Assembly (NCBI GenBank): GCA_030017685.1
Contig: JASEHH010000031.1
Span: forward strand, 1-36,306
Origin: Thermodesulfobacteriota bacterium
GTDB taxonomy: Bacteria; Desulfobacterota; BSN033; UBA1163
Length of the DNA stretch: 36,306 nucleotides
Reading direction: 5' to 3'
Part shown: positions 1 to 36,306 of the stretch, in pieces
How the letters are laid out: the number at the start of each line of letters is the position of its first letter
Position numbering within the stretch: position 1 is the stretch's first letter
Notes under the pieces: model-generated
Database searches by the model: none
Told to the model about the DNA's origin: nothing
What the model saw: only the letters and a program-made list of their open reading frames with translations
Program-made: the position numbers and the translations under genes

Positions 1-2
1 TG

Positions 3-71
3 AAGTTGATTGATATCTCTCCCGAAAATCTGCAGCGGCTGAAAGACTTCCTGCTATCCCTTACGAAATAA
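3..71 (+). CDS. C-terminal tail of a protein cut by the window edge
   Basis: An open frame enters from the left edge and ends at a TAA at 69-71. It encodes about 22 residues ending in RLKDFLLSLTK, an amphipathic helical tail. Too little is left to name a family. The frame is supported only by being open to the edge and by its helix-like composition, so the call is tentative. Confidence 0.4.
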   Translation, partial: KLIDISPENLQRLKDFLLSLTK

Positions 72-205
72 ATCCCATTTTTTCTTACTTGCAGCCCCTC
101 AGGAGCTGTGAAAAAATTGGTGGCCTGTGCTTTATGGCCCACATGAATGAGTGTCTTGTCGAAGCTTTATAACGCGGGTCATTAGATGTTATGGGTAACC
201 TTCGA

Positions 206-386
206 TTTCATTGATTGTGGGGGTCGATAGGCGGGGCCTGCTGCAGGCCCCGCCTCCAACATAGGCGGAACAGGCCTCCGGCTCAGGCTCCGCCCCGGAG
301 GGAAGAGCCTCTGGCTTGAAGAGAATGTCCCGCCTATCGGGTGTAATTATATTTTATTAGGAATGTTGTGACTCCCCGTTACCGAG
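206..386. repeat. R1 structured repeat, copy 1
   Basis: About 180 bp that recur with few changes at 3626-3810. The element is GC-rich and self-complementary: GATAGGCGG near 225 pairs with CCGCCTATC near 330-338, and inner arms around GGCCTGCTGCAGGCC and CCTCCGGCTCAGGCTCCG can fold. Both copies end with an AT-rich stretch and GTTGTGACTCCCCGTTAC. It codes for nothing obvious. It looks like a non-autonomous palindromic repeat; a structured RNA is the alternative. Confidence 0.8.
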
Positions 387-463
387 GGATGGCTCTTGCT
401 TTTCTAAATCTTCTTGTCAAAAGCAAAAAGAGGGATTATAATTTTCAACAAAGGAGTAGAACG

Positions 464-652
464 ATGAGTGGAAAAAGTAGTTTTCCATACCGCAAATTTG
501 ACAGGAAGCCTCACCCCCATATCGTCAAACAGATCTTAGAGGATGAGGAGTTGGTCGAGATGATGAAGGAGATGCTCGTTAAGGAAGGCAAACCCTGTCC
601 TTTTTGCCACCGAAAACTAAAGGATGAGGTTAAGGCCCGGGAGATATGGTAA
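464..652 (+). CDS. Small CxxC zinc-ribbon-like protein, function unknown
   Basis: A 62-residue protein rich in charged residues. The C-terminal half has a CPFCHRKL motif, a zinc-knuckle-like CxxC with a nearby His; a single CxxC would need another ligand pair or a dimer to hold metal. The middle (ILEDEELVEMMKEML) is predicted helical. The start at 464 is chosen because AAGGAG lies 8 bases upstream; the longer frame from 368 would begin inside repeat R1. I do not recognise the family. It stands alone, followed by a hairpin at 653-694 that also faces the convergent gene at 708-1016. Confidence 0.6.
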   Translation: MSGKSSFPYRKFDRKPHPHIVKQILEDEELVEMMKEMLVKEGKPCPFCHRKLKDEVKAREIW

Positions 653-694
653 ACCCTGTTAGAAATCCCAGCAGGGCATTATTTCTAACGGGGT
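653..694. terminator. Bidirectional hairpin between convergent genes
   Basis: ACCCTGTTAGAAAT (653-666) pairs with ATTTCTAACGGGGT (681-694): a 14 bp stem with one G-T wobble and a 14-base loop. It begins right after the stop codon of the 464-652 gene and lies 14 bases past the stop of the minus-strand gene. Neither side has a long T-run, so termination efficiency is uncertain. Confidence 0.55.
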
Positions 695-707
695 AAACGC
701 TTAAACC

Positions 708-1016
708 CTACATATCTTCGTCAGGGCATTTGCGAGTAAAGGAGAATTTAAACGGTCTTTTAACAAAGGTATTAGCCGCTTCATCCACTCCTCCCGTTGG
801 AAGTGTATAGGGAAGCGAAAGAATAAATATACCCGTCCCGAGAATCCCTGCAACAATTCCAAGCGGCCTTGCGATCAGAATATCGATCATCTTCCACTCA
901 TCCGTTATGGGGTCGTTTGGGTTCCACGTTTCCCAGGCCAATGCATTCGGATAAATACTCCCGGTAATCATTGCGGAAATCAGAAATAATAAAAATGCTT
1001 TTTTATATCTCTTCAT
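708..1016 (-). CDS. Small exported membrane protein, function unknown
   Basis: A 102-residue protein starting with a signal peptide (MKRYKKAFLLFLISAMITGSIYPNALA, probable cleavage after ALA near residue 27). One hydrophobic segment follows at about residues 50-70 (ARPLGIVAGILGTGIFILSLP), and then a segment with LPTGGVDEAANTFVKRPFKFSFTR. The RPLG...SLP(F/Y)TLP...A...V..P..F.F.R pattern recalls small exported proteins I know from Geobacter-like bacteria, where it has no established role. AGGAGG lies 5 bases before the ATG. It is monocistronic and convergent with the 464-652 gene. Confidence 0.7.
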   Translation of the reverse strand: MKRYKKAFLLFLISAMITGSIYPNALAWETWNPNDPITDEWKMIDILIARPLGIVAGILGTGIFILSLPYTLPTGGVDEAANTFVKRPFKFSFTRKCPDEDM

Positions 1017-1097
1017 GGGGCCCTCCTTTCAAGTTCTGTTGAGAAATCATATCAGAAGTTAATGTCTTTGTCAATCATTTCAAGAAAATAGCAGCAA

Positions 1098-1282
1098 TTC
1101 AGACATTGGACTTCAGACATTAGACATCAGACTTTCCAGTATAGGATACAGAAAACTTAAGCCACTCGGGTTACAGAGAAAAACCCATGAGAATCCTTTG
1201 AATCCTATGAGGGTTTTATATAATCTCTAACCATTTCATCACTTTTAGTCTATGGTCTGAAGTCTATGGTCTACTGTCTGAA
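1098..1282. repeat. Degenerate inverted repeat with TTCAGACA-like arms
   Basis: The left arm (1098-1134) is built of repeated CAGACATT/TTCAGAC words. The right arm (1247-1282) carries the complementary words (AGTCTATGGTCTGAAGTC). The arms are imperfect, ~36 bases each, around a ~110-base centre. No coding frame is convincing. It resembles a decayed palindromic repeat or the ends of a miniature element. Confidence 0.5.
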
Positions 1283-1778
1283 TCACAAAGATAATAGCAG
1301 GCTATTCGAAGATAGTGGGACAAAGACTAACGGAGGGTTTTCGTCAACCAGACAGAAATGATTTTAGCGATGAATAACTTGCTTATCAGGAGATGGATCT
1401 TCAAAAGATAAAGGTTGGCCAGCGTTTCTTCCTTGATTATTCTAAACATCTATCAAGACCTCTTAAACTTGAACCTGTGAAATGGTAAAGTGAATGATCA
1501 TGAACCCTGACCATGGCGGGAACGGGGGTTGATTTAAAAAAAGAGAGGAGGAAAAGCGAGATGATTCTCTGAATCATGTCCATCAATTGAATCATATAAA
1601 ATATTAATGCAACAATTTTGCCAATTCTTGAAATATAATATAACTCGTTGAAACCATTTGATAATATCAATGATTCAAACTTAAATATTTTAAGTTTTCA
1701 TTTAAAGAGTGACATAGATTGTCAATGGATTGAAAAAGGGTCAGCTCTGGGACTCGCTAATTTCTCATTTTTAAAGTT
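1283..1778. other. Gene-poor stretch
   Basis: About 500 bases, AT-rich towards 1778, with no convincing long gene. A 31-codon frame at 1393-1488 starts MDLQKIKVGQRFFLDYSK behind a CAGGAG sequence and might be the 5' remnant of a lost gene, but it is too short to identify. The minus-strand open frames across 1437-2004 look like chance frames. Confidence 0.4.
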
Positions 1779-1940
1779 AAGGTTACCTCTAAAAATGTCA
1801 TTCCTTCGAAACTTGTCCTCGACCTGATCGGGGAGCAGGAATCCATAAGTTTTTGACATTACTGGACTCCCGCCGGAGTTTACCTCGTATTTGATACGGA
1901 ACGGGAGTGACAAGTTGGGAATTATTAGAGGTTCCTTTAA
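1779..1940. repeat. R3 palindromic repeat, copy 1
   Basis: About 160 bp that recur at 36040-36200. The ends are inverted: ACCTCTAA near the left and TTAGAGGT near the right. Inside are ATTCC...GCAGGAAT and GACTCCCGCC...ACGGGAGTGAC pairings, so the whole element folds into nested hairpins. It resembles the widespread bacterial repeats with GGAATGAC/GTCATTCC ends. Non-coding. Confidence 0.8.
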
Positions 1941-1990
1941 GGTTTGGGAAATGGGATGAATTTTGAAACTTGAAAAACTTGAAAAAATGC

Positions 1991-2019
1991 TTGACAACCG
2001 GCAAGAAAATCGTTATTAA
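1991..2019 (+). promoter_or_regulatory. Sigma-70 promoter for the HNH gene
   Basis: TTGACA at 1991-1996, a 17-base spacer, then TATTAA at 2014-2019. The -35 is consensus and the spacing ideal. Transcription would start near 2026, about 35 bases before the HNH start codon at 2061. Confidence 0.7.
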
Positions 2020-2060
2020 CCTTAAAATTCAACAGGAATCACAGACTATCCTCATAAGCG

Positions 2061-2585
2061 ATGGAGTGGACATTACTTCTCAACTCGACTTTTGAACCTT
2101 TGAGAGTGGTGACCTGGAAAAAGGCAATCATTATGGTCATGCTTGGCAAGGTGGAAGTGATCGAAGAGTATGAACGGGCCATCAGGGGAATCAGAGTCTC
2201 CATCCATCTCCCGGCTGTCATTCGTTTAAACCGGTTTATCAGGAGAAAAACACCCATCGTTAAATTTTCCAGGCAAAATTTGTATGTTCGGGACAGAGGG
2301 GTATGTCAATATTGCGGAACCCCTTTCGAGCATAAAGAGTTGACCTATGATCATGTCGTTCCCCGCTCCAAAGGCGGGCAGACGGAATGGACAAATGTGG
2401 TAACCTGTTGCACCGCTTGTAACCTCAGAAAGGGAGGGAGAACGCCAGAAGAGGCAGGCATGCCCTTGATCAAAAAGCCTAAGGCCCCCATCTGGATTCC
2501 TCTATTGACCAAGAGTCTCGGGATCGACGAAACTCCTTCTTCCTGGAAGGACTATCTCTACCTTAATCAGGAATTGTCACTATAA
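2061..2585 (+). CDS. HNH endonuclease family protein
   Basis: A 174-residue protein. The N-terminal ~75 residues (LLLNSTFEPLRVVTWKKA) match the start typical of a small bacterial HNH family annotated only as HNH endonuclease. The nuclease core follows: C82-x2-C85 (CQYC), D97-H98 (YDHVVPRSKGG), N in EWTNVVTCCTACN with a second CxxC, and a conserved NLRKGGRTPEEAGM. The four cysteines should hold a structural zinc, and H98 with the later Asn residues should form the metal-dependent active site. The biological substrate of this family is not established. The start codon has a poor ribosome site, but the family N-terminus supports it. It lies 129 bases before the HIT gene. Confidence 0.85.
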   Translation: MEWTLLLNSTFEPLRVVTWKKAIIMVMLGKVEVIEEYERAIRGIRVSIHLPAVIRLNRFIRRKTPIVKFSRQNLYVRDRGVCQYCGTPFEHKELTYDHVVPRSKGGQTEWTNVVTCCTACNLRKGGRTPEEAGMPLIKKPKAPIWIPLLTKSLGIDETPSSWKDYLYLNQELSL

Positions 2586-2714
2586 ACTTTCATGGATACG
2601 ATTCCCGGTAACCAATCCGTCTATCCCTGCTGCCGGTTTTACGGAATAAAACGGGAAAAAAGAAAGCTCTGAAAAACTAATACATGCTCTCTCGATTTAC
2701 CAGAAGGAGAAGCC

Positions 2715-3233
2715 ATGAAACATCTTTGGGCTCCTTGGAGAATGAATTACATTTTGAAGCGGAAAAAAAAGGAGTGCATCTTCTGCCTTAAACCGAGTCG
2801 TGAGAGAGACAGAGAAAATCTCATCCTGTATCGAGGGAAGCATACCTTTGTGATGATGAACAGATATCCTTACAATAATGGTCATCTGATGATCGTTCCG
2901 CATCGGCACTGCATCGACCTGGAATCCTTAAACCATCTCGAATCGAAAGAACTCTTTGAACTATTAAAGGTTTCCATCAGAGCATTAAAGATCTCTCTCT
3001 CCCCACAAGGTTTCAATATCGGTGTCAATATAGGAAAGGTTGGGGGAGCCGGTGAGGGCCACATCCATTTTCATATCGTTCCCCGCTGGACAGGGGACAC
3101 CAATTTTATGCCGATCTTGGGAGAGACGAAGATCGTTCCGGAGTATCTTTCAAACACTTACCAGAGACTTCATTCTGCTTTTATCGATCATCTGAAAAAA
3201 AGAACGAGGCAGAAAGGAGGGGGAAAAAAGTGA
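2715..3233 (+). CDS. HIT-family nucleotide hydrolase/phosphorylase
   Basis: A 172-residue histidine-triad protein. The triad GHIHFHIVPRW has H116, H118 and H120, H118 being the expected nucleophile that attacks the alpha-phosphate of a nucleotide substrate. The N-terminus has C21-x2-C24 (ECIFC), and LWAPWRMNYI opens the protein, both typical of the branch related to diadenosine tetraphosphate phosphorylases. NRYPYNNGHLMIVPHRH is the standard HIT strand pair. AGAAGGAG precedes the ATG. The stop overlaps the GTG start of the LapA-like gene (GTGA), so the two are co-translated. The exact substrate cannot be read from sequence. Confidence 0.9.
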   Translation: MKHLWAPWRMNYILKRKKKECIFCLKPSRERDRENLILYRGKHTFVMMNRYPYNNGHLMIVPHRHCIDLESLNHLESKELFELLKVSIRALKISLSPQGFNIGVNIGKVGGAGEGHIHFHIVPRWTGDTNFMPILGETKIVPEYLSNTYQRLHSAFIDHLKKRTRQKGGGKK

Positions 3234-3562
3234 AATGGGTAAAAACGCTTCTGATCATGATCATCTTCATCCTTGTCATCCTCTTCTCCCTTCAAAACAG
3301 GGAAGAGGTGGGCCTCCGATTTGGCCTTTATCCCATCCAAGACCGGTTTTGGGAGGTCCCAAAACTCCCCCTCTTTTTAATCATCCTCTGTTCCGTCTTC
3401 CTGGGGGTGTTGATCGGGGGAATCGGAGACCTTTACCAGAGGTTTCAACTTAAAAAATCACTTCGCCAAAATGAAAAAATGATTGAGAGATTGAGCACAG
3501 AGGTAGAGACACTTCGGAGTTCAGGGATCGAGCAACCCGCCTATCATAAAAGAGATGTTTGA
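3230..3562 (+). CDS. LapA-domain (DUF1049) inner-membrane protein
   Basis: A 110-residue protein with two hydrophobic segments (about residues 5-22 and 46-70) joined by SLQNREEVGLRFGLYP. The LFSLQN(R)..V.L.F signature is the hallmark of the LapA/YciS domain. A short helical tail follows that could form a coiled coil (KKSLRQNEKMIERLSTEVETL). In E. coli LapA works with LapB in control of lipopolysaccharide synthesis; no lapB is visible here, so only the domain name is safe. GTG start at 3230 overlapping the HIT stop by 4 bases, with AGGAGG upstream. Confidence 0.85.
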   Translation: MKWVKTLLIMIIFILVILFSLQNREEVGLRFGLYPIQDRFWEVPKLPLFLIILCSVFLGVLIGGIGDLYQRFQLKKSLRQNEKMIERLSTEVETLRSSGIEQPAYHKRDV

Positions 3563-3592
3563 TCTTCTCTTAGACACTCAGAAAAAGGGTCT

Positions 3593-3620
3593 CCCCATCA
3601 GTAACCCCTCAGTGATGGGG
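3593..3620 (+). terminator. Hairpin after the LapA-like gene
   Basis: CCCCATCA (3593-3600) and TGATGGGG (3613-3620) form a perfect 8 bp stem with a 12-base loop. It lies 30 bases after the gene's stop codon. Only a weak T-rich stretch follows. It directly abuts R1 copy 2 and might instead belong to that repeat's flank. Confidence 0.4.
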
Positions 3621-3625
3621 GGTAT

Positions 3626-3810
3626 TTCATTGATAGGTTGAGTCGATAGGCGGGGCCTGCTGCAGGTCTAACCCCGCCTCCAACATAGGCGGGACAGGCC
3701 TCCGGCTCAGGCTCCGCCCCAGAGGGAAGAGCCTCTGGCTCGGAGAGAATGTCCCGACTATCGGGTGTCATTAAATTTTATCAGGAATGTTGTGACTCCC
3801 CGTTACTGAG
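3626..3810. repeat. R1 structured repeat, copy 2
   Basis: Second copy of the element at 206-386, in the same orientation, with scattered substitutions and a short insertion (TCTAA) in the CTGCAGG region. The outer complementary arms are TCGATAGGCGGGG and CCCGACTATCGG; one arm base differs from copy 1. It separates the LapA-like gene from the rimP promoter. Confidence 0.8.
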
Positions 3811-3837
3811 TGGTTACATTCCATCAAAATTATTCTC

Positions 3838-3866
3838 TTGCAATTAAGTTAAAATTGTAGTATATT
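3838..3866 (+). promoter_or_regulatory. Sigma-70 promoter of the rimP-nusA-infB operon
   Basis: TTGCAA at 3838-3843, 17 bases, TATATT at 3861-3866. Initiation would fall near 3873, giving a leader of about 78 bases to the rimP ATG. It is the only good promoter seen just upstream of the long operon. Confidence 0.65.
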
Positions 3867-3881
3867 TTTTTTACAGAATCG

Positions 3882-3926
3882 GGTCTGCTGAAAAAGCGGG
3901 CTTTTTGCCCGCTTTTTTTTTAGACC
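3882..3926 (+). terminator. Intrinsic terminator inside the rimP leader (putative attenuator)
   Basis: AAAGCGGGC (3893-3901), a TTTTT loop, GCCCGCTTT (3907-3915) and nine Ts (3913-3921). GGTCT (3882-3886) and AGACC (3922-3926) can also pair around it, lengthening the stem. It lies between the promoter at 3838-3866 and the rimP start at 3951, so it is placed to attenuate the whole operon. NusA, encoded second in the operon, acts on such hairpins; autoregulation is an inference. It could instead end transcription from upstream. Confidence 0.8.
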
Positions 3927-3950
3927 GCCTCTTTTAAAAGGAAAGGCAGG

Positions 3951-4409
3951 ATGTCAGGGGAAATTATCGACCGGGTGATGAAAATCATCGACCCCATCCT
4001 TTTAGATGAAGGGATGGAATGTGTGAATATGGAATACCGGAGGGAGGCAAGAGGATGGGTCTTGCGCCTTTATATCGACAAAGAAGGAGGGGTCACGCTC
4101 GACGATTGCGCCCGAATCAATCAGCAAGTGGGAAGAACGTTAGATGTGGAAAACCCCATTGACACCCCTTATCATTTAGAGGTCTCTTCTCCCGGTTTAA
4201 CACGACCCCTAAAGACCCAAAGAGATTTTGTGAAATATCAGAATCGCCTGATCAAGGTCAAGACCGCTGAACCCATCAGGAACCAACGACAGTTTAAGGG
4301 AAGGCTTTTAAGGGTTGTCACTGAAGGGATTGAGATCGAAATGGATGGAACGGTATTTCATATTCCTTTTCAAAGCATCGCAAAGGCCCGTTTAGAATTG
4401 GAGTTTTAA
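3951..4409 (+). CDS. rimP: Ribosome maturation factor RimP
   Basis: A 152-residue protein that assists maturation of the 30S subunit in the cytoplasm. Family signatures are present in order: EGMECVNMEYRRE at the N-terminus, LRLYIDKEGGVTLDDC, and YHLEVSSPGLTRPLK, the most conserved stretch of RimP, followed by the small SH3-like C-terminal domain (FKGRLLRVVTEGIEIEM). Length is normal. GGAAAGG precedes the ATG. nusA follows after 16 bases, the universal neighbour of rimP. Confidence 0.95.
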   Translation: MSGEIIDRVMKIIDPILLDEGMECVNMEYRREARGWVLRLYIDKEGGVTLDDCARINQQVGRTLDVENPIDTPYHLEVSSPGLTRPLKTQRDFVKYQNRLIKVKTAEPIRNQRQFKGRLLRVVTEGIEIEMDGTVFHIPFQSIAKARLELEF

Positions 4410-4425
4410 GAAGGAGAAGTCAACC

Positions 4426-5904
4426 ATGTCAACCAATCTAAATTTTGTGATTGACCAGGTGGGAAAGGACAAAGGGATAGACCGGAAGGTGATCATCGAG
4501 GCGCTGGAGCAAGCCGTGCTGACCGCCTCCAGAAAAAAATACGGTCACCAAGGGGAGATCGAAGTTCACTATAACGAAGAAATTGGCGAGGTGGAGTTAT
4601 TTCAATTTAAACAGGTCGTCGAAGAGGTGCTTGACCCCTCGACGGAAATCTCACTTGAAGAGGCAAAGGAACTGGACAGTGAGGTGCAGGCTGGGGACAG
4701 CTTGGGCGTCAAACTCAATACCGATTTTGGCCGAATCGGCGCCCAGACGGCAAAACAGGTGATCATCCAGAAGGTTCGCGATGCTGAAAGGGATAATGTC
4801 TATAATGAGTTTAAAGACCGCAAAGGAGATCTCGTTAGCGGAACAGTCCAGAGGATGGAGAAAGGGAATCTCTACGTCAATATCGGGAGGGCGGAAGCCG
4901 TCCTTTTATCGAAAGAGCAGATTCCCGGCGAGGTCTACCGGCAGGGAGAACGGATCAGGGCCTATATCCTTGATGTCCAGAAGAATGCCAAGGGGCCCCA
5001 GGTCTTTCTCTCCAGAACTCATCCAGGATTTCTCATCAAACTTTTCGAAATGGAGGTGCCGGAGATTTCCGAAGGAGTGATCAAAATTATCAGCGCGGCT
5101 CGGGAGCCGGGAGAGAGGGCAAAGATCTCCGTCTACAGTTCAAACCGTGATGTCGATCCTGTCGGAGCCTGTGTGGGCATGAAAGGTTCCAGGGTTCAAA
5201 ATGTGGTTCAGGAACTCCGCGGGGAACGGATCGATATTATCCCGTGGTCCCAGGATCAGGCCAAATATGTTTGCAACGCACTCGCCCCTGCCAAGGTCTC
5301 AAGAGTTTATATCGATGAGGAAAACCGTCATATGGAGGTGGTGGTTGCGGATGACCAGCTTTCTCTCTCTATTGGAAAGAAAGGGCAAAATGTTCGTTTG
5401 ACCTCCAAATTAACAGGGTGGAAGATCGATATCAAGAGTGAATCAAAGATGGAAAAGATTTCCGGCGAGATTCTGGAAAGCTTTAAGGGCCTCCCGCATA
5501 TCGGGGATGTGGGAAGCCGAGTCCTTTATAATGAAGGGTTTCGGTCCCTCCAGGAGCTGGGGGAGGCTGATCCTGAAGAATTGGCCAAGGTTTTAGGAAC
5601 CGAGAAGGGGAAAGCGGCCGAAATTGTTCAAATCGCATTACGGATGGCTCAGACGAAGGGGGTTGAAGAAGGTGTCCCGGAATCCCCGCAGCCAGTCGAA
5701 GAACATGGCCTCGATCCTGTCGAGAGGATAGAAGGGGTCGGAGAGAAACTTGCGGAAATCCTGAAAGACCATGGATTTCATAACATCCGGGACATTCTGA
5801 AGTCAGACGTGGAAAAACTTTCCGGCCTCCCGGGAATTGGTGCGAAAAAGGCGGACAAATTGATCCGCTCAGCGAAACAATTTATCGAAGGCAATCACCC
5901 ATGA
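4426..5904 (+). CDS. nusA: Transcription termination/antitermination factor NusA
   Basis: A 492-residue RNA polymerase-binding factor for pausing, termination and rRNA antitermination. Domains in order: N-terminal polymerase-binding domain (1-~125), S1 domain (~134-200, GDLVSGTVQRMEKGNLYVNIG), KH1 (~224-285, with VGACVGMKGSRVQNVVQEL), KH2 (~297-345, LSLSIGKKGQNVRL) and two helix-hairpin-helix-like acidic repeats (~355-400 and ~430-490, ending LPGIGAKKADKL). The two C-terminal repeats match the proteobacterial form rather than the short Gram-positive form. AGAAGGAG upstream; its stop overlaps the ylxR ATG by 4 bases. Confidence 0.97.
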   Translation: MSTNLNFVIDQVGKDKGIDRKVIIEALEQAVLTASRKKYGHQGEIEVHYNEEIGEVELFQFKQVVEEVLDPSTEISLEEAKELDSEVQAGDSLGVKLNTDFGRIGAQTAKQVIIQKVRDAERDNVYNEFKDRKGDLVSGTVQRMEKGNLYVNIGRAEAVLLSKEQIPGEVYRQGERIRAYILDVQKNAKGPQVFLSRTHPGFLIKLFEMEVPEISEGVIKIISAAREPGERAKISVYSSNRDVDPVGACVGMKGSRVQNVVQELRGERIDIIPWSQDQAKYVCNALAPAKVSRVYIDEENRHMEVVVADDQLSLSIGKKGQNVRLTSKLTGWKIDIKSESKMEKISGEILESFKGLPHIGDVGSRVLYNEGFRSLQELGEADPEELAKVLGTEKGKAAEIVQIALRMAQTKGVEEGVPESPQPVEEHGLDPVERIEGVGEKLAEILKDHGFHNIRDILKSDVEKLSGLPGIGAKKADKLIRSAKQFIEGNHP

Positions 5905-6140
5905 GCCGGAAGGGACATGTTCCGATTCGCATGTGTATGGGATGCAGAAAGAGAAGGAAGAAAGAGGAGATGATTCGCTTCACCCGGACTGGAGGTAGCG
6001 AAGCCCTGGCTCTCGGTGGAAAGAATCAGGACGGGAGGGGGCTTTATCTCTGCCCCGATGCATCCTGTTTAAAGGCGGCAAAGAAGAAGCGCCGGTTAGA
6101 ACCCTTTAAAGATAATTGTAAAATGCAAATTGAAAAATGA
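5901..6140 (+). CDS. ylxR: YlxR family RNA-binding protein (RnpM-like)
   Basis: A 79-residue basic protein with the family signature PIRMCMGCRKRRKKEEMIRF near the N-terminus and DGRGLYLCPDASCLKAAKKK in the centre. YlxR proteins fold as a small alpha/beta RNA-binding domain; in Bacillus subtilis the homologue has been reported to act on RNase P. The gene overlaps nusA by ATGA and is followed by an AT-rich repeat before infB. The last residues (NCKMQIEK) run into that repeat, so the natural C-terminus may have been extended by it. Confidence 0.9.
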   Translation: MSRKGHVPIRMCMGCRKRRKKEEMIRFTRTGGSEALALGGKNQDGRGLYLCPDASCLKAAKKKRRLEPFKDNCKMQIEK

Positions 6141-6195
6141 AAAATTAGCAATCGATGCTAATTTTGCAATGCTAATTTTGTAATTTGCATTGATC
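6118..6195. repeat. AT-rich repeat of GCTAATTTTGCAAT words
   Basis: Tandem and inverted copies of words such as GCTAATTTTGCAAT, AATTTGCATTG and ATGCAAATTG fill the gap between ylxR and infB. The same vocabulary recurs at 15884-16049. The stop of ylxR lies inside it. Non-coding; a low-complexity palindromic repeat. Confidence 0.6.
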
Positions 6196-6229
6196 TTTTG
6201 AAAAGGGTTGTTATGAAGGAGGAAGCGGA

Positions 6230-8782
6230 ATGGCGAAAGTAAAAATCCTCGACCTTGCAAGCGAAGTTGGGGTAGGGGACGATAAGCTGCTTCAGAAATT
6301 GAAACGGATGGGGTTGAAGGTTAAGGATAAAAAGCCTGAGGTTTCCGAAAAGGCCGCCCCCCTCTCTGATGAGAAGATCATTGAAAAGGATGCTGAAAAA
6401 GAGGTGGTCGAGAAGCGGGTCAAGCCCACGGTCATCCGAAGAAGGACAAGAAGTCTTGAGATCCCAACGCCTCCCTCTCCTCCTCCTGTCTCCGTAGCGC
6501 CCGAGGTTATCGTTTCAAAAGAAGAAATAAAACCTGAAGTGACTCCTTCTAAATTGGAAGTAAAGGTCTCGAAGAAAGGGGAGAAATGGGAAGAGAAGGA
6601 GAGGAAACCCTCTCAAATAACCCCGAGGGTAGAAAAGAAATCGGAAGAGATCATCGAGATAAAAGCCAAGGCCAAAGAGATCGTTTCACCCAAACCGCCC
6701 GCTGGAACGGCCCCACCCAGAGCCGTGGTCAAAGAGGGCGTGAAGGGACCAAGGAAGGCCGCGGAAGAGGTAAAACAGAAGGAAGCACCCGCCAAAAAGT
6801 TGGAAACAAAATTTCCCACGAAAGAAGAGCTTCTCCTTCAAGCGAAGAAAAAGGGATTCGTAAAGAAACGAAGGATGATCGAAGAAAGGATGGTGCAAGA
6901 GGAGGATTTTATAGAAGACAAGAAACAAGGAAAAGAGGAAGAGTCGCCGGTTCGACATTTTAAGCCTTTTAAGAAGAAGCTCGTCCTGAAGTCACCCAGG
7001 AAAACGGAGATCACCGTCCCCAAACCCATCAAAAGAATCATCCGGATTGCTGAGGTCATCTCGGTCGGCGACCTTGCCAAAAGGATGGGCGTAAAAGGAG
7101 GGGATTTGATAAAAAAATTGATGGATATCGGCGTCATGGTCACGATCAACCAGATGATTGATGCAGATGTGGCTTCCCTGGCGGCGAGTGAGTTCGGATA
7201 TGAAGTGGAACGCGTTTCCATCGAACGTCAGGAGTTTCTCGAAAGGAAGGAGGATCGACCTGAAGAATTAAAAACCAGACCGCCCGTGGTCACGATTATG
7301 GGCCATGTCGATCATGGCAAAACCATGCTTCTGGACGCCATCCGTAAGACGAATGTGGTGGAAGGGGAGGCCGGTGGAATTACCCAACATATCGGCGCCT
7401 ACGATGTCCAGCTGGAACATGGGCATGTCGTTTTTATCGATACCCCCGGTCATGAGGCATTTACTGCGATGAGGGCCAGAGGAGCCCAGGTGACCGATGT
7501 GGTTGTCCTGGTGGTCGCTGCGGACGACGGGGTCATGCCGCAGACCAAAGAGGCAATCGACCATGCCAGAGCGGCCAATGTTCCCATCCTTGTCGCCATC
7601 AACAAAATTGATAAACAGAATGCCAATCCCGAAAAGGTGAGAAAAGAGATGTCAGAACATGGATTGGCCCCCGAACAATGGGGAGGCAGTACGCTTTATG
7701 CTGAAATATCCGCCAAACAGAAGATCGGAATCAAAGAATTGCTCGAACTGATCCTGCTTCAGGCGGAGATTCTGGAGTTGAAGGCCAATTCCGATAAGCC
7801 CGCACGGGGGATTGTAATTGAAGCCAAGCTCGATAAGGGAAGAGGGCCCGTGGCAACCGTTCTGGTTCAAGAGGGGACCTTGAAGGCGGGTGATGTCTTT
7901 ATCGCAGGCTCTCATTATGGAAGGGTAAGGGCCATGCTCACCGACAAAGGGCAGAAGATCGAAAAGGCTGGACCCTCCACTCCGGTAGAAGTGCTGGGTT
8001 TCACAGACGTTCCCGATGCCGGAGAGACTTTCATCGTAGTCACGGAAGAGAGAACGGCCAAGCAGATCAGCCTCTATCGACAGGAGAAAATTCGCGCAAA
8101 GGAGCTCTCCAAGTTGAGCAAGGTCTCTCTTGAAGAGCTCTATGAAAAGATCAAGAAGGGTGAGATCAAAGAGCTCAATGTCATCATCAAGGCGGACGTT
8201 CAGGGATCGATTGAGGCGATGGGAGAGGCGTTGAAGAAGCTCTCCAACGACGAAGTTAAAGTGAACATCATCCATGACGGGGTTGGCGGGATCACGGAAA
8301 CCGATGTGAATCTGGCTTCCGCTTCCAATGCGATCATCATCGGGTTCAATGTGAGGCCAGGACCCAAGGCCCAATCTCTCGCCGAACAAGAAAGCGTGGA
8401 TCTCCGGTCCTATTCGGTCATCTACGATGCCATCAACGATATCAGGAAAGCCCTGGAGGGTCTGCTGGAGCCGACCTATAAAGAGCACATTCTGGGGAGA
8501 GCCCAGGTGCTCCAGCTCTTCAATGTCCGCAAAATGGGGACTGTTGCGGGAAGTTTGATCACGGATGGGAAAGTGGTCAGGGGAGCCCACGCCAGACTTC
8601 TGAGGGATAACGTCGTCATTTACGACGGACGGATTTCCTCGCTCAAACGATTTAAAGACGATATGAAGGAGTGCACCCAGGGTCTTGAATGCGGTATCTG
8701 GATGGAGAATTTTAATGACCTCAAACCCGGGGATATCATTGAGGCCTATGAGATGGAGGAAGTTCAGTCTCGATTGTCTTAA
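6230..8782 (+). CDS. infB: Translation initiation factor IF-2
   Basis: An 850-residue GTPase that delivers initiator tRNA to the 30S subunit. It has an IF2_N module at ~1-35 ([21 protein letters not shown]), a long Lys/Glu/Pro-rich linker to ~270, a second IF2_N module at ~275-335 ([18 protein letters not shown]), then the G domain: GHVDHGKT at 358-365, DTPGH at 404-408 and NKID at 458-461. Beta-barrel and C-terminal tRNA-binding domains follow. Length is normal for a proteobacterial long form. GAAGGAGG lies before the ATG. Confidence 0.98.
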
Positions 8783-8814
8783 GCCCCGGTGGATGAAAAG
8801 GGGAGGAGAAGGGG

Positions 8815-9102
8815 ATGGTCGTTGGGATTTGCCAGCTTGACTTTCGGATTCCGGAGAATCATTCGCTCAAGGGAAAACGTCATGTCCTCCGAAAAATGAT
8901 CGACAGAGTCAGACATCGATTCAATGTGTCCATCTCGGAGGTCGGAGATCAGGATCTCTGGCAGAGGGCCCAGATCGGAATCTGCACGGTGGGCAATGAC
9001 CGGAGACATATCAACTCCAGCCTGGACAAGGTGGTCGACTTCATTGAAAAGATGAGCCTCGGAGAGCTGGTTCATACGGAGATGGAAATCCTTTCGGTCT
9101 GA
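8815..9102 (+). CDS. ylxP: YlxP / DUF503 family protein
   Basis: A 95-residue protein with the DUF503 pattern: VVGICQLDFRIPENHSLKGKR, then HRFNVSISEVGDQDLWQRAQIG and a C-terminal helix with VVDFIE. The family forms a small ferredoxin-like fold and is found next to infB and rbfA in many bacteria; its molecular role is unsettled, with ribosome or RNA binding suspected from context. GGGGAGGAGAAGGGG precedes the ATG, 32 bases after infB. Confidence 0.9.
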   Translation: MVVGICQLDFRIPENHSLKGKRHVLRKMIDRVRHRFNVSISEVGDQDLWQRAQIGICTVGNDRRHINSSLDKVVDFIEKMSLGELVHTEMEILSV

Positions 9103-9118
9103 AGACTGCGAAAAAAAA

Positions 9119-9232
9119 AGGTTACGGTTACGAAGCCCGTATCGTTGATGAAAGGTTACGTTTATCGTTTTTTAATTCTTATCTGCCTAACCGTTACCGG
9201 TAACCGAAACGGGCATCGTCACCCTAACCGAA
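9119..9232. repeat. R2 imperfect palindromic repeat, copy 1
   Basis: GGTTACGGTTACGAAGCCCG on the left is matched in inverted form by CGAAACGGGCATCGTCACCC on the right. The centre has AAAGGTTACGTTTATCG, TTTTTTAATTCTT and TAACCGTTACCGGTAACC. Related copies lie at 19452, 20690, 21650, 24429 (partial) and 25701. It fills the ylxP-rbfA gap. Confidence 0.8.
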
Positions 9233-9253
9233 AGACCTTAGACTTTTTAAATT

Positions 9254-9622
9254 ATGGAAGGAAAACGTTCCGAAAAGGTGGCAGACCTGATCCGCAAGGA
9301 AGTCTCTGAGATGTTCGTGAAGACGGTCAGGGACCCCCGGATCGGTTTGATCACCATCACCAGGGTGACGGTGACCGGGGACTGTCGTTTGGCCAGGATC
9401 CATTTTAGTGTGCCGGGCTCTGTCGAGGAGAGGGAAAAGGCAATGAAAGGCCTCGATAGCGCCAAGGGATATATCCGGAAAGAGCTGGCCAGACGGGTCA
9501 ACCTGCGCTACACCCCTGAAATACTGTTTGAGTTCGATCCTTCCATCGAGTATGCCATCCATATTGGAGAAGTTTTGCAATCCCTTCAAAAAGAGAGGGA
9601 GGAGAACCCGGATGAGAATTGA
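9254..9622 (+). CDS. rbfA: Ribosome-binding factor A
   Basis: A 122-residue KH-like protein that binds the 30S subunit during late maturation and cold adaptation. Signatures: RSEKVADLIRKEVSEMF, RDPRIGLITITRVTVTGDCRLARIHFSV and LARRVNLRYTPEILFEFDPSIEYAIHI. Length is normal. The ribosome site is weak. The last 11 bases overlap the truB start region, suggesting translational coupling. In many relatives an nrnA-type DHH gene stands between rbfA and truB; it is absent here. Confidence 0.95.
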   Translation: MEGKRSEKVADLIRKEVSEMFVKTVRDPRIGLITITRVTVTGDCRLARIHFSVPGSVEEREKAMKGLDSAKGYIRKELARRVNLRYTPEILFEFDPSIEYAIHIGEVLQSLQKEREENPDEN

Positions 9623-10637
9623 TGGCCTTCTCGTCGTGGATAAACCCAGGGGGATGACCTCCCTCGATGTGGTGAGGGAGATCAAACATAGATTTTTGAT
9701 CAAGAAGGCGGGTCATATTGGAACGCTCGATCCTTTTGCCACGGGCGTCCTGCCCGTTGCCCTGAATGAGGGAACGAAGCTGATTCCTTTCCTGCAGGAT
9801 GATCCGAAGGATTACGAAGCCGTGATGAAGATTGGAGAAGAGACCAGGACAGATGACCTCACGGGCGAAATCGTCAAGCGAGGGCCCTGGGAAGACCTGT
9901 CCCCGGAAATCATCCGGACCGTTTTTGAATCTTTCTCGGGAAGGATCCGGCAGACTCCGCCGATGTTTTCAGCCGTGAAGGTTAAAGGAAAACCCCTCTA
10001 CCGGATGGCCAGAAAAGGGATCGAGATCGAAAGGCAAGAGAGAGAGGTCCAGGTTTACGATCTCCAGGTGCGTGACATCGATCTTCCGATGATCCATTTC
10101 AGGGTCTCCTGTTCAAAAGGGACTTATATCCGCGCCCTGGCAAGGGATATCGGGAAACGGATCGGATGCGGGGCTCATCTCGTCTCTTTGAGACGAACCC
10201 GTAGCGGTTCCTTTACCCTCGAGCAGGCCATTCCGATTGAAAGAGTGAAGGCCCTCCCGGGGGATGAGGCCCTTCATGCTTCTCTCATCCCATTGAGAGA
10301 GGTTTTGCATGGCTTCCCTGAAGTGATCGGAGATGAGCGTCTGATCCGAAAGGTCCGTTATGGCAAGGAAATGATCGTGCGAGACCTCGACCCACAAACC
10401 CTTCCTCCCTTTGAGGAAGGACAGTGGCTCAAGATGTCCTCTCCTGAAGAGGGATTAGTGGCTATTTTACAGTCAGCATTAAGGGGCGGGGAGATCGGAA
10501 AGACAGACCCGGACAGGGTCGCCCTTCGTCCCATCCGAGTATTTCGCCCCTCACCCCTGCCTACCGGCCCCCTGCCTACCGGCAGGCAGGCGGTCCCGAC
10601 CGAGGGCGGGGTAGGCAGGCCATCCCTCTCTCCATAG
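9612..10637 (+). CDS. truB: tRNA pseudouridine(55) synthase TruB
   Basis: 341 residues. TruB makes pseudouridine 55 in the T-loop of tRNAs. The core is clear: LLVVDKPRGMTSLDVV at the start, the catalytic Asp in GTLDPFATGVLPV (D40), YEAVMKIGEETRTDD, and the RNA-contact strands FRVSCSKGTYIRALARDIG and HLVSLRRTRSGSF. The start at 9612 gives the normal N-terminus with GGGAGGAG upstream; the frame opens earlier inside rbfA but that extension is not family-like. After ALRPIRVFR the protein ends in ~28 residues rich in Pro/Gly (PTGPLPTGRQ) that are translated from a GC-rich palindromic repeat, so the C-terminus is foreign to the family. Confidence 0.95.
   Translation: MRIDGLLVVDKPRGMTSLDVVREIKHRFLIKKAGHIGTLDPFATGVLPVALNEGTKLIPFLQDDPKDYEAVMKIGEETRTDDLTGEIVKRGPWEDLSPEIIRTVFESFSGRIRQTPPMFSAVKVKGKPLYRMARKGIEIERQEREVQVYDLQVRDIDLPMIHFRVSCSKGTYIRALARDIGKRIGCGAHLVSLRRTRSGSFTLEQAIPIERVKALPGDEALHASLIPLREVLHGFPEVIGDERLIRKVRYGKEMIVRDLDPQTLPPFEEGQWLKMSSPEEGLVAILQSALRGGEIGKTDPDRVALRPIRVFRPSPLPTGPLPTGRQAVPTEGGVGRPSLSP
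10555..10619. repeat. R6 GC-rich palindrome inside the truB 3' end
   Basis: Contains CCTGCCTACCGGCAGGCAGG and GGTCCCGACCGAGGGCGGGG. The second part is found in inverted orientation at 19572-19619 (CCTCGGTCGGGACC), and the CTGCCTGCCGGCAGGCAG palindrome recurs at 25759-25780. Here it lies inside the reading frame and supplies the last residues of TruB. Confidence 0.8.
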
Positions 10638-10683
10638 AGGAGGGTGAGGGAAAAGGTCCTATTTAAATCGAAGGAGGAATTTC

Positions 10684-10953
10684 ATGGCATTGGTTCAGGA
10701 GAAGAAAAAAGAGATCATTGACAAGTTTAGGGCTCATGAGAAGGACACCGGCTCACCAGAGGTTCAGATTGCCCTTCTCAGTGAACGGATCCGTTATCTC
10801 ACCGACCATTTCAAAGGTCACAAGAAAGATTATCACTCGCGGAGGGGGCTCTTGAAGATGGTGGGGCAGCGAAGAAGACTTCTCAACTATCTTAAGGAGA
10901 ACAGGATGGATCGTTATCGAATCATCATCGATCAATTAGGTCTCCGAAAATAG
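10684..10953 (+). CDS. rpsO: 30S ribosomal protein S15
   Basis: 89 residues, exactly the usual length. S15 binds the central domain of 16S rRNA early in 30S assembly. The signature [19 protein letters not shown], then [32 protein letters not shown] and a short basic tail are all present. GAAGGAGG precedes the ATG. The neighbouring pnp gene downstream is the standard arrangement. Confidence 0.98.
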
Positions 10954-11004
10954 AACGGATGATTTTTTAAAAAATAGAACGAACAAAGGAGAGTGAATAA
11001 GCCT

Positions 11005-13122
11005 ATGATGCAAAAGTTGCAGATCGAATTGGGGGGAAGACCCTTTTCCATGGAGACAGGAAAGGTGGCCAAGCAGGCCAGCGGCTCTGTGGTGGTTCAG
11101 TATGGCGAGACCGTCGTTCTGGTCACAGCGGTGTCATCGGAAGAGAAGAGAGAGGGGATTGACTTTCTCCCCCTTACGGTGAACTATCAGGAGATGACCT
11201 ATGCGGCGGGAAGAATCCCCGGAGGATTTTTCAAGAGGGAGGGAAGGCCGACCGACCGGGAGATTCTCATCTCACGATTCATCGACCGACCCTTGAGGCC
11301 TCTCTTCCCGAAAGGATTCCGGAACGAGACACAGGTCATTGCAACGGTCCTCTCTGCGGATTCGGATAATGATCCTTCTGTCCTTGGAATGATCGGGGCG
11401 TCAACCGCCCTCTATCTTTCCGATATTCCGTTCGATGTTCCCATTGCGGGAGCAAAAATAGGAAGAATCGATGGGGAATATGTCCTCAACCCCGCGCCCG
11501 ACGAACTGGAGCTAAGCGACATCGATCTCTTTGTCGCCGGAAGCGAGGATGCGATCATCATGGTCGAGGGCAGTGCAAAGGAGATGAAAGAGGAGGTCAT
11601 CCTGGAGGCCATTCTATTCGGCCATCAGTCCCTTAAGCCTGTCATCGAACTCCAAAAACAGCTCAGAGAAGTGTGTGGAATGAAGAAGAGGGAGTTCGAC
11701 TTCAAAAAGCCTGACGTGGCCCTTTTCGAAAAGGTGACGGGGATCGCGCAAGAGAAATTGGGGGAGGCCTATCGGATCCCGGAAAAGAGTAAGAGGCGCG
11801 AGCATCTGGAGGAGATATTTAATTTCACCCTGAAGGAATGTCAGGCCGAAGATGAGCCGTCCCGGAAGATGGTGAAGAAAGTTTTCGAGGAGGTGGACCG
11901 TAAACTGAAGAGAAAATGGATCCTGGAGAAGAGAGAGAGAATCGATGGGAGGGCCCTGCCGGAGATTCGTCCCATCTCATGCGAAGTTGGAATCCTTCCC
12001 CGAACCCATGGCTCCGCCCTGTTCACGCGCGGAGAAACCCAGGTGCTGGCCGTGGTCACTTTTGGCACCTCTGAAGACGAACAGAAGATTAACTCCTTAC
12101 TGGGAGAGACCTATAAATCTTTTATGCTTCACTACAACTTTCCTCCGTTCAGCACCGGGGAAGTCTCTCCTTTGAGATCGCCTTCTCGAAGGGAGATCGG
12201 CCATGGAGCCCTGGCGGAGCGGGCGATCCTTCCCGTCCTTCCCTCCAGCGAGAAATTTCCTTACACGATTCGAATCGTCTCAGAGGTCCTGGAGTCGAAT
12301 GGCTCCTCTTCTATGGCCACCGTATGCGGAGCAACCCTCTCCCTGATGGATGCGGGTGTTCCCATCAAAGCGCCTGTCGCCGGCATTGCCATGGGGTTGA
12401 TTCTTGAAAACGGAGGGGAGGCGATCCTCTCCGACATCCTGGGAGACGAAGATCATATCGGCGATATGGATTTTAAGATGGCGGGCACAGCCGAAGGGGT
12501 GACAGCCATTCAGATGGACATTAAGATTAAGGGGATATCCAAAGAGGTGCTGGGCCGAGTTCTCCAGCAGTCGTGCGAAGGAAGGCTCTACATTCTTTCG
12601 AAGATGAAGGAGACCCTCCCGGAACCCCGCAAGGACCTCTCCCGGCATGCCCCGAGGATCGTCACCCTCCAGGTCAAACAGGAGAAGATTCGTGACATCA
12701 TCGGACCGGGAGGAAAGAATATCCGGTCCATTGTCGATCAGACCGGCGTGAAAATCGATGTGGAGGATTCAGGCACCGTCAAGCTGGCCTCTCCCAATTA
12801 TGAATCGATTGAAAAAGCTATCCTGATCATCAAAAGGCTCACCCAGGAAGTGGAAGTGGGGGGGATCTACAAGGGCAAGGTGATAAGGATCATGGGGTTT
12901 GGCGCCATTGTCGAGATCTTTCCAGGGACGGATGGCCTGGTCCACATCTCTCAACTGGCGGATCACCATGTCAAAGAGGTGACCGATATCGTGAAGGAAG
13001 GGGATGAGATCCCGGTCAAGGTGATCGAGGTTGATCCGCAGGGTCGAATACGCCTCAGCCGAAAGGCCGCCCTGAAAGAGACCGTGCCTTTGAAAGAGGA
13101 GAAGGAATCGGAAAAGGTCTGA
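11005..13122 (+). CDS. pnp: Polyribonucleotide nucleotidyltransferase (PNPase)
   Basis: About 705 residues. It degrades RNA 3'-to-5' by phosphorolysis as a trimer in the degradosome. Order: RNase PH domain 1 (LQIELGGRPFSMETGKVAKQ onward), helical linker, RNase PH domain 2 (RIDGRALPEIRPISCEVGILPRTHGSALFTRGETQ; FPPFSTGEV; DEDHIGDMDFKMAGT, with the metal-binding Asp residues), KH domain (IRDIIGPGGKNIRSIV) and S1 domain (YKGKVIRIMGFGAIVEIFPG). The start is uncertain: a GTG at 10993 lies only one base after AAAGGAG, so ATG 11005 is preferred. The downstream peptidase starts 2 bases after the stop. Confidence 0.97.
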   Translation: MMQKLQIELGGRPFSMETGKVAKQASGSVVVQYGETVVLVTAVSSEEKREGIDFLPLTVNYQEMTYAAGRIPGGFFKREGRPTDREILISRFIDRPLRPLFPKGFRNETQVIATVLSADSDNDPSVLGMIGASTALYLSDIPFDVPIAGAKIGRIDGEYVLNPAPDELELSDIDLFVAGSEDAIIMVEGSAKEMKEEVILEAILFGHQSLKPVIELQKQLREVCGMKKREFDFKKPDVALFEKVTGIAQEKLGEAYRIPEKSKRREHLEEIFNFTLKECQAEDEPSRKMVKKVFEEVDRKLKRKWILEKRERIDGRALPEIRPISCEVGILPRTHGSALFTRGETQVLAVVTFGTSEDEQKINSLLGETYKSFMLHYNFPPFSTGEVSPLRSPSRREIGHGALAERAILPVLPSSEKFPYTIRIVSEVLESNGSSSMATVCGATLSLMDAGVPIKAPVAGIAMGLILENGGEAILSDILGDEDHIGDMDFKMAGTAEGVTAIQMDIKIKGISKEVLGRVLQQSCEGRLYILSKMKETLPEPRKDLSRHAPRIVTLQVKQEKIRDIIGPGGKNIRSIVDQTGVKIDVEDSGTVKLASPNYESIEKAILIIKRLTQEVEVGGIYKGKVIRIMGFGAIVEIFPGTDGLVHISQLADHHVKEVTDIVKEGDEIPVKVIEVDPQGRIRLSRKAALKETVPLKEEKESEKV

Positions 13123-13124
13123 AC

Positions 13125-14459
13125 ATGGATCGGATCAAGAAAAATATGCGCTCTTCATTAAAATCCGTATCGATGCCGGATGGACCAGGTTATCAGAGGA
13201 CCATTTTGAACAACGGGATCAAAGTGATCACCGAAGAAATCCCCTACCTCAAATCGGTCTCCATTGGCATCTGGGTGACCACGGGCTCCAGGGATGAGCA
13301 GCCGTACGAAAACGGGATTTCTCATCTCATCGAGCACCTCCTCTTCAAAGGGACCGAGCGGAGAACCGCACTGGACATCGCCAAAGAGATCGACTCGGTG
13401 GGGGGGACGCTAAATGCTTTTACCGGCAGGGAATATACCTGCTTTTATGCAAAAGTGATCCACAAGAATTTATCTCTTGCCATCGACCTCCTCTCCGATA
13501 TCTTTCTTCATTCCCTCATGGATGAAAAGGATGTGGAGAAGGAAAGGATGGTCATCCTTCAGGAGATCAAGATGGTGGAGGATACTCCCGACGATTATGT
13601 CCACGATCTTTTTAATCGGACCTGCTGGGGAGATCACCCCCTTGGTTTTCCGATCTGCGGAACCGAAGAACGGGTCAAATCCTTCAGCCGGGATCAAATC
13701 GAGCAATTTTTTAGAACCCATTATCAATCGGACCGGATCATCGTCTGTGCGGCAGGGAATCTCCAACATCAGGAAGTGGTCGACCTCATCGAAGCCACTT
13801 TCGGCCAGATTTCAAAATCGAATCGGGTAAGGGAAAGGGTGAAACCCCTTTCGATCTCCACCACCCATATCTCAAAACGGGATCTGGAACAGGTCCACTT
13901 CTGCCTGGGCACCCACGGACTTCACTACAATCACTCCCTTCGGTTTGCCTCTTATGTGTTGAATACCATTTTGGGGGGAGGGATGAGTTCGAGGTTATTC
14001 CAGGAGATCAGGGAGAACCGTGGCCTGGCCTATTCTGTCTATTCCTATCTTCCCACCTACATCGATACCGGTTTGGTCGTGGTTTATGCGGGGACGGATC
14101 AAAACTCGTTCGAAGAGGTCTTTCGACTCATCCTCGAAGAGTTTAAAAGGCTTAAAACGGAACCTTTCAAGAACGGAGAACTGGAGATCGCCAAAGAACA
14201 GTTGAAGGGAAATCTTGTCCTCAGCCTGGAGAGCTCTGACAATTTAATGACCCGACTGGCAAAAAATGAGATCTACTTTGAAACCTATCAGACTGTGGAG
14301 TCCATCCTTAAGGGCATTGATGAGGTCGATGAGCGGATGGTTAAAAGCCTGGCCAGCCATATCTTCGATGAACAGTACTTCTGCCTCACCGTTCTGGGAC
14401 CCATGGATGGAAGCTATCTCGACGGGAATCCGCAACCATGGCGTCAATGGAACAGATAA
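13125..14459 (+). CDS. M16 family zinc peptidase (YmxG/processing-peptidase-like)
   Basis: 444 residues. The inverted zinc motif HLIEHL is present (H67, E70, H71), with the later EIKMVEDTPDDYVHDLF segment that brings the third ligand. The second half (HFCLGTHGLHYNHSLRFASYVLNTILGGGMSSRLFQEIRENRGLAYSVYS) holds the conserved LGGGMSSRLFQ.IRE..GLAY block of the family. It is the single-chain, ~420-440 residue type commonly encoded beside pnp. A cytoplasmic location is likely since no signal peptide is seen. It starts 2 bases after pnp and its 3' end overlaps dut. Confidence 0.93.
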   Translation: MDRIKKNMRSSLKSVSMPDGPGYQRTILNNGIKVITEEIPYLKSVSIGIWVTTGSRDEQPYENGISHLIEHLLFKGTERRTALDIAKEIDSVGGTLNAFTGREYTCFYAKVIHKNLSLAIDLLSDIFLHSLMDEKDVEKERMVILQEIKMVEDTPDDYVHDLFNRTCWGDHPLGFPICGTEERVKSFSRDQIEQFFRTHYQSDRIIVCAAGNLQHQEVVDLIEATFGQISKSNRVRERVKPLSISTTHISKRDLEQVHFCLGTHGLHYNHSLRFASYVLNTILGGGMSSRLFQEIRENRGLAYSVYSYLPTYIDTGLVVVYAGTDQNSFEEVFRLILEEFKRLKTEPFKNGELEIAKEQLKGNLVLSLESSDNLMTRLAKNEIYFETYQTVESILKGIDEVDERMVKSLASHIFDEQYFCLTVLGPMDGSYLDGNPQPWRQWNR

Positions 14460-14896
14460 AGATCTATATCAAACGGCTTCAAAAAAACCACCCCATCTCC
14501 CTTCCCCAATATATGACTAAAGGGTCCTCCGGAATGGACCTCTTTGCCTCTCTCGAAGAGGAGGTCATTCTTCTGCCAGGAGAGAGAAGACTGATCCCGA
14601 CCGGGATTTCCGTGGCTATCCCCGAAGGGTTTGAAGGACAGGTTCGTCCCCGCAGCGGGTTGGCCATTCGGAAAGGAATTGGACTGGTCAATGGACCCGG
14701 GACGATCGATTCGGATTATCGCGGGGAGGTGGGAATTCTCTTGATCAATTTTGGGAAAGATCCTTTTGCCATCCGCAACGGCGAAAGAATCGCCCAGATG
14801 GTCATCTCCCGTGTGTTTCGTTCGATCCTGGTGGAGGTGGATGATCTTCCCCCCACTCAGCGGCAGGAGGGAGGCTTTGGCCACACAGGGATCTAA
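14438..14896 (+). CDS. dut: Deoxyuridine 5'-triphosphate nucleotidohydrolase
   Basis: 152 residues. Hydrolyses dUTP to dUMP and PPi, keeping uracil out of DNA and feeding thymidylate synthesis. All five trimeric dUTPase motifs are visible: GSSGMDLFA (I), RPRSGLA (II), GTIDSDYRGEV (III), GERIAQMV (IV) and GGFGHTG (V, usually GGFGSTG). It overlaps the M16 gene by 22 bases; a second in-frame ATG at 14447 is equally possible. A uracil-DNA glycosylase lies further along the window. Confidence 0.96.
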   Translation: MASMEQIKIYIKRLQKNHPISLPQYMTKGSSGMDLFASLEEEVILLPGERRLIPTGISVAIPEGFEGQVRPRSGLAIRKGIGLVNGPGTIDSDYRGEVGILLINFGKDPFAIRNGERIAQMVISRVFRSILVEVDDLPPTQRQEGGFGHTGI

Positions 14897-14926
14897 TAAA
14901 AAACATAGAGGGTCTTCATTTTAATG

Positions 14927-14959
14927 GAGCAGGGGGCCTTTTCCTCTGCTCTTTCTTTT
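14927..14959 (+). terminator. Probable intrinsic terminator after dut
   Basis: GAGCAG (14927-14932) pairs with CTGCTC (14946-14951), extended by G-rich and CCTC bases, and TTTCTTTT follows. It lies 30 bases after the dut stop and 24 before xerD, so it may close the translation operon. Confidence 0.5.
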
Positions 14960-14982
14960 CCCTTCTTAAAAGAAGGACAGCG

Positions 14983-15870
14983 ATGCATCAATCGTTGGAT
15001 CGATTTCTCCATTATCTCATTGTCGAAAAAGGCCTTTCCAGGAATACGATCGAAGCTTACAGCCATGGCCTGAATCGCTTTCTAAATTATTTGCGGGGAA
15101 AAGGGATGGAAGAGGTCAGCGAGATTTCCAAACTCGATATCAGGGAATTTCTTCTCTTCCTGAAAAAGAAGGGCCTTTCAAGCAAAACCCTGGCGAGGAA
15201 CCTGGTCTCCATCCGGGTCTTCCTGCGGTTCCTGACCGAGGAGTCCATCCTGAGCGCCAATCCGGCTGAAGAGATCGAATCTCCGAAGACCGCAAAAACC
15301 TTGCCTGAAATCCTTTCCCTGGAGGAGGTGGAAACGTTGCTGGAGCAACCCGATCTTCAGATCCCTCAGGGGATGAGGGATCGGGCGATGCTGGAGATGC
15401 TCTATGCCACAGGAATGAGGGTGTCTGAACTGACCCAGCTCCAGGTCAATCATGTCCATCTCGAGGCAGGCTATGTCCTCGTTTACGGAAAAGGCTCAAA
15501 AGAGAGGATCGTGCCCATTGGCAACGAAGCGATGAAATGGGCACGACGCTATATGGGAGAATCCCGGGAAAGACTTCTGAAGAAGAGAGAGAGTCCCTTT
15601 CTCTTTGTCAATCGATCCGGAAAGCCTATGAGCCGCCAGCATTTCTGGAAGAGCATCAAAGCCCACGGTCGGAGGGCCGGAATCCGAAAAAGGATCACCC
15701 CCCACCTCCTTCGCCATTCCTTCGCCAGCCATCTTCTTGAAGGGGGAGCGGATCTCCGCTCCGTACAACTGATGCTTGGCCATGTCGACATCTCCACGAC
15801 ACAGATCTATACCCATGTGACAGGTGAAAGACTGAAAAAGATTCATCAACGGTATCATCCGAGAGGCTAA
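14983..15870 (+). CDS. xerD: Tyrosine recombinase XerD-like
   Basis: 295 residues, the normal Xer length. It should resolve chromosome dimers at dif with a XerC partner. An N-terminal SAM-like DNA-binding domain (1-~105: LIVEKGLSRNTIEAYSHGLNRF) precedes the catalytic domain with R146 (ATGMRVSEL), K170 (YGKGSKERIVP), H241-x-x-R244 (HLLRHSFASHLLEGGADLR), H267 (MLGHVDISTT) and the nucleophile Y276 (TQIYTHV). GAAGGA precedes the ATG. It is judged a housekeeping Xer rather than a phage integrase from length and context; XerC versus XerD cannot be settled here. Confidence 0.9.
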   Translation: MHQSLDRFLHYLIVEKGLSRNTIEAYSHGLNRFLNYLRGKGMEEVSEISKLDIREFLLFLKKKGLSSKTLARNLVSIRVFLRFLTEESILSANPAEEIESPKTAKTLPEILSLEEVETLLEQPDLQIPQGMRDRAMLEMLYATGMRVSELTQLQVNHVHLEAGYVLVYGKGSKERIVPIGNEAMKWARRYMGESRERLLKKRESPFLFVNRSGKPMSRQHFWKSIKAHGRRAGIRKRITPHLLRHSFASHLLEGGADLRSVQLMLGHVDISTTQIYTHVTGERLKKIHQRYHPRG

Positions 15871-15883
15871 GGAAGAATCATTG

Positions 15884-16049
15884 CAAAATGCAAAATAGTC
15901 AATTGGCAATTAGCATTAAAAAATGAATTTAAGTGGTTTTTAACATTGCTAACTTTGCATTGTTAATTGATTATTCGGTTCTGGGAGTTCAAGTAATTTT
16001 TTACATTGCTAATTTTGCACTGCTAATTTTGCATTGTTAATTGATTATT
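15884..16049. repeat. AT-rich direct and inverted repeat before the DHH gene
   Basis: The phrase ATTGCTAACTTTGCATTG followed by TTAATTGATTATT at 15945-15975 is repeated with small changes at 16004-16049. Shorter words (TGCAAAAT, CAATTAGCATT) are inverted nearby. It is the same vocabulary as 6118-6195. It reaches to within 3 bases of the next start codon and replaces any ribosome-binding site. Confidence 0.65.
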
Positions 16050-16051
16050 TT

Positions 16052-18679
16052 ATGGAAGTGATCACCACCCATACGAATGCGGATTTCGATTCCCTGGCTT
16101 CCATGCTGGCAGCCAAAAAACTCTATCCTGGAGCGGTCCTGGTCTTTCCGGGCTCCCAGGAGAGGAGCCTGCGAGAGTTCTTCATCCACTCCACCCTCTA
16201 TGCCCTCGAGGTGGAACGGGTAAAAAATATTGACCTCCGCCAGGTCGAAAGATTGATCTTAGTCGACACCCGTCAGATCAGCCGGATCGGGAAATTTTCG
16301 GAGATCGTGATAAAACCCGGCCTGGATATACATATTTACGATCACCATCCTCCTTCTTCGGATGATATCCGGGGCTCTCTCGAGGTCGTCGCGGAAGTGG
16401 GAGCCACCGTCACACTTCTTCTGGACCTCTTGAGAAAAAAAGGGGTTGACATCACGCCTGATGAAGCCACAGTGATGCTTCTTGGCATCTATGAGGATAC
16501 GGGAAACCTGACCTTCTCCTCGGCCAGAGAGGAGGATTTTCAGGCGGCAGGATATCTGGTGGGAAAAGGAGCCAATCTCAATATCCTGTCAAATGTGATC
16601 ACCAAAGAGCTCACCTCGGAGCAGGTCTTCCTGCTCAATGACCTGATCCAATCGGCTACCCGGTACGATGTCCACGGCATCGATGTGGTGATTGCGCAGG
16701 CGTCTGTGGATCGGTATATCGGTGATATTGCCATCCTTGTCCATAAGTTAAAGGATATGGAGAACCTCGATGTCCTCTTCGTCCTCGTCCAGATGGAAGG
16801 TCGTGTCTACCTGATCGGAAGGAGCAGGATTGAGGAGGTCAATGTCTCAGAGATAGCCTCTGAATTTGGAGGCGGCGGACACCCCACTGCTGCCTCAGCC
16901 ACTATCAAGGGGATGCCGCTCATCGAGGCGCATGCGCGGTTGCTCAAGATATTGAGACAGGTCGTCAGGCCCAGAAGGGTGGCCAAGGACCTCATGGTCT
17001 ATCCGGTCAAGACGGTGGAACCCGACCGGACCTTGGAGGAGGCAGGAGAGATCCTTTCCCGATATCTCCTCGATATCCTCCCGGTCTTTAAGGAGGAGAG
17101 AGTGGTTGGACTCATCTCCAAGGAAGTGGTGGACAGGGCGGTTCGTCACGGGCTAAAGGATGCCCTTGTGAAAGAGTATATGACGACGGAGTTCTCTGCC
17201 ATCTCTCCTGAAACCCCCTTTTCCCGAATTCAGGAATTGGCCATCGGACAGAGCCAGAGCCTCATCCCGGTCATTGAAAAGGAGCGGCTCGTTGGGGTTG
17301 TAGCCATCGGTGATGTGATGCAGGTCCTCCACGAGGGGATGATCAAATCGGTGAGAGAGATTCAACCTCTTTATGCACGAAAGAAGATGATCTCAAAATT
17401 GATGGAGGAGCGATTTCCGGAAAGGATACGGAACCTCCTTGCAGAATTTGGCCGGGTAGGGGATGACCTTGGATATTCGGTCTTCGGCGTGGGAGGTTTT
17501 GTGAGGGACCTCCTGATGAGGGTGGAAAACTACGATATCGATATCGTTGTGGAGGGCGATGGAATCCGTCTCTCCGAGGAATTCGAAAAAAGATTTAACT
17601 GCCGGATTCGAACTCACAAAAAATTCGGGACCGCCCTCATTCTCTTCTCGGATGGCCTTAAGGTTGATGTGGCGACCGCGCGGCTGGAGGTCTATGACTC
17701 TCCGGCCGCCCTTCCCACGGTGGAAAGGGGGTCGATCAAGGCGGATCTTTATCGCAGGGACTTCACTATCAATACGCTGGCCATCCACCTCAATCCCCGG
17801 TTCTTCGGAGAATTGATCGATTTTTTCGGCGGGGTGAAAGATATTAAGGAGAAGGTGATTCGTGTCCTCCATAATCTCTCCTTTGTGGAGGATCCGACCC
17901 GCGTCTTTCGGGCGATCCGTTTCGAACAACGCTTGAGGTTCCAGATCGGAAAACATACCCAGAATCTGATGAAGAATGCGGTCAAGATGTCCATCTTTGA
18001 TCGACTTTCAGGGGGACGGATTCTCTCAGAGTTTATCCTCATCTGCCAGGAAGAGGATCCCATCCCTGCCATGAAACGGATGAGAGATTTCAACCTCTTC
18101 CATTTTCTCCATCCCCAACTCAAAGTGGACGAGGAGAAGATCGCCCTCTTCGAACAGATTCATCATGTCATCTCCTGGTTTGACCTTCTCTTCCTCGAGG
18201 AGAAATATGGGCGTTGGCTCATTTACTTTTACGGCCTTATCGATTCCCTCAAGGAGCAGGAGAGCCTGGAGATCTGCGAACGATTGGCGATGAATGACCG
18301 GCTGAAAAGAAGTGTGATTGAAGGAAAACGCCAGGGCGATCTGGCCCTGTTCCAGATATACTCCTGGATCAGCGCCGGCAGAGAACCCAAACGTTCGGAG
18401 ATTTACACGGTTCTCGATTCCCTTTCAACGGAGGTCAAGCTGTTGATGATGGCCAAGACGACCCGGATGGCCACCCGTCGATACATCTCTCTCTACTTCA
18501 CCCAGTTGAAGGGTACGAAACCGATATTGAGAGGGGCCGACCTGGTTCAAATGGGAATCAAACCCGGGCCTTCTATTCGGGAGGGTTTGGAGGATCTTCT
18601 CAAAGCCCGACTCGACGAACAGGTGATCACACGACAGGATGAGTTACAATACTTGACCAGATCTCTCAGGGTGGAATGA
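16052..18679 (+). CDS. DHH-DHHA1-CBS-poly(A) polymerase fusion (tRNA nucleotidyltransferase-type)
   Basis: 875 residues. The N-terminal phosphoesterase part has TNADFDSLASM, DTRQ, DHHPP (97-101) and the DHHA1 motif FGGGGHPTAAS (~272-282). Two CBS domains follow (~310-430: AKDLMVYPVKTVEPD; VKEYMTTEFSAISPE). A class II nucleotidyltransferase comes last, with GVGGFVRDLLM (479-489) and the metal-binding DID (495-497), then DFTINTLAIHL and EDPTRVFRAIRFEQRL. It may add nucleotides to tRNA 3' ends, while the DHH part could cut short oligonucleotides or a cyclic dinucleotide; both are inferences. ATG 16052 is chosen over an upstream TTG inside a repeat; no ribosome site is seen. Overlaps scpA by 4 bases. 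Confidence 0.9.
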   Translation: MEVITTHTNADFDSLASMLAAKKLYPGAVLVFPGSQERSLREFFIHSTLYALEVERVKNIDLRQVERLILVDTRQISRIGKFSEIVIKPGLDIHIYDHHPPSSDDIRGSLEVVAEVGATVTLLLDLLRKKGVDITPDEATVMLLGIYEDTGNLTFSSAREEDFQAAGYLVGKGANLNILSNVITKELTSEQVFLLNDLIQSATRYDVHGIDVVIAQASVDRYIGDIAILVHKLKDMENLDVLFVLVQMEGRVYLIGRSRIEEVNVSEIASEFGGGGHPTAASATIKGMPLIEAHARLLKILRQVVRPRRVAKDLMVYPVKTVEPDRTLEEAGEILSRYLLDILPVFKEERVVGLISKEVVDRAVRHGLKDALVKEYMTTEFSAISPETPFSRIQELAIGQSQSLIPVIEKERLVGVVAIGDVMQVLHEGMIKSVREIQPLYARKKMISKLMEERFPERIRNLLAEFGRVGDDLGYSVFGVGGFVRDLLMRVENYDIDIVVEGDGIRLSEEFEKRFNCRIRTHKKFGTALILFSDGLKVDVATARLEVYDSPAALPTVERGSIKADLYRRDFTINTLAIHLNPRFFGELIDFFGGVKDIKEKVIRVLHNLSFVEDPTRVFRAIRFEQRLRFQIGKHTQNLMKNAVKMSIFDRLSGGRILSEFILICQEEDPIPAMKRMRDFNLFHFLHPQLKVDEEKIALFEQIHHVISWFDLLFLEEKYGRWLIYFYGLIDSLKEQESLEICERLAMNDRLKRSVIEGKRQGDLALFQIYSWISAGREPKRSEIYTVLDSLSTEVKLLMMAKTTRMATRRYISLYFTQLKGTKPILRGADLVQMGIKPGPSIREGLEDLLKARLDEQVITRQDELQYLTRSLRVE

Positions 18680-19416
18680 TGTCCGAAAACAACTTCTATT
18701 CAGAGGAGAAATCTCCTTATACGGTACGGCTTGAGATGTTTGAAGGCCCTCTCGATCTCCTGCTTCATCTCATTCAGAAGAATGAAATGGACATTTTCAA
18801 CATTCCCATCGCCTTGATCACGGGACAATACCTGGAATATCTCAAATGGATGAAGACCCTCAATCTCGACATCGCCGGAGACTACCTTTTGATGGCTTCC
18901 ACTCTCCTCCATATCAAATCGAGGATGCTCCTTCCCCAGCCCTCCGTGGAAGAAGAGGAGGAAGGAGAGGATCCCAGGGCCGAGCTGGTGCGGAGGTTGC
19001 TGGAATATCAGAGATATAAGATGGCTGCTACGGAACTGGTCCAGAGACCCATGCTGGACCGGGATGTCTTTATCCGTTTGACATCGACGGAAGAGAGGGC
19101 GCCGGAGGAGGAGAAAATCGAAGCCAACCTCTTCGATCTCATCGATGCCCTTCGCAAGGCTCTCTCAAGGGCAACGGAGGAATCCTTCCATGAAGTGACG
19201 CTGGATCGACTCAGCGTCGAGGATAAGGTTCAGGAGATTCTTCTCCTTCTTCAGAAGGAGAAGCGGAGCCTTCCTTTTCATCTCCTTTTCCCCGAGCAGG
19301 CCTCGCGCAGAGTGATCGTCATTACTTTTCTGGCCATCCTCGAGCTGGTTAAAGCGAAATGGATACGGGTCTTTCAGGCGGCTCCTTTTGAAACCATTCG
19401 AATATCACCGGTTTAA
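18676..19416 (+). CDS. scpA: Segregation and condensation protein A (kleisin)
   Basis: 246 residues. ScpA links the heads of SMC in the bacterial condensin. The N-terminal signature is clear (VRLEMFEGPLDLLLHLIQKNEMDIFNIPIALITGQYL), followed by AGDYLLMASTLLHIKSRMLLP, an acidic spacer and the C-terminal winged-helix region (VITFLAILELVKAKWIRVFQ). The start ATG overlaps the previous stop; a second ATG follows immediately. The usual partner scpB does not follow: the next space is repeat R2 and then sppA. Confidence 0.95.
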   Translation: MMSENNFYSEEKSPYTVRLEMFEGPLDLLLHLIQKNEMDIFNIPIALITGQYLEYLKWMKTLNLDIAGDYLLMASTLLHIKSRMLLPQPSVEEEEEGEDPRAELVRRLLEYQRYKMAATELVQRPMLDRDVFIRLTSTEERAPEEEKIEANLFDLIDALRKALSRATEESFHEVTLDRLSVEDKVQEILLLLQKEKRSLPFHLLFPEQASRRVIVITFLAILELVKAKWIRVFQAAPFETIRISPV

Positions 19417-19451
19417 AAGGAGAGGATGATTAGAATATAAGGGTTTCGTTT

Positions 19452-19642
19452 AACGGTTAGGGTTACGAGGCCCGCCCTGTACCATGCTAGGTTCAGGGCC
19501 CGTATCGTTAATAAAAGGCTGCGTCTGTCGTGTTTAATTCTTTTAAACGTGACCGTTACCGAATTACGAAACGCCTGCCTGCCCCGTCCTCGGTCGGGAC
19601 CGGGGCCGGTAGGCAGGGGCTTCGTCACCGTAGCCTTAACCT
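19452..19642. repeat. R2 palindromic repeat, copy 2, with nested insertions
   Basis: The R2 arms GGTTAGGGTTACGAGGCCCG and CTTCGTCACCGTAGCCTTAACC enclose the usual centre (AAAAGGCTGCGTCTGTCG, TTTAATTCTT, GACCGTTACC). Two extra segments break it: a short GCCCTG...CAGGGC stem near 19474-19500 and the GC-rich R6 palindrome at 19572-19619. This shows one repeat family inserted in another. Confidence 0.75.
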
Positions 19643-19695
19643 AATCACTTGATAAATTTTCATGTCACGTCATGGATGATCCATGGGAGGTACTT

Positions 19696-20586
19696 ATGAA
19701 ACGGAAAAGGATTTTGTTGGGTTTGGTTGTAATCGTCGGATTACTGGCCTTCTTTTTTATCCTCCTCTTCGTCATCGGTCATTATGTTTCCGGATCCGGC
19801 TCCCGGCAGTTCGCCTTCGGCGATAAGATTGCGGTGGTTGAGATCCGGGGGCTGATCACTCAATCCCAGGGCATCATCGAAGAGCTTCACCAGCTTGACG
19901 CTGATGAAGGGGTGAAAGCCATCATTCTGAGAATTGATTCTCCGGGCGGAGGGGTAGGGCCTTCACAAGAAATTTATCGGGAAGTCTTGAAGATTAAATC
20001 GAACAAAAAAAAGAAGGTGATTACCTCCATGGGCTCGGTGGCCGCCTCGGGTGGATACTATATTGCGAGCGCCTCCGACCTTATCGTAGCCAATCCCGGA
20101 ACGATTACGGGCTCCATTGGCGTTCTGATGGAATTCACCAACATCGAAGAGCTTTTCAGGAAGATTGGGATTAAGGGCGTGGTATTAAAAAGTGGCGAGC
20201 ACAAAGACATCGGATCCCCGTTCAGGGAAATGACCCCTGAAGAGAAGAGACTCATCCAGTCGGTCATTGACAATGTCCATCAGCAATTTATACAGGCTGT
20301 GGCCGATGGAAGAAAGATGGACCGTTTAAAGGTCGCTCAGGTTGCGGACGGTCGAATCTTAACCGGGGAGCAGGCCAAACAGCTGGGGCTGGTGGATCAG
20401 CTTGGAAACCTTCAGGACACCATCGATACAGCCGCCAAGATGGTGGGGATCGAGGGAAAACCACTGGTTCTCTACCCCAAAAAGAAGTTCTCGCTTCTGG
20501 AACTGCTGGTGGAAGGGATCACAGAGGCCATCCTGAAAACCTTGAGCGAAAAGGGAGTTCAGTTGAACTATCGCCTCCATCCATAA
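19696..20586 (+). CDS. sppA: Signal peptide peptidase SppA (S49 serine protease)
   Basis: 296 residues, the short single-domain form. An N-terminal membrane anchor (about residues 7-33, ILLGLVVIVGLLAFFFILLFVI) is followed by the protease: VVEIRGLI, RIDSPGGGVGPSQEI, and SMGSVAASGGYYIAS with the nucleophile S118. The Lys of KSGEHKDIGSPFR (K170) sits 52 residues later, as expected for the Ser-Lys dyad. It degrades leftover signal peptides at the membrane. The start at 19696 has GGGAGG upstream and gives the anchor at once; an in-frame ATG at 19672 adds 8 unneeded residues. It stands alone between R2 copies. Confidence 0.93.
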   Translation: MKRKRILLGLVVIVGLLAFFFILLFVIGHYVSGSGSRQFAFGDKIAVVEIRGLITQSQGIIEELHQLDADEGVKAIILRIDSPGGGVGPSQEIYREVLKIKSNKKKKVITSMGSVAASGGYYIASASDLIVANPGTITGSIGVLMEFTNIEELFRKIGIKGVVLKSGEHKDIGSPFREMTPEEKRLIQSVIDNVHQQFIQAVADGRKMDRLKVAQVADGRILTGEQAKQLGLVDQLGNLQDTIDTAAKMVGIEGKPLVLYPKKKFSLLELLVEGITEAILKTLSEKGVQLNYRLHP

Positions 20587-20645
20587 AGGTTATTCAAATG
20601 AATTGCCCGTGGCCATTAGACCACTTACGAACCATGAAAAGGGAT

Positions 20646-20693
20646 AACCCCCCTCTATTCCCCCCTTAATTTAAGGGGGGATGAAGGGGGGTT
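20646..20693. repeat. Poly-C/poly-G palindrome
   Basis: AACCCCCCTCTATTCCCCCC, then TTAATTTAA, then GGGGGGATGAAGGGGGGTT: nearly perfect inverted arms of about 22 bases. The right end merges into R2 copy 3. It lies past the sppA stop and could also act as a transcription-stopping hairpin for both flanking convergent genes. Confidence 0.75.
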
Positions 20694-20793
20694 AGGGTTA
20701 GGAGGCCCGTATCGTTTAGCGTCAAAGGGTAAGGGTAAGAATTTAAGACGATACACGTAACCCCTTGACGAAACGGGCATCTTAACCTTTACC
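20690..20793. repeat. R2 palindromic repeat, copy 3
   Basis: Left arm GGTTAGGGTTAGGAGGCCCG with ATCGTTTAGCG, right arm GACGAAACGGGCATCTTAACC. The middle is shorter and more divergent than in copies 1 and 4. It separates the convergent sppA and UDG genes. Confidence 0.7.
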
Positions 20794-20827
20794 TTTTGAC
20801 CCTTGACCTTTATTTTCTAATTAACCT

Positions 20828-21577
20828 TTAGAATGCATCAGTCAAGGCTTTGGCGATCTGTTTCATGTCCTCCCAGACTTCCCTCTTCTTTTCAGGATTC
20901 CGGAGCAGGTAGGCAGGATGGTAGGTTGGAAAGAGCTGGATGCCGGAGAAGTCGTAGACCTTCCCGCGAAGCGCTGTGATCTTGACATCGGTCTTGAGAA
21001 GGGTCTGGGCGGAAAACGTCCCAAGGGCGCAGATGATCCTGGGCCTAATCGCCTGGATCTGTTTTAAAAGAAATGGATAGCAATTCTCTATCTCATCGGG
21101 TTCAGGGTTCCTGTTCTGAGGAGGCCGGCATTTGATGATATTGGCGATATAGGCTTCCTCCCTTTCGATGTCGATGGCCTGAAGAATTTTGGTTAGCAGC
21201 TGCCCTGCCTTCCCCACAAAGGGTCTTCCCTGAACATCTTCGTCATTGCCAGGACCCTCTCCGATGAGCATCAACCTTGCCTTTTCATTCCCCTCCCCGA
21301 AAACAATCGTGCGCCGCGTTCTGTGAAGTTTACATCTCTGACAATTTCCCAATTCACTTCGTATCACTTCAAGGCGTTGAACCTCAGATTGAGAAATATT
21401 TGCCATTCTATACGGTGGGGGCAATTCATGAATTGCCCCCACACCGGCAGAAGCCTCTGATTGATAGATTTTTTCATTCCCGTCACTAAAGAGAGGCAAT
21501 TCTGTAATCCCCAGTCTCTTGAGATAGTCAAGATAAGATTTAAGATCACCGACGATTTCCTTACCATTTTGATCCAT
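20828..21577 (-). CDS. Type-4 (4Fe-4S) uracil-DNA glycosylase
   Basis: 249 residues from the preferred ATG. It removes uracil from DNA. The iron-sulfur cysteines are C79, C82, C150 and C166, with the spacing usual for this family. Active-site motif A is GEGPGNDEDVQGRPFVGKAG (106-125) and motif B is HPAYLLRNP (220-228). The N-terminal LKSYLDYLKRLGITELPLF is family-like. Residues 46-55 (VGAIHELPPP) are translated from a perfect 28-base palindrome and lie in the variable linker before the cluster domain. The start at 21577 follows GGGAAGGG; a TTG at 21631 would give 18 more residues that do not look native. Confidence 0.92.
   Translation of the reverse strand: MDQNGKEIVGDLKSYLDYLKRLGITELPLFSDGNEKIYQSEASAGVGAIHELPPPYRMANISQSEVQRLEVIRSELGNCQRCKLHRTRRTIVFGEGNEKARLMLIGEGPGNDEDVQGRPFVGKAGQLLTKILQAIDIEREEAYIANIIKCRPPQNRNPEPDEIENCYPFLLKQIQAIRPRIICALGTFSAQTLLKTDVKITALRGKVYDFSGIQLFPTYHPAYLLRNPEKKREVWEDMKQIAKALTDAF
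21415..21442. repeat. Perfect 28-base palindrome inside the UDG gene
   Basis: GTGGGGGCAATTCA joined directly to its reverse complement. In the UDG frame it reads VGAIHELPP. Its length and frame leave the gene open. A related but degenerate sequence (AATTGCCCGTGGCC) lies at about 20602. It looks like an inserted mobile palindrome rather than native code. Confidence 0.8.
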
Positions 21578-21649
21578 CGAACCCTTCCCTTTCCTTCGGT
21601 CCTCCATAGCCTTTTCTCGCTTCCCTGTCAAGAAACAAAAAAGGAAATG

Positions 21650-21760
21650 GGTTACGGTGACGAAGCCCGTTTCGTAATTCGGTAACGGTTACGTGCAAAG
21701 AATTAAAAGACGATAAACATAGCCTTTTATTAACGATACGGGCCTCCTTACCCTAACCTA
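21650..21760. repeat. R2 palindromic repeat, copy 4 (inverted)
   Basis: Begins GGGTTACGGTGACGAAGCCCG and ends CGATACGGGCCTCCTTACCC. The inner words (GGTAACGGTTACGTGCAAAG, GAATTAAAAGACGATAAACA) are the reverse complement of those in copy 1. It lies in the divergent gap between the UDG and kinase genes. Confidence 0.75.
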
Positions 21761-21876
21761 AATCCGGGGTAACGTTCATCGGTTACGAGCATCCAGATTC
21801 TATTCACGAGTCTCGATACGAGCTTCGACAACGACAAACGTTGGTTACTCCCCCATGGAGTCTGAAAAAGTTTTAG

Positions 21877-21905
21877 TTGATTGTCATCAAATTTTATTAT
21901 AATAT
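21877..21905 (+). promoter_or_regulatory. Sigma-70 promoter very close to the kinase start codon
   Basis: TTGATT at 21877-21882, 17 bases, TAATAT at 21900-21905. A perfect TATAAT also lies at 21898-21903, but its spacing to TTGATT is only 15. Either choice puts the transcript start about 3-6 bases before the ATG at 21915, so the message would be leaderless or nearly so. Confidence 0.55.
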
Positions 21906-21914
21906 TAGGGCGAT

Positions 21915-23027
21915 ATGAACAAGAAAGAGAGAAAACTTTTAGTGGTGGATGACAACATCGACTTCGTTCATTTCATACGGAGAGCTTTGGAACAGGAGGA
22001 TTACCGAATCTCCATTGCCTTGGATGGGAAAACAGCCATTGAAAAAGCGTCAACAGAAAATCCGGAGCTCATTCTCCTTGATATGAAACTGCCTGACATA
22101 TCGGGAGAAGAGGTATTGGAGAGGGTTAAGGAGGTCAATAAAGATATTCCCGTGATAGTCATCACCGGTTATGGAGGAGACCAGGTGGCGATTGATATGA
22201 TGAGAAAAGGGGCTATCGATTTTCTCACAAAACCTGTGGAACCCCGGATTCTTATCAAGGCGATAAAGAACGCCCTGGCGATTCACGACGTCCGGCAGGA
22301 GGACAAACAGTTTAACCCCTATCCCTCTCTTGAAATATTTTTCCCTTTTCTTGCTCATGAGATTCGAAATCCGCTCCATGCTATCTCAGGGGCTCTGGCC
22401 ATCATCCAAAGGCGCTGTAATTTAGAGGATCAATTTCTAACCCAATCCATCAAGATCATCCATGAGGAAGTTCAGCACTTAAATGATTTTGTTCAGGGAT
22501 GCCTCAATTTCGTAAGACCTCCCGATTTCATTCGTTTCAGCGAGGTGGATCTCCGGGAGGTGATTTCAGTGACCGTGAGCATGCTGACTCACATGTTTGA
22601 ATCCGAATCAAATAAAATCGAGATCACCGTCAAGGCTGATCCTGATCTCCCAAAGGTTTATGTCAATTATGAAGAGATTAAACAAGCCTTTTTAAACATC
22701 ATCAAAAATGCCTATGAGGCGATGCCTGAAGGAGGGGAATTATTGATCGAGGCCTCCCAGACCCATGAATTCCCCAAAATGATAGAAATTGTTTTTGCGG
22801 ATCAGGGGGTAGGAATAAAGAAGGAAGCGATGGACTTTCTCTTTAGTCCTTTTTTTACCAACAAACCCAGGGGAAATGGGTTAGGGTTGGCCCTCTGTCG
22901 AAGAATCATTGTCGAACGTCATAAGGGGACAATCCATATCGAAAGCGAAGAAAAGAAGGGAACAACGGTTAAAGTAAAGTTGCCCATCACCCGACTACAA
23001 GAAAATACCCCGGGAGAAGCATCGTGA
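21915..23027 (+). CDS. Receiver-histidine kinase (REC-HisKA-HATPase)
   Basis: 370 residues, cytoplasmic, without a membrane segment. The N-terminal receiver has D12-D13, phospho-acceptor D56 and TKP, all intact. The kinase has the H-box FLAHEIRNPLHAI with H148, the N-box NIIKNAYEAM, G1 DQGVGI, the F-box SPFFTNKPRGNG and G2 NGLGLAL. Its GTGA end overlaps the next regulator gene, so they should form one phosphorelay: an upstream kinase phosphorylates the receiver, which tunes H148 and then the NtrC-type partner. The signal is unknown. Only a weak AGGG precedes the ATG. Confidence 0.93.
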   Translation: MNKKERKLLVVDDNIDFVHFIRRALEQEDYRISIALDGKTAIEKASTENPELILLDMKLPDISGEEVLERVKEVNKDIPVIVITGYGGDQVAIDMMRKGAIDFLTKPVEPRILIKAIKNALAIHDVRQEDKQFNPYPSLEIFFPFLAHEIRNPLHAISGALAIIQRRCNLEDQFLTQSIKIIHEEVQHLNDFVQGCLNFVRPPDFIRFSEVDLREVISVTVSMLTHMFESESNKIEITVKADPDLPKVYVNYEEIKQAFLNIIKNAYEAMPEGGELLIEASQTHEFPKMIEIVFADQGVGIKKEAMDFLFSPFFTNKPRGNGLGLALCRRIIVERHKGTIHIESEEKKGTTVKVKLPITRLQENTPGEAS

Positions 23028-24403
23028 CGTCTCAAGCTTCTATTTTAGTGGTCGATGACGAACCCAATTCTCTTTTCGGAATATGTGAGGTTCTCAACGA
23101 TGAGGGTTTTAATGTCCTTCCGGCCGGAAACGGGAGAGAGGCGTTGGAGTCGCTCCATGTGAATCCCATCAATGTGATCGTGACCGATGAGAAGATGCCT
23201 GACTTGAGCGGCATGGAGTTTCTCGCTGAGGTAAAGAAGAACCATCCAAACATCCCGGTGATCCTCATCACGGCTTACGGGTCCGTTTCGATGGCTGTTG
23301 AAAGCCTCAAGCAAGGGGCGTTCTATTTCTTTGAAAAACCGATTTTCAATAATTTAGAGAGATTTATCACCATCATCCGGCAAGCCGTCAAAACTCAGGA
23401 GATGGAGAAGGAAATCGACTCTCTAAGAAGAGAAGTGACCGAAAAATATTCTTTCCCCAATATCATCGGGAATCACCCCAAAATGATTGAGATTTTTGAG
23501 ACGATTGGAAAAGTATCCAAAACCGATGCGACCATTCTCATTCAGGGGGAGAGCGGGACCGGGAAAGACATCATTGCAAAAACGATCCATTACAATAGTT
23601 CGAGAAGGGAAAAACCGTTGGTAACCGTCAATTGTGGAGCGCTTACGGAAAGCCTTCTCACGACGGAATTATTTGGTCACACAAGGGGAGCGTTTACAGG
23701 CGCGGTTAAGGATACGATCGGACGCTTTCAGGCCGCCCATGAAGGGAGCTTGATCTTAGATGAAATCAGTGAAATTCCAGTCAATCTTCAAAAAAACCTT
23801 TTAAGAGTGATCGAAGAAAAGGAGTTTGAAAGGGTGGGGGATTCGAGGTCGACCAAGGTCGATGTTCGAATCATCTCCACGACCAACCGGAACCTTAAGG
23901 AAGAGGTGGTCAAAGGAAATTTCAGGGAAGATCTTTATTATCGATTGGGCATCGTTCCAATAACTCTCCCCCCCTTAAGGGAGCGCCTCTCAGACCTCCC
24001 ATTGCTGGTCAACCACTTTCTTAAGAAGTTTCAGGAAGGCAACGTTCCGTTAAGAATTGAGCCGGAAGCAATCGAGCGTCTCAAGACATTTTCCTGGCCT
24101 GGAAATATCAGGGAATTGGCCAATGTGATTCAGCAGATAGTGGTCTTCTGTCGAAATCATATCATCAGGGTTGACGACCTTCCTTCCCACCTTCTTCTCA
24201 AAGTGGAAGATGTCCGGGTTGGGGAAAAGGGGAAGGTTGACTTAATGAAGAGGGTAGGAAATCTTGAGAGGGCATCGATTCTCGCTAAATTGAAAGAGAC
24301 CAATTGGAATCAAGAGAAGACAGCAGAACTGCTCGGAATAACAAGGAAAATGCTGTCGAATCGGATTATTAAATATCATCTCAAGCCATTGAGAAAGAGG
24401 TAA
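23024..24403 (+). CDS. NtrC-family sigma-54 response regulator
   Basis: 459 residues. Receiver (1-~125) with D11-D12 and phospho-acceptor D55, AAA+ domain with GESGTGKD (Walker A, 175-182), GAFTGA (222-227), D246-E247 (Walker B), TTNR sensor I and RLGIVPITLPPLRER, then a Fis-type helix-turn-helix (AELLGITRKMLSNRIIKYHL). All residues needed to bind sigma-54 and hydrolyse ATP are there. GTG start overlapping the kinase gene by 4 bases. It is the likely phosphorylation partner of the upstream kinase. Targets may include the -24/-12 sites at 25660 and 28172, which is inferred from position only. Confidence 0.94.
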   Translation: MTSQASILVVDDEPNSLFGICEVLNDEGFNVLPAGNGREALESLHVNPINVIVTDEKMPDLSGMEFLAEVKKNHPNIPVILITAYGSVSMAVESLKQGAFYFFEKPIFNNLERFITIIRQAVKTQEMEKEIDSLRREVTEKYSFPNIIGNHPKMIEIFETIGKVSKTDATILIQGESGTGKDIIAKTIHYNSSRREKPLVTVNCGALTESLLTTELFGHTRGAFTGAVKDTIGRFQAAHEGSLILDEISEIPVNLQKNLLRVIEEKEFERVGDSRSTKVDVRIISTTNRNLKEEVVKGNFREDLYYRLGIVPITLPPLRERLSDLPLLVNHFLKKFQEGNVPLRIEPEAIERLKTFSWPGNIRELANVIQQIVVFCRNHIIRVDDLPSHLLLKVEDVRVGEKGKVDLMKRVGNLERASILAKLKETNWNQEKTAELLGITRKMLSNRIIKYHLKPLRKR

Positions 24404-24428
24404 TCTTTATGTTTGGGTAATCGTCAAT

Positions 24429-24460
24429 GGGTTAAGGTTACGGTTACGAAGCCCGTAACG
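24429..24460. repeat. R2 repeat fragment
   Basis: GGGTTAAGGTTACGGTTACG followed by AAGCCCGTAACG matches the R2 left arm only. The right half is missing and is replaced by unrelated sequence with the R5 inverted repeat. Confidence 0.6.
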
Positions 24461-24490
24461 TACAATGAACGATGGACAACGAACATCCGT

Positions 24491-24578
24491 AATGATGGAA
24501 GATTGGAATAATGGAATGTTGGGTAAAACTAAAAGATAACTTCTCCTTACCCATTATTCCACTATTCCATCATTCCAC
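24491..24578. repeat. R5 inverted repeat of ATTCCA/TGGAAT words
   Basis: AATGATGGAAGATTGGAATA and GGAATGTTGGGTAA on the left face TTACCCATTATTCCACTATT and CCATCATTCCA on the right. The arms are imperfect and about 35 bases long around a short AT-rich centre. It lies 15 bases before the next start codon and may form a large hairpin in that gene's leader. Confidence 0.65.
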
Positions 24579-24593
24579 TTGAGGATATAACCG

Positions 24594-25469
24594 ATGGACT
24601 CACACTGGATTCTTCTAATCGATCCCTTTAAAAATCTCCTGAACACCTACCGGATGATTTTGGAGGAGGAAAATTATTGTATTGATACAGCCCTCAATAC
24701 GAAAGACGCCCACTCTCTTTTTGATAAAAGGCCATACTCGGCTATCCTGATGGAATATATCCCGCCCTTTGAGCATTTGCAGGGACTGATCCGGTGGATG
24801 AAAGAAAAGTCTCCTGAAATCTATATCCTGATGGTGACGAATGCGGCGGTGGACGAAACCACCTATGAGAAACTTTTTGAGATAGGGGTCGATGACTTCA
24901 TTCTAAAACCCTATTCACCGCAAAAAATTATCGCCCATATTAAGAAAGGGTTGAGACAACGGGAGGTGACCTCTAAAGTGCAAGATTTGGAAAGCTTGAA
25001 CCTCCTCGACCCCATCTCGAGAGAGATGGAGGGATTGGTTTTCAACAAAATCTTTTTGAACCGTTATCTACGACAGGAGATCAAGAGAGCGAAAAGGCAC
25101 CGACATTCTTTCTCGATTCTTCTCACCCAGATCCCGGCTAAGGAGAGGGCAGGGGAACCATCCGTCCGTTTTTATGGAGAATTGTCAAAGTTGATTAGAA
25201 GATTCATCAGGGAAGAAGACGTCGTGGCAAAGAATAATGGGGAGATCGCCCTCCTCCTTCCCGAAACAGACCAGATGGGCTCAAAAGCTCTGGGAGGAAG
25301 ACTTTCACATTTAATCCGGAATCATCCCCCATTTCAGTACGACGATCTCTACCATGGAATGGCTCAAATTTTATCTTTTCAATACTTTACCTATCCTGAT
25401 CCTTTTGATCTACCCGAGCCCCTCGCAGCGGCGGTTGAAGACCTGAAGAAGGAATATCCCCATCATTAG
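24594..25469 (+). CDS. Degenerate receiver plus degenerate GGDEF-like protein
   Basis: 291 residues. Residues 1-~125 have receiver-fold patterns (LLIDPFKNLLNTYRMILEEE; DFILKPYSPQKIIAHIKKGL). The acidic pair is reduced to D10-P11, and the phospho-acceptor position is Glu (E54 in AILMEYIPP), a change that often mimics phosphorylation. Residues ~140-285 follow the GGDEF-domain outline: a NKIFLNRYLRQEIKRAKRHRHSFSILL opening and REEDVVAKNNGEIALLLPETD, where the GGDEF signature is replaced by NNGEI. It should not make cyclic di-GMP. A binding or scaffold role is inferred. GAGGA precedes the ATG. Confidence 0.75.
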   Translation: MDSHWILLIDPFKNLLNTYRMILEEENYCIDTALNTKDAHSLFDKRPYSAILMEYIPPFEHLQGLIRWMKEKSPEIYILMVTNAAVDETTYEKLFEIGVDDFILKPYSPQKIIAHIKKGLRQREVTSKVQDLESLNLLDPISREMEGLVFNKIFLNRYLRQEIKRAKRHRHSFSILLTQIPAKERAGEPSVRFYGELSKLIRRFIREEDVVAKNNGEIALLLPETDQMGSKALGGRLSHLIRNHPPFQYDDLYHGMAQILSFQYFTYPDPFDLPEPLAAAVEDLKKEYPHH

Positions 25470-25533
25470 GTTGCCTTTTTATTCCAGAACCGAAACTCCC
25501 CGAAATGATTTAAATTAATTCTCTCCCATGTGT

Positions 25534-25560
25534 CATTTGGCTCACTAAATGTGCCAAATG
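25534..25560. promoter_or_regulatory. Palindrome at enhancer distance from a -24/-12 site
   Basis: CATTTGGC (25534-25541) and GCCAAATG (25553-25560) are perfect 8-base inverted arms around 11 bases. A second small palindrome, GTTCATCTGAAC, follows at once. They lie about 110-130 bases before the candidate -24/-12 promoter at 25660, the usual range for sigma-54 activator sites. Confidence 0.4.
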
Positions 25561-25659
25561 GTTCATCTGAACAATTATCGAAATATTTCCAAAAGACTTT
25601 CTCTCATCAATCATCAATCAAATCGATAGATTACAAAGTTTTTAGGAGAAGCCAATAAA

Positions 25660-25676
25660 TTGGTATTATTATTGCT
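25660..25676 (+). promoter_or_regulatory. Candidate sigma-54 (-24/-12) promoter
   Basis: TTGGTATTATTATTGCT: GG at 25662-25663 and GC at 25674-25675 with exactly 10 bases between. The -12 element TTGCT is good; the -24 element has TGGTAT in place of TGGCAC. The gene served would start at 25810, beyond an R2 repeat that would lie in the leader. Confidence 0.45.
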
Positions 25677-25700
25677 ATTGAATACGAAGCTAAGGTCAAT

Positions 25701-25800
25701 TGGTTAAGGTTACGCTCAAAGAATTAAAAGACTAGCCTTTTATTAACGATATAGGCCTCCCTGCCTGCCGGCAGGCAGGGTCACCGTTAAACTTAACCTT
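25701..25800. repeat. R2 palindromic repeat, copy 5, with nested R6 palindrome
   Basis: GGTTAAGGTTACGCTCAAAG, GAATTAAAAGACTAGCC and TTTTATTAACGATATAGGCC match the inverted R2 form of copy 4. A perfect 22-base palindrome (25759-25780, core CTGCCTGCCGGCAGGCAG) follows, then the arm GTCACCGTTAAACTTAACC. The nested palindrome is the same as in R2 copy 2 and in truB. Confidence 0.75.
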
Positions 25801-25809
25801 TTTCTACCC

Positions 25810-26211
25810 ATGACAAAAGAAACTATTCTCATCCTCAATAAAGAACGCAGGGATTCCTCTCATCTAAAAACCTTTTTAGAAAAAGAGAAATATATTGTGC
25901 TCCCGGTCAATACCATTGATAGGCTATTAACCAATTTTCAGGAATTCGAAGTTTCAGGGGTCATTGTTGATCTTAATGTGGATCGTCTTTCCCTTTTTGA
26001 AATCATTAAAAAAATAAGGGAAAGGTTGCCCGAACTCTATGTCATGATGATGGTGGATGGGAAGATTGGCGAAAAGGAGCATCAGAAGGTGATCGAGACA
26101 GGGGTTCAGGATTTCTTTGTCAAGCCGATGTCTTACGAAAAAATCCTTTTTCACCTTAAAAGCGGATTGAAACAGCGCAAAAAATATCTTCAAAAAAGAG
26201 CGGAAAGCTAA
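25810..26211 (+). CDS. Stand-alone receiver-like protein, partly degenerate
   Basis: 133 residues covering one receiver domain. The phospho-acceptor Asp is kept (D54 in VIVDLN) and so is the switch Lys (FFVKPMS). The acidic metal-binding pair at the end of strand 1 is N10-K11 followed by E12 (LILNKER), and the conserved Thr/Ser after strand 4 appears to be lost (MMMVDGK). Magnesium-dependent phosphorylation is therefore doubtful. The C-terminal helix runs into a basic tail (LKQRKKYLQKRAES). It is followed after 40 bases by the GAF-type activator, which has no receiver of its own, so a regulatory pairing is plausible. Confidence 0.75.
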   Translation: MTKETILILNKERRDSSHLKTFLEKEKYIVLPVNTIDRLLTNFQEFEVSGVIVDLNVDRLSLFEIIKKIRERLPELYVMMMVDGKIGEKEHQKVIETGVQDFFVKPMSYEKILFHLKSGLKQRKKYLQKRAES

Positions 26212-26251
26212 TCCAATCAGATTGTTCGAACAGTGATGGAGGAGTGAAATC

Positions 26252-27913
26252 ATGGAACTGAATGCCCTGCCTAAGACATTTGAAAAAATCCCGGAAAGTT
26301 CCTTCTTCATGGACAAAGGCAATCGGGCATTCGGCCTCTTCCAGAAGGTCCAGGGGGCGATGCGTCATGTGCCTGATTTTGGTGAAACCTGCAGGGCAAT
26401 TTTGGATGTTGTGATCGAAGAGACCAATGCCGAAAACTGCTCTCTGATGTTGAAAGACCCCGTTTCCGGATATCTCGTGGTTCGTTCAGCCCGAGGGAAG
26501 GGTGAACAAAAGAGTGTTTTTTACCCCGAACAGCCTGAAAATGGAGAAAGATTTAAATCTGGAGATGGCATTGCGGGGAAAGTTCTCAAAGAAGGACAGG
26601 TCATCATGCTGAATGATGTGAAAAAAGAGCCCCATTTCTTAAAGGCAGATGGCTTGAGCGAAAAAGTAAATTCACTGATCTGTTTCCCCATCCGGGAAGA
26701 GGATCAAGTCGTGGGAGTATTTAACATCAGTCATTCCCAAAAAGGAGCCTTCAACGAAGGAGATAAATGGGTGCTGTCCTATATCTCCAACCAGGTTGGA
26801 ATGGCTCTCACCTCTTCACGGTTCTTTTTAGAGATAAAGGAAATGCACCGTTTAATGAAGCGTTCTGAAAAGCCTTCGCCTGCCGCCCCTCCCGCCTTTG
26901 TGGAAGTCGGCGAAATGACTCGTGAGAACGGGATTTTTATCTATGCAAGTGAAAAAATGCATCGAATTAAAGAACTGATTGATCAGGTTGCCAATACAGA
27001 CGTGACGGTCCTGCTCCAGGGAGAAAGCGGCGTTGGAAAAGAGGTAGTTGCCCGCTCGATCCATCTCAATTCTTTTCGGAAAGAAAAGCCATTTGTCAAA
27101 GTGAATTGCGCCGCTCTTCCGCAAGAACTTCTGGAGAGTGAACTGTTTGGCTATGAGAAGGGTGCCTTTACGGGGGCTTACCGGCAGAAACCAGGAAAAT
27201 TTGAACTCGCCCACACCGGTACGATCTTTTTAGACGAGATTTCAGAGATGAGCCCCTCTCTCCAGGGCAAGCTTTTACAAGTGCTTCAGGACAGGGAATT
27301 TTCAAGATTGGGAGGGAAGAAAGATATATGGGTGGATGTTCGGGTATTGGCTGCTACCAATAAAAATATCGAAGAAATGGTGAACCATGAACGATTTCGT
27401 GAAGATCTCTATTATCGTCTCAATGTCGTCAACGTTACCCTTCCTCCTCTGAGGGAGAGGAAGGAGGAAATTCCCGTTTTTATCGAATATTTTTTGGATA
27501 AATTCAGCAAAAAATACCAAAAAAAGGTACACCCCTTATCGAGCAAGATCATGAGAATTTTTAAACAACATCGTTGGATGGGAAATGTTCGAGAACTGGA
27601 GAATGTCATTCAGCGTTATGTGATTCTTGAAAACGAAAAGATGATTATGGATGAATTAACTTATGGGATCATCGAGAATGCGACCATCGAAAAAGAAAAG
27701 TCCATCGCCCATTCAAAAGCCTGGCCTTCGTTGAAGGATGCCTATAGAGAAGCTACGACCAAAGCGGAATCCGAGAGCATTCTCAAGGCATTGCAGATAA
27801 CGAACTGGAATAGAAAAAGAGCAGCCCAACTCCTCAATATTAGCTATAAAGCCCTCCTTTATAAGATTAAAGATAGTGGCATTGACAAACTCATTCTCCC
27901 ACTGGCGACTTAA
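26252..27913 (+). CDS. GAF-domain sigma-54-dependent transcriptional activator
   Basis: 553 residues. A GAF domain (~45-195) with AENCSLMLKDPVSGYLVVRSARG, GDGIAGKVLKEGQVIMLNDV and LICFPIREEDQVVGVFNIS; then AAA+ with GESGVGKE (257-264), GAFTGA (304-309), D328-E329 in IFLDEISEM, AATN sensor I and LNVVNVTLPPLRER; then a Fis-type helix-turn-helix ([20 protein letters not shown]). All catalytic residues are intact. The GAF domain should sense a small ligand or a partner. GGAGGAG upstream. Its helix-turn-helix is almost the same as that of the next activator (SYKALLYKI), suggesting shared DNA sites. Confidence 0.94.
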   Translation: MELNALPKTFEKIPESSFFMDKGNRAFGLFQKVQGAMRHVPDFGETCRAILDVVIEETNAENCSLMLKDPVSGYLVVRSARGKGEQKSVFYPEQPENGERFKSGDGIAGKVLKEGQVIMLNDVKKEPHFLKADGLSEKVNSLICFPIREEDQVVGVFNISHSQKGAFNEGDKWVLSYISNQVGMALTSSRFFLEIKEMHRLMKRSEKPSPAAPPAFVEVGEMTRENGIFIYASEKMHRIKELIDQVANTDVTVLLQGESGVGKEVVARSIHLNSFRKEKPFVKVNCAALPQELLESELFGYEKGAFTGAYRQKPGKFELAHTGTIFLDEISEMSPSLQGKLLQVLQDREFSRLGGKKDIWVDVRVLAATNKNIEEMVNHERFREDLYYRLNVVNVTLPPLRERKEEIPVFIEYFLDKFSKKYQKKVHPLSSKIMRIFKQHRWMGNVRELENVIQRYVILENEKMIMDELTYGIIENATIEKEKSIAHSKAWPSLKDAYREATTKAESESILKALQITNWNRKRAAQLLNISYKALLYKIKDSGIDKLILPLAT

Positions 27914-28022
27914 ATTTCCATATCATATTAAGGAGTTGAGCGTTGATCATAAAGAAAACACATCAAATCAGAAAATCTTTGAAAAAGAGAACTTCCCGTC
28001 CTTTTTTCGATAATATAGGGGG

Positions 28023-28069
28023 AAAAGTGGTAACGATTTACCACATTTTCCTGAATCGTTACCACTTTT
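28023..28069 (+). terminator. Perfect 16-bp hairpin with overlapping alternative stem
   Basis: AAAAGTGGTAACGATT (28023-28038) and AATCGTTACCACTTTT (28054-28069) pair perfectly, followed by a T-rich tail. It lies 110 bases after the GAF activator stop and can serve as its terminator. GTGGTAACGATTTACCAC (28027-28044) is also a palindrome, so GTGGTAA/TTACCAC occurs three times. The site lies ~130-175 bases before the transcript start of the -24/-12 promoter at 28172, the right distance for an activator-binding site. Confidence 0.7.
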
Positions 28070-28171
28070 TTATTTTTTATTTAAAAAAAATGTGTAATTT
28101 GTTTCAACTTTTAAGTAAAGAAATTCATATGGTTACCAAAGGTTAGAAGATAACCAATAAATTATCTTTGC

Positions 28172-28188
28172 TTGGCACTTTAGTTGCT
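28172..28188 (+). promoter_or_regulatory. Sigma-54 (-24/-12) promoter
   Basis: TTGGCAC, five bases, TTGCT: a full match to the YTGGCAC-N5-TTGCW core, with GG (28174-28175) and GC (28186-28187) 10 bases apart. Transcription would start near 28199, only about 6 bases before the ATG at 28205. It probably drives the PspF-shaped gene, the small gene after it and possibly the polysaccharide operon from 29821. Confidence 0.85.
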
Positions 28189-28204
28189 TTTTAATTCAAT
28201 CGTT

Positions 28205-29260
28205 ATGAATAACTTTTCTAAAATCATTTTTTCTAATAGTTTAAAGATGAAAAAGGTCAAAACCATTATTGATCAAGTCGCGCACACCGATATCACAGTT
28301 TTAATAAAAGGCGAAAGCGGAACGGGAAAGAAATTAATAGCCAAGACGATTCACGATATTTCTCCGAGGGGAAAAAACCATTTTGTAAAACTGAATTGTG
28401 CTGCCATTCCTAAAAGCCTCCTTGAGAGCGAGCTTTTTGGGTTTGAAAAGGGGGCCTTTACAGGAGCCCACCTCAAGAAGCCGGGGAAGTTCGAATTAGC
28501 CAATGGAGGAACAATATTGCTAAATGACATCGGTGAGATAGACATTTCTAATCAGGGCAAACTTCTCCAAGTCCTCCAGGATGGAAAATTTTCTCGATTG
28601 GGAGGAGATGGGGATGTCCTGATCGATGCCCGGATTATCGTCACCACTAAAAATCATTTGGAAAGGTCTATGATGGAAGGGCTTTTCCGTGAGGACCTCT
28701 TCTACAGGATTAATGTCATCAGCATCACGGTTCCTCCCTTAAGGGAACGGAAGGAACAGATCCTTCCACTCACCCAATATTTTTTCAATTTTTTTAAAGA
28801 GAAATATAGACGGGATGTCCCCTTCCTCTCGCCGAAAGCCACCAAGATATTCAAAGAATACCTTTGGCCTGGAAACATCCGGGAATTAGAGAACATCGTC
28901 AAGCGGAGGGTCGTCACATCGGATGAAGAGGCGGTCATTCAAATGCTTCTCGGAAAAAAGGAAAATGGCGAGATCGTCGTCGAATCCTTAAGGCCCAACG
29001 GCATCGGAGAACCGCTCCTCAATTTGAAGGAAGTGGGAAGAAAAGCAGGTGAAGAAGCGGAGAAAGATCTCATTCATGCCACCCTCCATGAGACCCATTG
29101 GAATCGAAAGGAGGCAGCTAAATTACTCCGTATCAGTTATAAGGCGTTGCTCTATAAAATTGAGAAATACCATTTGAATAATGGGAGGGAGTATCAGGGA
29201 AAGGGAGAGATGGCCGGGTCAATCGTAAGACCCATCTCAAGCAGGACTGGAGGGATGTGA
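28205..29260 (+). CDS. PspF-shaped sigma-54 activator with altered Walker B and sensor I
   Basis: 351 residues: an AAA+ domain without any N-terminal regulatory domain, then a Fis-type helix-turn-helix ([20 protein letters not shown]). Walker A is GESGTGKK (36-43), GAFTGA is at 83-88 and the arginine-finger pair is R162/R168 ([10 protein letters not shown]). Walker B reads LLND (N107-D108) where LDE is expected, and sensor I reads TTKN (K149) in place of ATN. The neighbours at 23024 and 26252 keep LDE and TN. ATP hydrolysis is therefore doubtful although sigma-54 contact residues remain. ATG 28205 fits the family length and gives PspF-like numbering; an upstream TTG lies inside the promoter. 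It is only ~6 bases from the predicted transcript start. Confidence 0.88.
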
Positions 29261-29718
29261 TGGCGGGTGACAGGGAGACCTTCATGGATGAGTTCAGACC
29301 ATCCCATGGAAAGGTATTGGATCGGGATCTTTTCTTCTTTCTTTTAGATCTTGAGGTGAAGCGGGCTCGACGTTATCAAAACTTTCTCTGCCTATTGCTC
29401 CTCAAAATAAATCCATTTTTAAAAAATGATGTTCAAGAGGAGAAGGACGCCTATAGCCGGATATTGAGTGATATTTTGACTGAGGAGACTCGGGAGAGCG
29501 ATATCATTGGTGCTCTTGAAATAAATCATCTCGCCGTTCTCCTCCCCTATGCCGATGCTTCGGCAGGAGGTCGTGCTAAGTCACGCTATGAAAAGACTCT
29601 GGAATATTACGATTTTGATAATAAAGGGTTTAAAGTGATGATCGATCAGGTCTGTTTCCCTGTCAATGGAGCGGATACAGGCGATCTTCTCAGAAAGGCA
29701 TTGGGAGCAGAGGCATAG
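29260..29718 (+). CDS. Degenerate GGDEF-like protein
   Basis: 152 residues. The outline follows a diguanylate cyclase domain: DRDLFFFLLDLEVKRARRYQNFLCLLLLKIN, then RILSDILTEETRESDIIGALEINHLAVLLPYAD. The R..D...R.GGDEF..LLP core is reduced to RESDIIGALEINHLAVLLP, so GGDEF is lost and cyclase activity is unlikely. It resembles the C-terminal half of the 24594-25469 protein. GGAGGG is 5 bases before ATG 29260 and the gene overlaps the upstream stop by one base; a GTG at 29257 is possible. It is coupled to the PspF-shaped activator and may be its partner. Confidence 0.7.
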   Translation: MAGDRETFMDEFRPSHGKVLDRDLFFFLLDLEVKRARRYQNFLCLLLLKINPFLKNDVQEEKDAYSRILSDILTEETRESDIIGALEINHLAVLLPYADASAGGRAKSRYEKTLEYYDFDNKGFKVMIDQVCFPVNGADTGDLLRKALGAEA

Positions 29719-29820
29719 ATAAACCATGGGTCAAGGGAAGGGGTCCAGTGAAATGTTTTAAGACCCGGAACCCTCGAATTCTTGGATCCTAAAACCCTTA
29801 AGGAAACTAAGGAGAACGAA

Positions 29821-30435
29821 ATGAAAAAATTAGTGACCGTCGGAATCATAGGGTTAGCGATCTTTTGTATATCGACTCCAATCGCATACCCTCAAACTGG
29901 CAAAGAGGTTCTATTAAAAAAAGAATCTCAGGCTGAAGTCGCTGCGGATAGTGACCGTTACATCATAGGGGCTGAGGATGTTCTTTACATCCATGTGTGG
30001 AGGGAGGAAACCGTAACCAAAACGGTTTCGGTAAGAATGGATGGGAGGATCTCCATCCCTCTTGTCGACGAGATTCAGGCAGCAGGGCTTACCCCTCTCC
30101 AATTGAAAGAAAAATTGACCGAGAGGTTGAAAGAATTTGTCGATGATCCCTATATCACCGTCATTGTCATGGAGGCTAATAGTTTTAAGGTCTACATTTC
30201 TGGTCAGATCAAAAGTCCAGGGGTCCTCCGTCTCAGAAGTGAAACCTCTCTTGTCCAAGCTATCTCCATGGTGGGCGGATTTACAGAATGGGCCAATCAG
30301 AGCAAAATTATCATCATTCGAAAGGAAGATGGAAAAGAGAAGCGAATCACAGTCAATTATAAAAAGATTATAAAAGGAGAGGATCTGGACCTAAATCTCA
30401 CATTGAAGGCAGGAGATACAATCATTGTGCCTTAA
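29821..30435 (+). CDS. Polysaccharide export protein, Wza-like (PEP-CTERM/XrtA type)
   Basis: 204 residues. A signal sequence (1-~24, cut near AYPQ) precedes a Poly_export domain (~44-120: YIIGAEDVLYIHVWREE, VSVRMDGRISIPLVDEIQAAGLTPLQLKEKL) and one SLBB domain (~122-180: VYISGQIKSPGVLRLRSETSLVQAISMVGGFTEWA). This short form carries one SLBB and no clear lipobox (LAIFC is a poor match), unlike classical lipoprotein Wza. It should form the periplasmic/outer-membrane channel for a polysaccharide. AAGGAG precedes ATG 29821; the frame opens earlier at 29782 without support. First gene of the polysaccharide operon. Confidence 0.92.
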   Translation: MKKLVTVGIIGLAIFCISTPIAYPQTGKEVLLKKESQAEVAADSDRYIIGAEDVLYIHVWREETVTKTVSVRMDGRISIPLVDEIQAAGLTPLQLKEKLTERLKEFVDDPYITVIVMEANSFKVYISGQIKSPGVLRLRSETSLVQAISMVGGFTEWANQSKIIIIRKEDGKEKRITVNYKKIIKGEDLDLNLTLKAGDTIIVP

Positions 30436-30459
30436 ATAGCTAAGGAGGGGGGGCTAGGA

Positions 30460-31767
30460 ATGATGAAAAAAATGAGGAAGATAGGTCTGAAATTAGGAAT
30501 GGTTTTCATTCTATTTTTGTTAGAAACACCTTTCAGTGATGGTCGAGATTTAGATGATTTTTGGACTCGATTCCATCCATATATTACTGTTCAGGAGGAA
30601 TACAACAGTAACATCAATCTCACTCCTACGAACAGAAAGGATAATTTTATCACGACCCTCTCTCCAGGGATTAAGTTTTCTACCTCTGAGGAAAAGTATG
30701 GAGTAGATTTGGACGTCCGCGCGGGATTCATTTTTTATGCAAAAGAACATGAGGAGAATTACACCAGTCTTCATGGAACACTCAACGCATGGTATGCATT
30801 GACTAAAAATCTGAATTTCCGAGTAAAAGATTACGTCGTCCGATCGGATGAGATTAGAGAGGCAGAATATTCTTCTACTTCGGTAGAGGGCCAATATCTT
30901 CCTTCAAGAACGAGGAAGAGAGAGCCCTATATCCGGAATGTTATTGAGCCCTCGGTCCAGTATCAGTTTGGCAGGGAAAATATGATTGCCCTGAATTACC
31001 GTAATAACCTCTATGAGATTCAAAGTCGGACATCCGAAGATAGCATGGAAAACTTTATCAGTCCAAGAATCATCTATTGGTTCGATATCAGAAATGGAGT
31101 GTCCTTCGAATATGGCCTCACGCTTGGACATTTTGAGAGATCCCCGGATTTAACCGGCCATATGGCGATGGGCCGATACACTCACCGCTTGAATCCGAAA
31201 ACTTCCATCTTCGGAGAATATACTCAACTGTGGCGGAATTTCGATCCCCCTTCCGTTGATTATGCGGTTTATCGACCGAGCCTAGGGATTGAACATACTT
31301 TCAATCCAACGCTAAGTGTAAGAATCCAGGGAGGGTATTACTGGGAAAATCCTGCAAAGGGGTCAACCCAGGGTGGCCCCTTTTACGACCTGTTTGTCAC
31401 ACAGCGGGCCCAAAAAACAACCTATACTCTCTCTTTGCAAGGCGGATACAAGGAGGACTACTTCTCTGCTGAAAACAGAGGCTTCACTCAATACCACCGT
31501 CTCCTGGGAAGGGTGAACTATCAGCTTCTTAAAGAGATGAATCTTGGACTTTTTAACAGTTATGAATGGGCCAAGCTTCCTGGAGGTGTTATCGGAGGGA
31601 GAAAAGAGACCAATCATATATGGGGGATCGGAGGAAATGCCTCCTACCGGCTTTTTCGTTGGTTAACAGTGGCCCTCGAGGCTTCTCATCGGGAAAACCA
31701 TTCCAATCTTGATGGGAACGACTATAGCGAATATCGAGGAATCTTAAGAATCACGGCAGCCTTTTAA
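30460..31767 (+). CDS. Outer-membrane beta-barrel of the polysaccharide locus
   Basis: 435 residues. A signal peptide (1-~28, FILFLLETPFSDG) is followed by alternating amphipathic strands throughout: FHPYITVQEEYNSNINLTP, VDLDVRAGFIFYAKE, FRVKDYVVRSDE, VSFEYGLTLGHFER, VRIQGGYYW, and a final strand closing with RGILRITAAF, an aromatic C-terminal residue typical of outer-membrane insertion. The N-terminus and context match the beta-barrel found in PEP-CTERM/XrtA exopolysaccharide loci, where it may be the outer-membrane part of export. AAGGAGG before the ATG, 24 bases after the export gene. Confidence 0.85.
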   Translation: MMKKMRKIGLKLGMVFILFLLETPFSDGRDLDDFWTRFHPYITVQEEYNSNINLTPTNRKDNFITTLSPGIKFSTSEEKYGVDLDVRAGFIFYAKEHEENYTSLHGTLNAWYALTKNLNFRVKDYVVRSDEIREAEYSSTSVEGQYLPSRTRKREPYIRNVIEPSVQYQFGRENMIALNYRNNLYEIQSRTSEDSMENFISPRIIYWFDIRNGVSFEYGLTLGHFERSPDLTGHMAMGRYTHRLNPKTSIFGEYTQLWRNFDPPSVDYAVYRPSLGIEHTFNPTLSVRIQGGYYWENPAKGSTQGGPFYDLFVTQRAQKTTYTLSLQGGYKEDYFSAENRGFTQYHRLLGRVNYQLLKEMNLGLFNSYEWAKLPGGVIGGRKETNHIWGIGGNASYRLFRWLTVALEASHRENHSNLDGNDYSEYRGILRITAAF

Positions 31768-31789
31768 CAGGTTAACAGGGGAGAAAAAA

Positions 31790-33346
31790 ATGATCAATCC
31801 TGAGAAATCATTCAATATCCATGACTATATCGAAATCTTTTGGAGACGAATCTGGTATATTGCCATCCCTTTTGTCCTGATTCTGTCCGGAGCCGTCATT
31901 TATGCAGTCACCTCTCCCAAGGAATATCGTGCCGCCACGCTGATCCTGGTCACCCCTCAGAAAGTTCCGGAGAGTTTTATCCGGCCCACCGTGACCTCAA
32001 AGATTGAAGACCGCCTCCAGTCCATCGGCCAGGAGATTATGAGCCGGACCCGTTTGGAACAGTTGATCTCCGAATTAAAACTCTATTCCGAGGAGGCCAA
32101 GTCAAAAAGCAAGGAAGAGCTTTATGAATTGATGCGCAAGGACATCCGTGTGGAGGTAAAAGGAAAAGAAGGTTACTTCACGATCTCCTATATTGGAAAG
32201 GATCCCAGGGTGGTAACGACCGTTACGAACAAGTTGGCCTCTCTTTTTATTGAAGAGAATCTTAAATTAAGGGAGCAACAGGCCCAGGGAACCTCAGAGT
32301 TCCTTGCGATTGAGTTGAACGCGACAAAAGTTAAACTGGAGGAACAGGAGAAGACCGTCACGCATTTCAAAAGACAGTTTATGGGTGAGCTTCCGGAACA
32401 GCGGGAGTCCAACCTTAAAGTCCTCGAACAACTCCAGTTGCAGAGTCAGAGGATCGGTGAAAATATCAGGGCGGCCCATGATCGAAAACTGATCATCCAG
32501 AAGCAACTTGCCGACACCGAACTTCTCATCGCCTCGAGCAGTAAAAAAGAGGAGGCTCCCCTTCATTCCTCATCACCTGTTCAAACCGAAAAGGTTTCGA
32601 GAGCCGTTGTCAGGGACCCGCTGGACGTTCAATTGGAACAGATGAAGCACCACCTGATCGATCTTCAATCCAAATACACGTTGAAACATCCTGACATTAT
32701 GATCGTTCAGAAGAGGATCGCAGAACTTGAAGCGAGAATCGAGAAGGAAAGGTCAGAAAAGGAGGCCGCGGAGAAGAAGGAATCTGAATCAAACATTGCG
32801 ACTACGCCATTGTCCTCGCCCAAAATCGTTACCAAGAAGGAGGAGAAGGAGTCCGTTAGACTGAACCCACGTTATAAAGAGATGGAGAGTCAACTCATTG
32901 CCACTGAGCTGGAGATCAGTAGGTTGAAGGAGGAAGAAGAAAAGGGCAAAGGTCAGATCATGAAATATCGGGAGAGAATAGAAAACACGCCCATGCGGGA
33001 ACTGGCAATGGCTAACCTGACCAGGGATTATCAAAATACGAAAGAGCTCTATCAGACTCTTTTAAAGAAAAGTGAGGAGGCACAGCAGGCAGAAAATTTG
33101 GAGAGGCGGCAGAAAGGGGAGCAATTTAAAGTCATCGATCCAGGGAGAATTCCTGAGAAACCCTTTCGGCCTGATATCCCCAAAATTCTCCTTTTTGGGA
33201 TTTTAATAGGTTTGGGTTCAGGCTTTGGACTGGCCTTCTTCAGGGAACAGATGGATCGTTCATTCAGGGACGCTGAAGATCTGGAAGCCACCATGGGGTT
33301 TAAGGTGCTGGCGAACATCCCAACCATTCAAAAGGAAGCGGCTTAA
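31790..33346 (+). CDS. Chain-length determinant (Wzz/GumC-like, no kinase domain)
   Basis: 518 residues. Membrane segment 1 at ~22-42 (IWYIAIPFVLILSGAVIYAVTS), a long periplasmic region with extended coiled coils (~165-245 and ~285-440), a Pro-rich stretch before segment 2 (DPGRIPEKPFRPDIP), and membrane segment 2 at ~468-488 (ILLFGILIGLGSGFGLAFF), ending in a short cytoplasmic tail. This is the co-polymerase that sets polymer length and anchors the separate tyrosine kinase encoded two genes later. The kinase domain of Wzc is absent, as in split systems. GGGGAG before the ATG. Confidence 0.93.
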   Translation: MINPEKSFNIHDYIEIFWRRIWYIAIPFVLILSGAVIYAVTSPKEYRAATLILVTPQKVPESFIRPTVTSKIEDRLQSIGQEIMSRTRLEQLISELKLYSEEAKSKSKEELYELMRKDIRVEVKGKEGYFTISYIGKDPRVVTTVTNKLASLFIEENLKLREQQAQGTSEFLAIELNATKVKLEEQEKTVTHFKRQFMGELPEQRESNLKVLEQLQLQSQRIGENIRAAHDRKLIIQKQLADTELLIASSSKKEEAPLHSSSPVQTEKVSRAVVRDPLDVQLEQMKHHLIDLQSKYTLKHPDIMIVQKRIAELEARIEKERSEKEAAEKKESESNIATTPLSSPKIVTKKEEKESVRLNPRYKEMESQLIATELEISRLKEEEEKGKGQIMKYRERIENTPMRELAMANLTRDYQNTKELYQTLLKKSEEAQQAENLERRQKGEQFKVIDPGRIPEKPFRPDIPKILLFGILIGLGSGFGLAFFREQMDRSFRDAEDLEATMGFKVLANIPTIQKEAA

Positions 33347-33351
33347 CAGAG

Positions 33352-34353
33352 ATGTATACAAAATTTTACGGTTTTAAGACAAAACCCTTTGAGATCACTC
33401 CGGATCCCAAATTTCTCTTTCTAAGCGAAAGCCATAGGGAGGCGTTGGCTCACCTCACCTATTCGGTTAGAGAGAGAAAGGGGTTTACCGTGATTACCGG
33501 AGAGGTGGGGACCGGCAAAACCACACTCGTCCAGACTCTTTTAAGCAGATTGAATGGAAACACAAGGACAGCTTATCTCTTCAACCCGAAATTGGGCTCC
33601 ACCGATTTTATCAGCTATATCTGCGAGGATTTAGGGCTCAAAGGGCAGAAAAGATCGAAGGGGCAATACCTTTCCATGCTCCACAATTTTTTATTGGAAC
33701 GTTATGCTCAAAATGAAAACGTCGTTTTGATCATCGATGAGGCCCATACCCTTGACCCGAAATTGCTCGAAGAGGTGCGTCTGCTTACCAATCTGGAAAC
33801 ACCCAAGTCCAAACTCCTCCAGGTGATCCTGATCGGCCAGCCGGAGCTGAACGATGTTTTGAACGATCCGCAATATCGCCAGTTGAAACAGAGGGTGAGC
33901 CTCCGTTACCATCTCCAGCCTCTCAATCAGGAGGAGACAAAAGAATTCATCGGCAAAAGGTTGAGGGTCGCAGGCGTCAGCGATCCCCATCTTTTCACCC
34001 CCAAAGCCTTGAAGGAGATTTACCGGTATTCAAAGGGAATCCCACGGCTGATCAATATCGTTTGCGATAATGCATTGTTAACTGGGTATGCGACCGACCA
34101 TAAGGTCATCGGACCCAAAATCATCCTTGAGGTGATTGATCATCTGGAGGGGACCGGGAAGAAACGAAAGCGAAGACGATCCATCTTCTTTGCCACCGTA
34201 TTGATGATTTTTCTCACCTTTGGGATCTCCTCCTATATTTTATGGAAAGAGTCTTTTCCGAGAGTGAAATGGGAGATTGGGGAACGGATCCAATCTCTCG
34301 GGAAAATGGCCGAAAAGGTTTACGAGGAGACCCTGGGAAAATATTTTAGATGA
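33352..34353 (+). CDS. ExeA-like AAA+ ATPase of the polysaccharide locus
   Basis: 333 residues. The start MYTKFYGFKTKPFEITPDPKFLFLSESHREALAHL is typical of the ExeA/GspA-like ATPases. Walker A is GEVGTGKT (50-57), Walker B LIIDEAH (D129-E130), and QLKQRVSLRYHLQPL holds the arginine finger region. A membrane segment lies at ~282-303 (SIFFATVLMIFLTFGISSYILW) with a short periplasmic tail; classical ExeA has a peptidoglycan-binding domain there, which is absent. The family is a standard member of PEP-CTERM/XrtA loci; it may power assembly of the export machine. It starts 5 bases after the chain-length gene. Confidence 0.9.
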   Translation: MYTKFYGFKTKPFEITPDPKFLFLSESHREALAHLTYSVRERKGFTVITGEVGTGKTTLVQTLLSRLNGNTRTAYLFNPKLGSTDFISYICEDLGLKGQKRSKGQYLSMLHNFLLERYAQNENVVLIIDEAHTLDPKLLEEVRLLTNLETPKSKLLQVILIGQPELNDVLNDPQYRQLKQRVSLRYHLQPLNQEETKEFIGKRLRVAGVSDPHLFTPKALKEIYRYSKGIPRLINIVCDNALLTGYATDHKVIGPKIILEVIDHLEGTGKKRKRRRSIFFATVLMIFLTFGISSYILWKESFPRVKWEIGERIQSLGKMAEKVYEETLGKYFR

Positions 34354-34366
34354 ACGGAGAGGAGAA

Positions 34367-35284
34367 ATGAGCAAAATATACAAGGCGTTGGAAAAAGCGG
34401 AAAAGGAAAGGGAGCGGGGGGGGCATTCCCCCCCCTCACCGGAGGGTCGGGAAGAAAGCAAAGGGGAATCTCATGAATTGAGGCCCGACGTCTCAAAGTT
34501 CGAGGCATGGGTTTCCGACCGGAGCCTTGTTTCCCTCTCGCAACCCGGATCCCTGGCTGCGGAACAATTCAGAAAACTGAGGACTTACCTTCTTCGGGAG
34601 AAAAGTTCGGAATTTCCCAAAACGGTCATGGTGACGAGCGCGACCAGTGCTGAAGGAAAAACATTTGTTTCAGCAAACCTTGCCGTGGGTATTGTCCAGG
34701 ACCTTCATGCCCATGCCCTGATGGTGGACTGTGATATGCGCAGTCCTCAGCTTTCACGATGGTTTGGTTTGAATGAGGACAAAGGTCTCTCCGATTATCT
34801 CGCAGGAGATGGAAAGCTGGACGATCTATTGAAGAAGACCGGAGTGGAGAAATTGAGCATTCTTTCAGGAGGAGGCGTTCGGGATAACCCCACCGAATTA
34901 ATTGCATCGAAGAAGATGGAGGCGCTGATCGATGAATTAAAAACACGGTATCGAGATCGGTATATCATCTTCGATTCCACCCCTCTCCTTGCCACCACCG
35001 AACCGGAGGTTTTGGCCAAGTTAGTCGATGGGATCATCATCGTCATCAAGGCCGGGGTGACCCTAAGAGAGACGGTCAAACAAGCCATCGCCTCATTGGA
35101 AAAAGATAAGATCATTGGATTTGTCCTGAATGGTTTAGAGTTTAAATCCTCAGGGCTCTCTTCACGTTATTTTGGATCGGACGGATATTATTACAAATAT
35201 GGCTATGGTTACGGCAAAGGAAAGTCAAATGGTGAGAGCAGGTGGAAGAAAATCTTTCCTTTCGCTCGGAAAGGTGGGAGATGA
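34367..35284 (+). CDS. BY-type tyrosine kinase (CpsD/CapB-like)
   Basis: 305 residues. A short N-terminal helix (MSKIYKALEKAEKERER), a variable linker, then the P-loop kinase: Walker A SATSAEGKT (91-99), Walker A' LMVDCD (118-123) and Walker B IIFDSTP (200-206). Seven tyrosines crowd residues 268-282 (YFGSDGYYYKYGYGYG), the expected autophosphorylation cluster. With the chain-length protein it should form a cycling complex that controls polymerisation. GGAGAGGAG precedes ATG 34367; the frame opens at 34277 inside the previous gene without support. The linker is coded by a G8-CATT-C8 tract that could slip. Confidence 0.93.
   Translation: MSKIYKALEKAEKERERGGHSPPSPEGREESKGESHELRPDVSKFEAWVSDRSLVSLSQPGSLAAEQFRKLRTYLLREKSSEFPKTVMVTSATSAEGKTFVSANLAVGIVQDLHAHALMVDCDMRSPQLSRWFGLNEDKGLSDYLAGDGKLDDLLKKTGVEKLSILSGGGVRDNPTELIASKKMEALIDELKTRYRDRYIIFDSTPLLATTEPEVLAKLVDGIIIVIKAGVTLRETVKQAIASLEKDKIIGFVLNGLEFKSSGLSSRYFGSDGYYYKYGYGYGKGKSNGESRWKKIFPFARKGGR
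34416..34435. repeat. G8-CATT-C8 homopolymer hairpin in the kinase gene
   Basis: Eight Gs (34416-34423), CATT, eight Cs (34428-34435) within codons ~17-23 of the kinase. The tracts are self-complementary. Loss or gain of one base in either tract would shift the frame before the catalytic domain. Confidence 0.85.
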
Positions 35285-35312
35285 GGAGCGCTGAACCGCA
35301 GCACGTGATTTC

Positions 35313-35356
35313 ATAACTCATAACTCAAAATTAAATTAATAACTCATAACTCAAAA
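35313..35356. repeat. Direct repeat just before the NusG-like gene
   Basis: ATAACTCATAACTCAAAA occurs twice without change (35313-35330 and 35339-35356), each built of two ATAACTC units. The second copy ends 2 bases before the ATG at 35359, leaving no ribosome-binding site. It may be a slipped duplication or a site read during transcription or translation. Confidence 0.75.
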
Positions 35357-35358
35357 CT

Positions 35359-35856
35359 ATGAATCTCTGGTACGTCATCCAAACGAAACCCAAGAAAGAA
35401 GAAGAGGCGACCTCCTATCTCACCACGAAAGGAGTCGATATCTTCGGCCCTAAAATTGAAGCCTATTCCCTGAGGGCAGGAAAAATGGTGAGGGAGCTGA
35501 AGCCTCTTTTCCCGGGGTATCTCTTCGGGAAGATCAATCTGGAGCAGGACTATTCCCTGGTCAGATGGGGGAGGGGGGTTAAGAAAATCCTTGGTTTTGG
35601 TGGATATTCCATCCCCGTATCGGAAGAAGTGATTGAGATCATCAAGAATCGAGTGGACAGCAGTGGGGTCGTAAGAAAAACGACTCACTTTAAACCCAAT
35701 GATTTGGTGAGAATCAAATCGGGTCCCTTAAAAGATCTGGTCGGAATCTTTGACCGGTGGGTGTCAGAAGGCGAACGGGTCAGGATCCTAATGAATCTGA
35801 TTGGATACCAGCCGGCCATAGAAATACATTGCTCCATGCTCGAAAAAGTAGCTTAA
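35359..35856 (+). CDS. NusG/RfaH-like specialised elongation factor
   Basis: 165 residues. The NGN domain opens with LWYVIQTKPKKEEEATSYL and contains FPGYLFGKINLEQ and VRWGRGVKKILGFGG; a KOW domain follows (KPNDLVRIKSGPLKDLVGIF, ~112-131). It binds elongating RNA polymerase. Length and its place within a polysaccharide operon fit the specialised paralogues (RfaH, UpxY, LoaP types) that suppress pausing or termination in long surface-polysaccharide operons, not the housekeeping NusG beside secE and rplK. There is no visible ribosome site; a perfect direct repeat stands immediately upstream. Confidence 0.92.
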   Translation: MNLWYVIQTKPKKEEEATSYLTTKGVDIFGPKIEAYSLRAGKMVRELKPLFPGYLFGKINLEQDYSLVRWGRGVKKILGFGGYSIPVSEEVIEIIKNRVDSSGVVRKTTHFKPNDLVRIKSGPLKDLVGIFDRWVSEGERVRILMNLIGYQPAIEIHCSMLEKVA

Positions 35857-35912
35857 CAGTGTAACGCTTAACCTCAACCCACTAAAGTGGCCGAAAAAAC
35901 TAAAAGGATGAT

Positions 35913-36014
35913 ATGTATCAATCGAATTGGATGAAATTCGAACTGGCGGGAGCCTATCCTTTGTCAGAAAAATGGCAAAGCGCAAAGAGCATTGTGCATC
36001 GCGACTATAGATGA
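35913..36014 (+). CDS. Possible 33-residue ORF or gene remnant
   Basis: ATG at 35913 behind AAAAGGATGAT, reading MYQSNWMKFELAGAYPLSEK and ending at TGA 36012-36014. The composition is protein-like, but I do not recognise it. It is followed at once by repeat R3 copy 2, so it may be a gene start cut off by decay. Low confidence. Confidence 0.3.
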   Translation: MYQSNWMKFELAGAYPLSEKWQSAKSIVHRDYR

Positions 36015-36039
36015 CAAGCAAATTTAGATTTCAAGATTT

Positions 36040-36200
36040 AAGGCTACCTCTAAAAATGTCATTCCTGCGAAACTTGTCCTCGACCTGATCGGGGAGCAGG
36101 AATCCACAAGTTTTAGATATTACTGGACTCCCGCCGAAGTTTACCCCGTACTTGTTACGGGGCGGGAGTGACAAATTGGGAATTATTAGAGGTTCCCTAA
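36040..36200. repeat. R3 palindromic repeat, copy 2
   Basis: Nearly the same as 1779-1940 and in the same orientation, with compensating differences: the inner pair reads TACCCCGTA...TACGGGGCGGGAGTGAC here. The ACCTCTAA/TTAGAGGT ends are kept. It lies between the polysaccharide operon part seen here and whatever follows. Confidence 0.8.
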
Positions 36201-36229
36201 AGTGTTAACAAATATTTTCGGTTAAATTC

Positions 36230-36306
36230 TTGAAGAAAAGATTTTCACAGGCAGAGGCAATTGAAGAATTCGGTTTAAGGGCGATGGATTGGCGTTTCCA
36301 GGGCAG
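36230..36306 (+). CDS. Possible 5' end of the next gene, cut by the window
   Basis: A frame stays open to the right edge and reads KKRFSQAEAIEEFGLRAMD after a TTG at 36230. The codon pattern is protein-like. No ribosome site or ATG is seen before residue ~19, and the family cannot be told from ~25 residues. Confidence 0.3.
   Translation, partial: MKKRFSQAEAIEEFGLRAMDWRFQG

Follow-up and report, generated by a model that had tools for sequence, protein, structure and literature searches.

A conserved enhancer-binding protein with an altered Walker B motif, encoded beside a GAF-domain activator at an exopolysaccharide locus

Interactions between paralogous bacterial enhancer-binding proteins (bEBPs) have rarely been reported; examples are HrpR/HrpS, FleQ/FleT, RedR1/RedR2, and the VnfA paralogues (PMC9542535). 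HrpR and HrpS originated by duplication (PMC4145663). The number of hydrolysing subunits per bEBP ring, and the specialisation of subunits, have so far been studied with engineered mutants of PspF, mixtures, and linked dimers. The D107A variant of PspF has a Vmax of 0.23 per min instead of 39.5 per min, with a Km of 300 uM instead of 250 uM, and variants at R162 and R168 complement the ATPase of D107 and E108 variants in trans (PMC3419264). The D107A and E108 mutants bind ATP and hydrolyse it poorly (PMC3419264, PMC4132715). On duplex DNA, E108D is about as active as the wild type, though its ATPase is reduced, and linked PspF dimers in which the wild type alternates with E108 variants prefer pre-opened DNA to duplex DNA (PMC4132715).

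Here we describe a bEBP from a Thermodesulfobacteriota bacterium that lacks the Walker B aspartate. Positions refer to the window, which is the whole stretch of DNA that was analysed (36,306 nt of contig JASEHH010000031.1). Judging from its sequence and its neighbours, the protein is probably a built-in partner or brake of an active bEBP with a GAF domain (GAF-bEBP). Our preferred reading, to which we give a probability of about 0.45, is that it is a conserved hydrolysis-deficient subunit that would mix into the rings of the GAF-bEBP and damp its own operon.

Altered Walker B and sensor I residues

The gene and its motifs are as follows.

28205..29260, + strand: bEBP with altered Walker B, AAA+ plus Fis-type HTH, 351 amino acids, gene 1 of the exopolysaccharide (EPS) operon
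28310..28330, + strand: Walker A GESGTGK, residues 36-42 (G36 to K42), with K43 next
28451..28468, + strand: GAFTGA sigma-54 contact loop, residues 83-88, intact in 13/13 orthologues
28523..28528, + strand: altered Walker B, N107-D108 (codons AAT GAC)
28649..28651, + strand: K149 (codon AAA), which adjoins the sensor-I residue Thr148

The open reading frame starts with the ATG at 28205 and ends with the stop codon at 29258-29260. Matches to Sigma54_activat (PF00158; 210 bits), the AAA lid (64.1 bits), and the Fis-type HTH (44.3 bits) are all above the cut-offs, and there is no regulatory domain, as a preliminary description of this DNA had said. The motif layout given there is also what we see in the translation: Walker A, GAFTGA, R162, R168, and the HTH are intact (as are D164 and sensor II), with N107-D108 and K149 at the altered sites. 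Its statement that the numbering is that of E. coli PspF holds up to about residue 172 (further on, R227 of PspF is R226 here; the reference sequence that we used is identical to PDB 2vii at 240/240 residues). Where a sigma-54 activator should have hhhhDE in Walker B, this protein has N-D. We dropped the equivalog names PspF (TIGR02974, 247.3 versus a cut-off of 443.55 bits) and NifA (TIGR01817, the best NCBIfam match, 318.7 versus 528.85 bits), since both scores are under the curated cut-offs.

D-E and T-N are retained in both of the window's remaining activators (at 23024 and 26252), as previously described. Within the genome itself, the protein has 22 matches with E of 0.001 or below, of which the last covers only 50 residues; among the 20 matches that we aligned, D107 is missing solely in this protein.

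We found 13 full-length orthologues, including the window copy, in two classes. (Genomes G006, G007, G009, G012, and G015 are each counted once.) The nearest named relatives are metagenome assemblies labelled Syntrophaceae or Deltaproteobacteria. Of the 23 genomes from the home class, 10 carry the gene in full, G004 has a fragment that is cut at the 5' end and includes K149 (it is excluded from every count of 13), and no orthologue was found in the other 12. In a sample of 395 genomes from the phylum, where scoring was limited to the best candidates per genome, the scores at the level of orthologues were from 8 known carriers and from G140, G214, and G077, which belong to another class; in the class of G140, the gene was found in 3 of 8 genomes. 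These absences are uncertain because the 13 carriers are draft assemblies.

Position 107 is asparagine in 12 of the orthologues and serine in one (G214), and position 149 is lysine in 11, arginine in one, and glutamine in one (G077), so D107 and N149 each occur in 0/13. As S107 and Q149 show, the replacements are not fixed. Position 108 is acidic in all 13 (11 D, 2 E), position 148 is threonine in 12 and serine in one, and K42, N64, R162, D164, R168, and the sensor-II arginine are retained throughout. K43 is unique to the window copy; the other 12 have glutamate (10) or glycine (2).

Among 83 distinct bEBP stretches from the home genome and related genomes (a first set of loci, with identical and contained stretches collapsed), D107 is present in 73; the 10 stretches that lack it are the 10 orthologues of this first set. 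A further 27 rows, which partly overlap that set, have D107 in 24, and the 3 exceptions are the new orthologues. Position 149 varies more across the 83 stretches (N 62, H 7, S 3, Q 1, K 9, R 1); the 9 lysines and the one arginine are the 10 orthologues. Because this residue varies among bEBPs, we do not rely on K149 alone, which is weak evidence.

All 13 orthologues form one clade (bootstrap 100, SH-aLRT 99), with a minimum of one label change; both trees were built with alignment columns 107, 108, and 149 included. The clade lies near the family to which the neighbouring GAF-bEBP belongs. Seventeen positions separate it from the GAF partners (the majority residues differ and each is found in at least 11 of 13 on its side), and 105, 107, 108, 145, 147, and 149 are around Walker B and sensor I.

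Could the gene be a decaying duplicate, or the changes an assembly error? Its dN/dS is 0.089-0.318 in the 7 of 8 orthologue pairs where it could be computed (dS is above 1 in 4 of these 7), which is slightly above that of the GAF partner in the same seven pairs (0.067-0.186). However, the gene is present in 13 separate genomes from two classes, its other motifs are intact, and these ratios show that the clade is under purifying selection. We consider decay or error very improbable, and we reject a pseudogene or a sequencing error. In particular, the preliminary description had allowed that the substitutions might be unique to this assembly and erroneous, and had suggested looking for them in the EPS loci of relatives; the 13 orthologues settle this point.

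In the PspF literature, sensor I is a threonine. We take T148 to be the equivalent of this sensor-I threonine. Of the changes that were originally claimed, the Walker B loss stands for D107 but not for position 108. Residue 149 is the neighbour of the sensor-I threonine, which is kept, and it is asparagine in only 62 of the 83 stretches. Since position 108 remains acidic in every orthologue and E108D of PspF is tolerated on duplex DNA, we see D107 as the main lesion, and 107 and 149 as the meaningful changes. For the same reasons, we dropped the idea that E108D is the main lesion.

It is fair to infer that the protein would bind ATP without hydrolysing it. This reasoning starts from D107A of PspF, which is an alanine mutant of another bEBP, and is strengthened by the constant loss of N149. 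The retained arginine fingers could serve a neighbouring subunit. Selection seems still to act on nucleotide sensing, and perhaps on some turnover, as position 108 has stayed acidic.

We also considered that the protein might be an active ATPase with an unusual site, in which the acidic residue at 108 and Lys149, near the phosphates, replace the metal ligand. It would then be an ordinary second activator. The acidic residue and the Walker A lysine are kept, the gene is under purifying selection, and transcription by PspF E108D is near wild type (PMC4132715). But D107A lowers the Vmax of PspF by about 170-fold (PMC3419264), D107 is found in 0/13 orthologues versus 73/73 of the other surveyed bEBP stretches, and the window copy has the additional K43. 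An active ATPase seems unlikely.

The GAF-domain partner and the exopolysaccharide locus

The genes around the altered bEBP are as follows.

21915..24403, + strand: receiver-histidine kinase and NtrC-type response regulator (canonical D-E)
25810..26211, + strand: receiver-domain protein, immediately 5' of the GAF-bEBP
26252..27913, + strand: canonical GAF-domain bEBP (D-E, T-N), the constant neighbour
29257..29718, + strand: gene 3' of the altered bEBP, with a weak GGDEF-like match under the Pfam cut-off
29782..35284, + strand: EPS export genes (Wza-like, beta-barrel, chain-length determinant, XrtA-type ATPase, tyrosine-kinase-like)

The chain-length determinant scores above its cut-off (TIGR03007, 289.2 versus 278.85), and the XrtA-type export protein (152.4 versus 180) and ATPase (308.5 versus 324.5) are both under theirs. 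The altered bEBP heads this exopolysaccharide operon, which may be XrtA/PEP-CTERM-like. The NtrC-type protein is below the cut-off for PrsR (353.3 versus 502.6).

Across the loci, with gaps at contig ends, the common gene order is kinase, NtrC-type regulator, two receiver proteins, GAF-bEBP, altered bEBP, GGDEF-like, wza, barrel, chain-length, ATPase, tyrosine kinase. No GGDEF-like gene was found at the loci of G006, G007, or G004, and the kinase and receiver genes were not seen in the G077 and G214 loci. At the end of the EPS genes (35359-35856) is a NusG paralogue like RfaH/UpxY/LoaP, whose best NCBIfam match is below the cut-off; it has counterparts in the G007, G009, G012, G018, and G140 loci. 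The window encodes a further GGDEF-like domain at 24594-25469. In G006 (L103, 6809-8186), the gene for the NtrC-type regulator is split over two frames, and G013 has a similar break, which may be an assembly error or real.

As in hetero-oligomeric pairs, the two paralogous bEBPs are kept together: the altered bEBP is directly 3' of a canonical GAF-bEBP in 12 of the 13 loci. The remaining locus, G140, is split between contigs, with the GAF gene ending one contig and the orthologue at the end of another. The home family was covered with 17 genomes, and those with the GAF partner among their listed high-scoring matches are the same 10 that carry the full gene. D-E, N149, R162, D164, and R168 are present in every one of the 13 GAF partners. 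The recognition helix is nearly identical between the two partners in the 11 of 13 pairs that we compared (the GAF helices of G077 and G214 were left out). A variant helix, LLNKI, is found in both partners of G015 and in both partners of G016; in G140 it is found in the GAF partner and is absent from the companion.

The main rival to damping, and nearly as likely, is that the altered bEBP is a co-activating subunit of a favoured or obligate hetero-hexamer. It would bind ATP without hydrolysis, grip sigma-54, and lend its arginine fingers, while the GAF subunit hydrolyses; this would raise the output or refine the control by signals. Taken by itself, we consider this possible but doubtful. It would explain why GAFTGA, N64, the acidic 108, and the arginine fingers are kept in 13/13 orthologues. 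It also fits with the trans-complementation of PspF D107A (PMC3419264) and with the hetero-oligomeric pairs HrpR/HrpS and FleQ/FleT, which are without regulatory domains (PMC9542535, PMC4145663). However, the GAF partners have all of the motifs in 13/13 cases, so they should work alone.

Another argument against co-activation comes from G018, which is from another family in the same class. There, a second bEBP (L092, 8439-9830, minus strand) lies behind the GAF-bEBP, and behind a -24/-12 site without mismatch. This gene is the sister of the orthologue clade (support of 99/95 in one tree and, on a long branch, 91/93 in another). It has EAFFGV instead of GAFTGA, and C168, and it keeps D-E. By sequence, its degeneration is complementary to that of the altered bEBP. 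Whatever role the genes at this position share, contact with sigma-54 need not be part of it. In G017, no such gene was found, and the GGDEF-like gene comes after a canonical activator.

Promoter and putative enhancer

Three candidate regulatory sites lie upstream of the two bEBP genes.

25661..25675, + strand: second sigma-54-like site TGGTATTATTATTGC, 5' of the receiver and GAF-bEBP genes
28027..28044, no strand assigned: putative enhancer GTGGTAACGATTTACCAC, GTGG-N10-CCAC
28173..28187, + strand: -24/-12 promoter TGGCACTTTAGTTGC, TGGCAC-N5-TTGC, no mismatch

The altered bEBP does have its own -24/-12 promoter, as previously proposed. This is the only site on the + strand with up to 1 mismatch. 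Shuffled controls have a mean of 0.88 sites per shuffle on both strands, so the count alone is not significant, and the significance of the site rests on its conservation: in 9 of 13 orthologues, a site with at most 1 mismatch lies no more than 80 nt from the start. G005 has a two-mismatch site at -119, the orthologues in G007 and G009 have lost the intergenic region (they begin 29 and 16 nt after the GAF gene), and no site was seen before the orthologue in G140. In 7 of the 9 orthologues with the promoter, the ATG is 14-17 nt past the TTGC (17 nt in the window, 28187-28205). With the usual spacing from a -24/-12 site to the start of transcription, this leaves a leader of a few nt, and the transcript may be almost leaderless.

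Sigma-54 itself is present in the genome. A TGGTAY-N5-TTGC site precedes the receiver and GAF-bEBP genes in 9 of the 11 loci that we looked at. Since sigma-54-like sites are found before these genes as well as before the altered bEBP, the EPS locus looks like a two-step sigma-54 cascade. In 401 kb of these loci, TGGYAY-N5-TTGC occurs 27 times on the gene strand versus once on the other, although these sites are not independent because the loci are related.

The putative enhancer and a second arm (28054-28069) form a 16-nt perfect inverted repeat (28023-28069), and a terminator-like hairpin was called there. With the T-rich DNA after it, the repeat could be the terminator of the GAF operon. The enhancer has no mismatches in six loci, including the window, and one mismatch in G005, G016, and G112. 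(In G112 it is behind the GAF gene at the contig end; the G112 row was left out, as the locus has the GAF gene and enhancer only.) Two-mismatch sites are found in G077 and behind the GAF gene of G140. There was no match with up to 2 mismatches in G214, and none in place in G007 or G009. In all 8 orthologue loci that have the enhancer with up to 1 mismatch, the start of the enhancer is 143-147 nt from the start of the promoter (window 146, G006 143, G010 146, G013 144, G012 146, G015 145, G016 143, G005 147). For the two-mismatch site in G077, the distance is 280 nt.

We rejected the idea of proving the enhancer by number. With up to 1 mismatch, the string occurs at 10 places in 401 kb versus 7 for its reversed control, and its count in the window is equalled or exceeded in 8 of 100 shuffles. 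Since the string is hardly more common than the control, what supports the enhancer is its place and spacing: 9 of the 10 places are directly behind a GAF-bEBP gene (the exception is in G029).

In 16 home-family genomes, exact matches fall at 32 distinct places (44 strand hits versus 21 for the control), and they do not separate the genomes with the pair from those without it. Of the 22 places that were examined as loci, 3 have a -24/-12 site 40-260 nt downstream, all of them before orthologues of the altered bEBP; the other 10 places are outside this promoter count, and two of those are the regions upstream of the G012 and G015 orthologues, which were already known. The home genome has 5 distinct exact places (7 strand hits versus 1 for the control), two with a promoter downstream and those on C83, C111, and C295 without. 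It also has 43 TGGCAY-N5-TTGC sites, versus 8 for the reversed control. Just 2 of the 43 have an exact enhancer within 320 nt: the site before the altered bEBP (146 nt) and one before a PEP-CTERM-like gene (134 nt). As a comparison, 19 of 3000 random 320-nt segments of the same loci, with both sites included, contain an exact match.

At the second of these sites (L139, 1501-2501; G000:C231:3158-4158), the exact enhancer is followed by the -24/-12 site and then by the gene for the PEP-CTERM-like protein, whose C-terminal signal was recognised by eye and with a simple pattern. This gene might be a further target of the same activator. No enhancer match was seen at L158, where another gene for a PEP-CTERM-like protein follows a sigma-54 site.

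FleQ and VpsR are ligand-binding regulators. We also considered that the altered bEBP might act at the DNA only, as a competitor for the enhancer or a repressor, or as a regulator of the FleQ/VpsR type, with an AAA+ site that binds nucleotide without remodelling. The EPS and GGDEF-like genes in the locus, and a recognition helix that is nearly that of the activator, fit this idea. However, a DNA-only regulator would not need GAFTGA and the arginine fingers, which are retained, and we think this role improbable.

Proposed role and comparison with known systems

In the damping model, the GAF-bEBP would act from the enhancer about 145 nt upstream to open the sigma-54 promoter from which the EPS operon is transcribed. 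As the product of gene 1 of this operon, the hydrolysis-deficient subunit would bind the same enhancer as the GAF-bEBP. It would enter the rings of the GAF-bEBP and give its arginine fingers while adding no hydrolysis. As the EPS operon is expressed, the share of working sites would drop, which amounts to feedback by the mixing of subunits. Here we infer the loss of hydrolysis, the mixed rings, the shared enhancer, and the sign of the effect. The preliminary description had proposed a non-hydrolysing subunit in mixed hexamers with the GAF activator, or a dominant-negative brake; this is supported in part, by the lost Walker B aspartate, the constant pairing, the sigma-54 promoter, and the similar recognition helices.

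We favour damping because the gene for the companion belongs to the operon under its proposed control, because linked dimers of wild-type PspF and E108 variants prefer pre-opened DNA to duplex DNA (PMC4132715), as damping would predict, and because the sister gene in G018 implies that this position seems to tolerate the loss of contact with sigma-54. The strict conservation of GAFTGA and of the arginine fingers exceeds the needs of a pure brake and would suit a co-activator equally well.

More tentatively, we suggest that this could be a natural bEBP ring with division of labour. The GAF subunits would sense and hydrolyse, and the Asn107/Lys149 companions, lacking the metal ligand of Walker B, would hold ATP, locked in a grip on sigma-54, and donate arginine fingers. 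The companion would come from the first gene of the very operon opened by the ring, in many cases via a transcript with hardly any leader, and the composition of the ring would thereby record the activity of the operon. The sister lineage in G018 would have taken the opposite route at this position, with D-E retained and GAFTGA lost.

If our proposal is correct, then this is a natural and conserved companion whose clearest defect is at the hydrolysis site, with a partner that has the full set of motifs, and the question of subunit specialisation could be tested in a system that was shaped by selection. Feedback by ring composition would also be a way of controlling exopolysaccharide.

HrpR and HrpS of Pseudomonas syringae, which are hetero-hexameric, resemble this pair in being paralogous bEBPs that act together, and the altered bEBP, like them, is without an N-terminal regulatory domain (PMC4145663, PMC9542535). 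They differ in that neither HrpR nor HrpS has a regulatory domain, whereas here one partner has a GAF domain and the other has lost the Walker B aspartate. VnfA1 and VnfA3 of Azotobacter vinelandii are also paralogous bEBPs, for which interaction and both positive and negative effects of hetero-oligomers were proposed (PMC9542535). In contrast to our pair, each of the three VnfA proteins has a GAF domain; the text of that paper does not contain the term "Walker" (PMC9542535). The altered bEBP shares with E. coli PspF the AAA+ plus HTH architecture, the lack of a regulatory domain, and the numbering of the AAA+ core, but as its TIGR02974 score shows, it is not an orthologue.

The PEP-CTERM regulon of PrsK/PrsR is similar in that PEP-CTERM genes close to EPS loci are preceded by sigma-54 promoters, with an activator motif upstream (PMC1569441). 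Its motif 1 ends in TTTACA and lies a mean of 62.8 nt before the promoter motif (PMC1569441), while GTGG-N10-CCAC starts 143-147 or 134 nt before it.

Hetero-oligomeric bEBPs are already known, and a natural member that has lost its Walker B aspartate would be the new element. We found no natural bEBP family of this kind in the literature that we searched, which covers few of the subscription papers and so does not prove absence; other papers, such as PMC10274813 on Caulobacter NtrC, may bear on the question. A likeness to the proposed subunit is found in the D1 domains of Pex1/Pex6, which are natural AAA+ domains that bind ATP without hydrolysis inside a heterohexamer (PMC10518020). Unlike the ring proposed here, Pex1/Pex6 is a eukaryotic double ring, and its inactive domains form a tier of their own (PMC10518020).
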